A stretch of DNA of 64,000 bases from Thermus scotoductus DSM 8553 (GTDB lineage Bacteria; Deinococcota; Deinococci; Deinococcales; Thermaceae), in the NCBI RefSeq assembly GCF_000381045.1, contig NZ_KB905730.1:1-64000 (forward strand). Direction: 5' to 3'. How positions within the stretch are numbered: position 1 is the stretch's first letter; every line of letters starts with the position of its first letter. Both the position numbers and the translations under genes were made by a program. The notes beneath the pieces were generated by a model that worked only from the letters and a program-made list of their open reading frames with translations, was not told where the DNA came from and did not search any database. Positions 1-64,000 of this stretch are shown here, piece after piece.

Positions 1-222
1 TTGAAGGAGGCTGGGATAGTATTTCCCTTCCCGATCCCGGGGGATGGCCAGCTTCACCTGGCCAAAGGCGGTCTCCAGCTTGCGGGGGTAGTAGCCGTTC
101 TTGCGTCCCCCGTGCTGGCGCAAGAAGGCTTCCCGGTCGGCGTCCAGGAGAATCTGCAAGACCTCGGTCACCGTCTGCCTCACCGCTTCCCTTAGCATCA
201 CCTGCAAGGTATCCTGGTCCAC
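1..222 (-). CDS. IS256-family transposase, N-terminal part (runs off window)
   Basis: Reading leftward from a GTG at 220-222 gives about 74 residues beginning VDQDTLQVMLREAVR and containing the block RKNGYYPRKLETAFGQVKL followed by AIPRDREGKYYPSLL. This matches the start of IS256/Mutator DDE transposases, where a conserved NGYY-R segment precedes a strand with a PR-R-G pattern. The DDE residues lie beyond the left edge, so intactness cannot be judged. A strong Shine-Dalgarno (AGGAGGT) precedes the GTG but sits inside an inverted repeat (see 223-252). The element's terminal inverted repeat is probably within about 255-300, but its exact tip cannot be fixed without the other end. Confidence 0.85.
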   Translation of the reverse strand, partial: MDQDTLQVMLREAVRQTVTEVLQILLDADREAFLRQHGGRKNGYYPRKLETAFGQVKLAIPRDREGKYYPSLLQ

Positions 223-252
223 GGGGTACCTCCTTCCTAATCCTGGTACCCC
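223..252 (-). promoter_or_regulatory. Inverted repeat enclosing the transposase ribosome-binding site
   Basis: GGGGTACC at 223-230 and GGTACCCC at 245-252 are perfect 8-bp inverted repeats separated by 14 nt. In the leftward mRNA they would fold into a hairpin whose 3' arm contains the end of the AGGAGGT Shine-Dalgarno and abuts the GTG start. The fold is seen directly; its role in restricting transposase translation is inferred by analogy with other insertion sequences. Confidence 0.55.
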
Positions 253-366
253 CCTTTTATACACAAACCCCTACACATAATTCCTTACACGACCGAGGCA
301 GCCGGGAAGGCTGCCCTTTCTTGGCTTGGTTCAAGACTCCTTATACACTGCGGACGGAGGTGAACA

Positions 367-1356
367 ATGCGGCGGTTTCTAGCCTTGCTTTTGCTCCTGG
401 GTTTGGCCCTGGCCCAGGGCCTCGAGGCCGTTTGGAAGGCAGTGGAGGTTCCAGGTGGCGTATGCTCTGACGGTTCCCCCTACCGGTTCTACGTGAGCCC
501 GGGGGATCCCAAAAAGGTGGTCATCGACTTCCAGGGGGGTGGGGCCTGCTGGAATGCCGCCACCTGCGGCCCGCAAAGCCAGACCTACCGCAAGCGGGTG
601 GATGTGCAGGAGCTTCTTCTGGCCCAGGGCATCTACAACCGCCTGAGCGTGGCCAACCCCTTCTACGGCTGGACCCATGTCTTCGTGCCCTACTGCACGG
701 GGGATCTCCACGTGGGCCGGGCCACGGTGGACTACGGGGGCTTCAAGGTCCACCACCAGGGAGCCAGGAACGCCCTGGCGGCCTTGGAGTACGTTTTCCG
801 CAACCACACGGACCCGGAAAAGGTCTTCGTGACCGGCTGCTCCGCCGGGGCTTACGGGGCGGTATTCTGGGCGGATAAGGTGCTTTCCACCTACAAAAAC
901 GCAAAGGTGGCGGTCTGCGGGGATGCTGGGGTGGGGGTGCGCACCCGGGACTTCCCGGGCTTTACCGTCTGGAACTCGCGCCTGCCGGAGGTTCCTGGCC
1001 TCTCCCAGAACCCGGAGGTGGCGGAGATCTACCTGGCCCTGGCCAAGGCCTTCCCCCAGGCGCGCATCGCCCAGTACACCACCCTTTTGGACGGCACCCA
1101 GATCTTCTTCTACGGCCTCATGAAGGGGGAGCGGACTCCTTCGGAGGCCACGGCCCGGGAGTGGGCGGAAGGCGCCATGAGGGCAGTCCTGGCCCCGGCC
1201 CAGGCGGAAAACTACACCTTCTACCTGGCCCCGGGTGGCCAGCACTGCATCCTGCCAAGGCCGGAGCTTTACACCTTGAAGGTGGGAGAGGTTTCCTTCC
1301 TGGAGTGGCTTAGGGCCCTGGCGGAGGGGAAGGCGGCGCCTCGGGTGCGCCCTTAA
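367..1356 (+). CDS. Secreted pectinacetylesterase/Notum-family esterase (VtpJ-therm type)
   Basis: A 329-residue protein with a signal peptide (MRRFLALLLLLGLALAQG) followed by an alpha/beta-hydrolase of the pectinacetylesterase/Notum family. Visible landmarks are the oxyanion-hole stretch GGGACW (57-62), CTGD (110-113), the nucleophile elbow GCSAGAYG (Ser159) and a late GGQHC that supplies the likely catalytic His. The family hydrolyses acyl or acetyl esters outside the cytoplasm; the natural substrate in Thermus is not apparent. ATG follows GGAGGTGAACA, and a -10-like TATACA lies at 342-347. Its last 47 bases overlap the 3' end of the convergent gene at 1310. Confidence 0.8.
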   Translation: MRRFLALLLLLGLALAQGLEAVWKAVEVPGGVCSDGSPYRFYVSPGDPKKVVIDFQGGGACWNAATCGPQSQTYRKRVDVQELLLAQGIYNRLSVANPFYGWTHVFVPYCTGDLHVGRATVDYGGFKVHHQGARNALAALEYVFRNHTDPEKVFVTGCSAGAYGAVFWADKVLSTYKNAKVAVCGDAGVGVRTRDFPGFTVWNSRLPEVPGLSQNPEVAEIYLALAKAFPQARIAQYTTLLDGTQIFFYGLMKGERTPSEATAREWAEGAMRAVLAPAQAENYTFYLAPGGQHCILPRPELYTLKVGEVSFLEWLRALAEGKAAPRVRP

Positions 1357-2086
1357 GCCCGAAGGCAGCAAACCAGGCCTTGAGTTCCGGGTAAAGCTCC
1401 AGTAGAAGCCGGTGCCCTTTCTTCCGGTCCAGGGGGGCGGCCTCGAGGAAGGCCAGGAGGAGGCCGTCCCCCTTCCTCTCCAGGATTTCCCGGGACTTCA
1501 GCGTGAACTGGGCCTGGAACCAGAGGGCGCTTTTCAGGTCCCCCCGCCTCCTCTCGTAGGCGGAAAGGCTTCGCCTTTCCGGTTCCAGGCGGCTTAGGTA
1601 GCGGCTAAAGGCCAGGAGGGATTCCGCTAGGTCCGGCCTGGCCTTGGCCAAGCCCAAGAGGAAGAGGTAGTTGGCGAAGAACTCGTCCAGCCACCTTGCC
1701 CCTGTCCTCAGGCGCCAGGCCACCTGCAGGGCGTGGGCGTACTCGTGGCCCAGGTTCAGGTCCAAGAAGGCAGGGATTTCCATGGGAGGAGGCCCTAGGG
1801 GAAGCAGGACCTCCCGGAAACGGTGGAGGAGCCTTTCGGGGTAGGTGAGGGGAGCAAAGAGGGAAAGCCTTCCCCCCTCGCTTCGCTGGAAGGCCAGGCC
1901 GTAGGGGTAGGGCACCAGGGCCCGCCAGTCCCCCTCGGAGAGCACGTAAAGGGTCACGGAGGGTACCGGGGCGTAGGTGGTGTAGGCCTCCCGCAGCTCA
2001 AGAAGGTAGCTTCGGAGGCCTTCGGCCCGCAGAACCCCTCCTTCAGAGGCGAAGGCGGGGATATGGGGATGGGGCAGGGCCCTCAT
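1310..2086 (-). CDS. Putative zinc metallopeptidase (HEYAH protein)
   Basis: About 258 residues, with no obvious signal peptide. The centre holds LGHEYAHALQVAWRL, a HExxH zinc-binding motif, followed about 25 residues later by WLDEFFANYLF, in which E-F-F-A-N-Y fits the third zinc ligand of gluzincin-type peptidases. No closer family is recognised, so peptidase activity is inferred. The ATG at 2084-2086 is preferred; an in-frame GTG at 2101 would overlap the Shine-Dalgarno GGAGGTG. It converges on the esterase gene and overlaps it by 47 bp. Confidence 0.6.
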   Translation of the reverse strand: MRALPHPHIPAFASEGGVLRAEGLRSYLLELREAYTTYAPVPSVTLYVLSEGDWRALVPYPYGLAFQRSEGGRLSLFAPLTYPERLLHRFREVLLPLGPPPMEIPAFLDLNLGHEYAHALQVAWRLRTGARWLDEFFANYLFLLGLAKARPDLAESLLAFSRYLSRLEPERRSLSAYERRRGDLKSALWFQAQFTLKSREILERKGDGLLLAFLEAAPLDRKKGHRLLLELYPELKAWFAAFGLKGAPEAPPSPPPGP

Positions 2087-2149
2087 CCCGGTGCTTCCCA
2101 CCTCCCCTGGGTCGTTTCCAAAAGTCCGTTTCCTTCCTCAGGCATCCTT

Positions 2150-4477
2150 CTAGATAACCTCCCGGAAGCCGATGCGCTCCGCCTGGGCCCGGAGTTCCTC
2201 CTTAAGAGCCTGGTGCTGGGGCAGGGAAAGGTCGGGGTCCATCTCCAGGATGCGCTTGGCCAGGGCCCGGGCTTGCTCGATGACCTCGGTGTCCTGGGAG
2301 AGGTCCCCGAGCTTCAGCTCTGGGTAGCCGGACTGCCGGGTGCCCCTGAGTTCCCCAGGACCCCTTAGCTTCAGGTCCATCTCGGCGATGTAGAAGCCGT
2401 CTCCCGATTCCTCCAGGACCTTAAGGCGCTTTAGGGTCTTCTGGCTGGCTTCCCCGGCGATGAGGATGGCGTAGCTTTCGAGCCCCCCTCGCCCCACCCG
2501 GCCCCTAAGCTGGTGGAGCTGGGCCAGACCGAAGCGCTCGGCGTTTTCCACGATGATGAGGCTGGCCCTGGGGATATCCACCCCCACCTCCACCACGGTG
2601 GTGGACACCAGGAGGTCGAATTCCCCCTTTCGGAAAGCCTCCATGACGCTATCCTTTTCCCGTGCGGGCATCCTGCCGTGGAGAAGGGCCATGCGCACCT
2701 CGGGGAGCAGGCCCTTTAGCTCCTCGTAGAGGGCGGTGGCCGCCTTTAGGTCCAGCTCCTCGGATTCCTCGATGGCCGGGGCTACCACGAAGACCTGGTG
2801 CCCCTTTCTCACCTCCTCCCGGGCGAAGGCGTAGGCCTGGAGGCGGAGGCGGTGGGGAAGGACCTTGGTCTTCACGGGCTTGCGGCCCGGGGGCATCTCG
2901 TCCAGGATGCTGACCTCGAGGTCCCCGTAAAGGGTCAGGGCCAGGGAGCGGGGGATGGGGGTGGCGGACATCACCAGCACATCGGGGGGAACCTTGGCCA
3001 GCTTCAGGAGGGCCCGCCGCTGCAACACGCCGAAGCGGTGCTCCTCGTCCACCACCGCCAGGCCCAGGTCCTTGAACCCTACCCCCTCCTGGATCAGGGC
3101 GTGGGTGCCCACCGCCACCTGGGCCTCCCCGGAAAGAAGCCTCTCGATAACCCCCTCCCGCTCCTTGGGGGTCATGGAGCCCAGAAGGAGCTCCACCCGC
3201 ACCCCCAGGGGGAAGAGGTAGCGGCTGAGGTTCTGATAGTGCTGCTTGGCCAGGATCTCCGTGGGAGCCATAAGGGCTCCCTGGGCCCCGTTCAGGGCGG
3301 CGAGGTAGAGGGCGTAGGCGGCCACCACGGTTTTACCCGAGCCCACGTCCCCCTGGAGGAGGCGGGCCATCTGCCTGGGGCTTTGCATGTCCTGGGCGAT
3401 CTCCGCCATAACCCTTTCCTGGGCCCGGGTCAGGGGGAAGGGAAGGGTTTTCTTGAAGGTTTCCGTCCAGGTTTCCTCCACCTTAAAGCTTCGGCCCAGG
3501 ACCAGCCCCCCGGCGTCCAAGAGGGCTTTTAGCTCCAAGAGCACGTACTCGTCAAACTTAAGGCGGAGGAGGGCCTTCTTGAGGGCCTCCTCGTCCTCGG
3601 GGAAGTGGATCTGGCGAAGGGCCTCGGAGTAGGGAAGAAGGCGGTGCTCCTCCCGGTAAGGCTCCAGGGGGTCGGGGAGGGGGAGGGCCGTTTCCAGGGC
3701 CCGGTGGGCGGTGCGGCGCAAAAAGGCCTGTCCGATGCCCTCCTTGGCAGGGTAGATGGGCACGATCCGGCCCGTGGAGAGGGACTCGGTGCCCTCGTTC
3801 TCAAAGTGCTCCACGTAAAGCTGCACCCCGTTTCGCCTCTGTACCCTTCCCGTGACGATGAGGGTCTCCCCCTCTTGGATCTGGGAAAGGACCCAGGTCT
3901 GGTTGAACCAGACCAGGGTGATGCGGAATCCCCAGGCGTCCTGGGCCCGCACCTGCACCAGCTGCATCCCCTTCTTGGGGGTCTTCACCAGCTCCTTGCT
4001 CAGGACCTTCACGGAGAGGGTGGCCTTCTGGCCGTCCTCCAGGAAGCGTACCCCGGGGAGGGTCCTGCGGTCCTCGTAGCGGCGGGGATAGTAGTGGAGG
4101 AGGTCCCGCACCGTGTGGAGGGAAAGTTCCGCAAGCTTTTTCCGGCTTTGCGGGGGAACCAGGAGGTGGGCGGGGTCCTGGGGGGTAAGGCGGCGGGATG
4201 GGGAAGGGAGGGAGGCCGCCTGTGCCCTGGGGGGAGGGGCCGTCAGGCCGTCTTTAAGGAAGCGGATGGCCTCCAAGAGGATCTCCTTTCGTTCCTCCGG
4301 GGTTTTTCCCCCATACCCCTGGAAGAGGCTCTGGAGCCTGGGGAAGGGTTTGGCCAGGTTCTGGATGAGGTTTTCCAAGCCCCCCACCACCACCTGGTCC
4401 CTGGCTCCGTCCTTTAGCTCCCGCAATAGGGGCCTGAGGAGCCGTTCCCGAAGTTCCCCTTCCCTCACGCCCTTCAT
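2150..4477 (-). CDS. recG: ATP-dependent DNA helicase RecG
   Basis: A 775-residue superfamily 2 helicase that remodels stalled forks and branch-migrates Holliday junctions. An N-terminal extension of about 100 residues, as in other Thermus/Deinococcus RecG proteins, precedes the wedge/OB domain (about 130-240). The motor carries Walker A GDVGSGKT (376-383), DEEH (477-480) followed by RFGVLQR, SATPIPRSLAL, and the C-terminal LHGRM, TTVVEVGVD and QLRGRVGRG motifs. It is divergent from the M16 peptidase genes with only 15 bp between starts, so their promoters must overlap coding sequence. Confidence 0.96.
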   Translation of the reverse strand: MKGVREGELRERLLRPLLRELKDGARDQVVVGGLENLIQNLAKPFPRLQSLFQGYGGKTPEERKEILLEAIRFLKDGLTAPPPRAQAASLPSPSRRLTPQDPAHLLVPPQSRKKLAELSLHTVRDLLHYYPRRYEDRRTLPGVRFLEDGQKATLSVKVLSKELVKTPKKGMQLVQVRAQDAWGFRITLVWFNQTWVLSQIQEGETLIVTGRVQRRNGVQLYVEHFENEGTESLSTGRIVPIYPAKEGIGQAFLRRTAHRALETALPLPDPLEPYREEHRLLPYSEALRQIHFPEDEEALKKALLRLKFDEYVLLELKALLDAGGLVLGRSFKVEETWTETFKKTLPFPLTRAQERVMAEIAQDMQSPRQMARLLQGDVGSGKTVVAAYALYLAALNGAQGALMAPTEILAKQHYQNLSRYLFPLGVRVELLLGSMTPKEREGVIERLLSGEAQVAVGTHALIQEGVGFKDLGLAVVDEEHRFGVLQRRALLKLAKVPPDVLVMSATPIPRSLALTLYGDLEVSILDEMPPGRKPVKTKVLPHRLRLQAYAFAREEVRKGHQVFVVAPAIEESEELDLKAATALYEELKGLLPEVRMALLHGRMPAREKDSVMEAFRKGEFDLLVSTTVVEVGVDIPRASLIIVENAERFGLAQLHQLRGRVGRGGLESYAILIAGEASQKTLKRLKVLEESGDGFYIAEMDLKLRGPGELRGTRQSGYPELKLGDLSQDTEVIEQARALAKRILEMDPDLSLPQHQALKEELRAQAERIGFREVI

Positions 4478-4492
4478 GATACCCTTAGGCCT

Positions 4493-5707
4493 GTGAGCCG
4501 CGTGGAGCGACTACCGAATGGGCTTGTTCTGGCCCTCGAGGAGCGGGACTACCCCGGGGTGGCCTTCCAGCTACTGGTGCCCGCCGGGGCGGTGAACGAG
4601 CCTGAGGGGCTTCTGGGGGCCAGTACCCTCCTTGAGGGCTGGTTATGGAAGGGGGCTGGGGAGCTGGATGCCCGGGGCCTGGCCCAGGCCCTGGACTCCC
4701 TGGGGGTCAGGCGGCAAAGCGGGGCGGGGCTGGAGTACACCCTTTTTGCCGCCGCCTTTTTGCCGGAGGTGCTGGAGGAGGTTTTCCGGCTCTATGCCCT
4801 TCTTCTCCTGAATCCCCGGCTTCCCGAGGAGGGCTTTGAAGCGGTGAGAAGCGTGGCCCTGCAGGCCCTCCTCTCCCAGGAGGACCAGCCTTCCCGGAAG
4901 CTTTTCTCTGAGCTCCGGAAAAGGGTCTTCCTCTCCCCCCACGGCCGGGACCCCTTGGGGGAGGAGGAAAGCTTGAAGCGGGCTACCCCTGAGGCGGTGC
5001 GGGAGGACTATCGGCGCCGCTACACCCCTAAGGGGGCCATCCTGGCGGTGGCGGGAGGCATTTCCTGGGAGAGGCTTCTTGGGGCGGTGGAGCCCCTTTT
5101 GGCCTGGGAGGGGGAGGAGGCCTTTTACCCAACCCCCCTTCTTTCGGAGCCCCATTCCTTTACCCTCAAGCGACCCACGGCCCAGGTGCAGATCGGCCTG
5201 GCCTATCCCGATGTGGGCCCCGAGGACCCCCGGTTTTACGCGGCCAGGCTGGCCTTGGAGGTGCTTTCGGGAGGTATGAGCAGCCGCCTTTTCACCGAGG
5301 TGCGGGAGAAAAGGGGCCTGGTCTATGCGGTGAGCGCCTTCCCCGCCGGGGTTAAGGGCCAGGGCCTCCTCATGGCCTACGGGGGCACCACCAAGGAGCG
5401 GGCCCGGGAAACCCTAAGGGTCATGCTGGCCGAGATGGAGCGCCTGGCGGAGGGCGTCACGGAGGAGGAGCTTTCCCGGGCCAAGGTGGGGCTGAAGACC
5501 GCCTTGGTGATGGCGGATGAATCCATCCGTAGCCGGGCAGGTTCCATGGCCCGGGACCTCTACATGCTGGGGCGGATCCGGCCCCTTTCCGAGATCGAGG
5601 GGGCCATAGAGGCCACGGACCTAAGGGCGGTGAACGCCTTCTTGCGGGAGCATCCTTACCGCAACCCCTGGGTGGGGCTTTTGGGCGAGGTGGACGATGT
5701 TTCGTGA
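4493..5707 (+). CDS. M16B peptidase, subunit lacking the zinc site
   Basis: A 404-residue pitrilysin-family protein. Where the active partner has HxxEH, this subunit reads STLLEGWL, so it cannot bind zinc. It retains MSSRLFTEVREKRGLVYAV, with the Arg/Tyr pair that contacts substrate in the second M16 domain. Its partner directly downstream has the zinc site but lacks that pair. This complementary layout is that of heterodimeric M16B peptidases such as the T. thermophilus pair. It starts on GTG and overlaps the next gene by 11 bp, indicating coupled translation and a 1:1 complex. Confidence 0.88.
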   Translation: MSRVERLPNGLVLALEERDYPGVAFQLLVPAGAVNEPEGLLGASTLLEGWLWKGAGELDARGLAQALDSLGVRRQSGAGLEYTLFAAAFLPEVLEEVFRLYALLLLNPRLPEEGFEAVRSVALQALLSQEDQPSRKLFSELRKRVFLSPHGRDPLGEEESLKRATPEAVREDYRRRYTPKGAILAVAGGISWERLLGAVEPLLAWEGEEAFYPTPLLSEPHSFTLKRPTAQVQIGLAYPDVGPEDPRFYAARLALEVLSGGMSSRLFTEVREKRGLVYAVSAFPAGVKGQGLLMAYGGTTKERARETLRVMLAEMERLAEGVTEEELSRAKVGLKTALVMADESIRSRAGSMARDLYMLGRIRPLSEIEGAIEATDLRAVNAFLREHPYRNPWVGLLGEVDDVS

Positions 5708-6917
5708 GGCTGAGCTGAAAAACGGCCTAAGGGTCATCGCTGAGGTGGTTCCTGGGGCCCGAAGCGTGGCCCTGGGCTACTTCGTCAAGACCGGGGCCCG
5801 GGACGAGGCGAAGGAGGAGAGCGGGGTAAGCCATTTCCTGGAGCACATGGTCTTCAAGGGTCCGGAAGGGATGAGCGCCTGGGAGGTGAACCTGGCCTTT
5901 GACCGCCTGGGGGCCCAGTACAACGCCTTCACCTCCGAGGAGGCCACGGTCTTCTACGGGGCCGTGTTGCCGGAGTTCGCCTTTCCTCTTCTGGAACTCT
6001 TTTCCAGGCTCATGCGCCCCGCTTTGCGCCAGGAGGATTTTGACACCGAGAAGAAGGTGATCCTCGAGGAGATCGCCCGCTACCAGGACCGGCCGGGCTT
6101 CATGGCTTACGACTGGGCCCGTGCCCGCTTTTTCCAGGGGCACCCCTTGGGAAATAGCGTCTTGGGCACCGTGGAGAGCATCACCGCCCTGACGCGGGAG
6201 GCCATGGCCGCCTACCACGAAAGGCGCTACCTGCCCAAGAACATGGTGCTGGCCGCCACGGGAAGGGTGGACTTTGAGGCCCTCGTAGCCCAGGCGGAGC
6301 AGCTTACCGAGGCCTGGCCCCTCGGGGAGGCCGGAAGGACCTACCCACCTTTAAACCCAGCCCAAGGAGTGGAGGAGCACCCCTACGAGAAGGCCCAGGC
6401 CCTCTACTTAGTGGGCCTTTTCCCCGGGGTAAGCTACCAGGAGGAGGAACGCTTTGCCGCCCAGGTCCTGGCCCATCTGTTGGGAGAGGAGGGTTCGGGA
6501 AGGCTCCACTTCGCCCTGGTGGACAGAGGCCTTGCCGAGGTGGCCTCCTTCGGCCACGAGGAGGCGGACCGGGCAGGCTTCTTCCACGCTTACGTGCAGG
6601 CGGACCCGACGAACAAGGAGGCGGTGCTGGCCGTCCTTCAAGAGGAGCTTGGCCGAATCGCCCGCGAGGGCGTGCGGGAGGAGGAGGTGGAGAGGGCCAA
6701 GACGCCCCTGGCCACGGCCTTGGTGTTTGCGGGGGAAACCCCCATGGGGAGGCTGTTCCACCTGGGGATGGAATACCTTTACACGGGGCGCTACCTTTCC
6801 CTTTCCGCGGTCAAGGAGCGGGTGAGCCAGGTGGGGGCTAAGGAGGTGAGCGCCCTTTTGGAGAGGGGTTTTTTGCACCAGGGCCTCTACTATTTGGTGG
6901 GTCCTTATGGAACCTAA
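5697..6917 (+). CDS. M16B zinc peptidase, catalytic subunit
   Basis: A 406-residue processing-protease-like protein with the inverted zinc motif HFLEHMVF (HxxEH) near residue 48 and a downstream acidic stretch [13 protein letters not shown] that should give the third ligand. The Arg/Tyr pair of the C-terminal domain is absent ([20 protein letters not shown]), consistent with obligate pairing with the preceding gene. It probably degrades peptides or misfolded protein fragments in the cytoplasm, as no signal peptide is seen. The start overlaps the end of the upstream subunit and its own end overlaps the start of the transporter gene by 11 bp, making a three-gene unit. Confidence 0.9.
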
Positions 6918-7767
6918 GGCCCTGGCAGCCGCCTTCCTCACCATCCTCTTCTGGGCCAGCGCCTTTGCGGGCATCCGCGCGGGGTTAGAGGGCCTGAGTC
7001 CAGGCCACCTGGTCCTCCTGCGCTTTTTGGTGGCCAGCGCCCTTCTCCTCCTCTATGCCCGTTTTCAGGGCCTCCGTCCACCCAGGAGGGAGGACCTTCC
7101 CCGGCTTTTCCTCCTGGGGTTTTTGGGCATCACCGTGTACCACACCGCCTTGGTTTACGGGGAGCTAACGGTGAGCGCCGGGGCGGCAAGCCTCCTCATC
7201 GCCACGGGGCCGGTGTTTACCGCACTTCTCTCCTATTTCCTCCTGGGAGAGCGGCTTAAGCCCATGGGGCTTCTGGGATTTGCCCTGGCCTTCATGGGTT
7301 CCTTGTTCATCGCCTTTGGCGAGGGGGGTGGGGTGTCTTTGAGCCCGGGGGCTTTTTTGATCCTGCTTTCCGCCCTTTCCACCTCGTTCTACTTCGTTCT
7401 GCAAAAGCCCCTTTTTGCCCGTTACGGTAGCCGGGAGATGACGGTCTACACCATGGTGTTAGGTACGCTGCCCCTTTTCGTCTTCTTTCCCGGCCTGGGG
7501 GAGGCCCTTCTCGCCGCGCCTCGCCCGGCCCTTCTCAGCACCCTCTATTTGGGGATTTTCCCTGGCGCCTTGGCCTACCTCACCTGGACCTATGCCCTTT
7601 CCCGTACCCCGGCCTCCCGTTTGTCCAGCTTTTTGTACCTTTCCCCAGTCCTGGCCATCCTCGTCGCCTACCTTTGGCTGGGCGAGGTGCCTTCCCCCTT
7701 ATCCCTGGTGGGCGGGACCCTGGCCCTGGCGGGCGTCCTTTTGGTGAACCTTAAGGGCGTAAAATAG
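6907..7767 (+). CDS. EamA/DMT-family transporter
   Basis: A 286-residue integral membrane protein with ten predicted hydrophobic segments arranged as two EamA repeats (about 1-135 and 145-286). Typical signatures include [14 protein letters not shown] near the N-terminus, [17 protein letters not shown] at the end of repeat one and [15 protein letters not shown] at the end of repeat two. Such proteins export amino acids or other metabolites; the substrate cannot be read from sequence. It overlaps the catalytic M16 gene by 11 bp, so it may export peptide-breakdown products (inference from position only). Confidence 0.88.
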
Positions 7768-7783
7768 CCCCCGAGGTGCCGTT

Positions 7784-8656
7784 ATGGAGGTAAGGAAAAT
7801 CGGCGTGGTGGGCGCAGGGCAGATGGGAAGCGGGATTGCCCAGGTGGCGGCCCAGGCGGGTTTTGAGGTGGTGCTGGTGGACGTGGCCGAAAGCTTCCTG
7901 GAAAGGGGCCTGAAGGCCATCCAGCGTTCCCTAGGCAGGTTCGTGGAGAAGGGGCGGATTGCCCCGCAGGACCTCGAGGCCACCTTAGGGCGGATCCGCA
8001 CCACCGTGGTCCTGGGGGACCTGGCGGAGGCGGACCTGATCGTGGAGGCCATCGTGGAGGACGAGGGGGAAAAACGCCGCCTCTTTGAGCGCCTGGGAAG
8101 CCTGGTGAAGCCCGAGGCGATTCTCGCCAGCAACACCTCTTCCATTCCCATCACCGCCTTGGCCCGCTACTCGGGTAGGCCGGAGCGCTTCATCGGCATG
8201 CACTTCTTTAACCCCGTGCCCCTCATGCAGCTGGTGGAGGTGATCCGGGGGGAGCTTACCTCCGAGGAAACCCGGGATGTGGTGGTGGAGGTGGCGAGGC
8301 GGATGGGGAAGACCCCCCTCGAGGTGCAGGACTACCCCGGCTTCGTCTCCAACCGCCTCCTCATGCCCATGATCAACGAGGCCATCGAGGCCCTGAGGGA
8401 AGGGGTGGCCACCAAGGAGGCCATCGACGGGGTCATGCGCCTGGGGATGAACCACCCTATGGGTCCCTTGGAGCTGGCTGACCTTATCGGCTTGGACACC
8501 TGCTTGGCCATCATGGAGGTGTTGCACCGGGGCTTTGGCGACGACAAGTACCGGCCTTCTCCTCTTCTCCGCCGCATGGTGCAGGCGGGGCTTCTGGGCC
8601 GCAAGACCGGCCGAGGGTTTTACACCTACGACGAGAAGGGGAACAAGGTGGGCTAG
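7784..8656 (+). CDS. 3-hydroxybutyryl-CoA / 3-hydroxyacyl-CoA dehydrogenase
   Basis: A 290-residue NAD-dependent dehydrogenase. The Rossmann start [20 protein letters not shown] (6-25) and the catalytic segment [17 protein letters not shown], with His and the following Asn-Pro, are diagnostic. [14 protein letters not shown] and [18 protein letters not shown] mark the C-terminal dimerisation domain. It oxidises 3-hydroxyacyl-CoA in beta-oxidation or acts in the reverse direction in butyryl/PHB metabolism. It lies 16 bp after the transporter and may share its transcript, although a TAAAAT box at 7760-7765 could drive it separately. Confidence 0.93.
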
Positions 8657-8747
8657 GCTTTGGCTTGCCCGATTCCCTGGTGGACCCAAACCGCTTAGGC
8701 TCTGTCAGCCTCTGGAAGGGTTTCCAAACCTGGGGTAAACTGGGACC

Positions 8748-10250
8748 ATGGAGCTTCCGCGCGCCTATGGCCTGCTTCTGCACCCCACCAGCCTTCCCGG
8801 ACCCTATGGGGTTGGCGTTCTTGGGGAGGAGGCTTTTGCCTTCCTCCGATTCCTGGGGGAGTCTGGGGCCCGCTACTGGCAGGTTTTGCCCTTAGGGCCC
8901 ACAGGATACGGAGACTCCCCCTACCAGTCCTTCAGCGCCTTTGCCGGGAACCCCTACCTCATCGACCTCCGCCCTCTGGCGGAGGCGGGGTACCTCCGCC
9001 TCGAGGACCCCGGTTTTCCCGAGGGCCGGGTGGATTACGGCTGGCTCTACGCCTGGAAGTGGCCGGCGCTTAGGGAAGCCTTCCGGGGTTTCCAGGAGCG
9101 GGCTAGCCGGGAGGAAAAGGAGGCCTTTCAGGCCTTTTGGGACCGGGAAAGGAGCTGGTTGGATGACTACGCCCTCTTCATGGCCTTGAAGGCCCACCAC
9201 GGAGGCCTTCCCTGGAACCGCTGGCCCATGCCCCTCCGCTTCAGGGAGGAAAAGGCTTTGCGGGAAGCCGAGGCCAGGCTTGCCGAGGAGGTGGCCTTCC
9301 ATGCCTGGACCCAGTGGTTTTTCTTCCGGCAGTGGCAGGCCTTGAGGGAGGCGGCGGAGGCCTTGGGCCTCTCCTTGATCGGCGACATGCCCATCTTCGT
9401 GGCCGAGGACTCCGCGGAGGTCTGGGCCCACCCCGAGTGGTTCCACCTGGATGAGGAGGGAAGGCCCACGGTGGTGGCGGGGGTGCCGCCGGATTACTTT
9501 TCGGAAACGGGCCAGCGCTGGGGGAATCCCCTGTACCGCTGGGAGGTGCTGGAAAGGGAGGGGTTCTCCTTCTGGATAGAGCGCCTGAGGAAGGCCTTGG
9601 AGCTTTTCCACCTGGTGCGCATCGACCACTTCCGGGGCTTTGAAGCCTACTGGGAGATCCCTGCCTCCTGCCCCACGGCAGTGGAGGGACGCTGGGTGAA
9701 GGCCCCGGGGGAGAAGCTCTTTCAGAAGATTCAGGAAACCTTTGGCCGGGTGCCCATCCTGGCGGAGGACCTGGGGGTGATCACCCCCGAGGTGGAGGCC
9801 CTGAGGGACCGGTTTGGCCTTCCGGGGATGAAGGTCCTGCAGTTCGCCTTTGACGGGGGGATGGAAAACCCCTTCCTGCCCCACAACTACCCCTCCCACG
9901 GCCGGGTGGTGGTCTACACCGGCACCCACGACAACGACACCACCTTGGGCTGGTACCGCACCGCCAGCCCGCACGAAAGGGCTTTTATGGAGCGTTACCT
10001 GGCGGAGTGGGGCCTCGGTTTTCACAGGGAGGAGGAGGTGCCTTGGGCCCTCATGCACCTGGGGATGAAGTCGGTGGCCAGGCTGGCCGTCTACCCCGTG
10101 CAGGATGTGTTGGCGTTGGGAAGCGAGGCCCGGATGAACTACCCTGGGCGCCCCTCGGGCAACTGGGCTTGGCGGCTTAGGCCCGGCCAGCTCCTGCCCG
10201 AGCACGGGGAACGGCTTCGCTGGATGGCCGAGGCCACGGGCAGGGTGTAA
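8748..10250 (+). CDS. malQ: 4-alpha-glucanotransferase (amylomaltase)
   Basis: A 500-residue GH77 enzyme, the same length as Thermus amylomaltases. It transfers alpha-1,4-glucan segments between maltodextrins. Family marks are PTGYGDSPYQSFSAFAGNPYLI, LIGDMPIFVAEDSAEVWAHPE, VRIDHFRGF with the catalytic Asp, ILAEDLGVITPEVEALRD with the acid/base Glu, and YTGTHDNDT. A -10-like TAAACT ends 6 nt before the ATG with no Shine-Dalgarno between, so the mRNA is probably leaderless. It is the sole glycogen/maltodextrin gene here and ends at a shared hairpin facing sucD. Confidence 0.96.
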   Translation: MELPRAYGLLLHPTSLPGPYGVGVLGEEAFAFLRFLGESGARYWQVLPLGPTGYGDSPYQSFSAFAGNPYLIDLRPLAEAGYLRLEDPGFPEGRVDYGWLYAWKWPALREAFRGFQERASREEKEAFQAFWDRERSWLDDYALFMALKAHHGGLPWNRWPMPLRFREEKALREAEARLAEEVAFHAWTQWFFFRQWQALREAAEALGLSLIGDMPIFVAEDSAEVWAHPEWFHLDEEGRPTVVAGVPPDYFSETGQRWGNPLYRWEVLEREGFSFWIERLRKALELFHLVRIDHFRGFEAYWEIPASCPTAVEGRWVKAPGEKLFQKIQETFGRVPILAEDLGVITPEVEALRDRFGLPGMKVLQFAFDGGMENPFLPHNYPSHGRVVVYTGTHDNDTTLGWYRTASPHERAFMERYLAEWGLGFHREEEVPWALMHLGMKSVARLAVYPVQDVLALGSEARMNYPGRPSGNWAWRLRPGQLLPEHGERLRWMAEATGRV

Positions 10251-10253
10251 AAA

Positions 10254-10281
10254 CACCCCACCCTGGCTCGGCCAGGGTGGG
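10254..10281 (-). terminator. Rho-independent terminator of sucCD (possibly bidirectional)
   Basis: CCCACCCTGGC and GCCAGGGTGGG form a perfect 11-bp stem with a TCG loop at 10257-10281. Read leftward it is followed by GTGTTTTT, a T-run fitting a terminator for sucD. Read rightward there is no T-run, so it may stop malQ transcripts only weakly. Confidence 0.85.
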
Positions 10282-10295
10282 AGGCTTAAGGGCTT

Positions 10296-11162
10296 TTAGC
10301 CCAAGGCCTTCTTCACCAGGTCCACGATTTCGTCGATGGTGTCGGCCACGGGGATACCTGCCTCGGCGAAGGCCTTCAGCTTGGACTCCGGGGTGCCCAC
10401 GTTCCCCATGATGATGGCTCCGGCGTGGCCCATGCGCTTGCCCTTCGGGGCGCTACGGCCGCCGATGAAGCCCACCACGGGCTTTTTCATGTTCTCCTTG
10501 ATCCAGGCTGCGGCCTCCTCCTCGTCGGATCCCCCGATCTCCCCGATGAGGACCACGGCCTCGGTCTCGGGGTCCTGGTTGAAGAGGGGGAGGAGGTCCT
10601 TAAAGGTGGTGCCGATCACCGGGTCGCCTCCAATGCCCACCGTGGTGGTGGTGCCCAGGCCCGCCTGGGAAAGGGCGGCGGCGGCCTCGTAGGTGAGGGT
10701 GCCGGAGCGGCTTATGAGCCCCACCTTCCCCCGCTTGAACACGTGGCCGGGCATGATGCCGATCTTGCTCTCCTCGGCGCTGATGATGCCCGGGCAGTTG
10801 CCCCCGATGAGGCGGCTTCCCAGGGCCTTGATCTCCTCCACCGCCTTCACCATGTCCAGGGTGGGGATGCCCTCGGTGATGAGGACGATGAGGGGGATGC
10901 CGGCGTGGGCCGCCTCGAGGGCCGCATCCGCTGCGGCAGGCGCCGGCACGAAGATGATGGAAGCGTCAATAGCATGGTGGGCCACGGCTTCCTTTACCGT
11001 GTCGTACACGGGAAGACCCAGGACCTCGCTACCCCCTTTGCCCGGGGTCACGCCGGCCACCACCTTGGTGCCGTATTCCAGCATCTGCCGGGTGTGGAAC
11101 TGCCCCTCCCGGCCGGTGATGCCCTGGACCAGGACGCGGGTTTCACGGTTGATCAGGATCAC
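10296..11162 (-). CDS. sucD: Succinyl-CoA synthetase, alpha subunit
   Basis: A 288-residue CoA-binding subunit of the TCA-cycle enzyme that interconverts succinyl-CoA and succinate with nucleotide synthesis. It has [20 protein letters not shown] for CoA binding, [29 protein letters not shown], and the phosphohistidine region [21 protein letters not shown] with the active His. Its start overlaps the sucC stop by 4 bp, so the two subunits are translated in a coupled manner. It is followed by the 11-bp-stem terminator. Confidence 0.97.
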
Positions 11163-12295
11163 GCCGCACCTCCCACCATGGCCACGATGGCCTTGGCCGC
11201 CTCGAGGGACGTGGGGTACATGTAGATGGGCTTGCCTTCCAGAAGCTTTTTGGCCTCTTCCTCGGCGGTTCCCGCCACCCGCATGACCACGGGCTTGGTG
11301 AGAAGCCCCTCCTCCAGGGCCCGGATCACCCCCTTGGCCACCTCGTCCGCGCGGGTGATGCCGCCGAAGATGTTGATGAACACCCCCTTCACGTCGGGGT
11401 CCTTAAGGACCACCTTGAGGGCGTTATAGACCACCTCCGCCTTGGCCCCGCCCCCGATGTCCAGGAAGTTGGCGGGCTTACCCCCCACCCGGTTCACCAG
11501 GTCCAGGGTGTACATGACCAGGCCGGCCCCGTTGCCGATGATGCCGATGTTCCCCTGAAGCTTCACGTAGGCGAAGCCGTAGTTGCTGGCCTCCACCTCC
11601 AGGGGATGCTCGGCCTCGATCTCCCTGAGCTCCATCAGCTCGGGGTGCCGGAAGAGGGCGTTATCGTCCAGGACGATCTTGGCGTCGGCGGCCACGATCT
11701 GGCCCTCGGTGGTGACCACCAGGGGGTTGATCTCGGCGATGGAGGCATCCACGCCCTCGTAGGCCTGGTAGAGGGCCACCAGCACCTGGGCCAGCTTGTT
11801 GAGGTTGCCCTCGAGGCCCGCTTGTTTCACCATCTCCCGGGCCTCAAAAGCCCGAAAGCCCTTGTGGGGGTCGATCCAGAACTTGTGGATGGCCTCCGGG
11901 CGCTCCGCCGCCACCTCCTCGATGTCCACCCCCCCTTCCTTGGAGAGCATGAGGACCACCCGTTTTTGGGCGCGGTCCAGGATGAGGCCGGCGTAGTACT
12001 CCTTGGCGATGTCCACCGCCTCGGCCACCAGGACCTTCTTCACCGTGAGGCCCTTGATGTTCATCCCCAGGATGGCCTGGGCCTTCTCGTAGGCTTCCTG
12101 GGGGGTGTCCGCCAGCTTCACGCCCCCGGCCTTACCTCTCCCGCCCACGTGCACCTGGGCCTTGATCACCACCCGCTTGCCCAGCTCCTCCGCGATCCTT
12201 TTGGCCTCGTCCGGGGTGTAGGCCACCTTGCCGGGCGGCACCGGTACCCCATAACGGGCCAGGATCTCCTTGGCTTGATACTCGTGCAGGTTCAA
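11159..12295 (-). CDS. sucC: Succinyl-CoA synthetase, beta subunit
   Basis: The 378-residue nucleotide-binding (ATP-grasp) subunit. It begins [20 protein letters not shown], the normal N-terminus of SucC, if translation starts on TTG at 12293-12295. That TTG is spaced about 7 nt after AAGGAGGTG, whereas an in-frame GTG at 12304 lies inside the Shine-Dalgarno and is rejected. GGRGKAGGV, the Mg2+/phosphate-binding EINPLVVT and FLDIGGGA are present. Upstream there is a consensus TATAAT and a 16-bp palindrome overlapping the ribosome-binding site. Confidence 0.96.
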
Positions 12296-12306
12296 GCTTT
12301 CCACCT

Positions 12307-12337
12307 CCTTGGCCGGCCAAGGCCGTTAGGCATTATA
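12307..12337 (-). promoter_or_regulatory. sucC -10 box and palindrome over its ribosome-binding site
   Basis: On the minus strand TATAAT (12337-12332) is a perfect -10 hexamer; no good -35 is visible. Between it and sucC is the 16-bp perfect palindrome CCTTGGCCGGCCAAGG (12307-12322), whose last bases form part of the AAGGAGGTG Shine-Dalgarno. It could be a DNA operator or an RNA hairpin hiding the ribosome-binding site; sequence alone cannot separate the two. Confidence 0.55.
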
Positions 12338-12357
12338 AGCTACCGGGCTTTCGGCCA

Positions 12358-13371
12358 TTAGCTTTGCGCTTCGGCGGCAGGCTGGGCGAAGAAGAGGCGG
12401 CCCACCTGGGTCTGGATGGCCTGGGTGATGACCACCTCCACCTCCTGGCCCCGGTAGCGGATCCCCCCATCCACCACCACCATGGAGCCATCCTCCAGGT
12501 AGCCCACCCCCTGGTGGGGCTCCTTGCCTTCCTTGAGGATGAGAAGCTTCAGGGTGTCCCCCACCTTGAGCTGGGGACGGAGGGCCTGGGCCAGGGCCTG
12601 GACGGAAAGGGCCTTAACCCCGTAGATCCTGGCCATTTGCAAAAGGGCCAGGTCGTTGGTTACCAGGGCGGCTGTTAGGTCCCGGGCCAGGAAGAGGAGC
12701 TTCTCGTCCACGCTTTCCCCCTTGGGGGCTTCCTCCAGGACCTCGAGGACCACAAGCTCCTTAAGCCTCTCCAGGGTTTCCAGGCCCCGCCTGCCCTTGG
12801 CCCGCTTGAGGGGGTCGGGGCTGTCGGCGAAGTGCTGGAGCTCTTTGAGGACAAAGTGGGGCACGTAAAGAGGGCCTTCCAGGAACCCCGTGGCCGCCAC
12901 CTCCGCTACCCTGCCGTCCACCAGGACGCTGGTGTCCAGCACCTTGCCCCCTTGGGGGCGGCGGGGGGTTTGGGGAAGGCGCAGGTAGTCCTTGTAGCCC
13001 AGGGCCAGGTAGGAGAAAAGCCCCACCAGAAAGAGGGCCAGGAGGAGGCTATGGTAAGGGGAAAACCCTGGGATCTGGGAAAGGAGGCTGGTTACCAGAA
13101 CCGTAAAGAGGAGGCCCAGCGTGGCCCCTAGGGTCAGGGCCACGGGCACTTCCGGGGGAAGCTCCCTGAGGCGCCCAAGCCGTCTTTCCCAGAGGCTTTC
13201 GAGTCTTGGGGCCAGGAGAACCCCGGTCAGCAGGCCGGCCAGGGTCAAATACAGGCGGTTGAGGGAAAGGAGGCCGGCCGAGTGGGAAAGGAGGCCCAGG
13301 CCCTCCAGGGCCGCCGCCAGCTGGTAGCCCAGGAAGGCGAAAAGTAGATAGAGAAGGAGGCGAGGGCTCAT
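12358..13371 (-). CDS. PIN-TRAM membrane protein (YacL type)
   Basis: A 337-residue protein with four hydrophobic segments in the first 120 residues, then a PIN nuclease domain starting KVLDTSVLVDGRVAEVAATGFL with acidic residues typical of metal-dependent RNases (including LVTNDLALLQMARI). It ends in a TRAM-like RNA-binding domain (VGDTLKLLILKEGKEPHQGVGYL to VEVVITQAIQTQVGRLFFA). This matches the YacL family; the cellular RNA target is unknown. It begins at the radA stop codon with a 4-bp ATGA overlap, so the two are cotranslated. Confidence 0.88.
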   Translation of the reverse strand: MSPRLLLYLLFAFLGYQLAAALEGLGLLSHSAGLLSLNRLYLTLAGLLTGVLLAPRLESLWERRLGRLRELPPEVPVALTLGATLGLLFTVLVTSLLSQIPGFSPYHSLLLALFLVGLFSYLALGYKDYLRLPQTPRRPQGGKVLDTSVLVDGRVAEVAATGFLEGPLYVPHFVLKELQHFADSPDPLKRAKGRRGLETLERLKELVVLEVLEEAPKGESVDEKLLFLARDLTAALVTNDLALLQMARIYGVKALSVQALAQALRPQLKVGDTLKLLILKEGKEPHQGVGYLEDGSMVVVDGGIRYRGQEVEVVITQAIQTQVGRLFFAQPAAEAQS

Positions 13372-14645
13372 TCCAGGTACTGCTCCACCGCTTTCCCCAA
13401 GGAGCGGGTGTTCCCCGGATGCACAAAGCGGGAAAACCCCGCCCGCTCCCCTTCCCTAAGCCGCCTTTCCAATCCCATGACGCTCCTCACCTCGCCCAAA
13501 AGACCTACCTCCCCCAGCACCGCCAGGTCCGAGGGCAGGGCCTTGCCCACCACCGCAGAATACACCGCCAAGGCCACCGCCAGATCCAGGCCCGGGTCCT
13601 GCACCTTAAGCCCTCCTGCCAGGTTCACGTAGATGTCCAGGTTCCCTAGGGGAAGGCCAAGCCGCCTTTCCAGGACCGCCAGGACCATGTCCACCCGCCT
13701 GGCGTCCAGGCCCTGGACCACCCTCCTGGGGGCGGGGAAGGGGGTTCTGGCGGCCAGGGCTTGGACCTCGAGGGCCAGGGCTCTTTCTCCCGCCAGGGCC
13801 AGGGCGATGGCGCTTCCCGGAACCCCGAGGGGCCTTTCCAGAAGGAAGGCCTCCGAGGGATTCTGCACCTCCACCAGGCCCTCCTCCTCCATGCGGAAGA
13901 CCCCGAGCTCCCCCACGGGGCCGAAGCGGTTCTTGGCGCTGCGCAAGACCCGGTAGACCCCGGCGCTTTCCAGGTAGAGGGTGGCGTCCACCGCATGCTC
14001 TATGCTCTTGGGCCCGGCCACCACCCCCTCCTTGGTCACGTGGCCCACCAAAAGGGTGGTGATGCCCCCCTCCTTGGCCAGGCGCACGAAGGCGTGGGTG
14101 GCCTCCCGCACCGCCACCAGGCTACCTGGGCTTCCCCCTGCCTCAATCGTCTGTATGGAATCCACGAAAAGCACCTCAGGAGGATCCCGCTCCAGGAGGG
14201 AAAGAAGGGGTTCCAGGCGGGTTTCCTTTAGGAGAAGGAGCTCTTTTACCCCAAGCCTCCTCGCCCTCAGCTTGATCTGGGCCGGGGATTCCTCTCCGGC
14301 CAGGTAGTAGACCTTCCTGGTGAGGTGCTTGGCCAGCTCCAGAAGGAGGGTGCTCTTGCCCACCCCGGGTTCTCCCCCCAGGAGGACCACCTCCCCCGGC
14401 ACGAACCCCCCGCCCAAGACCCGGTCCACCTCGGAAAGACCAGAGGAGAAGCGCTTCTCCTCGGCCTCGTTCACCTGGGAGAGGGAAATCGGCGAGGGGG
14501 CTTCCAGGTGGGCTTGGCGGGATGGGGCACGGGGGGAGGGGGCTACCTCCTGGAAGCTCTCCCAGGCACCGCAGGCCGGGCAGCGCCCCAGGGGCTTGGG
14601 GGTGCGGTAACCGCATTCCACGCAGGTATAGGAGGTCTTGGCCAT
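13368..14645 (-). CDS. radA: DNA repair protein RadA (Sms)
   Basis: A 425-residue RecA-like protein with a Lon-type C-terminal domain that promotes branch migration during recombination. It begins MAKTSYTCVECGYRTPKPLG with a four-cysteine zinc finger (C-x2-C ... C-x2-C), then Walker A GGEPGVGKST, the RadA signature KNRFGPVGELGVF and a LonC-like end with NLAGGLKVQDPGLDLA and LGEVGLLGEVR. A longer frame upstream to 14774 is rejected because homologues start at the zinc finger. It follows clpC after 79 bp that include a terminator and is translationally coupled to the PIN-TRAM gene. Confidence 0.96.
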   Translation of the reverse strand: MAKTSYTCVECGYRTPKPLGRCPACGAWESFQEVAPSPRAPSRQAHLEAPSPISLSQVNEAEEKRFSSGLSEVDRVLGGGFVPGEVVLLGGEPGVGKSTLLLELAKHLTRKVYYLAGEESPAQIKLRARRLGVKELLLLKETRLEPLLSLLERDPPEVLFVDSIQTIEAGGSPGSLVAVREATHAFVRLAKEGGITTLLVGHVTKEGVVAGPKSIEHAVDATLYLESAGVYRVLRSAKNRFGPVGELGVFRMEEEGLVEVQNPSEAFLLERPLGVPGSAIALALAGERALALEVQALAARTPFPAPRRVVQGLDARRVDMVLAVLERRLGLPLGNLDIYVNLAGGLKVQDPGLDLAVALAVYSAVVGKALPSDLAVLGEVGLLGEVRSVMGLERRLREGERAGFSRFVHPGNTRSLGKAVEQYLE

Positions 14646-14670
14646 GGGTTCAGGCCTCGAGGGGCCCGAG

Positions 14671-14693
14671 AAAAAACGGCCCCCTCGAGGGGA
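14671..14693 (-). terminator. Terminator downstream of clpC
   Basis: Read leftward, CCCCTCGAGGGG can fold with a 4-nt loop and is followed by GCCG and six T residues (AAAAAA on the plus strand at 14671-14676). A second CCTCGAGG copy at 14654-14661 allows a larger alternative stem with the T-run in its loop. It lies between clpC and radA and should separate their transcripts. Confidence 0.7.
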
Positions 14694-14724
14694 GGAGGCA
14701 GGGCCTTGGGATTCCTGGGAACAT

Positions 14725-16935
14725 CTAGACCAAAAGCTCCTCGCCCTCCACCTCGTGGAAGGCCAGGTGCCCATCCTCCACGTTCACGTAGAGGTGGCCG
14801 GTGGGTTTTTTGAGGAGGGCCAGGGAGAGGGGATCTTCGATGCGTTCCCGGATGATGCTCCGGATGGCCCGGGCGCTCCCCGTCTTGGGGGCCTGCTCCA
14901 CCACGAACCGGGCCACCTCGGGGGCAAAGCGCACGGTGATGTCCCGGGATTGCAGCTCCTTCTGGATGTCGTCCAGCATCATCCGGGCCACCTGCACCAG
15001 CTCCTCCTCCGTGAGGGGGCGGAAGCGGATCACCTCGTCCAGGCGGTCCAGGAACTCGGGGGTAAAGAGGGACTTGAGGGGGGATTCCGTGTCCACTTCC
15101 TTGCTGGTGAAGCCGATGGCCGGGCCCACGTTGTAGCCGGTGTTGGAGGTCATGATGAGGATGACTCGGCGGAAGTCCACGGTCCGCCCCATGCCGTCGG
15201 TGAGGCGCCCCTCGTCCAGGACCTGGAGAAAGGTGTTGTAGATGTCGGGGTGGGCCTTCTCAATCTCGTCCAGGAGCACCACGCTGAAGGGCTGGCGGCG
15301 CACCGCCTCCGTGAGCCGGCCCCCCTGCTCGTAGCCCACGTAGCCGGGAGGGGCCCCGATCAGCTTGGAAACGGAGTGGGGCTCCTGGAACTCGGACATG
15401 TCAAAGCGGATGAGGGCCCGCTCGGAGCCGAAGAGCACCTCGGCCAGGGCCTTGGCCAGCTGGGTCTTGCCCACCCCGCTTTGGCCCACGAAGAGGAAGC
15501 TGGCTGCCACCCGGGTCCGGCCTCCCAGACCCACCCGGGCCCGCCTAAGGGCGCTGGCCAGAGCGCGGATGGCCTCCTCCTGGCCCACCACCCGCTTTCT
15601 AAGCTCCTCCTCGAGGCGCATGAGCTTCTCGTCGTCCTTGTCGTCCACGTAGATCCCACCCCAGGAGTCCACCACCGCCTCGATGTCCTCCCGGGTCACC
15701 ACGGGGGTCCCGTCCTCCTCCTCGGCCACGGGGAGGCCCAGGGAGGCGTTCAGGCGGACCCTCGAGGCCGCCTCGTCAATGAGGTCAATGGCCTTGTCGG
15801 GGAAGTTGCGCCCTGGGAGGGAACGGATGCCGATCTTGACGGAAAGCTCCAGGACCTCGTCGGGGATGATGACCCCGTGGTGGGCCTCGTAGCGGGGACG
15901 GAGGCCTTTGAGGATCTCCAAGGTTTCCTCCGGGGAGGGCTCCAGGACGATCACCGGCTGGAAGCGCCGCTCCAGGGCCGCGTCCTTCTCTATGTAGCGG
16001 TGGTACTCCCCGGTGGTGGTGGCCCCGATCACCTGGATCTCCCCTCGGGCCAGGGCGGGTTTCAGGATGTTGGCGGCATCCAGGGTACCCTCGGCCCCCC
16101 CGGCCCCGATCAGGGTGTGAAGCTCGTCAATGAAGGCGATGACCTTGGCGTTTTTGAGCTCCTCGATGATCTGGCGCAGGCGCTCCTCAAACTCCCCCCG
16201 GTACTTGGTGCCCGCCACCACCCCGGCGAGGTCAATGGCCACCACCCGGGCACCCTTGAGGATGGGGGGCACCCGGCCTTCCACGATGGCCTGGGCCAAC
16301 CCCTCCACGATGGCCGTCTTGCCCACTCCCGGGTCCCCGATGAGCACGGGGTTGTTCTTGGAGCGCCGGGCCAGGATCTGGATCACCCGGTTGATCTCCT
16401 CCTGCCGGCCGATGACGGGATCCAGCTTGCCCTCCCGGGCCTCCTTGGTGAGGTCACGGCCGTACTCGTCCAGGAAGGGCGTGTTCACCGGCTTTTCCCG
16501 CTCCCGGCCCTCGGCCATGGAGAGGATACGCCAGCGAATGGCGTCCACGTCCTTGGCGAAGTGGGAGAGGATGCGGTAGGCGATCCCGTCCCCCTCTCGG
16601 ATGATGCCCAGGAGGATGTGCTCGGTGCCGATCACCGGGGCCCCCATGTTGCGGGCCTCGGCGCTGGCCAGCTCCATGACCCGCCTGGCCCTGGGCGTAA
16701 TGGCAGGGGGTTCTCCGGTGCGGCTCCCCTCGCCGCGGCCCACCAGCTCCTCCACCATGCGGCGCATGGCCTCGAGGCTTGCCCCGTACTCCTGGAGGAT
16801 GCGGGCCGCTGTACCCCCCTCGCGCATCAGGCCCAGGAGGAGGTGCTCTGGGCCGATCATGGAGTGGCCTAAGCGGCTCCCCTCCTCCCTTGCGTAGTGG
16901 AAAACCAGCCTGGCGCGATCGTCGTACCTGTTCAT
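14725..16935 (-). CDS. clpC: ATP-dependent Clp protease ATPase subunit ClpC/ClpA type
   Basis: A 736-residue AAA+ unfoldase that feeds substrates to ClpP. The N-domain starts [19 protein letters not shown] with two Clp_N repeats ([22 protein letters not shown]). The first AAA+ module has [15 protein letters not shown] and [12 protein letters not shown], the second [25 protein letters not shown] and the C-terminal D2-small domain. The linker between modules ([19 protein letters not shown]) is short and shows no UVR motif. The ATG at 16933-16935 begins the conserved N-domain; a longer frame to 17121 is rejected. A -10-like TAGAAT lies about 16 nt upstream. Confidence 0.94.
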
Positions 16936-17051
16936 GCTCCCCTCGTCACCTATTCTAGCGTAAGCCGGGCATGGGCGGGGGTTTGCGCCTGGGCTCACCA
17001 TGGGTTCCCGTGGTGCCTTGGCCCCTCCTTCCGGTAATATGCCCTGTAACC

Positions 17052-17067
17052 GGGGGCCTAGGCCCCC
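17052..17067. promoter_or_regulatory. Perfect palindrome in the glyS leader
   Basis: GGGGGCCTAGGCCCCC is a 16-bp perfect palindrome ending 13 nt before the glyS ATG, followed by TTT and then GGGAGGAACG (Shine-Dalgarno). As RNA it is a compact GC hairpin with a short U-run, terminator-like; as DNA it could be an operator. TAATAT at 17035-17040 is a possible -10 box just upstream. Confidence 0.5.
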
Positions 17068-17080
17068 TTTGGGAGGAACG

Positions 17081-18601
17081 ATGCCAGCGAGCACCCTTGA
17101 TGAACTGGTGGCGCTTTGCAAACGCAGGGGGTTTATCTTTCAGGGCTCCGAGATCTACGGGGGCCTCCAGGGGACCTACGACTACGGTCCTTTGGGGGTG
17201 GAGCTCAAGAACAACCTGAAGCAGGCCTGGTGGCGGAGGAACGTCTACGAGCGGGACGACATGGAGGGGTTGGATGCTAGCGTCCTCACCCACCGCTTGG
17301 TCCTGTACTATTCCGGCCACGAGGCCACCTTTGCCGATCCCATGGTGGATAACCGCATCACCAAGAAGCGCTACCGCCTGGACCACCTCCTCAAAGACCA
17401 GCCGGAAGAGGTGCTCAGGAGGCTCTACCGGGCCATGGAGGTGGAGGAGGATAACCTTCATGCCCTGGTCCAGGCCATGATGCAGGCCCCGGAAAGGGCT
17501 GGGGGGGCCATGACCGCAGCCGGGGTGCTGGATCCCGCCACCGCTGAGCCCGGGGACTGGACCCCACCCCGTTACTTCAACATGATGTTCAAGACCTACG
17601 TGGGCCCGGTGGAGGACGAGGCTTCCCTGGCCTACTTGCGCCCGGAGACCGCCCAGGGCATCTTCGTGAACTTCAAGAACGTCCTGGACAGCACGAGCCG
17701 GAAGCTTCCCTTCGGCATCGCCCAGATCGGCAAGGCCTTCCGCAACGAGATCACCCCCAGGAATTTCATCTTCCGGGTGCGGGAGTTTGAGCAGATGGAG
17801 ATCGAGTACTTCGTCCGCCCGGGGGAGGACGAGTACTGGCACCGTTACTGGGTGGAGGAGAGGCTTCGGTGGTGGCAGGAGATGGGCTTAAGCCGAGATA
17901 ACCTGGTCCCCTACGAGCAGCCCCCCGAGGAGCTGGCCCACTACGCCAAGGCCACGGTGGACATCCTCTACCGCTTTCCCCATGGCCTCGAGGAGCTGGA
18001 GGGGATCGCCAACCGCACGGACTTTGACCTGGGGAGCCACACCAAGGACCAGGAGGAGCTTGGCATCACTGCCCGGGTGCTTAAAAACGAGCACTCCACC
18101 GCCCGCCTGGCTTACCGGGACCCCGATACCGGCAAGTGGTTTGTCCCCTACGTGATCGAGCCCTCGGCCGGGGTGGACCGGGGGGTCTTGGCCCTCCTGT
18201 CGGAGGCCTTCACCCGGGAGGAGCTTCCGAATGGGGAGGAACGCATCGTCCTAAAGCTTAAGCCCCAGCTCGCCCCCATCAAGGTGGCGGTCATCCCCCT
18301 GGTCAGGAACCGCCCGGAGATCACCGAGTACGCCAAGCGTTTGAAGGCCCGGCTCCAGGCCCTGGGGTTGGGCCGGATCCTCTACGAGGACACCGGCAAC
18401 ATCGGCAAAGCCTACCGCCGCCACGACGAGGTGGGCACCCCCTTCGCCATCACCGTGGACTACGACACCATCGGGCAGAGCAAGGATGGGACCACCCGGC
18501 TCAAGGACACGGTCACCGTGCGGGACCGGGACACCATGGAGCAGATCCGACTTCACGTGGAGGAGCTGGAGGGGTTTTTGCGGGAGAAGCTCAGGTGGTA
18601 G
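17081..18601 (+). CDS. glyS: Glycyl-tRNA synthetase (dimeric alpha2 type)
   Basis: A 506-residue class II synthetase, the length of the T. thermophilus enzyme. It starts [20 protein letters not shown], then [20 protein letters not shown]. Motif 2 ([29 protein letters not shown]) and motif 3 ([18 protein letters not shown]) are intact, followed by the anticodon-binding domain ([11 protein letters not shown] to [10 protein letters not shown]). It charges tRNA-Gly. ATG at 17081 is chosen over upstream starts because of GGGAGGAACG directly before it and the homologue N-terminus. A palindrome in the leader may regulate it. Confidence 0.97.
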
Positions 18602-18728
18602 GGGAGGTCTTGGTCCCAAGGGGCCCTTTGGTCTGCCCCACGGGTCCGGTTCTCCTGCAAAGCGTTTGGTATCGTGGGGAGGGAGAGGATACCTTTCGCT
18701 TGGTGACCGCTTACCCGTGGAGGGAGAA

Positions 18729-18950
18729 ATGATCCGCGAGCACGATCTGGTGGTTCTTAAGCGCGACCACAGGGAAGTGGGCCTCGAGGCGGGGGATGTG
18801 GGTGCGGTGGTCCTGGTCTATCCCAAGGGTGGCTACATGGTCGAGTTTGTGGACCATGAGGGAAACACCTTGGCTTTGCTGGATCTAAAGGAGGACGAGG
18901 TCCTTCCCCTGCGGGGTCCAGCCCTTCTGCGGGCCAAGGTGCTGGGGTAG
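18729..18950 (+). CDS. DUF4926-like small protein
   Basis: Seventy-three residues beginning MIREHDLVVLKRDHREVGLE, with an SH3-like beta-strand pattern: GDVGAVVLVYPKGGYMVEFVD, then TLALLDLKEDEVLP. This fits the DUF4926 family of short proteins that often accompany toxin-like genes elsewhere, but no such partner is visible here. GGAGGGAGAA precedes the ATG. The 127 bp between glyS and this gene contain no convincing ORF. Function unknown. Confidence 0.65.
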   Translation: MIREHDLVVLKRDHREVGLEAGDVGAVVLVYPKGGYMVEFVDHEGNTLALLDLKEDEVLPLRGPALLRAKVLG

Positions 18951-19022
18951 CCCTTTGGGTGAAGAAGGTCTGGGAGGCGAAACCATGGTGGGCTTCTGGG
19001 TGGCCAGCAAGGAGGAGAGAGG

Positions 19023-20018
19023 ATGAGGGTGGCCGTGGTGGGGGCCACGGGAGCCGTGGGGCAGGAGATCCTCAAGGTCCTCGAGGCCCGGAACTTTCCC
19101 TTGAGTGAGCTTAGGCTGTACGCTTCCCCCCGCTCTGCGGGCAAGACCATGGTCTTCCGGGGGGAGGCCATTCCGGTGGAGCCCCTTCCCGAGGGGCCTC
19201 TGCCCGTGGACCTGGTGCTGGCCAGCGCCGGAGGGTCCCTTTCCAAGGCCCTGGCCCCCGTTTGGGCCCAAGGGGGAGCCTTGGTGATCGACAACTCCAG
19301 CGCCTGGCGCTACGAGCCCCATGTGCCCCTGGTGGTGCCAGAGGTGAACCGGGAGCGAATCTTCCAACACCAGGGCATCATTGCCAACCCCAACTGCACC
19401 ACGGCCATCCTGGTCATGGCCCTTTGGCCCCTGCACCGGGCCTTTCGGGCGAAGCGGGTCATCGTGGCCACCTACCAGGCGGCCAGCGGGGCCGGGGCCA
19501 AGGGGATGGAGGAGCTATTAAGGGAAACCCACCGCTACCTGCACGGGGAAAGCCCGGTGGCCGAGGTCTTCGCCCACCCTTTGCCCTTCAACGTCATCCC
19601 TCACATAGATACCTTCCAGGAAAACGGCTATACCCGGGAGGAGATGAAGGTGGTGTGGGAGACCCACAAGATCTTTGGGGACGATTCCCTAAGGATCAGC
19701 GCCACCGCGGTGCGGGTGCCCACCCTTAGGGCCCATGCCGAGGCGGTGAGCGTGGAGTTTGAAAGGCCCGTCTCCCCGGAGGCGGCCCGGGAGGTCCTGG
19801 CCCAGGCCAAAGGGGTAGAGGTGGTGGACGAGCCCCTGGCCAGGCGCTACCCCATGCCCCTCACCGCCAGCGGCAAGTGGAACGTGGAGGTGGGGCGGAT
19901 TCGGAAGAGCCTCGCCTTTGAGAACGGCCTGGACTTCTTCGTGGTGGGGGACCAGCTCCTCAAGGGGGCTGCCCTAAACGCCGTGCAGATCGCCGAGGAG
20001 TGGCTTAAAGGGCCCTGA
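19023..20018 (+). CDS. asd: Aspartate-semialdehyde dehydrogenase
   Basis: A 331-residue NADP-dependent enzyme that reduces beta-aspartyl phosphate in the pathway to lysine, threonine and methionine. It has the Rossmann motif [16 protein letters not shown] (4-19), the active-site Cys in [16 protein letters not shown], the substrate segment [17 protein letters not shown] and [22 protein letters not shown] at the end. GAGGAGAGG lies just before the ATG. It is the last high-GC gene before the restriction-modification island. Confidence 0.96.
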
Positions 20019-20027
20019 GCTCGAGGA

Positions 20028-20377
20028 CTAGAGGGGCTTTGCCTCCCTGGGGGAGGGCTCGACCTCAGGGTCTTTCCCCAGCTCGAGGTAGGCCTTGAGC
20101 AAGGCTTTGAAAAGCCGGCCGTGGTTGGGGATCTTCAGGTGCAAAAGCTCGTGCACAATAACCTCCCGGCGAAACTCGGCGGGCTGGTTTAAGAGTTCGG
20201 TGGAGAAGGTCAGCCTGCCGCGCGAGGAGCAGCTCGCCCATTTGCGCTTCATGGGGCGGATGTGAATCTCACGCGGACTTACCCCCAACCGCTTTGCCCA
20301 TGCTTCGACCTCGGTGCGGAACACGTCAACAGGTACGGTTTGTTCCAACGGCTGCCATTTGGGGGTGGCGGCCTTTT

Positions 20378-20381
<4 letters not shown>
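20028..20381 (-). CDS. YgjP/WLM-like zinc metallopeptidase of the R-M operon (short form)
   Basis: A 117-residue protein with VIVHELLHLKIPNHGRLFKALL: HExxH at 77-81 and a further His at 87, the pattern of YgjP (DUF45) metallopeptidases. The preceding KRKWASCSSRGRLTFSTELL is also characteristic of the family. It is about half the length of stand-alone YgjP proteins, lacking the N-terminal part. Its start overlaps the end of hsdR by 4 bp, so it is the last gene of the hsd operon. Such genes are often found beside type I hsdR; the role there is not established. Confidence 0.8.
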
Positions 20382-23277
<2,896 letters not shown>

Positions 23278-23281
<4 letters not shown>

Positions 23282-23915
23282 GACTGGCCTCCTGTGGGGG
23301 CGCGTCGCCCTACCGTTCGGGCATTCTCCTTCATCATTTGCCAGATCTCCTGCGCCTGGGGATCGGTGCCGGTGGCGTGAGGGTTGTAGCGGTCCAGGTG
23401 CCAGCGCAGGGGGTTTTCGGCGATGTAGCGCCGGATGGCGTTCAAGGCCCGTTCGTGGCGAATGATGTGTTCGTAATAATTGCGTTGCCATACCCGCACG
23501 CCGGGTGTGCCGCGCCGTTGGTTGATGCGCCGCGTGACCGCGGATTTGAATGCACCCACAATGGCACCAATAGAACCCGGCGCGGGGCCGGCGGGTGGGT
23601 TGGTTTTGGTAGGGGCGACGCGCCGCGTCGCCCCTACATCGTCCACGATCCAAATGATGCCGTGGATGTGGTTGGGCATGACCACGAATTCGTCTTCATG
23701 CAACACCACGTACGGCCGCAATTGGACCGTTTTGAACCATTCCGCGCGCACGATTTCCCCCATTTCGTTCAACCGCATTTCCCCGTCCACCACGTCGCCG
23801 AACAGAGGGGCGCGCTCGTGGGCGCAGATGGTGACGAAATACGCGCCCGGTTGGGTGTAATCGTATCCCTTCAACCGGATGGAACGGCGATGGTGGCGTC
23901 GGGGGTCGTATCGGG

Positions 23916-23919
<4 letters not shown>
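23278..23919 (-). CDS. REP-associated (RAYT) Y1/HUH transposase-like protein
   Basis: A 213-residue protein of the Y1_Tnp superfamily. It starts MTRYDPRRHHRRSIRLKGYD, has the metal-binding HUH motif in VMPNHIHGIIW (H84, H86) and the nucleophile region WQRNYYEHIIR (Tyr148/149). Residues about 93-107 are encoded by a REP palindrome lying in frame inside the gene. It starts in the hsdS stop and ends in the hsdR start, both with 4-bp ATGA overlaps, so it is a full member of the operon. RAYT proteins mobilise or process REP sequences; a role in the R-M system is not known. Confidence 0.88.
23294..23313. repeat. Degenerate REP copy at the RAYT-hsdR junction
   Basis: The half-site GCGTCGCCC-TAC at 23302-23313, preceded by GTGGGGGC, is an imperfect version of the REP palindrome at 23609-23637. 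It encodes the last residues of the transposase-like protein (VGRRAPT) and lies just before the GGAGG that serves hsdR. Confidence 0.6.
23609..23637. repeat. REP-type palindrome inside the RAYT coding sequence
   Basis: A perfect 29-bp palindrome: arms GTAGGGGCGACGC (23609-23621) and GCGTCGCCCCTAC (23625-23637) around GCC. It contributes an in-frame insertion of roughly DVGATRRVAPT to the transposase-like protein, between the HUH motif and the catalytic Tyr. Palindromes of this kind accompany RAYT genes in other bacteria. Confidence 0.85.
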
Positions 23920-25247
<1,328 letters not shown>

Positions 25248-25253
25248 CCCCTC

Positions 25254-26813
<1,560 letters not shown>

Positions 26814-26868
26814 ATTCTGGATTTTAACCTCCGCCCGCTTTGGGATGCGGGGTGGCCCTTGGGGCCGG

Positions 26869-27603
26869 TCAGGGCTTTAAGCCTCGGTCTTCTTCTAGGA
26901 TGAATCCAAGCCAAAGCCAGAACTCCCGGTTCCCCTCCTTGCCTGGCAAGGGGCTTTCCGTTTCCCCCAGGACCTGAAAGCCGAGCTCCAAGGCTTTTTC
27001 CCGTACCCGGGCCAGGGCCTTTTGCCGCAGGGCCTCGTCCCGCACCACCCCCTTGTGCACCCCAGGCCCCAGCTCAAACTGGGGCTTGACCAGGATTAGG
27101 GCCTCACCCCCTGGTTTGAGGATCTCCCGCACCTTGGGTAGAAGCAGGGTGGAGGAGATGAAGGAGACGTCCATGACCACCAGGTCCACGGGTTCGGGCA
27201 AGGCCAGGGTGCGGACATCCTGCTCCTCGAGGCTCACCACCCGGGGATCCCCTTTTAGGCGGGGGTGGAGTTGCCCCTTCCCCACGTCCACCGCGTAAAC
27301 CCTTTGGACCCCCCTTTCCATGAGGACCTGGGTAAAGCCTCCGGTGCTGGCCCCTAGGTCCGCGGCCACCTTGCCCTCCACCTTCACGGCAAAGGCCTCG
27401 AGGGCCCCCAGCAGTTTGTAGGCTCCCCGGCTCACGTACCGTTCCGGCGAGAGGAGTTCCACCCGGGCTCCATCCGGTACCCTGTGGGCGGGCTTGGTCA
27501 CCACCTGTCCGGCCACCTTGACCTGGCCGGATTGGATGAGCCTCTGGGCCTTCTCCCGGCTTTCCGCCAGGCCCCTTTCCACCAGGTAGCGGTCCAGCCT
27601 CAC
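26869..27603 (-). CDS. tlyA: TlyA-type rRNA 2'-O-methyltransferase
   Basis: A 244-residue protein with an N-terminal S4 RNA-binding domain (MRLDRYLVERGLAESREKAQ to VSRGAYKLLGALEAF) and an FtsJ-like methyltransferase domain. Visible parts are ADLGASTGGFTQVLMERGVQRVYAVDVG for SAM binding, the catalytic-site VVMDVSFISSTLLLP and LVKPQFELG. TlyA enzymes methylate cytidines in 16S and/or 23S rRNA; the older name is hemolysin A. It borders the right end of the R-M island and is divergent from the small gene at 27624. Confidence 0.93.
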   Translation of the reverse strand: MRLDRYLVERGLAESREKAQRLIQSGQVKVAGQVVTKPAHRVPDGARVELLSPERYVSRGAYKLLGALEAFAVKVEGKVAADLGASTGGFTQVLMERGVQRVYAVDVGKGQLHPRLKGDPRVVSLEEQDVRTLALPEPVDLVVMDVSFISSTLLLPKVREILKPGGEALILVKPQFELGPGVHKGVVRDEALRQKALARVREKALELGFQVLGETESPLPGKEGNREFWLWLGFILEEDRGLKP

Positions 27604-27623
27604 GAGGGGTATTATGCCGGGGG

Positions 27624-27929
27624 ATGGATCTCTCGGGGCCCTGGTACATCCTGGAGGGGGAGCCTGGGGAGCACCTGGTTTTGGAGGTCTTGGGGCAGAG
27701 GCTTTCCGGCATCTGGACCTCCGAGGCCCTGGCCCAGGGCTTCCTGGCCCGGCATCCTGAGCTAGGGATGCGGGTGAGCGCCCTAGAGACCCGGGCCTTG
27801 AAGGAGGCCTTCCTCAGGGCCCTGGGGATGCTCAAGGTGGATGGGGTCCTGGTGGATTACGAACCCGGGGCCCACCGGGCTCGCATGGCCCGGGTGGAAG
27901 TGCTTTTGGAGGAGGTTCGGCATGCGTAG
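27624..27929 (+). CDS. Hypothetical protein, 101 residues
   Basis: A short soluble protein starting MDLSGPWYILEGEPGEHLVL with no recognised domain. Its central part (ALETRALKEAFLRALGMLKVDGVLVDY) suggests mixed helix and strand. Third-position GC matches neighbouring real genes, and it overlaps the next gene by 8 bp, which supports coding. TATTAT at 27610-27615 lies 8 nt before the ATG, suggesting a leaderless transcript divergent from tlyA. Function unknown. Confidence 0.65.
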   Translation: MDLSGPWYILEGEPGEHLVLEVLGQRLSGIWTSEALAQGFLARHPELGMRVSALETRALKEAFLRALGMLKVDGVLVDYEPGAHRARMARVEVLLEEVRHA

Positions 27930-28350
27930 GTGGCTTGCGGCGATTGTGGTGGTTTTGGCCTTGGGTCTGGCCCAGCGGGCTGAGGTGAGTGGGGGAAGCC
28001 CCTTTGGAGTGCAGGGGGGGTTGCGCTTCCCCCTGGTGCCCCTCCTGCTGGATGGGCGGGTGTACGGAGGTGTGGGCCTCGAGGCTATGGGAGGTGGGGT
28101 GGACCTGCTTCTTAAGCTTCCCCTCACCGATTTCTACCTGGGCCTTGGGGGGTTTTATGGCACGGGGCCGGCCCTTACCCTGCCCCAGGATGCCCGGGGC
28201 CATGCGGGCCTACGGGCGGTCTTGGGCACCTGGCTGAACCTGCCCTTGCCCCTCCTGGGGGTGTACCTGGAGCTTCATCCCGTCTACTACCTGGCCCCCA
28301 GTCGCAGTTTCGGGATAGGAGGGGCCCTGGGGGTGAGCGTAGGGCTTTAA
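27922..28350 (+). CDS. Small exported protein, possible envelope beta protein
   Basis: A 142-residue product beginning MRRWLAAIVVVLALGLAQRA, a clear signal peptide. The mature part is rich in Gly, Leu and Tyr with alternating hydrophobic residues (FPLVPLLLDGRVYGGVGLEA, LKLPLTDFYLGLGGFYGTGP, GVYLELHPVYYLAPS), as in small outer-membrane or periplasmic beta-barrel-like proteins. GGAGGTTCGGC precedes the ATG at 27922, which overlaps the end of the upstream small gene. No family is recognised. Confidence 0.65.
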   Translation: MRRWLAAIVVVLALGLAQRAEVSGGSPFGVQGGLRFPLVPLLLDGRVYGGVGLEAMGGGVDLLLKLPLTDFYLGLGGFYGTGPALTLPQDARGHAGLRAVLGTWLNLPLPLLGVYLELHPVYYLAPSRSFGIGGALGVSVGL

Positions 28351-28403
28351 GACTGCCCCAGCCTGGCTTGCGCCAGCGTTATCTCGCTTCACCCTGGCTT
28401 CCC

Positions 28404-30053
28404 CTAGGAGGGCCGGTAGCCCTCCTTTAGGGGCACGATGCGGTTCATCACCAGCCGCCCTGGGCGGGAGTCCACCGGGTCCTGCCAGAAGTAGCCCAGC
28501 CTCTCCAGCTGGTAGCGGGTGTCCGGAGGATCCTGGGCCACGCTGGGTTCGATGAAGCCCTGCTTGACCTCGAGGGCCCTTGGGTTCAGGTTCTTCAGGA
28601 AATCCCCACCCTCCTCGGGGTCCTCGGTCAGGAAAAGCCTGTCATAAAGCCTGAACTCCACGGGCAGGGCGTGCCGGGCGGAAACCCAGTGGATGACCCC
28701 TTTGGGCTTGATGCCGTCCTCGGGGTTGGCCCCCAGGGTGCCGGGAACGATGCGGGCCTTCAGAAGCTTTACCTCGCCGTTTTCCTCCACCACGTCTTCC
28801 AGCTCCATCACGTAGGCGTGCCGCAGGCGCACCCTTTGCCCCGGGGCGAGGCGCTTCCAGCCCTTGGGGGGATTGAGGCTGAAGTCGGACCGCTCTATGT
28901 AAATCTCCTGGGAGAAGGGTAGAGGCCTTGCCCCTTCCTTGCCGATGTCCCGGGGCCAGTAAGGGGCATCCACCCACTCCTCCCCCTGGTAGTTGGTGAG
29001 GACCACCCTTAAGGGTTCCAAAACCCCCAAGACCCTGGGGGCAATGGGGTTCAGATCGTCCCGCACCACCTCCTCAAAGAGCTCCATCTCGATGCGGGCC
29101 TCGTTGCGGGAGATGCCGGTGCGCCGCACGAACTCCCTGATGGCCTCGGGGCGCACCCCCCGCCGCCTTAGGGCCCTTAGGGTGGGAAGCCTGGGGTCGT
29201 CCCAGCCAGAGACGAAGCCCCCCTCTACCAGCTTGATGAGCTTCCGCTTGGAGAGCACCGTGTGGGTGAGGTCCAGGCGGGCAAACTCGTACTGGTAGGG
29301 CCTGGGGGAAAGGGGAAGGCCGCACTTCCCCTTCAGGTTCTCGATCACCCAGTCGTAGATGGCCCGGTTGTTCTCGAACTCCAGGGTGCAAAGGGAGTGG
29401 CTGACGCCTTCGATGAAGTCTTCCAGGGGATGGGCGTAGTCGTAGAGAGGATAGATCACCCAGCGGTCCCCCGCATGGTAGTGGGGGGCGTGCACGATGC
29501 GGTAGAGCACGGGGTCCCGCAGCTTGAAGTTGGGGTGGGCCGGGTCGATCTTGGCCCTTAGGACCCGGCTCCCCGTGGGGAACTCCCCCCGGCGCATCCT
29601 TTCAAAGAGTTCCAGGTTTTCCTCCACACTCCGGTTCCGGTAGGGGCTTGGCTTTCCCTGGGCCCTGAGCTCGCTCATCTCCTTTTCCGAGAGGTCGTCC
29701 ACATAGGCTTTGCCCTCCTGGATGAGGACCAGGGCGCACTGGTACATGGTCTCAAAGTAGTCGGAGGCGTAGAGGACCCTGTCCGGGGTAAAGCCCAGCC
29801 AGCGCACGTCCTCCTCTATGGCCCGGGCGTACTCCTCCTTTTCCGTTTCCGGGTTGGTGTCGTCGTAGCGCAGATTGCACTCGCCTCCATAGTCCAGGGC
29901 CAGGCCGAAGTTCAGCACGATGCTCCGGGCATGGCCGATGTGCAAATAGCCGTTGGGCTCCGGAGGAAAGCGGGTAAGGAGCTTTTTGTACTTCCCTTCC
30001 CGCAGGTCCTTTTCCACGATTTCGGTGATGAAGCAAGGGGGAACGAGGCCCAT
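28404..30053 (-). CDS. glnS: Glutaminyl-tRNA synthetase
   Basis: A 549-residue class I synthetase. PPEPNGYLHIGHARSIVLN contains the HIGH motif (38-41) and VLSKRKLIKLVEGG the KMSKS equivalent. YDDTNPETEKEEY and the C-terminal beta-barrel anticodon-binding domains (LRVVLTNYQGE onward) identify it as GlnRS rather than GluRS. It shows no YqeY extension of the Deinococcus type. The frame stays open upstream to 30305, but homologues begin near MGLVPPCFITEIVEKDL, and TATACT (30060-30065 on the minus strand) ends 6 nt before this ATG, indicating a leaderless start. Confidence 0.95.
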   Translation of the reverse strand: MGLVPPCFITEIVEKDLREGKYKKLLTRFPPEPNGYLHIGHARSIVLNFGLALDYGGECNLRYDDTNPETEKEEYARAIEEDVRWLGFTPDRVLYASDYFETMYQCALVLIQEGKAYVDDLSEKEMSELRAQGKPSPYRNRSVEENLELFERMRRGEFPTGSRVLRAKIDPAHPNFKLRDPVLYRIVHAPHYHAGDRWVIYPLYDYAHPLEDFIEGVSHSLCTLEFENNRAIYDWVIENLKGKCGLPLSPRPYQYEFARLDLTHTVLSKRKLIKLVEGGFVSGWDDPRLPTLRALRRRGVRPEAIREFVRRTGISRNEARIEMELFEEVVRDDLNPIAPRVLGVLEPLRVVLTNYQGEEWVDAPYWPRDIGKEGARPLPFSQEIYIERSDFSLNPPKGWKRLAPGQRVRLRHAYVMELEDVVEENGEVKLLKARIVPGTLGANPEDGIKPKGVIHWVSARHALPVEFRLYDRLFLTEDPEEGGDFLKNLNPRALEVKQGFIEPSVAQDPPDTRYQLERLGYFWQDPVDSRPGRLVMNRIVPLKEGYRPS

Positions 30054-30114
30054 AAGGGGAGTATAGCCCTTGCCAGCTGCTCCGAACCTTCCTAAGGCCC
30101 CAAGGCTATGCTTT

Positions 30115-30876
30115 TCAAAACCTAGGCGACCGTTTCTCGAAGAAGGCCCGGATGCCCTCTTTAAGGTCCCCGGTTTCCCGGACCCAAGCGTTGGCCAAGG
30201 CCGCCAGGCGGAAGCCATCCTCGAGGCCCATCCCCGGCAGGGCCAGGAGAAGCTCCTTGGTGAGGCGCAAGGAGGTGGGGGCGTTCTTGGCCAACTCCTC
30301 CGCAAGAGCCAGGGCTTCCTCCAGGGCTTTACCGGGCCTGGCGATCCGGTTGGCCAGGCCCAACGCCTTGGCCTCCTCCGCCCCCACCAGGCGGCCCGTG
30401 AGGAGGAGGTCCTTGGCCACCTTTTCCCCCACGGCCCGCACCAGGATCACCGAGACCAAAGCGGCCACAAAGCCGATCTTCACCTCGGTGTAGCCCAGCT
30501 TGGCCTCCTGGTCCATGACCAATAGGTCGCAGGCGGTGGCCAGACCCGCCCCGCCCGCCACCGCCGGCCCGTTCACCGCGGCCACCGTGGGCTTGGGGAA
30601 GGTGTAGAGGCGGTGGAAGAGGCGCATGAGGGAAAGGGAGTGGCGGTAGTTCTCCTCGGCCCCAAGCTCCGTCACCTTCTCCAAAAAGGCTAGGTCAGCC
30701 CCGGCGCTGAAAGCGCTTCCCCGCCCCGAAAGGACCAGGACCCGGGCCTTGGGATCCTTCTCCGCTTCCTCGAGGGCCTGCAAAAGCCCCTCCACCATCT
30801 CCGGGGAAAGGGGGTTACGTCGCTCTGGGTCGTTGAGGAAAACCCGATAGATCCGACCTCTCTCCACCTGAACCAT
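30115..30876 (-). CDS. Enoyl-CoA hydratase/isomerase family protein
   Basis: A 253-residue crotonase. GRGSAFSAGADLAFLEKV and NGPAVAGGAGLATACDLLVM contain the two oxyanion-hole segments, and KLGYTEVKIGFVAALVSVIL carries the position of a catalytic Glu. The protein probably hydrates or isomerises enoyl-CoA in fatty-acid or amino-acid breakdown; the exact substrate cannot be assigned. TACAAT on the minus strand ends 6 nt before the ATG with no Shine-Dalgarno, so a leaderless message is likely. It stands alone between glnS and infC. Confidence 0.9.
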   Translation of the reverse strand: MVQVERGRIYRVFLNDPERRNPLSPEMVEGLLQALEEAEKDPKARVLVLSGRGSAFSAGADLAFLEKVTELGAEENYRHSLSLMRLFHRLYTFPKPTVAAVNGPAVAGGAGLATACDLLVMDQEAKLGYTEVKIGFVAALVSVILVRAVGEKVAKDLLLTGRLVGAEEAKALGLANRIARPGKALEEALALAEELAKNAPTSLRLTKELLLALPGMGLEDGFRLAALANAWVRETGDLKEGIRAFFEKRSPRF

Positions 30877-30967
30877 GCCCCCATTGTAGGGGCGGGGGTT
30901 TTCCTGCTACACTCCCCTTAGCCCGCAAGCCATGCAGGGAGAGCCCGCGGGCTAGGAGGTGGTGTAG

Positions 30968-31483
30968 ATAAAGGAGTATCTGGTTAACGAACGCATTCGA
31001 GCACGGCAGGTGCGGGTGATCGGGGCCGATGGGCAGCAGCTGGGCATCATGGACACCCGGGATGCCTTGCGCCTGGCCCAGGAGCAGGACCTGGACCTGG
31101 TGCTGGTGGGCCCCACCGCCGATCCTCCCGTGGCCCGCATCATGGACTACTCCAAGTGGCGCTACGAGCAGCAGGTGGCGGAGAAGGAGGCCCGCAAGAA
31201 GGCCAAGCGCACCGAGGTGAAGTCCATCAAGTTCCGGGTCAAAATCGACGACCACGACTATCAGACCAAGCTGAACCATATCAAGCGCTTTCTGGCCGAA
31301 GGCCACAAGGTCAAGGTCACCATCATGTTCCGCGGACGGGAGATGTCCCATCCCGAGCTGGGGGAGAGGCTTCTCGAGCGGGTGGCCGAGGACCTGAAGG
31401 GCCTGGCCGTGGTGGAGATGAAGCCCGAGCTTTTGGGCCGGGATATGAACATGCTCCTGGCCCCGGCCAAGGTATCCGCCTAG
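30968..31483 (+). CDS. infC: Translation initiation factor IF-3 (ATA start)
   Basis: A 171-residue IF-3 that binds the 30S subunit and checks initiation codons. The product reads MKEYLVNERIRARQVRVIGA if translated from ATA at 30968-30970. The codon just before is an in-frame TAG, so nothing upstream is possible, and GGAGGTGGTGTAG provides a well-spaced Shine-Dalgarno. A later GTG (31010) would remove the conserved N-terminal helix. IF-3 genes typically use rare starts to permit self-repression. The C-domain has RDMNMLLAP near its end. rpmI and rplT follow. Confidence 0.93.
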   Translation: MKEYLVNERIRARQVRVIGADGQQLGIMDTRDALRLAQEQDLDLVLVGPTADPPVARIMDYSKWRYEQQVAEKEARKKAKRTEVKSIKFRVKIDDHDYQTKLNHIKRFLAEGHKVKVTIMFRGREMSHPELGERLLERVAEDLKGLAVVEMKPELLGRDMNMLLAPAKVSA

Positions 31484-31585
31484 GCCAGCCCCGTAAGGGC
31501 TAGATGGCGTAAGCCTAGGTCAGCCCCATGGGGGCTAAATGGCATAAGCCTAGGTCAGCCCCATGGGGGCTAAATGGCGTAAGCC
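31481..31585 (+). repeat. Three tandem 35-bp hairpin repeats after infC
   Basis: Units at 31481-31515, 31516-31550 and 31551-31585. Units 2 and 3 differ at one base; unit 1 differs from unit 3 at about five. Each starts with TAG (the first is the infC stop) and contains AGCCCC-ATG-GGGGCT (AGCCC-CGTAA-GGGCT in unit 1), giving a small stem-loop, then GGCG/ATAAGCC. They fill the whole infC-promoter interval. Confidence 0.9.
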
Positions 31586-31678
31586 TAGACCTTTCCGTTG
31601 CCCTTTGGTATAGTGTGAGGGCTTTGGGGAGCCCGCAAGACCCCGTTTGGGGCGCTTCCCAGGGCTTGGAGGAAGGGT
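31586..31678 (+). promoter_or_regulatory. Promoter and structured leader of rpmI-rplT
   Basis: TAGACC (31586-31591), a 17-bp spacer and TATAGT (31609-31614) make a good internal promoter directly after the repeats. The 60-nt leader can form GGGCT(31619)-AGCCC(31630) and CCCC-GTTT-GGGG (31641-31652). Alternatively AGCCC (31630-31634) can pair with GGGCT at 31662-31666, next to the GGAGG Shine-Dalgarno. Two exclusive folds suit feedback by L20, which is known to repress this operon in other bacteria; here it is inference. Confidence 0.6.
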
Positions 31679-31876
31679 ATGCCGAAGATGAAGACCCACA
31701 AGGGCGCCAAGAAGCGGGTGAAGGTGACCGCTTCGGGCAAGGTGATGGCCATGAAGACCGGAAAGCGGCACCTCAACTGGCACAAGTCGGGGAAGACCAT
31801 CCGTCAGAAGGGGCGGAAGTTTGTCCTGGCCAAGGCCGAGGCGGAGCGGATCAAGCTCCTGTTGCCCTACGAGTGA
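31679..31876 (+). CDS. rpmI: 50S ribosomal protein L35
   Basis: A 65-residue basic protein, [20 protein letters not shown] followed by [18 protein letters not shown], the complete bL35 sequence. It is a structural component of the large ribosomal subunit. It begins after TTGGAGGAAGGGT and is followed after 11 bp by rplT, the invariant bacterial order infC-rpmI-rplT. Confidence 0.98.
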
Positions 31877-31887
31877 GGAGGTAGAGG

Positions 31888-32244
31888 ATGCCGCGCGCCA
31901 AAACCGGTGTCGTTCGCCGCAGGAAGCACAAGAAGATCCTCAAGCTGGCGAAGGGGTACTGGGGCCTCCGCTCCAAGAGCGTCCGCAAGGCCCGGGAGAC
32001 CCTTTTCGCTGCGGGCAACTACGCTTATGCCCACCGCAAGCGCAAGAAGCGGGATTTCCGCAAGCTCTGGATCGTGCGCATCAATGCCGCCTGCCGCCAG
32101 CACGGCCTGAACTACTCCAGCTTTATCCACGGCCTGAAGAAGGCGGGGGTGGAGCTGGACCGCAAGGTGCTGGCCGATTTGGCGGTGCGGGAGCCCCAGG
32201 CCTTTGCCGAGCTGGTGGAGAAGGCCAAGGCAGCCCGCGCCTAA
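31888..32244 (+). CDS. rplT: 50S ribosomal protein L20
   Basis: A 118-residue bL20: [20 protein letters not shown], then [20 protein letters not shown] and [20 protein letters not shown]. It is needed for early assembly of the 50S subunit and is the usual autogenous repressor of this operon. GAGGTAGAGG precedes the ATG. A terminator follows. Confidence 0.98.
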
Positions 32245-32260
32245 GGCATTGTTTCCCGTG

Positions 32261-32306
32261 ACCCGCCGTCCGGATCCCGTCCCGATCTGGCGGCGGGTTT
32301 CCTTTT
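32261..32306 (+). terminator. Terminator of the infC-rpmI-rplT operon
   Basis: ACCCGCCG (32261-32268) pairs with CGGCGGGT (32291-32298) around a 22-nt loop that contains a smaller GGAT/GATC-type pairing, followed by TTCCTTTTG. The T-rich tail abuts the GTG start of the next gene. Confidence 0.75.
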
Positions 32307-32777
32307 GTGAGCATGCCTCCTGAACTCTACGTGATCCTGGTGGCCGCCCTGCCGGTGGTGGAGCTGAGGGGAGCCATTCCCCTGGGGGTGGCCCTGGGGC
32401 TTTCCCCAGGAGAGGTTTTCCTTTTGGCCCTCCTGGGCAACCTGCTGGTGGCCCCGGTGGCCCTCTTCCTTTTGCCTTGGGCGGTGGCGCTTCTGACCCG
32501 GGTGCCCTTCCTGGCCAAGCTCTGGGCGGCCCTCGAGGCCCGGGTGCGCCTCAAGGGGGAGGAGCAGGTGCAGCGCCTGGGGGCCCTGGGCCTTTTCCTC
32601 TTCGTGGCCGTGCCCTTGCCGGGCACCGGGGCCTGGAGCGGGGCGGTGCTGGCGGTGGTCTTGGGTCTAAAAGGGCGCTACGCCCTCCTGGCCATCTCCC
32701 TGGGGGTGCTGGCTGCTGGGCTTATCGTTCTCCTCCTTACCGGTGGGGCGGTGGTCGGGCTAAACTACCTGCGATGA
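32307..32777 (+). CDS. Small membrane protein of the COG2426 type (putative small multidrug export protein)
   Basis: A 156-residue, strongly hydrophobic protein with about four membrane segments. LYVILVAALPVVELRGAIPLGVALGL and LFLFVAVPLPGTGAWSGAVLA fit the COG2426/'small multi-drug export' family (SMMEP), which are re-entrant-loop membrane proteins with no proven substrate. It can begin at GTG 32307 or ATG 32313; no Shine-Dalgarno separates the two. It overlaps the following fusion gene by 4 bp and is likely cotranslated with it. Confidence 0.75.
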   Translation: MSMPPELYVILVAALPVVELRGAIPLGVALGLSPGEVFLLALLGNLLVAPVALFLLPWAVALLTRVPFLAKLWAALEARVRLKGEEQVQRLGALGLFLFVAVPLPGTGAWSGAVLAVVLGLKGRYALLAISLGVLAAGLIVLLLTGGAVVGLNYLR

Positions 32778-34435
32778 TGTTCGTCCTCTTGCCCCTTTCC
32801 TATGCCCTGGGCGCCTTGCCCTTGGGGTACTGGCTGGCCAGGCGGCGGGGCGTGGACCTGCGCACGGCAAGCCCCTACACCCTGGGTTTGGAAACGGCCT
32901 TGAGGCGGCTTGGGCCGGGCCTTACCCTTTTGGCCTTCCTCCTGGACTTCGCCAAGGGGTACTTGCCCCTGGCCCTGGGGAGAGGCTTGGGGCTTGGCGT
33001 GGAGGAGCTTTTGGCCCTGGGGGTGGCGGTCTACCTGGGCCACCTTTATCCCCTCTTCTTCCGGGATCCCTGGCCCCTTCGGGCCAAGGGGGCGGGGGTT
33101 CTTTTGGGGGTGCTGGCGGGGCTACCCCTGGAGCCAGCCTGGGGCATGGTCCCCGTGGCCTTGGGCCTTGCCCTTTACGCCCTCACGGGCTATGCCTCCT
33201 TGGGGGCCCTGGGGCTTCCCCTGGGCCTCTTTGGCGTCCTCCTTTTCGGTGGGTTTCCCCTTGGAGCCAAGGTCCTTGGGGGCTTGCTTTTTCTCCTGGC
33301 CCTTTGGCGCTACAAGGAGAACCTGGGCCGTATCCTGGAAGGCACCGAGCCCAGGCTGGGTAGTCCCCTGCCCCTGCCCTCGGAAAGGCAGGTGGTTTGC
33401 GCCTTTCTCATCCATCCCCTCACGGTGGAGGATTTCTGGCAAAGCCCCCGTTTCCGCTGGGCCCGGCCCCTGGTGCGCCTGGGGCTTTTGAAACAGGCCT
33501 GGATAGAGCGCCTGGCGGAGCTTTTCCGTCCCATGAAGGTGGGGGAGGTGAGGGGGGTGAGGACGGCGGATGGCCGGGAGGTTTTGTGCCACCTCATCTC
33601 CGCTCCCCTGCTACCCCACCAGATCAAGGCCAAGCCGGAGCTGGCGGTAAGGCGGGCCGTCCAAGGGGCCAGGCTCGCCAAGGAGCTTGGGGCCACGGTG
33701 GTAGGCTTAGGGGCCTTTTGGAGCGTGGTGGGGGAGAAGGGCAAGAGGGTACAGGAGGCGGTGCCGGATATAGAGGTGACGAACGGGGGGGCCTACACCG
33801 CCGGCACGGTGAAGGCGGCCATCCCCAGCATCCTGGCCCACTTTGCCCAAAGTGGGAAGGACCTTAAGAAGACCACGGCGGCGGTGGTGGGGGCGAACGG
33901 GGTGGTGGCCTTCGGCATTGCCCGGCAGATCGCTCCCTTGGTGGGGCGGCTCATCCTGGTGGGAAGGGATAGGGAAAGGCTGGAAAAGGCGGCGGACAGC
34001 CTGCGCAAGAACCTGGAGCGCAAGGGGCAAGCCCCCGAGATCGCGGTGACCACCGAGGTGGCCGCCATCCGGGAGGCGGACCTGGTCTTCACCGCCACCA
34101 GCGATCCGAACCCGGTGATCTACCCTGAACACGTGAAGCCAGGGGCCTGGATCTACGACGAGGGGGTGCCCCCCGACGTGCACCCCTCGGTGAGGGAGGT
34201 GCCGGGGGTCAGGGTCATCCCCGGGGGGGTGGTGCGGCTTCCCGGGAGGGCGCGGGCCACCTTGGACCTGCACTTCGGTGCCCCCGACCAGGTGCCCGCC
34301 TGCCTGGCGGAGACCATGATCCTGGCGGCAGAGGAGGCCTTCGATCGCAAGAGCCTGGGGGGCGAGGTGAAGGCGGAGAACATCCAGTTTTTCGTGGAGC
34401 GGGCGGAGGCCTTGGGGTTTAAGGTGGTGGAGTGA
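32774..34435 (+). CDS. Fusion: degenerate PlsY-like membrane domain plus acyl-ACP-reductase-like domain
   Basis: A single uninterrupted 553-residue frame. Residues 1-195 align with PlsY acyltransferases in topology and ending (LWRYKENLGRILEGTEPRLG matches the PlsY terminus at 48905), but the substrate motif GSGNxGATN is replaced by ASPYTLGLE and the GHNY/GGKG loop by GHLYPLFFRDPW, so acyltransferase activity is doubtful. Residues about 205-553 resemble cyanobacterial acyl-ACP reductase: VVCAFLIHPLTVEDFW, GLGAFWSVV, TNGGAYTAGTVKAAI and the nucleotide-binding AAVVGANGVVAFGIARQIA (369-387). It may reduce acyl chains at the membrane. ATG at 32774 overlaps the upstream stop, and the end overlaps mqnB. 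Confidence 0.75.
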   Translation: MMFVLLPLSYALGALPLGYWLARRRGVDLRTASPYTLGLETALRRLGPGLTLLAFLLDFAKGYLPLALGRGLGLGVEELLALGVAVYLGHLYPLFFRDPWPLRAKGAGVLLGVLAGLPLEPAWGMVPVALGLALYALTGYASLGALGLPLGLFGVLLFGGFPLGAKVLGGLLFLLALWRYKENLGRILEGTEPRLGSPLPLPSERQVVCAFLIHPLTVEDFWQSPRFRWARPLVRLGLLKQAWIERLAELFRPMKVGEVRGVRTADGREVLCHLISAPLLPHQIKAKPELAVRRAVQGARLAKELGATVVGLGAFWSVVGEKGKRVQEAVPDIEVTNGGAYTAGTVKAAIPSILAHFAQSGKDLKKTTAAVVGANGVVAFGIARQIAPLVGRLILVGRDRERLEKAADSLRKNLERKGQAPEIAVTTEVAAIREADLVFTATSDPNPVIYPEHVKPGAWIYDEGVPPDVHPSVREVPGVRVIPGGVVRLPGRARATLDLHFGAPDQVPACLAETMILAAEEAFDRKSLGGEVKAENIQFFVERAEALGFKVVE

Positions 34436-35112
34436 TGTGGCTCCTCCTCTCCCCCACGGCCCTCGAGGCCTCCTTCCTCCGGGGCGAACCCTTCTCCTTC
34501 CTGGGGAGAAAGGGGCTTAGGGGAGAGGGCTTTGTCTGGCTGGAAACCGGCGTGGGCAAGGTGAACATGGCCCTTACCCTGGCCGCCTGGGCCAGCCGGA
34601 ACCCGGCGGAGAAGGCTTTGCTTTTCGGCATCGCCGGGGCCTACCCGGGCTCGAGCCTCCTTCCTGGGGATGTGGTCCTGGTGGGGGAGGAGGTGGAGGC
34701 GGACCTGGGTACCCAGGAGGGCCTTAAGCCCTTGGGCTTTCCCGCCTTGGAGGTGGCGGGGAAGGCCTACTACAACCGGTTTCCTCTGGATTCCAGCCTT
34801 ACCCGGGCGTTGGCCCGGGTGTTGGACCTCCAGGTGGTGGTGGGGCTCACCCGGGACCGGGTTTCGGAAAACCCGGGGGAGGCGGAGGCTTTGGCCTCGC
34901 GCTGGGGGGCCCAGGTGGAGAGCATGGAGGGAGCTGCCTTTGCTCGAGCGTGCCTGGCCCTGGGCATCCCGGGGGTGGAGGTCCGGGCTATTTCCAATCC
35001 GGCGGGGGTGCGGGACAAGGGAGCGTGGAGGATTCCCTTGGCGGTGAGGTCCTTGGAGGGAACCCTGCCCCCCCTTCTTGGGGGAGCCTTCCCTGCGGGA
35101 CTCCAAGGATAA
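34435..35112 (+). CDS. mqnB: Futalosine hydrolase
   Basis: A 225-residue nucleoside phosphorylase-fold hydrolase that releases hypoxanthine from futalosine in the futalosine route to menaquinone. LETGVGKVNMALTLAAW, FGIAGAYPGSSLLPGDVVLVGEE, QVESMEGAAFARACLALGIP (with the ME-G catalytic site) and VRAISNPAG are characteristic. The start ATG at 34435 shares its A with the TGA of the preceding fusion gene. No other men/mqn gene is in the window. The 157 bp after it hold only the sodA terminator. Confidence 0.9.
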   Translation: MWLLLSPTALEASFLRGEPFSFLGRKGLRGEGFVWLETGVGKVNMALTLAAWASRNPAEKALLFGIAGAYPGSSLLPGDVVLVGEEVEADLGTQEGLKPLGFPALEVAGKAYYNRFPLDSSLTRALARVLDLQVVVGLTRDRVSENPGEAEALASRWGAQVESMEGAAFARACLALGIPGVEVRAISNPAGVRDKGAWRIPLAVRSLEGTLPPLLGGAFPAGLQG

Positions 35113-35220
35113 TCCCGTTGTTGGTTCCCTGGCCGATAGCAAGGTTGGCTTTGAAGAGGAGCTTTTCCAGAGGCTCACCCACCAGGTAGCCCTGGGCGGA
35201 CGGCGGAACCGGGGGAGAAG

Positions 35221-35252
35221 ACAAACCCCCACCCGAGGGGTCCGGGTGGGGG
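35221..35252 (-). terminator. Terminator downstream of sodA
   Basis: CCCCCACCCG (35226-35235) and CGGGTGGGGG (35243-35252) form a perfect 10-bp stem with a 7-nt loop; leftward it is followed by GTTTGTCTTCT. Confidence 0.75.
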
Positions 35253-35269
35253 ACTATAGAGGATTTCCC

Positions 35270-35884
35270 TTAGCCCTTCCGGAAGAAGGCCTCTGCCTTG
35301 TCCCAGTTCAGCACGTTCCAGATGGCCTGGAGGTAGTCGGCCCGGCGGTTTTGGTACTTGAGGTAGTAGGCGTGCTCCCACACGTCGATGCCCACGATGG
35401 GGGTGAACCCCTCCATGACGGGGTTGTCCTGGTTGGGGGTGGAGATGACGTGGAGCTTGCCGAAGGGATCCTTGACCAGCCAAGCCCAGCCGGAGCCGAA
35501 GCGGGCCATGGCCGCCTGGGTGAGCTTCTCCTTCAGGGCGGCGAAGCCCCCAAGCTGCTCGTCGATGGCCTTCTTAAGTTCCCCCACCGGCTCCTTGGCT
35601 CCCCCGGGGGTTAGGAGCTCCCAGAAGAGGCTATGGTTCAGGTGCCCACCCCCGTTGTTGCGCACCGCGGTCTGGATGTCCGCGGGCAGGGCGGCCAGGT
35701 GGCGCAGGAGCACCTCCACCTCCGCCCCGTGCAGGTAGGGGTACTTCTCCAGGGCGGCGTTCAGGTTGTTCACGTAGGCCCCGTGGTGCTTCTGGTGGTG
35801 GATCTCCATGGTCTTGGCGTCGATGTGGGGCTCGAGGGCCTCGTAGGGGTAACCCAGTTCCGGAAGTTTGAACGGATACGGCAT
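35270..35884 (-). CDS. sodA: Superoxide dismutase (Mn/Fe)
   Basis: A 204-residue cytoplasmic superoxide dismutase. [48 protein letters not shown] and [20 protein letters not shown] contain the His-His-Asp-His metal ligands. Thermus superoxide dismutases are manganese enzymes, and the sequence is of that type. GGGAGGTGCAGT precedes the ATG; a TATAGT box lies about 15 nt further upstream, directly after the fumC terminator. Confidence 0.96.
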
Positions 35885-35910
35885 ACTGCACCTCCCATTT
35901 CACTATAAAA

Positions 35911-35935
35911 GACCCACCCCCAAGGGGAGTGGGTT
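35911..35935 (-). terminator. Terminator of fumC
   Basis: Leftward, ACCCACTCCCC pairs with GGGGGTGGGT (35913-35935) around a short loop and runs into CTTTTATAG. The same T-rich bases lead into the TATAGT promoter box of sodA. Confidence 0.75.
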
Positions 35936-35948
35936 TGCTCACAATGCC

Positions 35949-37346
35949 CTAGCCCTCGTGGGGCTTGGCCAGCCTTATGGGCACCACGATGCGGTCAAAC
36001 TCCTCCTCCGTGAGGTAGCCCAGCTCCAGGGCAGCTTGCTTCAGGGTCTTCTTCTCCTTGATGGCCTTCTTCACGATCTCCGCCGCCTTGTCGTAGCCGA
36101 TGGCCTTGTTTAAGGCGGTGGCCAGCATGGGGTTTTTCTGGAGGTGTTCCTCTATCCGCTCCAGGTTGGGCTCTATCCCCTTGGCCAGGTTCTCGTTGAA
36201 GGACTCCATGGCGTCGGCCAGGAGCTTGATGGACTCGAGGGCCGCATCCACCATCACCGGCTTGTACACGTTGAGCTGGAAGTTGCCCTGGCTTCCGGCG
36301 AAGGCCACGGTGTGGTCGTTGCCGAAGACCCGCACCACCACCATGGTGAGGGCCTCCACCTGGGTAGGGTTCACCTTGCCGGGCATGATGGAGGACCCGG
36401 GTTCGTTGGCGGGGATGAAGATCTCCCCGATGCCCCCATAGGGCCCGGAGGCCAGCCAGCGGATGTCGTTGCCGATTTTCATCAGGGCCCCGGCCAGGGT
36501 CCGGAGGGCCCCCATGGCGAAGACCAGCTCATCGTGGGCGGCCAAGGCGACGAAGCGGTTCTCCGCCACCCGGAAGGGAAGGCCCGTCTCCTCCGCCAGG
36601 TACTTGGCCACCAGCTCCCCGAAACGGGGGTGGGCGTTCAGGCCCGTCCCCACCGCGGTGCCCCCGATGGCCAGGTTATGAAGCCCTTTTTCCGCCTCCT
36701 TGACCATGGCCAGGGTGTTCTTAAGCTGAGCCGCCCAGCTTCCCACCTCCTGTCCCAGGGTAATGGGCACGGCGTCCATCAGGTGGGTGCGCCCCACCTT
36801 CACGATGCCGTCAAAGGCCTTGGCCTTTTCCTCAAAGGTGGCGATGAGGGCCTCTGCCGCCGGGTAAAGCCTTTGGCGGAGAGCCAAAGCCACGGCCACG
36901 TACATGGCGGTGGGGAAGGTGTCGTTGCTGCTCTGGCCCCGGTTCACGTGGTCGTTGGGGTGAACGTACTTGGAGCCCAGGGGCTTCCCCAGAAGCTCCG
37001 AGGCCCGGTTGGCGATGACCTCGTTCACGTTCATGTTGGTCTGGGTGCCGCTTCCCGTCTGGAAGACCACCAGGGGGAAGTGGTCGTCCAGCTTCCCGGC
37101 GATGACCTCTTCCGCCGCCTGGATGATGGCCCGGGCGATTTCCTCTGGAAGCTCACCCAGCTCCAGGTTGGCTCTGGCCGCCGCTTTCTTCAGCATGCCG
37201 TAGGCGCGGATCACCTCCAAGGGCATCCGGAAGCGCCAGGCGCCGATCTTAAAGTGCTCGAGGGAACGCTGGGTCTGGGCACCCCAGTAGCGGTCCGCCG
37301 GTACCTTGACCTCGCCCATGGTGTCCCGTTCGATCCGGTATTCCAT
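35949..37346 (-). CDS. fumC: Fumarate hydratase, class II
   Basis: A 465-residue fumarase that hydrates fumarate to malate in the TCA cycle. The family signature [13 protein letters not shown] is intact, as are [32 protein letters not shown] and [25 protein letters not shown] precedes the ATG. It lies in a leftward run with sodA but is separated from it by a terminator. Confidence 0.97.
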
Positions 37347-37366
37347 ACCGCACCTCCAGCCCGATT

Positions 37367-38110
37367 TTACGCCTCCTCCTCGTAGGGCTCGTGGAGCTTG
37401 ACGGGTTTCCCCCTAAGCCCCGCACGAAGGTTTAGCCACTCCACCAGCACGGAGAAGCCCATGGCGAAGTAGATGTACCCCTTGGGGATGTGCACCCCCG
37501 TGCCCTCGGCCACCAGGGTGAAGCCCACCAAAAGGAGAAAGGAAAGGGCCAGCATCTTCACCGTGGGGTGCCGGTTCACGAAGGCGTAGATCCCCTTGGA
37601 GGCGAGAAGCATAATGGCCACGGAGATCAGGATGGCCGCCACCATGACGGGTACGAAGCGGGTGAGGCCCACGGCGGTGATGACGGAATCTATGGAAAAG
37701 ACGATATCCAGAAGAAGCACCTGCCCAATCACCGAGGCGAAGGAGGGAGCGACCCTCTTGAGGGCGTGGCCCGGCTCCCCTTCCAGCTTCTCGTGGATTT
37801 CCTTCACCGATTTGTAGATGAGGAAAAGCCCTCCGGCGATGAGGACCAGGTCCTTGCCCGTGACCTCGTGGCCCAAGACGGCAAAGAGGGGCTTTTTCAA
37901 GGCCATGATCCAGGCGATGGAGAGGAGAAAGAGGATGCGGGTGAGGGCGGCCAGGGAAAGGCCTATAACCCGGGCCCGGTCCTGCTGTTCCTTGGGGAGC
38001 TTGGAGGCCAGGATGCTGATGAAGATCACGTTGTCTATGCCTAAAACCACTTCCAGTACGGTGAGGGTGACAAGGGCGATCCAAACCTCGGGGTTGGTGA
38101 GCCACTCCAT
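37367..38110 (-). CDS. TerC-family integral membrane protein
   Basis: A 247-residue protein with about seven membrane segments starting [39 protein letters not shown] and [19 protein letters not shown] contain the paired Asp residues that define TerC. TerC proteins are linked to tellurite resistance and, more generally, manganese export or metal loading of secreted proteins. A longer frame to 39115 is antisense to the reductase gene and is rejected. It is divergent from that reductase with 36 bp between starts. Confidence 0.9.
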
Positions 38111-38146
38111 GGGAAAGAGTTTACGTGGCCCTGTAGACTGGGGGTC

Positions 38147-39112
38147 ATGGTGGACGTGCTCGTGGTGGGTGCCGGTCCGGTGGGCCTGGCTGCGGGGATA
38201 GAGGCCAAGCGCCAGGGCCTTTCCCACCTGATCCTGGAAAGGGGCACGGTGGCGGAAACCATCTACCGCTTTCCCCGGCAGATGGTCTTCTTCTCCGAGT
38301 CCAAAAACATCGAGATTGGGGGCCATCCCCTGGTGTCCCAGGGGCCCAAGCCCACCCGCCTCGAGGCGCTCCTTTACTACCAGAAGGTGGCGGAACGCGA
38401 GGGCCTTCGGGTCCTCACCTATACGGAGGCGGTGGGTGTGGAAGGGGAGGAGGGAGCCTTTAAGGTCTTGGCCCGGGACCGGTTTGGGGAGAAGGCCTTC
38501 CCTGCCCGGTACGTGGTGGTGGCCACGGGTTACTTCGGAAACCCTAACCGCCTGGGGGTGCCGGGAGAGGACTTGCCTCACGTGTTTTACCGCTACGAGG
38601 AGGCAGCTCCCTTCTTCGGCAGGAAGGTGGCGGTGGTGGGGGGAAGCAACTCGGCGGTGGAGGTGGCCTTGGACCTGTACCGGGGCGGGGCCCAGGTGGC
38701 CTTGGTCCACCGGGGCAAGTGGGTGCGCCCCAGCGTGAAGTACTGGCTTCTTCCCGACTTTGAGAACCGGGTGAAGGAGGGAAGCATTCTGGCGGTGATG
38801 GAGGCCAGGGTAAAGGCCATTACCCCGGAGGGCCTCGTCCTGGAAAGACCCCAAGGGGAGGAGTTCTTGGAGGCTGACTTCGTCCTGGTCCAGATCGGCT
38901 ACCGGGCGGAAGACCATCTCCTTAGGGGGGCCAGGGTGCGCTACGAGGGGGAGAAACCCTGGCTTTCCCCGGAATGGGAAACCTCGCGCAAGGGGCTTTT
39001 CGCCATCGGCTCCAGTGCCTTTGGGCCGGACACCCGCACGGTATTTATCGAAAACGGCCGGGAGCACGCACGGGTGGCCATAGCCGCCATCGCCCGCCGC
39101 CTGGGCTCTTGA
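38147..39112 (+). CDS. YpdA-type FAD/NAD(P) bacillithiol-disulfide reductase (Bdr)
   Basis: A 321-residue two-dinucleotide-fold flavoprotein. VLVVGAGPVGLAAGIEAKRQG (5-25) binds FAD, KVAVVGGSNSAVEVALDLYR binds NAD(P)H, and RFPRQMVFFSESKNIEIGG is the segment typical of YpdA. It has no CxxC redox pair, as in YpdA and unlike thioredoxin reductase. In Firmicutes YpdA reduces bacillithiol disulfide; the bshB1 gene at 49500 makes bacillithiol in this organism likely. Its stop codon overlaps the -35 box of the ilv promoter. Confidence 0.88.
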   Translation: MVDVLVVGAGPVGLAAGIEAKRQGLSHLILERGTVAETIYRFPRQMVFFSESKNIEIGGHPLVSQGPKPTRLEALLYYQKVAEREGLRVLTYTEAVGVEGEEGAFKVLARDRFGEKAFPARYVVVATGYFGNPNRLGVPGEDLPHVFYRYEEAAPFFGRKVAVVGGSNSAVEVALDLYRGGAQVALVHRGKWVRPSVKYWLLPDFENRVKEGSILAVMEARVKAITPEGLVLERPQGEEFLEADFVLVQIGYRAEDHLLRGARVRYEGEKPWLSPEWETSRKGLFAIGSSAFGPDTRTVFIENGREHARVAIAAIARRLGS

Positions 39113-39137
39113 CACCCTTCACAAGGGACGCTAGGAT
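39109..39137 (+). promoter_or_regulatory. Promoter of the ilvBNC attenuator leader
   Basis: TTGACA (39109-39114), exactly 17 bp, then TAGGAT (39132-39137): a consensus -35 and a 4-of-6 -10. The predicted start of transcription is about 39144-39146, only a few bases before the leader-peptide ATG at 39148. The -35 contains the stop codon of the upstream reductase. Confidence 0.8.
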
Positions 39138-39147
39138 AAAACCCAAG

Positions 39148-39216
39148 ATGCGCTTTGGCCTCATCCTATCCCTAGGCCTGGTCCTAATCGTAGGGCCAGC
39201 GGGGGGTAGGGTGTAG
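39148..39216 (+). CDS. ilv leader peptide, 22 residues
   Basis: A short reading frame, MRFGLILSLG followed by LVLIVGPAGGRV and TAG. Residues 5-15 contain nine Leu/Ile/Val out of eleven, the three amino acids made with the enzymes encoded downstream. It starts a few bases after the predicted transcription start and ends 15 nt before a strong terminator hairpin, the standard geometry of a ribosome-mediated attenuator. Confidence 0.8.
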   Translation: MRFGLILSLGLVLIVGPAGGRV

Positions 39217-39231
39217 CGTTTTAGGGCGCAT

Positions 39232-39267
39232 CCAAAACCCCCCGGAGAACCCGGGGGGTTTTGGTTT
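39232..39267 (+). terminator. Attenuator (intrinsic terminator) before ilvB
   Basis: CCAAAACCCCCCGG (39232-39245) and CCGGGGGGTTTTGG (39251-39264) form a perfect 14-bp stem with loop AGAAC, followed by TTT. A competing antiterminator is possible: GGGGGG at 39201-39206 (at the end of the leader ORF) with CCCCCC (39238-39243) and TTTT at 39219-39222 with AAAA (39234-39237). Ribosome stalling at Leu/Ile/Val codons would leave that upstream strand free. Confidence 0.78.
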
Positions 39268-39278
39268 AGGAGGGGGAG

Positions 39279-40967
39279 ATGAAGGGAGCGGAGGCACTTT
39301 TGAAGGCGCTGGAGCGGGAAGGGGTGGAGGTCATCTTCGGCCACCCGGGTGGGGCCATCATGCCCACCTACGACGCCCTGTATGACAGTCCCATCCGCCA
39401 CATCCTGGTGCGGCACGAGCAAGGGGGAGTCCACGCCGCCACCGCCTACGCCCGGGCTTCCGGCAGGGTGGGGGTGGTGATGGCCACCAGCGGTCCCGGG
39501 GCCTTGAACCTGGTGACCGGCCTGGCGGATGCCTACATGGACTCCACCCCGGTGGTGGCCATCACCGGGAACGTCCCCCGGGCCCTCATCGGTACCGACG
39601 CCTTCCAGGAGGCGGACGTCACCGGGGTGACCATGCCCATCACCAAGCACAACTACCTGGTGCAGGAGGTGAACGACATCCCCCGGGTGGTGAGGGAGGC
39701 CTTCCACATCGCCTCCAGCGGGAGGCCGGGGCCGGTGCTGATCGATCTGCCCAAGGATGTGCAGCTTTCCGAGTTCACCGGCACCTTTGACGTGGAGCTG
39801 GACCTTCCCGGGTACAAACCCACCACCAAGGGCCACCCCAAGCAGATCGAACGGGCCCTGGATGCCCTGGAGAAGGCGGAGAGGCCGATCCTGATGGTGG
39901 GGGGTGGGGCCCAGCACGCCCACGGGGAGCTTCTGGCCTTTGCCGAGCGGACGGGAATCCCCGTGATCACCACCCTCATGGGCCTGGGGGCCTTCCCCGG
40001 GAACCATCCCCTGTGGCTGGGGATGCCGGGAATGCACGGCACCGTGGCCGCCAACCGGGCCATCCACCATGCGGATGTGATCCTGGCCATCGGCCTCCGC
40101 TTTGACGACCGGGTCACGGGGAAGGTTTCCCGCTTTGCTCCCCATGCCCACACCATCATCCACGTGGACATCGACCCGGCGGAGATCGGGAAGCTGGTGC
40201 GCACCCACATTCCCATCGTGGGGGATGCCCGCTCCGTGCTTCGGGAGATGCTGAAAGGGGCTAAGCCCTTGAGGCTTGCCTCCTGGTGGCGGGAGCTGGA
40301 GGAGTGGCGCACCCGTTATCCCTTGCGCTGGAAGCCTAAGCCTTACCTGCAAAGCCAGGAGGTCATCAAGGCCTTCGCCGAGGCCACGGGGGGGCATGCC
40401 ATCGTCACCACCGGGGTGGGGCAGCACCAGATGTTCGCCGCCCAGTTCTTCGCCGTGACCCGGCCGAGGAGCTTCATCACCTCCGGGGGCTTGGGCACCA
40501 TGGGGGTGGGTCTTCCCTTCGCCATCGGGGCCAAGGTGGCCCGGCCGGAGGAACTGGTCATCGACTTCGACGGGGATGGCTCCTTCCAGATGACCCTTCA
40601 GGAGCTGGCCACCGTGGTCAAGTACAAGCTGGACGTGAAGGTGGTGATCCTCAACAACGGCTACTTGGGCATGGTGCGGCAGTGGCAGGACCTCTTCCAC
40701 GCCAAGCGCTACTCCGAGGTGTACCTGGCTGACTCCAACCCCGACTTCGCCCGCCTGGCGGAGGCCTACGGCATCAAGGGGGTCAGGGTGGAGCGCAAGG
40801 AGGATCTGATGGAAGGGGTGGAGGCCGTGCTTTCCGCCGATGGGCCCGTGGTGGCCGAGTTTAAGGTCTACCACGAGGAAGGGGTCTTCCCCATGATTCC
40901 GGCCGGGGGAGCGGCGGAGGACATGATCCTCGAGCACCCCGCGGACAAGGAGGAGGTGGAGGCGTGA
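39279..40967 (+). CDS. ilvB: Acetolactate synthase, large (catalytic) subunit
   Basis: A 562-residue thiamine-diphosphate enzyme that makes acetolactate or acetohydroxybutyrate, the first common step to Val, Leu and Ile. GHPGGAIMPTYDALY and HEQGGVHAATAYARASG contain the catalytic Glu; DFDGDGSFQMTLQELATVV to NNGYLGMVRQWQ is the TPP/Mg2+ motif. AGGAGGGGGAG precedes the ATG. It is under the leader-peptide attenuator and overlaps ilvN by 4 bp. Confidence 0.97.
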   Translation: MKGAEALLKALEREGVEVIFGHPGGAIMPTYDALYDSPIRHILVRHEQGGVHAATAYARASGRVGVVMATSGPGALNLVTGLADAYMDSTPVVAITGNVPRALIGTDAFQEADVTGVTMPITKHNYLVQEVNDIPRVVREAFHIASSGRPGPVLIDLPKDVQLSEFTGTFDVELDLPGYKPTTKGHPKQIERALDALEKAERPILMVGGGAQHAHGELLAFAERTGIPVITTLMGLGAFPGNHPLWLGMPGMHGTVAANRAIHHADVILAIGLRFDDRVTGKVSRFAPHAHTIIHVDIDPAEIGKLVRTHIPIVGDARSVLREMLKGAKPLRLASWWRELEEWRTRYPLRWKPKPYLQSQEVIKAFAEATGGHAIVTTGVGQHQMFAAQFFAVTRPRSFITSGGLGTMGVGLPFAIGAKVARPEELVIDFDGDGSFQMTLQELATVVKYKLDVKVVILNNGYLGMVRQWQDLFHAKRYSEVYLADSNPDFARLAEAYGIKGVRVERKEDLMEGVEAVLSADGPVVAEFKVYHEEGVFPMIPAGGAAEDMILEHPADKEEVEA

Positions 40968-41476
40968 GGCACGTGATCTCTGTGTTGGTGCAGGACCACC
41001 CCCGGGTCTTGAGCCGCATCACGGGCCTTTTCGCCCGCCGGGGCTTCAACCTGGAGAGCCTGGCGGTGGGGACCACCCATGTGCCGGGGCTTTCCCGCAT
41101 CAGCCTAGTGGTCTCGGGGGACGACCACACCCTGGAGCAGGTGGAAAAACAGCTAAACCGCCTGATCGAGGTTTTGAAGGTGACCGACCACTCCGAGCCC
41201 CATGTGGAGCGGGAGCTTTGCCTGGTGAAGGTCCACGTGGCTGGGGTGGAGGAAAGATTGGCGGTGAAGGACATCCAGGAAGCCTTCCGGGCTCGGGTGG
41301 TGGATGTGGCCCAGAAGAGCCTGATCCTGGAGCTCACCGGGGACTCCAAGAAGATAGACTCCTTCATCGAGGCCCTTAGGCCTTATGGGATCCTCGAGGT
41401 CATGCGCACCGGAGCGGTGGCCATGAGCCGAGGGGAGCGCACCCTTAAGGTCAGGGAAAAACGGGAGGCGGTATGA
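40964..41476 (+). CDS. ilvN: Acetolactate synthase, small (regulatory) subunit
   Basis: A 170-residue regulatory subunit with an N-terminal ACT domain ([20 protein letters not shown], then [14 protein letters not shown]) and a C-terminal IlvH-type domain ([20 protein letters not shown] to [20 protein letters not shown]). It confers valine feedback on IlvB. It starts with GTG within the ilvB stop (4-bp overlap) and overlaps ilvC by 4 bp, ensuring coupled synthesis. Confidence 0.96.
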
Positions 41477-42486
41477 AGATCTACTACGAGCACGACGCGG
41501 ACCTAGGCTTCATCCAAGGCAAGAAGGTGGCGGTCTTGGGCTTTGGCTCCCAGGGGCACGCCCATGCCCTTAACCTCAAGGACTCGGGGGTGGATGTGCG
41601 GGTGGGCCTTAGGCCGGGGTCTAAAAGCGCCGCCAAGGCGGAGGCTATGGGCCTCAGGGTCCTTCCCGTGGCCGAGGCGGTACGGGAGGCGGACATCGTC
41701 ATGGTCCTCCTTCCCGACGAGACCCAGGGCCGGGTTTACCGGGAGGAGATCGAGCCCAACCTTAAGGAGGGAGCGGCCCTAGCCTTCGCCCACGGCTTCA
41801 ACATCCACTTCGGCCAGATCAAGCCCAGGAGGGATCTGGACGTCTGGATGGTGGCCCCCAAGGGCCCTGGCCACCTGGTGCGGAGCGAGTACGTGAAGGG
41901 AAGTGGGGTGCCGGCTCTGGTGGCCGTGCACCAGGATGCTTCGGGTTCGGCCTTCCCCACCGCCTTGGCCTACGCCAAGGCCATAGGGGCGGCCCGGGCT
42001 GGGGTCATCCCCACCACCTTCAAGGACGAGACGGAAACCGACCTCTTCGGGGAGCAGGCGGTGCTGTGCGGGGGGCTTACCCGGCTCATCCAGGCGGGGT
42101 TTGAAACCCTGGTGGAGGCGGGCTACCCTCCGGAAATGGCCTACTTTGAAACCGTGCACGAGGTGAAGCTCATTGTGGACCTCATCTACGAGGCGGGCTT
42201 CGCCGGGATGCGCTACTCCATCTCCAATACCGCCGAGTACGGGGATTACACCCGGGGCGAGGTTTCGGTGCCGGTGGAGGAAACCAAGAAGCGCATGCGG
42301 GAGATCCTCCGGCAGATCCAGTCCGGGGAGTTCGCCCGGGAGTGGATGCTGGAAAACCAGGTGGGCCAGCCGGTCTTAGAGGCGAACCGCAAGCGCTGGA
42401 AGGAGCACCCCATCGAGGAGGTGGGGGCGAGGCTTCGGGCCATGATGCCCTTCCTGCGGGCAAGGGTATTGGAGGAGGTAGGCTAG
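41473..42486 (+). CDS. ilvC: Ketol-acid reductoisomerase
   Basis: A 337-residue class I enzyme that isomerises and reduces acetolactate. [21 protein letters not shown] binds NADPH, and the following [17 protein letters not shown] loop (Arg, Ser) favours NADPH over [32 protein letters not shown] and [13 protein letters not shown] complete the knotted C-domain. It is the last gene before a hairpin that separates it from leuA. Confidence 0.97.
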
Positions 42487-42498
42487 GTGGGTACCAAG

Positions 42499-42530
42499 GG
42501 CCCCCCAATCTGGGGGGCCTAGTGCGTTTT
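42499..42530 (+). terminator. Hairpin between ilvC and leuA
   Basis: GGCCCCCC-AATCT-GGGGGGCC (42499-42519) is a perfect 8-bp stem followed by TAGTGCGTTTT. The T-run is displaced by several bases, so termination may be partial and act to set the ilvC/leuA ratio. Confidence 0.65.
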
Positions 42531-42543
42531 AGGGAGGGAGAAG

Positions 42544-44100
42544 ATGGAAAGGCACATCCGCATCTTTGACACCACGCTTAGGGATGGGGAGCAGAGCCCA
42601 GGGGTAGCCCTTTCCCTGGACCAGAAGCTGGAGATCGCCCACGCCTTGGCCCGACTCAACGTGGACATCATCGAGGCGGGCTTCCCCGTATCCGGGCCCT
42701 TGGAGTTTGAGGCGGTAAGCCGGATCGCTGAGGAGGTAAGGGGCCCCATCATCGCCGCCTTGGCCCGCACCCACACCCTGGACATCGACCAGGCGGCCAA
42801 GGCCCTGGAGAAGGCGGAAAAACCCCGTATCCACGTCTTCACCTCGGCTTCCAAGATCCACCTCGAGTACATGCTGAAGAAAACCGAGGAGGAGGTCTTG
42901 GAGATGGCGGACAAGATGGTCCGCTACGCCAGGAGGTACGTGGACGACGTGGAGTTTTCCGCCCAGGACGTGATGCGGGCGGACTGGGACTTCGTGAAGC
43001 GCCTCTACGAGGTGGCCATTGAGGCCGGGGCCACCACCATCAACATTCCCGACACCACTGGGTACGGTACGCCCGGGGAGTATGGGGCCCTGATACGGCG
43101 CATCCGGGACGAGGTGGTGCGGGGTAGGGATGTGATCATCTCCACCCACACCCACGACGACCTGGGCCTGGCCACCGCCAACGCCCTGGCGGGCATAGAG
43201 AACGGGGCGGGGCAGGTGGAGTGCACCATCAACGGCATCGGGGAGCGGGCGGGCAACACCTCCTTGGAGGAGGTGGTCATGGCCCTTTACGTGCGCCGGG
43301 ACTGGTACAAGGCCAAGACCCAGATCAACACCCGGGAGATCTACCGGGTTTCCCGCCTGGTGGAGCGCTACACCGGCATGCCCCTGCCCCCCAACAAGGC
43401 CATCGTGGGGGATAACGCCTTCGCCCACGAGTCGGGGATCCACCAGGATGGGGTCTTAAAGCACCGCTCCACCTACGAGATCATGGACGCCGAGCTCATC
43501 GGCAGGCGCCCCGCCGTGATCGTGCTGGGCAAGCACTCGGGAAGGGCTGCCTTCAAGAAGGCCCTCGAGGACCTGGGATACCTGGACCTCTCCGAGGAGC
43601 AGCTTAAGGTGCTCTTCTCCCGCTTCAAGGAGATCGCCGAGAAGAAGGGACCTTTGTCTGCCGAGGAGCTTCAGGCCCTGGTGGAAAGCGAACGGGAGCC
43701 CGCTTCCCAGTTCTTCGCCCTAGAGCACGTGCAGTTCTTCTCGGGCTCGGGACTTCTGCCCACGGCCACGGTGAAGGTGAGGACCCCGGATGGGGAAAGG
43801 GTGGCCACGCACACCGGGGATGGGCCCGTGGATGCCGTGTACAAGGCCATTCAGGACGCCATTGGCCTCAGGCCCGAGCTGGAGCTCTACCGGGTGGAGG
43901 CCATCACGGGTTCCACCGAGGCCCTGGGCCAGGTGACGGTGAGGCTCCGCCTGGGGGAGCTCCAGGCGGTGGGGGTGGGGGTATCCCCCGACATCATTGA
44001 GGCCTCGGCCCTGGCCTTCCTGGACGCCGCCGGCAAGCTGGCGAGCGGCCGTGCCACCCGCCATCCACCCTCCATCGAGGAGGTCCAGCGGGGAGTCTAG
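42544..44100 (+). CDS. leuA: 2-isopropylmalate synthase
   Basis: A 518-residue enzyme that condenses acetyl-CoA with 2-ketoisovalerate, the first committed step to leucine. IRIFDTTLRDGEQSPGVALS and THTHDDLGLATANALAGIENG contain the metal-binding residues of the TIM barrel; HQDGVLKHRSTYEIMDAELIG and the LeuA dimer/regulatory domain (about 390-518, VKVRTPDGERVATHTGDGPV) are complete, so leucine feedback is expected. TTAGGGAGGGAGAAG precedes the ATG. A strong terminator follows. Confidence 0.96.
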   Translation: MERHIRIFDTTLRDGEQSPGVALSLDQKLEIAHALARLNVDIIEAGFPVSGPLEFEAVSRIAEEVRGPIIAALARTHTLDIDQAAKALEKAEKPRIHVFTSASKIHLEYMLKKTEEEVLEMADKMVRYARRYVDDVEFSAQDVMRADWDFVKRLYEVAIEAGATTINIPDTTGYGTPGEYGALIRRIRDEVVRGRDVIISTHTHDDLGLATANALAGIENGAGQVECTINGIGERAGNTSLEEVVMALYVRRDWYKAKTQINTREIYRVSRLVERYTGMPLPPNKAIVGDNAFAHESGIHQDGVLKHRSTYEIMDAELIGRRPAVIVLGKHSGRAAFKKALEDLGYLDLSEEQLKVLFSRFKEIAEKKGPLSAEELQALVESEREPASQFFALEHVQFFSGSGLLPTATVKVRTPDGERVATHTGDGPVDAVYKAIQDAIGLRPELELYRVEAITGSTEALGQVTVRLRLGELQAVGVGVSPDIIEASALAFLDAAGKLASGRATRHPPSIEEVQRGV

Positions 44101-44105
44101 TCCCA

Positions 44106-44135
44106 CCCCACCCTGGTCACCCCAGGGTGGGGGTT
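44106..44135 (+). terminator. Terminator of leuA
   Basis: CCCCACCCTGG (44106-44116) and CCAGGGTGGGG (44122-44132) form an 11-bp stem with a 5-nt loop, then GTTCC. The T-run is weak. The stem sequence closely resembles the sucCD terminator stem. Confidence 0.65.
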
Positions 44136-44195
44136 CCAGGAAGGGGGGCTCGGTTTAGCGAGGAAGGGCATAAGGCTGCCCAAGGGGATGAAGAG

Positions 44196-45779
44196 ATGGT
44201 GGAGATCTTAGACACCACCCTCAGGGACGGGACACAGGGGGAAGGCATCAGCCTTTCCGTGGACGATAAGGTGGCCATCGCCAAACGCCTGGCGGCCTTC
44301 GGCGTACACCTCATCGAGGGAGGTTGGCCGGGGTCCAATCCCAAGGACGCCGAGTTTTTCCAGCGCATGAAGGGGGTGGACCTGGGGGAGGCCAAGCTTT
44401 CCGCCTTCGGGGCCACCCGTAGGAAGGGGCTTTTGCCGGAGGAGGACCCTTCGGTTCTGGCCCTGTTGGAGGCGGAAACCCCGGTGGTGGTCCTCTTCGG
44501 CAAGAGCTGGACCCTGCATGTCCTCGAGGCTCTGGAAACCACTTTGGAGGAAAACCTCCGCATGATCCAGGACACCGTGGCCTTCTTCGTCCGGCGGGGG
44601 AAGCGGGTGGTCTACGACGCCGAGCACTTCTTTGACGGGTACAAGGAGGACCCCGGCTACGCCCTGGCCACCCTGGAGGCGGCGGCCCAAGGCGGTGCGG
44701 ACACCCTGGTCCTTTGCGACACCAACGGGGGCACCCTGCCCGAGGAGGTCTACGCCATCACCAAGGCGGTGGTGGAGCGCTTTCCCCACCTGCGGATCGG
44801 CATCCACCCCCACAACGACGCCGAGCTGGCGGTGGCCAACGCCCTGGCGGCGGTGCGGGCAGGGGCCACCCACGCCCAAGGCACCATCAACGGCTACGGG
44901 GAGCGCTGCGGCAACCTGAACCTGACCAGCTTCCTTCCCACCTTGGTCTTCAAGTACGGCATCCCCGCCATTCCACCGGAAAGGTTAAAGGGGCTTAAGG
45001 AGCTTTCCCACTTCGTGGACGAGAGGGCCAACCAGACCCCCAACCGCCGGGCTCCCTACGTGGGAGAGTCAGCCTTCGCGCACAAGGCGGGGGTCCACGT
45101 CTCCGCGGTCTTGAAGAACCCCCGCACCTACGAGCACATTCCTCCGGAGTGGGTGGGGAATAGCCGCCGCTTCCTGGTGTCCGATGTGGCGGGCCGTTCC
45201 AACCTCCTGGCCAAGCTGCAGGAGCTGGGGGTGGATCTTTCCAAGGAGGAGGCCAAGCGCTTGTTGGACGAGGTCAAGGCCCTGGAGTACGAGGGCTACG
45301 CCTTCGAGGGGGCGGAGGCCAGCTTCTACCTCCTGGCCCACCGCCTGAAGGGGGGGAGCCTGCCCTTCAGCGTGGAGGGGTTTTCCGTCTTCCTCCACGG
45401 AAGCGGCCTGGATACCGCCTGGGCCGAGGCCACGGTGCGGGTTCGGGTGGGGGAAAGCCTGCAGCACACCGCAGCGGAAAGCCCCTCGGGGCCGGTTTCC
45501 GCCCTGGACAGGGCCTTCCGCAAGGCCGTGCTCCAGTTTTACCCCGAGCTTTCCGATGTGGAGCTCACCGACTACAAGGTGCGCATCCTCTCCGGCCAGG
45601 AGTCGGGGACCAACTCCGGGGTGCGGGTGATGATCGAGATGAAGCGGGGGGAGGAGCGCTTCGGCACCGTGGGGGCCAGCGAGAACATCCTCGAGGCCTC
45701 CCTGAAAGCCCTCACCGATGGCTACGCCTACGCCCTCCTTTACCCGAGCCTCAAGGAGACGGCGCCCAAGGCAGGCTAA
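44196..45779 (+). CDS. cimA: Citramalate synthase
   Basis: A 527-residue LeuA-superfamily enzyme beginning MVEILDTTLRDGTQGEGISL. GGWPGSNPKDAEFFQRM and VVYDAEHFFDGYKEDPGYAL, CDTNGGTLPEEV and HPHNDAELAVANALAAVRAG match CimA, which condenses pyruvate and acetyl-CoA for a threonine-independent route to isoleucine. The C-terminal LeuA_dimer domain is present. ATG at 44196 starts the conserved domain; a longer frame from 44127 lacks homologous residues. It lies after the leuA terminator and overlaps the convergent Uma2 gene by 29 bp. A 2-isopropylmalate or homocitrate role is less likely. Confidence 0.88.
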   Translation: MVEILDTTLRDGTQGEGISLSVDDKVAIAKRLAAFGVHLIEGGWPGSNPKDAEFFQRMKGVDLGEAKLSAFGATRRKGLLPEEDPSVLALLEAETPVVVLFGKSWTLHVLEALETTLEENLRMIQDTVAFFVRRGKRVVYDAEHFFDGYKEDPGYALATLEAAAQGGADTLVLCDTNGGTLPEEVYAITKAVVERFPHLRIGIHPHNDAELAVANALAAVRAGATHAQGTINGYGERCGNLNLTSFLPTLVFKYGIPAIPPERLKGLKELSHFVDERANQTPNRRAPYVGESAFAHKAGVHVSAVLKNPRTYEHIPPEWVGNSRRFLVSDVAGRSNLLAKLQELGVDLSKEEAKRLLDEVKALEYEGYAFEGAEASFYLLAHRLKGGSLPFSVEGFSVFLHGSGLDTAWAEATVRVRVGESLQHTAAESPSGPVSALDRAFRKAVLQFYPELSDVELTDYKVRILSGQESGTNSGVRVMIEMKRGEERFGTVGASENILEASLKALTDGYAYALLYPSLKETAPKAG

Positions 45780-46284
45780 TCTCGGGGAAGGCCAAGGGGC
45801 TTACGGGCTCGGAGGGGGAGAGGAGGCGGATGGACCGGTAGCGTCCCTCACGGGGCTCCCGGTAGACCTCGAGGAGGTTCTCCTTTAGGTTCACAAGCCA
45901 TACCTCGGGGATTCCTGCTTCGGCGTAAAGGGGAAGCTTAACCTCCCGGTCAAACTCCAAGGAGGTGTCGGCTACCTCCACGAGCAGAAGAACATCCTCA
46001 GGGCGGGGGAGCCGGCCCTCGTAGCGTTCCAAGGGGGGTTGAAGCACCAGGAGATCGGGTTCTGGCTCGGAATCCTCTGAAAGATGAAGGGGGGACTGCA
46101 CCGCCACCAAGGCCTTGCCTTGGAGGGCCTCCTTCAGGCTGTGATCCAGGCGCATCGCCGCAAGAAAGTGCTTGGGTCCAATCGGGCTCATCTGGTAGAC
46201 CTCTCCCCTTAGGAGCTCCACCCGGGGCACATCCCGGAAGGCCCGCTCAAACTCCTCCACGCGGAAGCGGTAGCGGGTGGCCAT
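45751..46284 (-). CDS. Uma2-family PD-(D/E)XK protein (DUF820)
   Basis: A 177-residue protein with the Uma2 core: LLRGEVYQMSPIGPKHFLA, EPDLLVLQP and VLLLVEVADTSLEFDREVKL, where D and E-x-[A]-D residues form the restriction-nuclease-like site, then YAEAGIPEVWLVNLKENLLEVYREP. Nuclease activity has not been generally shown for the family. A CATAAT box lies 6 nt before the ATG, so it can be transcribed alone and leaderless, but it also follows the ABC transporter genes by 7 bp. Confidence 0.88.
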   Translation of the reverse strand: MATRYRFRVEEFERAFRDVPRVELLRGEVYQMSPIGPKHFLAAMRLDHSLKEALQGKALVAVQSPLHLSEDSEPEPDLLVLQPPLERYEGRLPRPEDVLLLVEVADTSLEFDREVKLPLYAEAGIPEVWLVNLKENLLEVYREPREGRYRSIRLLSPSEPVSPLAFPEISLPWAPSP

Positions 46285-46291
46285 ACCCTCA

Positions 46292-47068
46292 TTATGCTCC
46301 TTGGCCCGAGTAGTGCCTTAGCCCCATGCGCCACAAGAGCCGCCAGAGGAGAAGAAAGGCTACGCCCCAGAAGAGCATCACCCAAACCCCCGGGAACAGA
46401 TCCACCTTTTGCCCGGCCAAAAGGGCTGCGGGCAGGTAGACCAGGTAGGGGAAGGGGGTGAGGAGGGCTAGGGTCCTTAGGGGCTCGGGGAAGACCTCGA
46501 GGGGGGCGATGGTGCCGGAGAGGAAGAGGTAGAGGAGGAAGAAGACCTCTTCCACCGAAACCGCCCGCTCCGTGAAGAAGGTGAGCATGGCGGTGGTGTA
46601 CTGCATCAGGTAGCGGAGCAAAAAGGCCAAAAGGGTGAAAAGGAACCCCAGGAGGAAGGGGCCAGGTTCAGGCACAAAGCGGGCCTCGGGGAAGAGCCAG
46701 AAGAAGAGGAGGGTGAGGAGCACCACGAAGGGCAACCGGGCCAGGCGCTCGGCCACGTGGGCCGCCAGGTGGTCAAAAAAGGGGTCCAGGGGCCTTAAGA
46801 GCCGGAAGGAAAGCCGCCCTTCCACCACATCCCGCTCAAACTCCCACACCACCCAGACCACCGTGGCCTGGCGCACCAGGAAGACCATGAGGAAGTAACG
46901 GGCAAACTCCCCCGGGGACAGGGCAAACTCCCCGCCCCTGGCTGCCTCGGTCCAGACCCCGAGGAGGATCAGGGGCAAGGCCCCGGCCAGGGCCCAGAGG
47001 AAGAGCTCCGCCCGGTACTCCAGCATGTAGGCCAGGTAGACGGCGAGGAGGGTTTTGGCTTTCCTCAT
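46292..47068 (-). CDS. ABC-2 type transporter permease (COG4587 type)
   Basis: A 258-residue membrane protein with six hydrophobic segments. It starts MRKAKTLLAVYLAYMLEYRA and has FERDVVEGRLSFRLLRPLDPFFDHLA and FFLLYLFLSGTIAPLEVFP, typical of the COG4587/DUF990-like permease that pairs with an ATPase and a second permease. It overlaps the ATPase gene by 4 bp. With the permease at 48112 it would form the heteromeric membrane part of an exporter of unknown substrate. Confidence 0.85.
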   Translation of the reverse strand: MRKAKTLLAVYLAYMLEYRAELFLWALAGALPLILLGVWTEAARGGEFALSPGEFARYFLMVFLVRQATVVWVVWEFERDVVEGRLSFRLLRPLDPFFDHLAAHVAERLARLPFVVLLTLLFFWLFPEARFVPEPGPFLLGFLFTLLAFLLRYLMQYTTAMLTFFTERAVSVEEVFFLLYLFLSGTIAPLEVFPEPLRTLALLTPFPYLVYLPAALLAGQKVDLFPGVWVMLFWGVAFLLLWRLLWRMGLRHYSGQGA

Positions 47069-48087
47069 GCCTCCTCCAGGGCGGGGGTTTCGCTCAGCCC
47101 CGAAGGGGCGATCTTGTACACCCGGGCGATGACCTCTTCCAAAGGGGGCTCCCGCACCTCTAGGTCCTCCACGGGAAGGCTTTTAAGGATCTCCGCCACC
47201 CTTTCCGTAAGCCTCTCCCGGGGCACCAGAAGCCGGGCCTTTAGGCCCTCGAGGTCTCTGACCTCCCCGAAGGCCAGGAAGGCTTCCCTGGGCAGGGGGT
47301 AGGCCAGGGTGAGCCCCACCTCCCGGTAGGGGGCGAAGCGTTCCAGAAGCCCTGCCAGGGGTCCATCGTAGAGGAGCCTTCCCTGGTGGATCACCAAGAC
47401 CCGTTCCGCCAGGGCGGCGATGTCCGCCATGTAATGGCTGGTGAGGAGAACCGTGGCCCCGTAGCGCCGGTTGTACTCCCGGATGAACTCCCGCACCGCC
47501 ACCTGGGCGTTCACGTCCAGGCCCAGGGTGGGCTCGTCCAGAAAGAGCACCTCCGGGCGGTGGAGGAGGGCCGCCAGAAGCTCGGCCTTCATCCTTTCCC
47601 CCAGGGAGAGCTTGCGCACGGGCTGGTGGAGCTTATTCGTTAGGGAAAGCATTTCCGAAAGCTCCGAAACCCGCTTCCGGAACTCCCCTTCGGGGATATC
47701 GTAGATGGCGGCGTTGAGGCGGAAGGTGTCCAGGGCGGGCAGGTCCCAGATGAGCTGCTGCTTGTTGCCCATCACCAGGGTGATCTTTTTCAAGAAGGCC
47801 TTTTCCCGCCGCCAGGGAATGTGTCCCGCCACCACCGCCTTACCCCGGGTGGGGTGGATCAGGCCGGTGAGCATCTTCAAGGTGGTGGTCTTACCCGCCC
47901 CGTTGGGGCCCAGAAAGCCTACCACCTCGCCCCTTGCGATTTGAAAGCTCACCCCTTCCACCGCCTTCACCGTGCGGTAATGGCGCAGGAGAAAGTGGCG
48001 CAGGGTGGCGAGGAGGCTTTCCTCCTTCAGGGCCACCCGGTAGTGCTTGGTGAGGTCCTGGGCAAGGATGATGGGTTCCGCCGACAC
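47065..48087 (-). CDS. ABC transporter ATP-binding protein (COG4586 type)
   Basis: A 340-residue ATPase. GFLGPNGAGKTTTLKMLTGL is Walker A, LSLGERMKAELLAALLHRPEVLFLDEPTLGLD holds the signature (LSLGERM) and Walker B, and VLLTSHYMADI the switch His. The N-terminal stretch LAQDLTKHYRVALKEESLLATLRHFLLRHYRTVKAVEG is the insertion typical of COG4586. It starts on GTG at 48085-48087; TAGACT on the minus strand ends 6 nt upstream, indicating a leaderless start overlapping the divergent promoter for 48112. Confidence 0.92.
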   Translation of the reverse strand: MSAEPIILAQDLTKHYRVALKEESLLATLRHFLLRHYRTVKAVEGVSFQIARGEVVGFLGPNGAGKTTTLKMLTGLIHPTRGKAVVAGHIPWRREKAFLKKITLVMGNKQQLIWDLPALDTFRLNAAIYDIPEGEFRKRVSELSEMLSLTNKLHQPVRKLSLGERMKAELLAALLHRPEVLFLDEPTLGLDVNAQVAVREFIREYNRRYGATVLLTSHYMADIAALAERVLVIHQGRLLYDGPLAGLLERFAPYREVGLTLAYPLPREAFLAFGEVRDLEGLKARLLVPRERLTERVAEILKSLPVEDLEVREPPLEEVIARVYKIAPSGLSETPALEEA

Positions 48088-48090
48088 CCC

Positions 48091-48099
48091 TATAGTCTA
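48091..48099. promoter_or_regulatory. Overlapping divergent -10 boxes of the ABC transporter genes
   Basis: TATAGT on the plus strand (48091-48096) and TAGACT on the minus strand (48099-48094) share three bases in the 24-bp interval between the ATPase and the second permease. Bound polymerases would exclude each other, which links expression of the two transcripts. Confidence 0.5.
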
Positions 48100-48111
48100 C
48101 CCTGTGGTCTA

Positions 48112-48894
48112 ATGTTCCCTGTGCGGTACCTGAGGGTTTTCCTGCTTTTCCTTCGCCTCAGCCTGGCGGCGGAGATGGAGTACCGGCTCAACTTCCTCCT
48201 GGGCCTTCTCTCCTCGGCCCTGACCCTTCTTGGGGCCCTGTTCGGTCTGGTGCTCCTCTACCAAGGAGGGTACCGGCCCGGAGGGTGGGCCTGGGAGGAG
48301 GCGCTTTTGGTCCTGGCGGCCTTCACCCTCCTTCAGGGCCTGGGGGGCACCCTTTTGGCCCCAAACCTCAACAAGATCGTGGAACACGTGCAGCAGGGCA
48401 CCCTGGACTTTGTCCTTCTGAAGCCCTTGGATTCCCAGTTCTGGCTTTCCTTGAGGGTCTTTTCCCCTTGGGGCCTGGGGGATTTTCTCCTGGGGCTCGG
48501 CCTTCTTTTCTATGCAGGGATGCGCCTGGGGCTTGGACCCTGGGACTATCTGGCCTTCGCCGGGTACTGGGTGCTGGGGGCCTTGATGCTCTATAGCCTC
48601 TGGTTCCTCCTGGCCACCACCAGCATCTGGTTCGTGAAGATCTACAACGTCACCGAGGTCCTTAGGGGGCTACTGGAGGCGGGCCGGTTTCCCGTGGGGG
48701 CCTACCCGGCCTTGTACCGGGTTTTCTTCACCTTCGTGGTACCCGTGGCCTTCCTCACCACCGTGCCCGCCCAGGCCGCCCTAGGAAGGGGAGAGGTTCC
48801 CCTTCTCGCCTCGGGCCTGGCTCTTTTCCTGTTCCTCCTCGCCCGGGGGTTTTTCCGCTTCGCCCTAAGGAGCTACACCTCGGCGAGCAGTTAA
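48112..48894 (+). CDS. ABC-2 type transporter permease (COG3694/DUF990 type)
   Basis: A 260-residue protein with six membrane segments starting [67 protein letters not shown] and [17 protein letters not shown] are characteristic of the DUF990 permeases that complete COG4586-COG4587 transporters. It is transcribed divergently from the other two components. The frame is open further upstream but that part is antisense to the ATPase. The transported substrate is unknown. Confidence 0.85.
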
Positions 48895-48904
48895 AATCCC
48901 CCCT

Positions 48905-49507
48905 ATGGGGTCGGCGCTTCTGGCTCTGGTGGTGGCCTACCTCTTCGGCTCCATTCCCGCCGGGGTTCTGGTGGCCAGAACCTACGGGGTGGACATCCGC
49001 AAGGTGGGTTCGGGCAACATCGGGGCCACCAATGTCCTCAGGGCCTTGGGGCCTGGGCCCGCCTTGATGGTGGCCTTCTTTGATGTCTTCAAGGGTGGGG
49101 TGGCCGTCTTGATCGCGCGGGCGGTGGGGATAGAGGGACCCCTTTTGGGCGGGGTGGCTTTGGCGGCGGTGCTGGGCCACAACTACTCCCTGTTTTTGGG
49201 GTTTAGGGGGGGAAAGGGGGTGGCCACCAGCTTCGGCACCCTCCTCTTTCTGGATCCCATCCTGGCCCTGTGGACCTTCCCCATCGGGGTGTCGGTGATG
49301 CTCCTCACCCGGTACGTGTCCGCGGGGAGCATGACCGGGGGGGTGGCGGCCATGGTTTTGGCCCTGGCCCTTTCCCGCCCCCTTTGGGAGGTGGTCACCG
49401 TGGGCCTCATGGCCCTTCTCATCTTCTGGACCCACCGGGAAAACTTGAAGCGTCTCCAGGCGGGAACGGAAAGGCGCCTGGGGGAAAAGGAGGGAGGCCG
49501 TGCTTGA
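48905..49507 (+). CDS. plsY: Acyl-phosphate:glycerol-3-phosphate acyltransferase
   Basis: A 200-residue integral membrane enzyme that acylates glycerol-3-phosphate with acyl-phosphate, the first step of phospholipid synthesis. All three motifs are intact: [31 protein letters not shown] and [18 protein letters not shown]. It ends [26 protein letters not shown] (48892-48897) ends 7 nt before the ATG, so it is probably leaderless. It overlaps bshB1 by 8 bp. Its intact motifs contrast with the degenerate PlsY domain at 32774. Confidence 0.95.
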
Positions 49508-50183
49508 CCTCCTGGTCCTTGCCCCTCATCCCGATGACGGGGAGCTGGGATGCGGGGGAACCCTGGCCCGGGCCAAGGCCGAGGGGCTCAGCACGGGGAT
49601 TTTGGACCTCACCCGGGGCGAGATGGGCTCCAAGGGTACGCCGGAGGAGAGGGCCAAGGAGGTGGAGGAGGCAAGCCGTATCCTGGGTCTGGACTATAGG
49701 GGCAACCTGGGCCTGCCGGATGGGGGCCTTGGGGATGTCCTGGAGCAACGCCTTAAGCTTGCCCAGGCCTTGAGGCAGCTTAGGCCCCGCATCGTCCTCG
49801 CTCCCCTCGAGGCCGACCGCCACCCCGACCACACCGCGACAAGCCGCCTGGCGGTGGCGGCGGTGCATCTGGCAGGCCTCAGGAAAGCCCCCCTAGAGGG
49901 GGAGCCCCACCGGGTGGAGCGGCTTTTCTTCTACCCTGGAAACCATCCCTTTACCCCGAGCTTCCTGGTGAAGATCTCCGCTTTCATAGATCAGTGGGAG
50001 CAGGCGGTTCTGGCCTACAAGAGCCAGTTTTCCGGGGAGGGGGTGAGCGAGACCGTGGGGCCCAAGGGGGTGGAGGCCAGGAAGGCCATGCGCCGCTACT
50101 TCGGCAACTACCTGGGGGTGGACTACGCCGAGCCCTTTGTGAGCCCCTTGCCCGTCCTCTACACCCCCTGGAGCCGGGCCTAG
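49500..50183 (+). CDS. bshB1: Bacillithiol biosynthesis deacetylase BshB1
   Basis: A 227-residue PIG-L-family zinc hydrolase that removes acetyl from N-acetylglucosaminyl-malate in bacillithiol synthesis. [21 protein letters not shown] contains the HPDD zinc/catalytic motif and [20 protein letters not shown] the third ligand; [21 protein letters not shown] is typical of BshB1. It starts on GTG inside the plsY end. Its stop overlaps that of the convergent glycosylase gene by 4 bp. The YpdA-type reductase at 38147 fits the same thiol system. Confidence 0.93.
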
Positions 50184-50797
50184 AAGAGGGGCTCCTGGCT
50201 CACCGTCTTCACCTGGCGGCGTTCCTTGGGGGGAAGGGCATCCAGGGCCCGCTTCACCTCCTGGATGTCCAGCCAGGTGAGGTGCTTGGGGCTTCCCGGG
50301 GTACGGCTCGGGTTTCGCAGGAGGTAGGCGGGGTGGAACATGGGAAAGACCCGGATCCCGTGCCACTCAAACCACTGTCCCCGCACCTTGGTGATGGAAA
50401 CCTTCTCCCCGAGGAAGAACTCCGCTGCCACCGCTCCCAAGGGGACGATGATCTGGGGGGCGATGAGCTCGATCTGCTTGAGGAGCCACTTGTCCGTGCA
50501 GACCTTGGCCTCGTCGGGAAGGGGGGCGCGGTTTCCCGGGGGGCGGCACTTGACGATGTTGGTGATGTAAACGGATTCCCGGGGGATGCCGGCGGCCTCG
50601 AGGATCCGGTTGAGAAGCTGCCCCGCTTTCCCCACGAAAGGGCGCCCTGTCTTGTCCTCTTCCTCGCCCGGCCCTTCCCCCACGATCATCAGCTGGGCGT
50701 CAGGGTTCCCTTCCCCGAAGACCACCTGGGTGCGGCCTTCCGCCAGGCGGCAGGCGGTGCAGGCCCTGGCCTGAGCTTGTAATAGTTCCAGGGTCAT
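50180..50797 (-). CDS. Family 4 uracil-DNA glycosylase (UDGa type)
   Basis: A 205-residue thermophilic glycosylase that removes uracil formed by cytosine deamination, important at high temperature. ACTACRLAEGRTQVVFGEG and KCRPPGNRAPLPDEAKVC supply the four Cys ligands of a [4Fe-4S] cluster; MIVGEGPGEEEDKTGRPFVG is motif A and FPMFHPAYLLRNPS motif B. The start overlaps the preceding hypothetical gene by 4 bp. Confidence 0.95.
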   Translation of the reverse strand: MTLELLQAQARACTACRLAEGRTQVVFGEGNPDAQLMIVGEGPGEEEDKTGRPFVGKAGQLLNRILEAAGIPRESVYITNIVKCRPPGNRAPLPDEAKVCTDKWLLKQIELIAPQIIVPLGAVAAEFFLGEKVSITKVRGQWFEWHGIRVFPMFHPAYLLRNPSRTPGSPKHLTWLDIQEVKRALDALPPKERRQVKTVSQEPLF

Positions 50798-51162
50798 TGC
50801 AGGGGTTTCCGGGCCTTCCGGGCCTCCCGCCGGGTCTTGGGGTCCAAGCCAATCATGAGGAAGAAGTTCTCTAAAGCGTTTTCCTGGCCCTTGATCTCGG
50901 GGTACTGGTCCTCCGGGGTGCCGGTGACAAAGGGCAGGGATTTGTAGAGCTCCAGGGCGTACCGCACCACGGCCTCCGGCCCCTCGGCCTCCGCCACCTC
51001 GGCCAGCTTGGCGTAGACCTCGCGCCGGGCTTCCGCATGGCGGCGGAAGACCTCCGGATTCGGTGTTTCCGGCGCCCGGAGAACGTCCTGCTTGGCGATG
51101 CGGCGGTAATGCTTCAAGCCCCGAACGATCTCCTCCGTGGTCAGCGTGATCTTGAACTCCAT
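50794..51162 (-). CDS. Hypothetical protein, 122 residues
   Basis: A mostly helical, charged, soluble protein starting MEFKITLTTEEIVRGLKHYR, with a central AEARREVYAKLAEVAEAEGP and a basic tail (DPKTRREARKARKPLQ). No family is recognised. GGAGCGGGGATGGA-like purine-rich sequence precedes the ATG. Its end overlaps the uracil-DNA glycosylase start by 4 bp, so the two are coexpressed; a link to DNA repair is possible but only positional. Confidence 0.6.
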   Translation of the reverse strand: MEFKITLTTEEIVRGLKHYRRIAKQDVLRAPETPNPEVFRRHAEARREVYAKLAEVAEAEGPEAVVRYALELYKSLPFVTGTPEDQYPEIKGQENALENFFLMIGLDPKTRREARKARKPLQ

Positions 51163-51354
51163 CCCCGCTCCTTTCCGGCCTAAGGGCCCTACCTTTGGGA
51201 GATTATATAGCCGGGAGGGAGGGCAAAGCCAGGTAAAGGGCGGCCCTTGTCAGGGCCCAGGGCCGGGTGGGTTATCCCGGGATTGCTGGTGCCTCGGGAG
51301 AGTGATGGCTTGGCTCAAGGGCTGGCGCAGGTTAAAGTGGCTATACTTGTAGGG

Positions 51355-52494
51355 ATGGAGGTTTTGGGCAACTATTGGCTGCGGCGCATTCTTGTCCGGA
51401 TTGCTTCCGTGGTCGTTTACGAAGGCCAGGATACCCACACCGGGATGCCGGTGATGGTGCTCAAGGGGGCTCAGGGGGTACCGGCTTTGGGGGAGGGGGT
51501 ACTTCCCTTTTTGGAGGAAACGCCGGAGGCCTGGGTGCTGGAGTGGCCCATCGGGGCGGTTCCCTTAAGCCAGTACCTGGGGGTGGCGGATCTGGAGCGC
51601 CTGGAGCATTGGGTAAGGGAGATGGCCCGTATTCTGGCGTCCTTGAAGGCCCAGGGGGTGTCCCATGCCCCCATCCCCGAGCTTTGCCTGGTGAAGGGCA
51701 AGCGGGTGTGGCTGGCCGGGGTGGGGCTTAAGGAGCTTTCCGGGGAGCCGGAGAAGGCCCTTGCCGCTTTGGCTCGAGCCTTGGCCGGGGAGCGCTATCC
51801 CGAGTTTCCCTTAAGAGAAACCTTGGAAAGGATTGAGGCCAAGGAGGACCCCCTGGAGGTTCTTTTCTCTGAGCCCGCCCATGCCCATGGTGTACAGGAG
51901 ACCGAGGCCCTGACCCCGGAGACCCCTGGACAGGAAGATCGGCCCCTCCAGGATGCCTCCTCCAAGCCCGAGGAGGAGCCCAGGCTCCCTTCCGCCTCGC
52001 GGAAGGTGCTGAGCGTAGACCCGGTTTCCGAAGCCTCAAATGGCCAGGAGGTGTCTCCAACCAAGGAAACCACGCCCCCCGAGGGCAAGACCCCAAGCCG
52101 GCCCCGGGTCATCCGCATCGAGGAGCCCGAGGAGCCTCCCTTTACCGTGGTGGAACCTCCGCGGCCCAGAAGGCGGACCTTGCTTTTGGGGCTTCTGGGC
52201 GCCGTGGTGCTTTTGGGTCTGGCCCTTTTGTTCCTTCGCCCTTCCTCCCCTTCCGGAGGGGGCTACGTGATGGAGTTCCGCACCGAGCCGCCCACGGAAA
52301 GGGCGGAGGTGGTGCTCCTGGAGGTGCCCCAGGGCTCCCAGATGGTTCCCGGAAGGGTCCTCCTCGTGGCCCCAGGTAAGGCGGAGTTTGACCAGGAGGG
52401 GGTCTACCGCCTGCGCATCCGGGTACCGGGCCGCGATCCCGTGGACTACCTCCTGGAGGTGCCGGGTCCGCCCCTGGTCATCAAGGTACGCTAA
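51355..52494 (+). CDS. Pseudokinase-like membrane protein with C-terminal PEGA-like domain
   Basis: A 379-residue protein. The N-terminal 130 residues follow a Ser/Thr kinase outline: LGNYWLRRIL, VVVYEGQDTHTGMPVMVLK (Lys37 at the VAIK position) and LASLKAQGVSHAPIPELCLV, where HRDxKPxN has become HAPIPEL, while DFG is lost in VWLAGVGL. Catalytic activity is therefore unlikely. A Pro/Glu-rich linker leads to one membrane helix (about 275-294, RRTLLLGLLGAVVLLGLALL) and an extracytoplasmic PEGA-like beta domain (about 303-379). TATACT ends 7 nt before the ATG, suggesting a leaderless start. It is followed after 4 bp by 52499. Confidence 0.65.
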   Translation: MEVLGNYWLRRILVRIASVVVYEGQDTHTGMPVMVLKGAQGVPALGEGVLPFLEETPEAWVLEWPIGAVPLSQYLGVADLERLEHWVREMARILASLKAQGVSHAPIPELCLVKGKRVWLAGVGLKELSGEPEKALAALARALAGERYPEFPLRETLERIEAKEDPLEVLFSEPAHAHGVQETEALTPETPGQEDRPLQDASSKPEEEPRLPSASRKVLSVDPVSEASNGQEVSPTKETTPPEGKTPSRPRVIRIEEPEEPPFTVVEPPRPRRRTLLLGLLGAVVLLGLALLFLRPSSPSGGGYVMEFRTEPPTERAEVVLLEVPQGSQMVPGRVLLVAPGKAEFDQEGVYRLRIRVPGRDPVDYLLEVPGPPLVIKVR

Positions 52495-52498
52495 GGCC

Positions 52499-53101
52499 AT
52501 GACCGTGCACCCCGCCGTTTACGTGTACCGTTACTTCTTCGCCGGGGAGGAGGCGGGGGAGGGAAGGTTGGAGGTTCGCCCTCAGCCGGAAGGAGGCATG
52601 AAGGCCACCCTCACCGCCGAGGTGAACCTGCCCCTGCCCAAGACCCGCCAGCGCTGGCAGACGGAAACGGACGCCGAGGGCTTCTCCCTGTACTTCGCCG
52701 AGCGGGTGGAGGGGCGGGAGAGCCGGGTCTTCACCGTGGAGAGGCTGGAGGAGGAAGGAGTGGTGCTGGTCACCCAGGGCAAGGAGAGCGTGGCCTTTCC
52801 CCTTCTCTCCCCCTACCATGACCCTCTTTCCCTGATCCTGGCGCTGCCCCGGCTGGATTTGGCCCCCGGGGAGGTGGTCCGGTTTGCCATGCCGGGAGGG
52901 CGGGTGTATGTGGAGAGGCTTGCGGACCTCGAGGTGGAGGGCAGGGTACGCCGTCACCTCCGCCTCCGCCCGGGCCTCTCCCTGGTGGAGCTGGAGGGGG
53001 GGGTTCCCGTGAGGATGGCCCAACAGGTGGGGGACCACGTGTTTGAGGCGGTCTTAGAGGGCGTGGAGGCGGAGCCCAAGAGGCGCCGCCGCTGGGTATA
53101 G
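52499..53101 (+). CDS. Hypothetical beta-rich protein, weakly DUF3108-like
   Basis: A 200-residue soluble protein beginning [20 protein letters not shown]. Alternating strands ([40 protein letters not shown]) and the phrase [20 protein letters not shown] recall DUF3108-type proteins, but it has no signal peptide and the match is weak. It begins 4 bp after the pseudokinase gene and ends 7 bp before hisD, so the three may be one transcript. Function unknown. Confidence 0.6.
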
Positions 53102-53108
53102 TGGAGGC

Positions 53109-54347
53109 ATGATTTACCGCGCGGAGGAGGTGCGGGAGCGCTTCGCCCGTCGGGGCCTTTCCTTTGACCCCACGGTGGAGGAAATCGTGCGGGGTATCCT
53201 GGCCGCGGTACGGGAGGAAGGGGATGCGGCCCTGGACCGCTTCAGCCTGGATCTGGACGGCCACCCCGTGGAGGAGATCCCCAAAAGGGCCTGGCGTCAG
53301 GCCTACGAGGATCTGGACGAGGAACTCAGGGACGCCCTGGAGACGGCCAAGGAGCGCATAGAGGCCTTCTATCGGGAAGAGGCCAAGGGGGGATTTTTGA
53401 AGGCGGATGCCAGCGGCCTTCTGGGCCAGATGGTCCGCCCCCTTTCCCGGGTGGGGGTGTACGTCCCCGGGGGGAGCGCCCCCCTTCTTTCCAGCCTCCT
53501 CATGAGCGTGGTGCCGGCCAAGGTGGCCGGGGTGGCGGAGGTGATCGTGGCCAGTCCCCCAAGGGTCCACCCTGGGGTGCTGGCTGCCGCCTGGGTGGCA
53601 GGGGCGGACCGGCTTTTCGCCATGGGTGGGGCCCAGGCCATCGCCGCCCTGGCCTACGGCACCCAGCGGGTTCCCCGGGTGGACAAGATCGTGGGGCCGG
53701 GCAACGCCTACGTGGTGGCGGCCAAGCGGCAGGTGTTCGGCACCGTGGGGCTGGATGGTCTGGCGGGACCCACGGAAACCCTCATCATCGCCGACGGTTC
53801 CGCCTCTCCTAGGCTTCTCGCCGCTGACCTCTTGGCCCAGGCGGAGCATGGCCCCGACTCCGAGCCCTGGCTCCTCTCTCCCGACCGGGCCCTCCTGGAG
53901 AGGGTGGAGGTGGAGCTTTCCCGGCAGCTCCAAGACCTGCCCCGGGCCGAGGTGGCCAGGAAGGCCTTGGAAAGGGGAGGGCTTGTTCTTACCCGGGACC
54001 TCGAGGAGGCCTTTGCCCTCGCCAACCTCTACGCCCCGGAGCACCTTTGCCTGGCCCTGGCGGATCCCCTGCCCTGGCTGGGAAAGGTGCAAAACGCCGG
54101 GGGAGTCTTCCTGGGGGAGGGAAGCCCCGAGGCCTTGGGGGACTACATCGCCGGGCCCAGCCACGTGATGCCCACCTCGGGCACCGCCCGCTTCCAGGGG
54201 GGGTTGGCGGTGCGGGACTTCTTGAAGGTGATCCCCGTGATGGGCCTAAGCGAGAATGCGGTGAGGGACCTGGCTCAGAAAGGGGCGCTTCTTGCCCGGG
54301 CTGAGGGCCTCGAGGCTCACGCCCGTTCCCTGGACCTTAGGCGATGA
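53109..54347 (+). CDS. hisD: Histidinol dehydrogenase
   Basis: A 412-residue enzyme catalysing the last two steps of histidine synthesis with [62 protein letters not shown] and [13 protein letters not shown] hold the zinc-binding and catalytic residues, and [14 protein letters not shown] is the C-terminal signature. It is isolated from other his genes here and overlaps the next gene by 4 bp. Confidence 0.96.
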
Positions 54348-55141
54348 AGCTCTTTCACGAGCTCCTGGGCCCCGTGGAGCTTCCCGACCGATTTGAGCGC
54401 ATTGTAAGCCTGGCCCCCAACCTCACCGATGCCCTCTTCGCCCTGGGGCTTGGGGACCGCCTGGTGGGCCGGAGCGCCTTCTGCCACCGCCCGGCGGAGG
54501 TGCTTTCCTTGCCGGTTCTGGCCTCTTACACCAAGACCCGCACCGAGCTTCTTCGGAGCCTAAAGCCGGACCTGGTGCTTCTTTCCACCGGGGTGCAACG
54601 GGAACAGGCCCTTAGGCTCAAGGAGGAAGGTTTTCCCGTCTACGCCGTCCCCCTGCCCACAAGCCCCTACGGGATCCTGGAGAACCTATCCACCCTTGGG
54701 CACCTTTTGGACCTGGAGGAAAGGGCTACTGCCCTCGCCCACGAGCTCGCCCAACGCTACGCCGCCCTTAAGGACCGCTTCGCCCTTAGGGTCTACTTTG
54801 AGATGGACCTGGGCGGGCCCATCACCGTGGGCCGGGGGAGCTACATCGCCCAGGCCCTTTTGCACCTGGGCCTTAAGCCCATCTTCCTGGATGTGCCCCA
54901 GGCCTACTTCGCCCCGGACCTGGAGGAGGTGAGGCAAAGAGCCCCGGACCTCTTCCTCTACGAGCCCAAGCCCTGGGGGAAGAACCCCTTGGAGAAGGCG
55001 AGGGCCCTGGCCAGGGAGAGGGGCTTTGACTTCCCGGTGGTGGCCACGGATGGGGACGAGCTGGCCCATTACGGCCCCATGTTCTTTGGCTTTCTGGAGA
55101 AGCTGGCAGAGCGGGTGGCGGAAACCTTAGGCCAAGGTTAA
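54344..55141 (+). CDS. BtuF-like periplasmic-binding-fold protein without signal peptide
   Basis: A 265-residue protein of the cobalamin/iron substrate-binding family (helical backbone metal receptor): [43 protein letters not shown] and [21 protein letters not shown]. It starts [20 protein letters not shown] with no secretion signal or lipobox, so it may act in the cytoplasm, or its export signal has been lost. No ABC permease or ATPase gene is adjacent. Its ATG lies in the hisD stop, tying its expression to hisD. Confidence 0.8.
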
Positions 55142-55176
55142 GAAAACCCCCACTTTGCAGCGTGTAGAGTAGGGGC

Positions 55177-56610
55177 ATGAACCGGTTTCTGTTCCCAGCG
55201 CTCCTTGCGGCCACGGCGCTTCTCCTCACGGCGTGCCCCCAAACGCCTCCTCCGCCCCCGCCCTCGGCCTGTTCGCCTGTCCCTACGGGTCTTTCGGTTC
55301 AGAGGGACCAGACGCAATCCGTTAACACGCCCTATGGGGTAGGTGACTTCACAGCCCCGCATGTGCCGGGTGAACTCCTCGTCATTTCTGGAGGTTTGTC
55401 ACCCCAGGCCCTCACCTCCCGTGTGGCAGAAATCCAGGTTCAGGCTTCCTTGCCTGGTGGGGTTTTGCATGTCAAGGTACCAGCGGGTCAGGAGAGGGTG
55501 AAAGCCAGAGAGCTCGTCCAGGCAGGCGCGCGGTATGTGCAGCCGAACTACCTTTACTTCTCCCTTTATCTACCCAACGATCCCCTTTACCCCTCGAGTT
55601 TGCTAGATGGTTCCAGGGTGCGCCCCTTCTACCAAAAGATGAACCTCGAGGGGGCGTGGGATGTTGTAAGGGCCGGCTCGTGGGTCTGCACCCCGGTGGT
55701 AGCCGTGTTGGATACGGCCTTCAATCCCAATCATCCAGACCTTAGGGACAACCTGCTTCCTGGGAGGAACCTAACCCCAGACGGTCTTCCCCAAGATGAC
55801 CTCCGCCCTAGCCCTCCACCAAACGGGGCTATGTACGGCGAGAATGAACCCGACCACGGTCAAGGTGTAGCTGGCATGGTAGCAGCCACAGCCGATAACG
55901 GAGAGGGGATTCCGGGAGTTGGGCTTAACCGGGTAAAGGTGCTGCCCCTGAAGGTCTTTTTTTGGGTTTGGAACACAAGTGCTCAGCGTTACGAGTATAG
56001 CTCCACCAGTGCCGTACTAAGTAGCGCCATTCGGTATGCTGCGGATCAGAGAGCCAATGTCCTCAATTTGAGCTTAGGTAGTCCCACACCCCTTGACGGA
56101 ATAGTCCAGGACGCGGTGAGCTATGCCCTTTCCAAAGGCAGTCTGCCGGTGGCTGCGGCGGGAAACGATGGGACAGATGGGCTTATGTACCCAGCGCGTT
56201 ACCCCGGGGTCTTGGCAGTGGGCTCGGTCCGTTTGAATGGGACGCGTTCAGACTTCTCCAACTACTCCACTACCCAGACGGATTTGGTCATGGCCGCAGC
56301 CGGCAATTTGAGTCCTGGTGAAAGCCTTTGGTCTTTGGCTTTGGGAGCCTCGTACCCTTACTACTCCTCTCAGGCTCACTATTTAGCTTGGAGGGGGACT
56401 TCCTTCGCAGCCCCTCAAGTAAGTGGGGTAGCGGCCCTTTACGTGGCCAAATATGCAACGCTTTACGGAAAGGCACCTAGCCCAGACCAAATCAGGCTCT
56501 GCTTGGAGCAAACCGCTAGCAATAATGGCACCTATGTTTCTCAGACGGGTTATGGCATCGTCCAGGCCGACCGGGTGATGACGGACACCACCTACTGCTT
56601 CCCCCCTTAA
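55177..56610 (+). CDS. S8 (subtilisin-like) serine protease, probable lipoprotein
   Basis: A 477-residue protease. MNRFLFPALLAATALLLTAC is a lipoprotein signal with lipobox LTAC, followed by a Pro-rich linker and a propeptide-like region (about 45-125). The catalytic triad is Asp in VVAVLDTAFNPNHPDL, His in DHGQGVAGMVAATADNGEGI and Ser in GTSFAAPQVSGVAAL. It should act outside the inner membrane. Codon use is looser (more A/T at third positions) than in neighbours, suggesting later acquisition. TAGAGT ends 6 nt before the ATG, indicating a leaderless transcript. Confidence 0.92.
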   Translation: MNRFLFPALLAATALLLTACPQTPPPPPPSACSPVPTGLSVQRDQTQSVNTPYGVGDFTAPHVPGELLVISGGLSPQALTSRVAEIQVQASLPGGVLHVKVPAGQERVKARELVQAGARYVQPNYLYFSLYLPNDPLYPSSLLDGSRVRPFYQKMNLEGAWDVVRAGSWVCTPVVAVLDTAFNPNHPDLRDNLLPGRNLTPDGLPQDDLRPSPPPNGAMYGENEPDHGQGVAGMVAATADNGEGIPGVGLNRVKVLPLKVFFWVWNTSAQRYEYSSTSAVLSSAIRYAADQRANVLNLSLGSPTPLDGIVQDAVSYALSKGSLPVAAAGNDGTDGLMYPARYPGVLAVGSVRLNGTRSDFSNYSTTQTDLVMAAAGNLSPGESLWSLALGASYPYYSSQAHYLAWRGTSFAAPQVSGVAALYVAKYATLYGKAPSPDQIRLCLEQTASNNGTYVSQTGYGIVQADRVMTDTTYCFPP

Positions 56611-56645
56611 TCCGCCTCACCTCAGGGGTTGTATGCTAAGCCCCC

Positions 56646-57800
56646 GTGCGGCGGTCGCTTCTCCTCCTGTTTTTGGCCTTGTTGGTGGCGGTGGGGCTAT
56701 GGGCCTACCCCTTGTTGGGCCCCGTGGTGCGGCACGGGGTCCTGCCAGCCCCCGAAGGGTTAAAGGCCCCCCTAACGGTGCTGGTCTACGGCTCCAGCCC
56801 CGAGTACTCCGGCTACCACCGAAGGGCCCCGGAGCGCTTCCGGGGCCTGGCGGACACCATCCTCCTGGTACGCCTGGACCCTGGGGCCAACCGGGTGGTG
56901 GTCCTGTCCATTCCCCGGGATGTTTGGGTGAACCTCCCCGGCTACGGCTGGCACAAGGTGAATGCGGCAAGCCCCCTGGGGGGACCGGCCCTGATGAAGG
57001 AGGCGGTGGCCCGGATCACCGGGGTGCAGGCGGACCGGTATCTGGTGGTGAGCACGGAGGCCCTCCGCCGGGGGGTGGACGCCTTAGGGGGAGTTAGGGT
57101 CTGCGTGGAGAAGCCCATGCGCTACCGGGATTCCGCTGCGGGGCTGGACATCGACCTCGAGCCGGGCTGCCGGGTGCTGGATGGAAAGAAGGCGGAGGGG
57201 TATTTGCGCTTCCGCAAGGATGCCCTGGGGGATATCGGGCGGATCCAGCGCCAGCAGGCCTTCTTTCACGCCCTGAAGGAGCAGGTGCTTTCCCCTTCCG
57301 GGTTACTCCGCCTGCCCCGTGCGGTGGCGGCGGTGGAGCCCTACTTCCAAACCGACCTATCCCGCGAGGAAAAGGGAGCCATCCTGGGCTTCGCCATGAA
57401 GCAACCCCACCTGATGAGTCTCCTTTTGCCGGGGAACTTCGGGGGAGGGGGTTGGAACGTGGACGAGGAGGCCCTGCGGCAGCTTTTGGCCGTTTACTTT
57501 GATGGGGAAGCGCCGGGGGAGAAGGGGGAGCTTACGGGGCGGCTGGTGGCCCTGGTCTATGGACCCGGGCAGGAGGCCCTGGTGGAAAAAGCCCGCTTGA
57601 GGCTAAGCGAGCTGGGCCTGAGGGTGATCCTCCACCCGGTGGACCTGCCTCCTTCCCGCACGGAGGTGCTGGAAAACGGGCCTGGTCTCCTGGCCCAGGC
57701 CTTGGGGGAGGCGTTGGGGGTGCCCTACCGCATCTCCGGGGAGGCGGTTTTAGGGGCCGACCTCACCCTGCGCCTTGGCGCCGAGGCTCCCTTTTTGTAG
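56646..57800 (+). CDS. LytR-CpsA-Psr (LCP) family protein
   Basis: A 384-residue protein with one N-terminal membrane anchor (RRSLLLLFLALLVAVGLWAY). The LCP domain follows: DTILLVRLDPGANRVVVLSIPRDVWV and YGWHKVNAASPLGGPALMKEAV with the Arg and Asp residues that bind polyprenyl-pyrophosphate, and VCVEKPMRYRDSAAGLDIDLEPG. A LytR_C-like domain ends the protein (LVALVYGPGQEALVEKARLR onward). LCP enzymes attach glycopolymers to peptidoglycan. It starts on GTG; TATGCT ends 8 nt before it. Confidence 0.9.
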   Translation: MRRSLLLLFLALLVAVGLWAYPLLGPVVRHGVLPAPEGLKAPLTVLVYGSSPEYSGYHRRAPERFRGLADTILLVRLDPGANRVVVLSIPRDVWVNLPGYGWHKVNAASPLGGPALMKEAVARITGVQADRYLVVSTEALRRGVDALGGVRVCVEKPMRYRDSAAGLDIDLEPGCRVLDGKKAEGYLRFRKDALGDIGRIQRQQAFFHALKEQVLSPSGLLRLPRAVAAVEPYFQTDLSREEKGAILGFAMKQPHLMSLLLPGNFGGGGWNVDEEALRQLLAVYFDGEAPGEKGELTGRLVALVYGPGQEALVEKARLRLSELGLRVILHPVDLPPSRTEVLENGPGLLAQALGEALGVPYRISGEAVLGADLTLRLGAEAPFL

Positions 57801-57803
57801 GAT
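57775..57803 (+). promoter_or_regulatory. Promoter of tRNA-Leu(UAA)
   Basis: TTGGCG (57775-57780), 17 bp, TAGGAT (57798-57803). The expected transcription start is about five bases before the mature tRNA end at 57815. The promoter lies within the last codons of the LCP-family gene. Confidence 0.65.
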
Positions 57804-57814
57804 AGAAGGCGTCC

Positions 57815-57902
57815 GCCGGGGTGGCGGAACGGTAGACGCTGCGGACTTAAAATCCGCTGGGGGGTTACCCCCGTACGGGTTCGAGTCCCGTCCCCGGCAC
57901 CA
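57815..57902 (+). tRNA. tRNA-Leu (UAA anticodon)
   Basis: The acceptor stem GCCGGGG pairs with CCCCGGC, followed by discriminator A and an encoded CCA. The anticodon arm reads GCGGACT-TAA-AATCCGC, giving anticodon UAA (leucine). The long variable arm (TGGGGGGTTACCCCCG) is class II, as expected for leucine, and the T arm contains GGGTTCGAGTCCC. It is preceded by its own promoter and followed by a terminator. Confidence 0.97.
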
Positions 57903-57906
57903 GGAG

Positions 57907-57933
57907 GCCCCGGGTTTCCCGGGGCTTAACCTT
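57907..57933 (+). terminator. Terminator of tRNA-Leu
   Basis: GCCCCGGG-TTT-CCCGGGGC (57907-57925) is a perfect 8-bp stem followed by TTAACCTTT. Confidence 0.75.
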
Positions 57934-57944
57934 TCAGCCTTGAT

Positions 57945-59036
57945 ATGCTTAGGTTCGTGGGCGTTCTCACCCGCTATTTGGAAAAGTCCATGGCCCAGGC
58001 CCGTTACGACCTCCTGGGCCCTGGCCGTTTTGTGGCCGAGCTTCCCGAGCTGGGCCTGCGCGTGGAAGCTCCTCACCTCGAGGCCGCCCGGGAGAGCCTG
58101 CAGGAAGCTCTGGAGGCCTGGCTTTTGGATACCCTGCGTGCGGGCCTTACCCCGCCGGGGCTGGAAGGGGCGGAGGATCCCGTGCGCACCCGTTTCCTGG
58201 CCTTGACCCGGGAGATCTGGCGGCTTTTCAAGGAATCCGGGGAAGTGGAGGGGACGAAGGCGGGAGCAGTTCCTGCCCCGTCCACCCGGGTGCAGGAGCC
58301 CTCGAGGGCAAAAAAGGCACCTTCGCTGGAGGAATGGCTGAAGGGCCTGGGCATCCAAGTGGTGAAGAAGCCCCAGGAAGAGGAGGAGAAGGAGAAGGTT
58401 CTGACCCGCCTGGGCCTGTTCCTGGGGGACCGCTACCCCAGCCTGGAAAAGCTTTACGAGCGCCTCAAGCAGAGCCTTTCCACCAAGCGTCAGTTTGAGC
58501 TTTCCCTTTCCGAGGCCACCCAGGAGGAGATCGCCAACTCCACCCAGTTCTGCACCATGCTCAAGCAGTATGCCCTCCTCACCTCCTATCACTACAAAAG
58601 CGAGGAGCGGCGCATCCGGGCCAAGGCCAGCACGGAGGGGTGGGTGCAGAACTTCCTCACCGGGGGCTGGCTGGAGCGGTACGTGGCGGAGCGGCTTCGC
58701 AAGTTCCTGCGTTCCCGCAACCTGGCCCACGAGGTGGCGGTGGGTTACCAGGTTACCCTGCCCAACGGGGACACCATGGAGTTGGACGTGCTCCTCAGGG
58801 TGGGGGAGCGCTTCTTCTGGTTTGAGGCCAAGACGGGGGACTTCCAGGCCCATATCGCCAAGTATGCGGGGCTGAAAAAGGTCCTGGGGCTTTCCGCCAG
58901 GGAAAGCTTTCTGGTGCTTTTGGGCATGGACAAGGCCCGCGCCAAGGAGCTTTCCGCCCTACATGGGCTCACGGTGGTCAACCAGGCGAACTTCTTGGAC
59001 ATCTTCCAGGAGGTGCTGGAGGGGAATGCTGCGTAA
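57945..59036 (+). CDS. HicB-like domain fused to a Card1/Can2-like PD-(D/E)XK nuclease
   Basis: A 363-residue protein with three parts. Residues 1-65 (ARYDLLGPGRFVAELPELGL, then AARESLQEALEAWLLDTL) follow the HicB antitoxin fold pattern. Residues about 66-230 are a charged linker and helical region (PSLEKLYERLKQSLSTKRQF). Residues about 235-355 form a PD-(D/E)XK core: GGWLERYVAERLRKFL (E244), TMELDVLLRVGERFFWFEAK (D281, E294, K296), as in DUF1887/Card1/Can2 effector nucleases. No CARF sensor is present. Nuclease activity and the sensing role are inferred. It follows the tRNA terminator and overlaps murJ by 11 bp. Confidence 0.72.
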   Translation: MLRFVGVLTRYLEKSMAQARYDLLGPGRFVAELPELGLRVEAPHLEAARESLQEALEAWLLDTLRAGLTPPGLEGAEDPVRTRFLALTREIWRLFKESGEVEGTKAGAVPAPSTRVQEPSRAKKAPSLEEWLKGLGIQVVKKPQEEEEKEKVLTRLGLFLGDRYPSLEKLYERLKQSLSTKRQFELSLSEATQEEIANSTQFCTMLKQYALLTSYHYKSEERRIRAKASTEGWVQNFLTGGWLERYVAERLRKFLRSRNLAHEVAVGYQVTLPNGDTMELDVLLRVGERFFWFEAKTGDFQAHIAKYAGLKKVLGLSARESFLVLLGMDKARAKELSALHGLTVVNQANFLDIFQEVLEGNAA

Positions 59037-60513
59037 GGTCCTCCTGGTCATGGGGGGCACCCTGGCCTCGAGGGTCTTGGGCCTGGTGCGCCAGGCGGTC
59101 TTCAACGCCCTGTATCCCGACGTCCTGAAGGATGCCTTCAACGTGGCCTACCGGGTACCGAACCTCCTCCGGGAGCTTTTGGCGGAGGGGGCGGTGCAAA
59201 ACGCCCTCATCCCCCTCCTGAAGAACCTGCCCGAGGAGGAGGCCCGGTCCTTTGCCCGGCGCTTTGGGGCGTTTCTCTTCGGGGTGAACCTCTTGGTCCT
59301 GGGCCTGGGTTATCTCTTGGCCCCCTGGGTGGTGAACCTGCTGGTGGCTCAGGAAAGCCACCTCCGGCAGGGGGAGGCCTTGGGGCAGGTGGTCTACCTC
59401 ACCCGGCTTCTCTTGCCCTTTCTCCTGGGCATCTCCATGGCTGCCCTCTTCTCCGCTCTTCTTCAGGCGGAGGAGCGCTTCCTGCCCTACGCCCTGGGAC
59501 CCATTGCCTTCAACCTGGTGGCCATCGGCCTCATGGCCCTCTTCCCCGGGGACCCCACCTTCCTGGGGCTTTCCGTGGCCCTGGGGGGGCTGGTCCAGGC
59601 CCTGGTCCAGCTTCCCTTCCTTAGGGGTTTCCGCCTGGAGTGGCGCTGGCACCAGGCCTTTCTCCCTGCCCTCCTCCGCATGGGGCCCTTCGCCTTCACC
59701 ACCTCCTTGCGGCAGTTTCTCAACCTGGTTCTCACCCACATCCTGACTCGCTACCCCCCGGCGGCGGTCACGGGGTTCTACAACGCTGAGGTGATCTTCC
59801 AGATGGTCCTGGGGCTTTTCGCCACCTCGCCCGCCATCGCCCTTTTTCCCCGGATGAGTGCCCTGAAGGGCGAGGAGCTGGCCCGCTTTCTTACAGGTCC
59901 CCTGAAGCGGCTTACCCTCCTTCTTTCCCTTCTCGGGGGGATGCTGGTGGCCCTGGCTCCTTTCGTGGTGGTCTTGCTCTTCGGCCTCTTTGGCCCCCTT
60001 ACCCCGGAGAACCGGGCGTACAGCACCCAGGTCCTCGCCGCCTTGGGGTTTGCCGTCCTGCCCTGGGGGGTGAACACCCTGCTCCTCAGGGGGCTTTATG
60101 CCCTGGGGCGGATACGGGAGGCGGTTTTCGCCAGCGCCCTCGTCTTCCTGACCAACACCCTGGGTTACTGGCTTCTTAAGGATGCCGGGCTTTTCGCCCT
60201 GAACCTGGCCACCGCCCTGGCGGGGTACTTGGGGCTTTCCCTTTACCTTCGCCTCCTTAAACGGGAGGGAGTGGGGATTCCCGAGCTACCGGGCTTCCTT
60301 CTAAAAGCCTTACTGGCAGGGCTTCCCGTGGCCTTACTCGGGTGGATTCTTGGGTGGGTCTTCCCCGTGGCCCAGGCAGGGCAAGCCCTTTTGCCCCTCC
60401 TGCTTGGGGGGGGGTTAGGGCTTGGGGTTTTCTTGCTTGCCGCTTGGCTTCTCGGTCTACCTCTTAAGGCCCTCCTCGCCAAACCTCCCTCAGGCGGAAG
60501 TAAAGGGGCTTAA
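59026..60513 (+). CDS. murJ: Lipid II flippase MurJ (MviN)
   Basis: A 495-residue MOP-superfamily membrane protein with about fourteen helices that moves lipid II across the membrane for peptidoglycan synthesis. It starts MLRKVLLVMGGTLASRVLGL, with VRQAVFNALYPDVLKDAFNVAYRVPNLLRELLAEGAVQNALIPLL, the family signature including the Arg residues of the cavity. GGAGGGGA precedes the ATG, which overlaps the end of the nuclease gene. Its 3' end overlaps the convergent small gene by 50 bp. Confidence 0.94.
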   Translation: MLRKVLLVMGGTLASRVLGLVRQAVFNALYPDVLKDAFNVAYRVPNLLRELLAEGAVQNALIPLLKNLPEEEARSFARRFGAFLFGVNLLVLGLGYLLAPWVVNLLVAQESHLRQGEALGQVVYLTRLLLPFLLGISMAALFSALLQAEERFLPYALGPIAFNLVAIGLMALFPGDPTFLGLSVALGGLVQALVQLPFLRGFRLEWRWHQAFLPALLRMGPFAFTTSLRQFLNLVLTHILTRYPPAAVTGFYNAEVIFQMVLGLFATSPAIALFPRMSALKGEELARFLTGPLKRLTLLLSLLGGMLVALAPFVVVLLFGLFGPLTPENRAYSTQVLAALGFAVLPWGVNTLLLRGLYALGRIREAVFASALVFLTNTLGYWLLKDAGLFALNLATALAGYLGLSLYLRLLKREGVGIPELPGFLLKALLAGLPVALLGWILGWVFPVAQAGQALLPLLLGGGLGLGVFLLAAWLLGLPLKALLAKPPSGGSKGA

Positions 60514-60733
60514 GCCTCGAGGCGAAGGCGGGCTCTTCCCAGGTGGGCCAGGTGAAGGCGAGGGGCGGAGCACCCGGTAAGAGGGCTTCCTCCGGGGGGT
60601 CATGGCCTTTTAAGAGGGGGTCCAGCCGGGCCAGCACCCCGGCCATCTCCCCCTTTTGGTAAAGGGTGCGGGCCTCCTCCAAGGGCGAGGCCCAGGCCAT
60701 CCCCAAGGCCAGAAGAAGACCCAGGAGGCGCAC
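60464..60733 (-). CDS. Small secreted protein, 89 residues
   Basis: Starts on GTG with MRLLGLLLALGMAWASPLEE, a signal peptide ending near Ala-Ser. The mature part has a TPR-like helix (ARTLYQKGEMAGVLARLDPL) and a Trp/Pro-rich end. GGAGGCTAGCCC gives a well-placed Shine-Dalgarno, 3 bp after the acyl-CoA synthetase stop, so it is the last gene of that operon. The final 50 bp overlap murJ in the opposite sense. No family is recognised. Confidence 0.6.
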   Translation of the reverse strand: MRLLGLLLALGMAWASPLEEARTLYQKGEMAGVLARLDPLLKGHDPPEEALLPGAPPLAFTWPTWEEPAFASRLKPLYFRLREVWRGGP

Positions 60734-60736
60734 GGG

Positions 60737-62635
60737 CTAGCCTCCTTGGGCCGCTTGGCGGATGGCCTCCACCGCCTCGGGGTTCTCCAGGGCCGAGAGA
60801 TCCCCGGGATCCTGGCCCAGGTAGACCGCCCGCACCACCCGGCGCATCACCTTGGCGTTTCGGGTCTTGGGCAGGTCGGGGACAAAGAGAACCCTTTCCG
60901 GCTTTAAGGGTTTGCCCAGGGCTTCCGCCACCCGGTCGGCCACCGCCTGGGCCAGCTCGGGGCTAGGGGAGAAGCCGGGCTTCAGCACGGCGAAGAGCAC
61001 GATGGCCTCCCCCTTCACCGGGTGGGGCACCCCGATGGCGGCGCATTCCTTGAGGGCGGGGTGGCGGGTGGCGGCGGTTTCCACCTCGGCAGGCCCCACC
61101 CGCTTGCCCGCCACCTTAAGGGTGTCGTCGCTTCGGCCCAGGATGAAGAAGTGGCCTTCCTCATCCTGTAGGGCCAGATCCCCGTGAACCCAAACCCCGG
61201 GGACACGGGAGAAATAGGTGTCCAGGTAGCGGGCCTCGTCCTGCCAGAATCCCTTGGTCATTCCGGGCCACGGCCTGAGCACCGCAAGCTCCCCCACCTG
61301 GCCCACCACGGGTTTCCCCTCCGGGTCCAGCACCGCCGCGGCCATCCCGGGCACGGCGGTGTTGAAGCCCATGGGCTTGATGGGTTTGACCAGAACATTG
61401 CCCAGGATGCCTCCGGAAACCTCCGTCCCTCCCGAGTAGTTCACGATGGGCCTCTTTTCCTCCCCCACCGCCCGGAAGAACCAGAGGTAGGGCTCGAGGT
61501 TCCAGGGCTCCCCGGTGGAGCCGAGGACCCGAAGGGAGCTGAGGTCGTGGGCCCGGATAGGCTCCTCCCCCAAAGGGATCAAGGCCCGCACCAGGGTGGG
61601 GGAGAGGCCCAGGTGGGTGAGGCGGTGGGCCTCCACCATTCGCCAAAGCCGCTCCGGTCCCGGGTAGTCGGGGGCGCCGTCGTAGAGGAACACCGTGGCC
61701 CCCAGGAGGAGCCCCCCCAGGATGGCCCAGGGCCCCATCATCCAGCCCAGGTCCGTGAACCAGAAGAGGCGATCCCCTTCTCTCAGGTCAAAGAGAAGGG
61801 CCAGGTCAAGGGCGGCCTTGAGGGGAAAGCCCGCATGGTAGTGGACGGTTCCCTTGGGCCGGCCCGTGGTGCCGGAGGTGTAGATGAGCATGAAGGGGTC
61901 CATGCTCTCCATCTCCTCCGCGGGGAAGGGCTCGCCCCTTAAGGATGTGTAGTCCAGTTCCCCGGCCTCCAGGGGCAGGCCCAGCCGGCGCACCACCAAG
62001 AGATGGGGGGTCTCCGCCAGGGCCTGGGCCTTGCGGGCCTCGAGGAGGAGCTCCACCCTTCTTCCCCGGCGGTGGAAGCCATCCTGCACCGCCAAAAGCT
62101 TGGCCTTGGCGTCCTTGAGCCGCACCGCCGCCGCCTCGGCGGCGTAGCCGGAGAAGATGGGAATGGCGATGGCCCCAAGCCAGGCGGTGGCCAGGAGGAG
62201 AATGGCCGCCTCGAGGCCCATGGGGAACCACAAGCCCACCCGGTCCCCTCGCTCCACCCCCAGGGCCCGAAGCCCTGCCGCCACCCGTTCCACTTCTTCT
62301 AAAAGCTTCCCGTAGGTGAGGGCGCGCACCGTTCCCTCCTCGGTTTCGTGGATGAGGGCTAAGGCGGTGGGCTCGTGGCTGAGGGCTGCCTCCACCAGGT
62401 TAAGCCGCCCCCCCACGAAGAAGCGGGGAAGGGGAAACCCACCTTCTATGACCCGCTCGTAGGGTTTGCGCCAGGGTAGGCCCAGGTGGGTGAAAAACTG
62501 GTGGTAAAAAGCCTCAAGTTCCTCCACGCTATAGCGGTAGAAAGCCTCGTAGTCCCGGAAACCCAGGGCCTCCATGAATCGGAAGAGCCTGGTGGCCTGG
62601 ATCTCCTCCGGGTTGGGATACCAGATGGGCTCCAT
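60737..62635 (-). CDS. Acyl-CoA synthetase (AMP-forming), acetyl-CoA synthetase-like
   Basis: A 632-residue adenylate-forming ligase. It begins with an ACAS-type N-terminal region (IWYPNPEEIQATRLFRFMEA) and contains MLIYTSGTTGRPKGTVHYHAG (P-loop), NYSGGTEVSGGIL, HGDLALQDEEGHFFILGRSDDTLKVAGKRVGPAEVE and a C-terminal PKTRNAKVMRRVVR with the catalytic Lys. It activates a short-chain acid, possibly acetate or propionate; the exact acid is unclear because the carboxylate pocket cannot be read reliably. It directly abuts the kinase stop codon, with no intergenic base. Confidence 0.88.
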   Translation of the reverse strand: MEPIWYPNPEEIQATRLFRFMEALGFRDYEAFYRYSVEELEAFYHQFFTHLGLPWRKPYERVIEGGFPLPRFFVGGRLNLVEAALSHEPTALALIHETEEGTVRALTYGKLLEEVERVAAGLRALGVERGDRVGLWFPMGLEAAILLLATAWLGAIAIPIFSGYAAEAAAVRLKDAKAKLLAVQDGFHRRGRRVELLLEARKAQALAETPHLLVVRRLGLPLEAGELDYTSLRGEPFPAEEMESMDPFMLIYTSGTTGRPKGTVHYHAGFPLKAALDLALLFDLREGDRLFWFTDLGWMMGPWAILGGLLLGATVFLYDGAPDYPGPERLWRMVEAHRLTHLGLSPTLVRALIPLGEEPIRAHDLSSLRVLGSTGEPWNLEPYLWFFRAVGEEKRPIVNYSGGTEVSGGILGNVLVKPIKPMGFNTAVPGMAAAVLDPEGKPVVGQVGELAVLRPWPGMTKGFWQDEARYLDTYFSRVPGVWVHGDLALQDEEGHFFILGRSDDTLKVAGKRVGPAEVETAATRHPALKECAAIGVPHPVKGEAIVLFAVLKPGFSPSPELAQAVADRVAEALGKPLKPERVLFVPDLPKTRNAKVMRRVVRAVYLGQDPGDLSALENPEAVEAIRQAAQGG

Positions 62636-63463
62636 CTATTTCCTCCAAAAGGGAAAGCCCTTGCGTTTGCTTGGCGTTTCGCCCTCCTTCTTGCCGTAAG
62701 GGTTCTCCAGAGTCTCGATAAAACCCTTGATGTCCAGGCGCTCCTCAGGAGTTTTGGCCAAGAGGCGCCTCAAGGCCTTGTCCAGCCTGGGGGGCAGGGA
62801 GGTGGGGGGAGGGGGAAGGAAGAGGTGGGCATTCCGTAGCTCCTCCAGGGTTTCCCCGCGAAAAGGGCGCTTTCCCACAAGGAGCTCGTAGGCCATGACC
62901 CCAAAGCTGTAAGCATCGCTTTTGGGGCTGGGCTTGGCCCCCAGGAAGAGCTCGGGGGCCAGGTAGTGGGGGCTTCCCGCATACTCCGGGCTGGCCTCCT
63001 CCAAGGGACGCACGGTGCCCAGGTCCCCAAGCTTGTAAACCCCGTCGCCCACGAACACGTTGGAGGGCTTCACATCCTGGTGGAGGAAGCCCTTTTCGTG
63101 CAGGAAGAGCAAGGCCTGCCCCACCTGCAAAAGCGCCCGCATGGCTTCCTCCTGGTTCAGGGGACCCTTGAGGAGGCGTTCCTCCAGGGTGCCTTCCTCC
63201 AGGTACTCCAGGGCCAGGAAGGCTTCCTCGCCGAAGGGTATCCCGTAAAGCCCCTGCACCAGGTGGGGGTGCTTCAGGGAAAGGCTAAGGGAAACCTCCC
63301 GGGCAAACCGCTCGGCAAGCCTGGGGTCCTGCCTTACCTCCTTGCGGGGAAGCTTGAGGGCTACCTTTTGCCCATCGGGAGCCTCCGCCAGGTAGACCTG
63401 GGCGGTCTGTCCCAGGCCCAAAAGCATCCGAAGGCGGAAATCCTTGCGCTTCAGGCTAGTCAA
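62636..63463 (-). CDS. Serine/threonine protein kinase
   Basis: A 275-residue soluble Hanks-type kinase if started on TTG at 63461-63463 (MTSLKRKDFRLRMLLGLGQT). AQVYLAEAPDGQKVALKLPR holds the ATP-site Lys; the catalytic loop is HQDVKPSNVFV (HQD for HRD), the Mg loop GDLGT (DLG for DFG), then YLAPELFLG and SDAYSFGVMAYELL. Key catalytic residues remain, so activity is expected. No membrane or sensor domain is seen. The TTG overlaps the stop of the metallo-hydrolase gene, and GGAGGGG lies upstream. A longer frame to 63529 lacks kinase homology. Confidence 0.86.
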   Translation of the reverse strand: MTSLKRKDFRLRMLLGLGQTAQVYLAEAPDGQKVALKLPRKEVRQDPRLAERFAREVSLSLSLKHPHLVQGLYGIPFGEEAFLALEYLEEGTLEERLLKGPLNQEEAMRALLQVGQALLFLHEKGFLHQDVKPSNVFVGDGVYKLGDLGTVRPLEEASPEYAGSPHYLAPELFLGAKPSPKSDAYSFGVMAYELLVGKRPFRGETLEELRNAHLFLPPPPTSLPPRLDKALRRLLAKTPEERLDIKGFIETLENPYGKKEGETPSKRKGFPFWRK

Positions 63464-64000
63464 GAACCAGCACCCCTCCCGGGCGAAGGGCGTGGCCCTC
63501 CACCCCCTTCTCCTTGGCCTTGGCCGCAAAGGCCTCGCCGTCCTGCTTAATGGGGGGGAAGGTGTTGTAGTGGATGGGCACCACCCGCTTGGGCCTTAGG
63601 AGGTCTAGGGCCTTTAGGGCGTCTTCCGGTCCCATGGTGAAGTGGTCGCCGATGGGCAGGAAGGCCAAGTCCAGGCCCAGCTCCCCGATGAGGCGCATGT
63701 CGGAGAAGAGGGCGGTGTCCCCAGCATGGTAGATGCGCTTGCCGCCAAGTTCCACCACCACCCCCATGGGCATGCCCCCGTAGGTGCCGTCGGGGAAGCT
63801 AGAGGAGTGCCAGGCGGGGAACCATTTGAGCCACCCTCCGGGGAAGCGGTAGGTGCCTCCGATGTTCATGGGCACCGCCTTGGCCCCGTGCTTCTCCGCA
63901 TAGGTGGCGATCTCAAAGGTGGAGACCACCGTGCCTCCTTTCTTGGACAGGGCCACGGCGTCGCCGAAGTGGTCCCCGTGGGCGTGGGTAACCAGGATGA
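63456..64000 (-). CDS. Metallo-beta-lactamase-fold metal-dependent hydrolase (UPF0173/UlaG-like), partial
   Basis: The C-terminal 180 or so residues; the N-terminus lies beyond the right edge. At the edge ILVTHAHGDHFGDAVALSKK contains the HxHxDH metal motif. Then come NIGGTYRF, MGVVVELGGKRIYHAGDTALFSDM (with the Asp ligand) and RVVPIHYNTFPPIKQD (final His). This matches the UPF0173/UlaG-like L-ascorbate-lactonase-fold family, whose substrate is usually unknown. It is the first visible gene of an operon with the kinase and synthetase. Confidence 0.88.
   Translation of the reverse strand, partial: ILVTHAHGDHFGDAVALSKKGGTVVSTFEIATYAEKHGAKAVPMNIGGTYRFPGGWLKWFPAWHSSSFPDGTYGGMPMGVVVELGGKRIYHAGDTALFSDMRLIGELGLDLAFLPIGDHFTMGPEDALKALDLLRPKRVVPIHYNTFPPIKQDGEAFAAKAKEKGVEGHALRPGGVLVLD

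Follow-up and report, generated by a model that had tools for sequence, protein, structure and literature searches.

The closest described relatives of the gene analysed here are the acyltransferase PlsY and a family of acyl reductases. In PlsY from Aquifex, glycerol 3-phosphate (G3P) is bound through its phosphate by Ser35, Arg45, Lys104 and Asn180 and through its hydroxyl by Ser142 and His177, whereas acyl phosphate is held by His92, Thr41 and the 104-107 loop. Mutating Ser35, Thr41 or His177 has a severe effect. The acyl-ACP reductase (AAR) of cyanobacteria has the dinucleotide motif GX(1-3)GX(1-2)G and an acyl-enzyme cysteine, Cys294, whose equivalent in PigE is Cys296. PigE both reduces and transaminates in cell lysates; the report consulted describes this as not yet shown for the purified protein. 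TamH, coupled with TamA, converts fatty acids to amines.

We found that one gene of Thermus scotoductus DSM 8553 joins a PlsY-like domain to an AAR/PigE-like reductase. The gene lies at 32774-34435 (+) of the window, the 64,000-nucleotide stretch of DNA that we analysed. A first-pass annotation had described one continuous frame joining membrane and soluble domains, and this was borne out: the 553-codon frame is single and open, with no stop between the halves, and encodes 553 amino acids. Both ends of the gene overlap the adjoining genes, by ATGA with the upstream gene for a COG2426-type membrane protein (32307-32777, +; PF06695 match) and by GTGATG with the downstream futalosine hydrolase gene mqnB (34432-35112, +). 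We treat both simply as neighbours.

The neighbourhoods give no direct support for any function, as the annotation had anticipated. Relatives of the COG2426-type gene were present at 19 of 73 fusion loci and relatives of mqnB at 20 of 73, all Thermaceae-type by record title. In Trueperaceae, the fusion has as neighbours prmA, an RNA methyltransferase gene and a further gene that we take to be dnaB. At one locus (L038), genes for an acyltransferase-3 protein and a phosphoribosyltransferase flank the fusion, a pair seen in no other stretch. Neither a transaminase gene nor a constant lipid gene adjoined the fusion in the annotated neighbourhoods. We rejected operon support for a lipid role, as no lipid-related neighbour was constant across loci.

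The membrane half (residues 1-197; 32774-33364, +) is a complete PlsY-length domain, as first proposed. Residues 8-187 matched PF02660 with an E value of 1.5e-25 and 90.7 bits, above the gathering cut-off of 24.1. The score against the equivalog model TIGR00023 fell below its cut-off (57.8 vs 137.2 bits). We compared an AlphaFold2 model of the fusion (mean pLDDT 93.6, pTM 0.90) to known structures using VIA-align. PlsY (5xj6) aligned over 192 of 200 residues (Z 21.4, rmsd 2.8); that is, this half has the PlsY fold.

The PlsY active site is altered. Eight site residues are known in PlsY (S35, T41, R45, H92, K104, S142, H177 and N180), and the fusion protein of the window (P0001) retains four of them, Arg45, His92, Lys104 and Asn180; Ser35, Thr41, Ser142 and His177 are replaced. 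Among 48 Deinococcota-type orthologs, 47 carry Glu at the Thr41 position (Glu40; 32891-32893, +), 46 carry Pro, Ala or Val at that of Ser35, and 32 carry Tyr at that of His177. Asn180 is lost in Trueperaceae. His92, part of the acyl-phosphate "phosphate hole", is invariant in all 48 (His90; 33041-33043, +), as is Gly105. Gly102 is always Arg (Arg103; 33080-33082, +), in every fusion row filled at that position.

The host genome has three PlsY-family genes besides the fusion, as determined by PF02660 search. One, inside the window at 48923-49486 (+; match limits), is a separate PlsY with canonical motifs, THREN among them. The other two are at G000:C1:110350-110826 and G000:C2:136303-136821 (L188), and one of these two sits in a 415-residue open frame.

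The first-pass annotation was correct that the PlsY site of the fusion is altered while an intact plsY lies elsewhere, but its term "degenerate" undersells the polar residues that are conserved. Given the lost G3P residues together with these conserved ones, G3P acyltransferase activity is probably gone from the Deinococcota fusions, which probably still have a site for phosphate that has gained charged residues. Judged from the alignment, the PlsY half appears to be a repurposed site, not merely a degenerate one, with E40 nearly invariant and H90, R103 and G106 invariant. It would also be conceivable that this half is a ligand-free membrane anchor and that the reductase uses acyl-ACP alone, and both the loss of four of the eight known site residues in P0001 and the faster evolution of the PlsY half (mean pairwise identity 43% vs 61% for the reductase, 42 diverse rows) fit such an anchor. 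In contrast, eleven polar residues in this half are conserved in at least 95% of the same 42 rows, several of them at the PlsY acyl-phosphate site, and the oldest branch has an intact PlsY site (see below). We consider an anchor of this kind unlikely.

The annotation had also likened the soluble half (residues 206-553; 33389-34432, +; delimited by model and sequence matches, including AAR 6jzu) to AAR. Sequence, fold and the catalytic cysteine all support this. Residues 258-550 matched the PigE model with an E value of 3.8e-32, at a score far under the model cut-off, and residues 261-549 matched the AAR model TIGR04058 with an E value of 8.2e-15, at 54.9 bits vs a curated cut-off of 449.7. The bit score against the PigE model was twice that against the AAR model. 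Solved relatives found by sequence were PlsY 5xj5, PigE 4ppm and AAR 6jzu. By fold, Foldseek placed AAR at the top (E 4.8e-19), followed by the carmabin-pathway TAD and then PlsY. AAR 6jzu aligned with the fusion model over 320 of 341 residues at 25% identity (Z 26.6, rmsd 3.1), and the model has the three-domain AAR fold. Shikimate dehydrogenase and glutamyl-tRNA reductase, considered as alternative families for the Rossmann part, were rejected on weaker sequence matches and Z scores of 13 to 15.5 vs 26.6; the best shikimate dehydrogenase rows had a Z of 13.5. Neither outcome that the annotation had named as refuting, a better match to another family or a stop separating two genes, was obtained.

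The reductase half has the catalytic cysteine of AAR. Cys510 (34301-34303, +) aligns with the acyl-enzyme residue Cys294 of AAR and is present in 47 of the 47 rows that reach that position. The conserved dinucleotide loop GANGVVAFG (residues 373-381; 33890-33916, +) is in the same place as AAR 162GATGDIG168. Its GANGVVA portion has the first two glycines of the motif; at the third position this protein has Ala, and most of the fusions from outside the phylum have Gly. Based on family, cysteine and fold, we infer that the reductase half would form an acyl thioester on Cys510 and reduce it to an aldehyde, as AAR does.

The same domain order occurs throughout the phylum, both in the Deinococcota genomes examined and in a scan of species genomes. 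We found a strong match to the fusion (E below 1e-80) in 107 of 111 Deinococcota genomes. In 93 of the 111, one match ran from residue 20 or earlier to residue 550 or later, and in 14 the match was partial, cut or frameshifted (107 and 93 are hand counts from match rows). Because of the matches in 107 genomes, the fusion is neither chance nor an assembly join. Conservation across the phylum and at 73 loci likewise rules out two genes with a stop between them. The four genomes of the 111 in which a strong match was missing are G072, G076, G077 and G100; in G100, which is 96% complete, a profile search recovered no more than part of the final 56 positions.

The 73 loci were obtained by scanning 84,980 species genomes and are nearly all Deinococcota by record title; Trueperaceae are among the carriers of the gene. 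Six loci are labelled Actinomycetota, Armatimonadota or Bacillota (L147, L151, L153, L154, L155 and L156), with L154 labelled Candidatus Nitrosymbiomonas (Armatimonadota), and two (L148 and L152) are from unassigned MAGs. The genus Deinococcus is not among the 73 loci and was not recognisable among the examined genomes, the nearest stand-in being G001. Ribosomal protein L20 of G001 scored 213 bits with 1nkw and 159 bits with 10px, which we take to be D. radiodurans and T. thermophilus, respectively; that is, it is nearer to D. radiodurans. The corresponding scores for G108 were 169 and 160 bits. Deinobacterium chartae has a sub-cut-off AAR match.

We built trees of each half. Of the 73 loci, 67 were taken forward; of these, L139 was excluded because its length was not a multiple of three, and 66 passed. 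L123, L141, L142, L150, L159 and L161 were excluded as partial matches or repeats of a Thermus gene already represented. Alignment A3 contained 47 loci plus the window gene, kept below 88% identity; the 48-row ortholog alignment omitted L029, which is frameshifted, and L033, which is the L028 gene again. The PlsY tree omits L152, which was too short, and the reductase tree omits L156.

The 47 fused PlsY domains formed one clade relative to 18 stand-alone ones (support 100/98). The first branch within this clade was L147 with L155, weakly joined (96/46). L147 retains all eight PlsY site residues and L155 retains seven, with Ser for Thr41. The intact fused sites of L147 (110-1816) and L155 (4965-6572) suggest possible bifunctional G3P acyltransferase/acyl reductases. 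A PF02660 search of the genomes with these two loci (G111 and G114, MAGs of unstated completeness) found no other PlsY-family gene, and G113 and G116 have a separate PlsY copy besides the fusion. G112, the genome of L151 and also a MAG of unstated completeness, has an altered fused site; no other PlsY-family gene was found there by the same search, and no PlsX, which would leave it with no evident way to make lysophosphatidic acid if the MAG is complete. In the reductase tree, drawn with PigE-type rows on the opposite side, the Deinococcota reductases formed one clade (99/99) with Thermaceae, Deinococcales MAGs and Trueperaceae as groups within it, and the unassigned MAG locus L148 fell inside this clade. 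This is the pattern expected for a gene inherited from the ancestor of the phylum.

The lipids of the phylum suggest a use for the aldehyde. In Thermus and Meiothermus, the main phospholipid is an N-glyceroyl alkylamine; it is related to the Deinococcus lipid and has been called an unambiguous chemical marker of the Deinococcus-Thermus lineage. The evidence is structural for Thermus, Meiothermus and Deinococcus and consists of TLC behaviour for Oceanithermus and relatives. A gene carried almost throughout the phylum is in keeping with a lipid that marks the lineage. T. thermophilus has an iso-heptadecanyl alkylamine and uses iso-C17 as an acyl chain too; the alkyl groups of D. radiodurans are unbranched. 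This match between alkyl and acyl chains is what one would expect if cellular acyl chains were reduced with no carbon gained or lost. Formation of a fatty aldehyde followed by transamination would be the simplest route to the alkylamine. According to a 2022 article, no enzymes had been identified for the "third hydrophobic chain" (PMC9636437). In the open-licence PMC literature, as far as its text was available, we found no description of this fusion or of alkylamine genes.

Our preferred reading is that the fusion is a fatty-acyl reductase bound to the membrane and that the aldehyde it makes becomes the alkylamine chain of N-glyceroyl-alkylamine phosphoglycolipids; we give this a probability of about 0.5. 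As in AAR, Cys510 would take up a long acyl chain as a thioester, which NAD(P)H would then reduce to the aldehyde. The PlsY-like domain would anchor the reductase in the membrane, and its phosphate hole (His90, Arg103, Arg/Lys105 and Gly106) probably binds acyl phosphate, from which phospholipid synthesis draws acyl groups, or hands the chain over. The enzyme that makes acyl phosphate, PlsX, is present in five of six genomes tested. It was not found in the sixth, G112, which has the fusion; this argues against acyl phosphate as the sole donor, if that MAG is complete. A separate PLP transaminase would then convert the aldehyde to the alkylamine, later amide-linked to glyceric acid. The first-pass annotation had proposed a membrane-bound route to long-chain aldehydes or alcohols. 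The aldehyde remains the best reading of the parts, but its likeliest fate is an amine rather than diols or alcohols: PigE and TamH, relatives of the reductase, carry transaminase domains and form amines. We know of no alkylamine lipid in the Armatimonadota or the other MAG lineages that bear the fusion, which speaks against this fate. Alkane production was ruled out, because aldehyde-deformylating oxygenase (ADO) was found in none of the 111 phylum genomes.

A more specific version holds that the fusion is a fatty-acyl-phosphate reductase, in which the PlsY-type pocket loads acyl phosphate, a committed intermediate in making phospholipids, and the AAR-type cysteine yields the aldehyde and thus the amine of the marker lipid. 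It would have arisen once, from a bifunctional protein with an intact PlsY site that may still be the sole PlsY in some Armatimonadota-like bacteria. Taken as a whole, we regard this version as rather unlikely.

The PlsY-like domain might also be an enzyme with a new acceptor or donor, for example one that joins the alkylamine to an acyl phosphate such as 1,3-bisphosphoglycerate to give the glyceroyl amide, with Glu40 holding or deprotonating the amine. The use of acyl phosphate by PlsY, the D form of glyceric acid in the phosphoglycolipid and the four conserved residues noted above would all fit such an enzyme. However, Asn180 is lost in Trueperaceae and the lipid groove of PlsY is built for acyl phosphate, and we consider this very improbable.

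Long-chain diols are the main rival fate for the aldehyde. They have been reported in Thermus, Meiothermus and probably Truepera, all lineages with the fusion gene, and one Truepera diol is probably iso-C15. However, diols are minor in Meiothermus, and the sources consulted do not report them for Deinococcus, where they would escape the usual methods. The second diol of Truepera is iso-C18, one carbon above iso-C17; since C16 and C17 are the iso acids listed, it would not arise by simply reducing the main acids. In addition, relatives of the fusion reductase make amines. A diol fate seems quite unlikely.

If the fusion supplies an aldehyde for amination, as we favour, a transaminase would be its partner. 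One class III aminotransferase of Thermus (L053; G000:C2:128407-129516) was the best match to the transaminase part of PigE in its genome, at 405.9 bits, of five over the cut-off. It is nearest to putrescine aminotransferase and PigE and scores under the cut-off of every listed model. In families f1 and f4, 59 of 64 genomes have an ortholog with at least 70% identity, against none of 47 genomes of the other three families (hand count). L053 is a candidate fatty-aldehyde transaminase for families f1 and f4 only, and no phylum-wide partner emerged. Of 13 transaminases found in G001 and G108, 8 were scanned, and most of these belong to LysJ, GABA or further class III types.

The fusion gene is a concrete knock-out candidate for the alkylamine lipid step in a genetically tractable thermophile. 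It would also be a case of a phospholipid-synthesis enzyme turned into what may be the loading site of a reductase, with an intact ancestor-like form in other bacteria.

Each known system shares part of the fusion. PlsY (PF02660; 5xj6) shares the family match and the fold, and the fusion adds a C-terminal reductase. Cyanobacterial AAR (TIGR04058; 6jzu) is the best fold match and shares Cys294, but it works with ADO, which is absent here. The carmabin-pathway TAD (9e50 and 9e56) is the second-best fold group, with Z about 22; its residue numbers, 1912-2279, indicate that it is part of a large synthase. All six matches to the reductase in the plasmid collection lie in class III aminotransferase proteins, in both domain orders: the reductase is in front in Methylocystis and Thioclava, adjoining methyltransferase and acyl carrier protein genes, and behind the aminotransferase in Haematobacter. 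The Haematobacter plasmid gene (L205, 1525-4230) has the TamH-like aminotransferase-reductase order and adjoins a gene of the selenoprotein-B family; the stretch viewed contains no cluster of the prodigiosin type. We found no class III transaminase domain in the fusion chain. PigE (prodigiosin), the best model match, and TamH (tambjamine) belong to the same reductase family and have the same cysteine, but these natural-product enzymes carry their own class III transaminase domain, whereas the fusion has a PlsY-like membrane domain instead.

Follow-up and report, generated by a model that had tools for sequence, protein, structure and literature searches.

A Card1/Can2-type nuclease of the Thermus core genome has a HicB-type domain instead of CARF

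Card1 and Can2 have been studied as effectors that are activated by cyclic oligoadenylate, and what else can switch the nuclease half of these proteins is a testable question. It arises at a locus of Thermus scotoductus DSM 8553, where a 64,000-nucleotide stretch (contig NZ_KB905730.1 of assembly GCF_000381045.1, positions 1 to 64,000 of the forward strand; hereafter the window) contains an open reading frame of 363 codons at 57945-59036 (+ strand). An initial annotation, made from the sequence alone, read this frame as a HicB-like domain fused to a nuclease core of the Card1/Can2 type, and proposed that it encodes a self-contained defence or stress nuclease. Here we ask how the protein is built, in which genomes and beside which genes it is kept, where its N-terminal domain comes from, and what might control its activity.

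Gene start and domain architecture

The frame can open at ATG 57945 or at GTG 57957, the ATG start adding four residues. Homologues and stand-alone UPF0150 proteins begin with MG[VIT]LTRYL at the GTG codon, and the putative ATG falls, in nearly all Thermus, inside TGnTATGCT, an extended -10-like sequence placed exactly 7 nt 5' of the conserved GTG. Both features favour GTG 57957 as the probable true start, which would give a coding sequence of 359 amino acids at 57957..59036 (+). The -10-like element of the window, TGATATGCT (57941..57949, +), is kept in most Thermus upstream regions; because a generic sigma-70 scan called no two-hexamer promoter at the gene, we treat it as a putative promoter. 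Leaderless mRNAs are common in Thermus, and the transcript of this gene may likewise be leaderless, with its 5' end at or near the GTG.

In the 363-residue numbering used throughout, the protein consists of a UPF0150/HicB-type domain (residues 5-73; 57957..58163, +), a linker made of a helix and a disordered segment (74-123; 58164..58313, +), a helical/winged-HTH part common to Card1, Can2 and VC1899 (124-231; 58314..58637, +), and a Card1/Can2-type PD-(D/E)XK nuclease domain (232-360; 58638..59024, +). A confident AlphaFold2 model (mean pLDDT 85.8) shows two ordered parts separated by a linker that is disordered. The HicB-like pattern noted at the N-terminus is borne out by the Pfam family UPF0150 (PF21748; 54.1 bits over residues 10-71, cut-off 27.3, E 1.5e-14) and by TTHA0281, a stand-alone UPF0150 protein of T. 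thermophilus (PDB 2dsy), which matches residues 5-73 with a phmmer E-value of 7.7e-10, or 5.7e-12 when the family profile is used. The domain is modelled at pLDDT ~92 as alpha-beta-beta-beta-alpha (H7-17, E20-25, E28-33, E38-42, H45-65). Foldseek paired this fold with the UPF0150 structure 2yzt at probability 0.98 and E 0.23, a match that is weak by E-value, and the identification of the N-terminus therefore comes mainly from sequence. In the linker, a helix (79-97) is followed by a disordered, fast-evolving stretch rich in Pro and Glu (98-123) with pLDDT < 50. No CARF domain was found: residues 1-73 are UPF0150, 98-123 are disordered, and a Rossmann domain of ~140 residues would not fit, so that a HicB-type domain does occupy the place of CARF, as first proposed.

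The proposed Card1/Can2-type nuclease core is recovered by several comparisons. The PADLOC model CARF4-CARF_PDDEXK matches residues 122-337 (E 3.4e-15), a 41-row profile of the family finds Cdn1, Can2, Card1 and VC1899 (E 5e-7 to 3e-6), and all structures at Foldseek ranks 1-17 are Cdn1, VC1899 or Can2 (E 1e-10 to 2e-5, over ~250-300 aligned columns). The Pfam family Card1_endonuc (PF09002), weak on its own, gives 21.0 bits against a cut-off of 26.4 (E 2.7e-4), and no Thermaceae protein scores above its curated cut-off. A search of NCBIfam with the protein returned nothing useful, only a single chance match, and a second Card1 domain was looked for in the same genome and not found. The helical middle that the initial annotation had set apart is present, but it is not a separate feature: it corresponds to the helical/winged-HTH part found in Can2 and VC1899 as well. 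In VC1899 a winged-HTH middle domain precedes the endonuclease domain (PMC1462988), and the nuclease half of Can2 has an extra motif of four helices and two strands (PMC7969007).

The active site is fully conserved. E244 (in GGWLE; codon 58674..58676, +), D281, E294 and K296 had been picked out in the nuclease core, and each is identical in 41 of 41 homologues, whose overall identity goes down to 22%; so is E279, which had been overlooked. E279 and D281 belong to an E-L-D motif (codons at 58779..58787, +), and E294-A-K296 is the E-x-K motif (58824..58832, +). In the profile alignment, E279 and D281 correspond to E276 and D278 of SthCan2, whose E276A/D278A double mutant is inactive (PMC7969007). 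Judged by these residues, the protein is very probably an active, metal-dependent nuclease, predicted to act on DNA as Can2 does. Neither a failure of the HicB match, which was obtained mainly by sequence, nor a loss of the D/E-x-K residues among homologues was seen, and the overall layout is that of Card1/Can2 with CARF replaced by UPF0150.

Distribution and neighbourhoods

When 111 Deinococcota genomes were searched in six frames, the gene was found in 27 of 27 Thermus genomes, and relatives turned up in further genera of the order. Two Thermus copies are split, both in the two least complete assemblies, and the splits are probably sequencing errors. About half of the Meiothermus-type genomes gave no match, suggesting that the gene is dispensable there (this label and Oceanithermus-type follow our own reading of the genome group codes). 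Across Thermus and its sister genus g5, median dN/dS was 0.17 for the UPF0150 domain, 0.16 for the winged HTH, 0.13 for the nuclease and 0.41 for the linker; for the whole gene it was 0.19 versus 0.20 for the neighbouring murJ, indicating comparable purifying selection. Distances measured on the gene and on murJ correlate moderately (Pearson 0.76, Spearman 0.48), which supports vertical descent only loosely. Four Thermus genomes, each 99% complete (G045, G048, G052 and G055), have the gene while Cas1 and Cas10 both went undetected. Phage, plasmid and viral-contig collections gave no relative of the nuclease, only a bare HicB domain, and PHROGs yielded no matches. Independence from Cas10, core status and this absence from phage and plasmid collections together mark the Thermus gene as a resident chromosomal core gene that does not need cyclic-oligoadenylate signalling; activation by cyclic oligoadenylate without a CARF domain is unlikely.

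The tRNA neighbour and the coupling to murJ that had been read from the window are both there. A LytR/CpsA/Psr-family gene (56646-57800) and a tRNA-Leu gene (TAA; 57815..57902, +) precede the gene, and the start of murJ, encoding the lipid II flippase (59026..60513, +; PF03023, E 1.2e-69), overlaps its stop by 11 nt. Most Thermus have the same arrangement, with LytR and tRNA-Leu upstream and murJ downstream; the tRNA neighbour is missing in basal Thermus, the overlap or abutment with murJ is retained in Thermus, and adjacency to murJ extends to genus g5. Upstream of the LytR gene, the window also encodes a subtilisin-type protease that is predicted to be secreted and has a lipoprotein-like signal (55177-56610, +). 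A GC-rich hairpin 3' of the tRNA (57904..57927, +; -32 kcal/mol for a 71-nt region, z -2.2) has similar palindromes in most Thermus and is probably the tRNA terminator, although a terminator scan made no call at this position. The tRNA was also considered as the mark of a mobile island, an idea ruled out by an adjacency conserved across most Thermus species and a dN/dS that matches that of murJ.

Could the protein instead be a regulator, cotranscribed with murJ, that serves the envelope or translation through murJ or tRNA-Leu? The 11-nt overlap and the conserved adjacency would fit such a role, but Meiothermus-type and Oceanithermus-type genomes do not have murJ beside the gene, the tRNA is absent in basal Thermus, and an intact nuclease active site is ill-suited to a purely regulatory function; we regard this reading as highly improbable. 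Another neighbour appears in three basal Thermus (L033, L034 and L037) and in genus g5, where the order is sbcD-sbcC-gene-murJ, the oldest visible Thermus neighbourhood of the gene; in G070 the sbcC match stops about 10 nt 5' of the gene. This link is seen in four genomes only, and most Thermus have sbcC elsewhere, in several about 60 kb off on the same contig. Since Meiothermus-type genomes have argH and carA beside the gene, and Oceanithermus-type genomes the order proB-proA-gene, no neighbour is common to all. The sbcDC neighbourhood and the core status nevertheless suggest a role in DNA maintenance, whether processing or surveillance, which we put forward tentatively as a little short of an even chance.

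Card1 and Can2, the closest members of the family, are type III CRISPR effectors, and the protein might likewise be an anti-phage or anti-plasmid effector, innate or CRISPR-linked, in which UPF0150 senses infection and invading DNA is cut. Relatives without UPF0150 lend substance to this view. They have a short helical N-terminus; some belong to Meiothermus-type genomes and have no cas neighbours, and a few Aquificota carry them as well. Three of the Aquificota copies, which also lack CARF (L071:7117-8049, L072:6761-7693 and L073:7293-8177, all on the - strand), are flanked by cas6 and a cas8b-like gene in type I cas operons, accompanied by Cmr genes in L071 and L072, and a frameshifted Persephonella copy (L008:5681-6594) has the same cas6 and cas8b-like neighbours. 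PADLOC, moreover, includes a stand-alone '1XMX-type' PD-DExK model (PDLC01131), so CARF-less, CRISPR-linked forms are already known in kind. For this part of the family, the position in cas operons favours a defence role. There is also a fusion, in genome G009, with three 36-nt CRISPR-like repeats at a spacing of 78 nt about 430 bp upstream (L123:4082-4282); no cas genes were recognised in that 10-kb stretch.

For Thermus the evidence runs against defence. There the gene is core and vertically kept, it is present in genomes where Cas1 and Cas10 were not detected, it has not been seen on plasmids or in phages, and its oldest visible company is sbcD-sbcC. In the Thermus, Meiothermus-type and Oceanithermus-type loci whose immediate neighbours were read, these are housekeeping genes, with no defence or cas gene identified among them, in keeping with the lack of a CRISPR locus first noted around the window gene. 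We therefore consider a defence function unlikely, and the proposal of a self-contained defence or stress nuclease finds no support in Thermus.

Two further copies deserve mention. The copy in G009 (L035; family f4, genus g12) is 67% identical to the window gene, against ~39% for its family mates of genus g14, and is a possible case of transfer between thermophiles. One UPF0150-less Aquificota copy (L074:7045-7950, +) is an orphan: it has no cas genes nearby and stands among housekeeping genes, one of them smpB-like.

A genomic slot shared with hicBA

The origin of the N-terminal domain can be traced at a second locus. The genome of the window also has a stand-alone UPF0150 gene, in the order argH-GNAT-hicB(UPF0150)-hicA-carA. 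This hicB-hicA pair lies between an acetyltransferase gene and carA (L111:3237-3690, - strand, on G000:C37); its hicA passes PF07927, and its hicB scores 102.8 bits for UPF0150 and is 42-46% identical to the N-terminal 70 residues of the fusion. We compared the GNAT-carA slot across 50 Thermaceae genomes. Among the 27 Thermus genomes, the slot holds hicB-hicA in eight (one of them, the incomplete G061, with a frameshift), decayed remnants in four and nothing in 15, and the pair is found there in genus g5 as well. Ten Meiothermus-type genomes have the slot filled by the UPF0150-nuclease fusion itself (argH-GNAT-fusion-carA). In G034, finally, only a UPF0150-like remnant is left in the slot, and the fusion lies elsewhere, directly 3' of a hicA gene (PF07927) that it overlaps or abuts (L058:3723-5152 / L171:8085-9511), with a transposase-like gene downstream. 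The fusion and the HicAB pair are thus alternative occupants of one locus, and this shared position argues strongly for an origin of the N-terminal domain from a HicB-type antitoxin.

This descent allows a reading as a toxin-antitoxin system, in which a HicB-type antitoxin is joined to a nuclease. Its UPF0150 domain would bind a HicA mRNA interferase, and the binding or loss of HicA would switch the nuclease or the operon, making a two-layer stress module. The exchange of hicB-hicA for the fusion between argH and carA and the bicistron of G034 both point this way, as does a UPF0150 tree in which the fusion domains of Meiothermus cluster with stand-alone hicB (85/100). The same tree, however, does not reject a single fusion clade (p-AU 0.30), and the nuclease tree favours one (support 68/96); the fusion may have formed once or twice. 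The fusion, moreover, is universal in Thermus whereas hicBA at the argH locus is patchy, so its HicA is not a general partner, and a hicA gene adjoins the fusion in G034 alone and is absent beside the Thermus gene. A G-x-[ST] segment that is present in stand-alone hicB and in Meiothermus-type fusions is replaced in Thermus fusions, which makes it less likely that the Thermus proteins act as antitoxins than that those of Meiothermus-type genomes do. We judge the toxin-antitoxin reading improbable. The link to the HicAB locus does give some support to the earlier suggestion that the domain may be an unusual sensor or autoinhibitor, a reasonable role for it.

A proposed mechanism and its relation to known systems

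We favour, at roughly an even chance, a CARF-less Card1-type nuclease that is gated by a HicB-derived domain and has a resident role in DNA processing. In this mechanism the UPF0150 domain, borne on a flexible linker, would take the N-terminal place of the cyclic-oligoadenylate sensor of Card1/Can2 and would act as a dimerisation and control module that answers to a protein or nucleic-acid partner, not to cyclic oligoadenylate; predicted dimerisation and gating through UPF0150, which stands where CARF acts, seem somewhat more probable than their absence. Most likely a homodimer and dependent on Mg/Mn, the nuclease would nick or cleave DNA, and perhaps single-stranded nucleic acid; in Thermus it would most plausibly work in DNA processing or surveillance beside SbcCD, and be neither CRISPR effector nor mobile toxin. 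Counting against this explanation are the sub-cut-off score for PF09002, the restriction of the sbcDC link to four genomes, the lack of a universal neighbour, the absence of a match in about half of the Meiothermus-type genomes, and the place of close UPF0150-less Aquificota relatives in cas operons. In a more specific form, a HicA-like protein or an RNA or DNA ligand, not a cyclic nucleotide, would switch the nuclease, and the winged-HTH/nuclease half would be a general cassette; this is possible, though on the unlikely side. If true, one effector cassette would be fitted with varied sensors: type III CRISPR effectors would carry CARF, the forms encoded in cas operons a helical N-terminus, and the Thermaceae core protein a HicB-type domain.

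Thermus, a model thermophile, has the same cutting half fixed in its core genome and keeps it without CRISPR, which shows that this half of the effector also exists independently of CRISPR, and searches of the PADLOC type would mislabel such core genes as CRISPR ancillary proteins. The two occupants of the argH-carA slot, hicB-hicA and the HicB-nuclease fusion, form a natural pair for a direct test of the switch. Our survey comprised one peptide-pattern search of public genomes and, for two phyla, searches of whole genomes. The literature searched, the scope of which fell short of the Makarova 2020 survey of the CARF superfamily, contained no account of a fusion between HicB and a nuclease.

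Among known systems, the nearest are Card1, Can2, VC1899 and Cdn1 (DUF1887, PF09002; PDB 6wxw, 7bdv, 1xmx and 8z4i/9u49), which have the same winged-HTH and PD-(D/E)XK half, with the same order of elements and the same catalytic residues (GGWxE, ExD, ExK). The Thermus protein differs from them in having UPF0150 and a ~50-residue linker instead of CARF, in scoring below the cut-off of PF09002, and in being kept without type III CRISPR (Cas10). The '1XMX-type' CARF-less PD-DExK proteins of cas loci (PDLC01131; L071, L072 and L073) share the winged-HTH/nuclease module too, but their Aquificota copies have a short N-terminal helix instead of UPF0150 and sit between cas6 and cas8b-like genes. UPF0150/HicB-type proteins such as TTHA0281 (PF21748; PDB 2dsy) consist of the domain alone, whereas here it is fused to a nuclease and, in Thermus, has lost G-x-[ST]. 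HicB is usually a protein of its own or part of a fusion with an RHH or Xre DNA-binding domain (PMC2701414). With HicAB modules the fusion shares a genomic slot in the Thermaceae and, in one genome, a hicA-fusion bicistron; yet here the HicB-type domain sits on a nuclease, and the fusion is universal in Thermus and was not seen on plasmids or in phages, unlike what would be expected of a patchy, mobile HicAB system.
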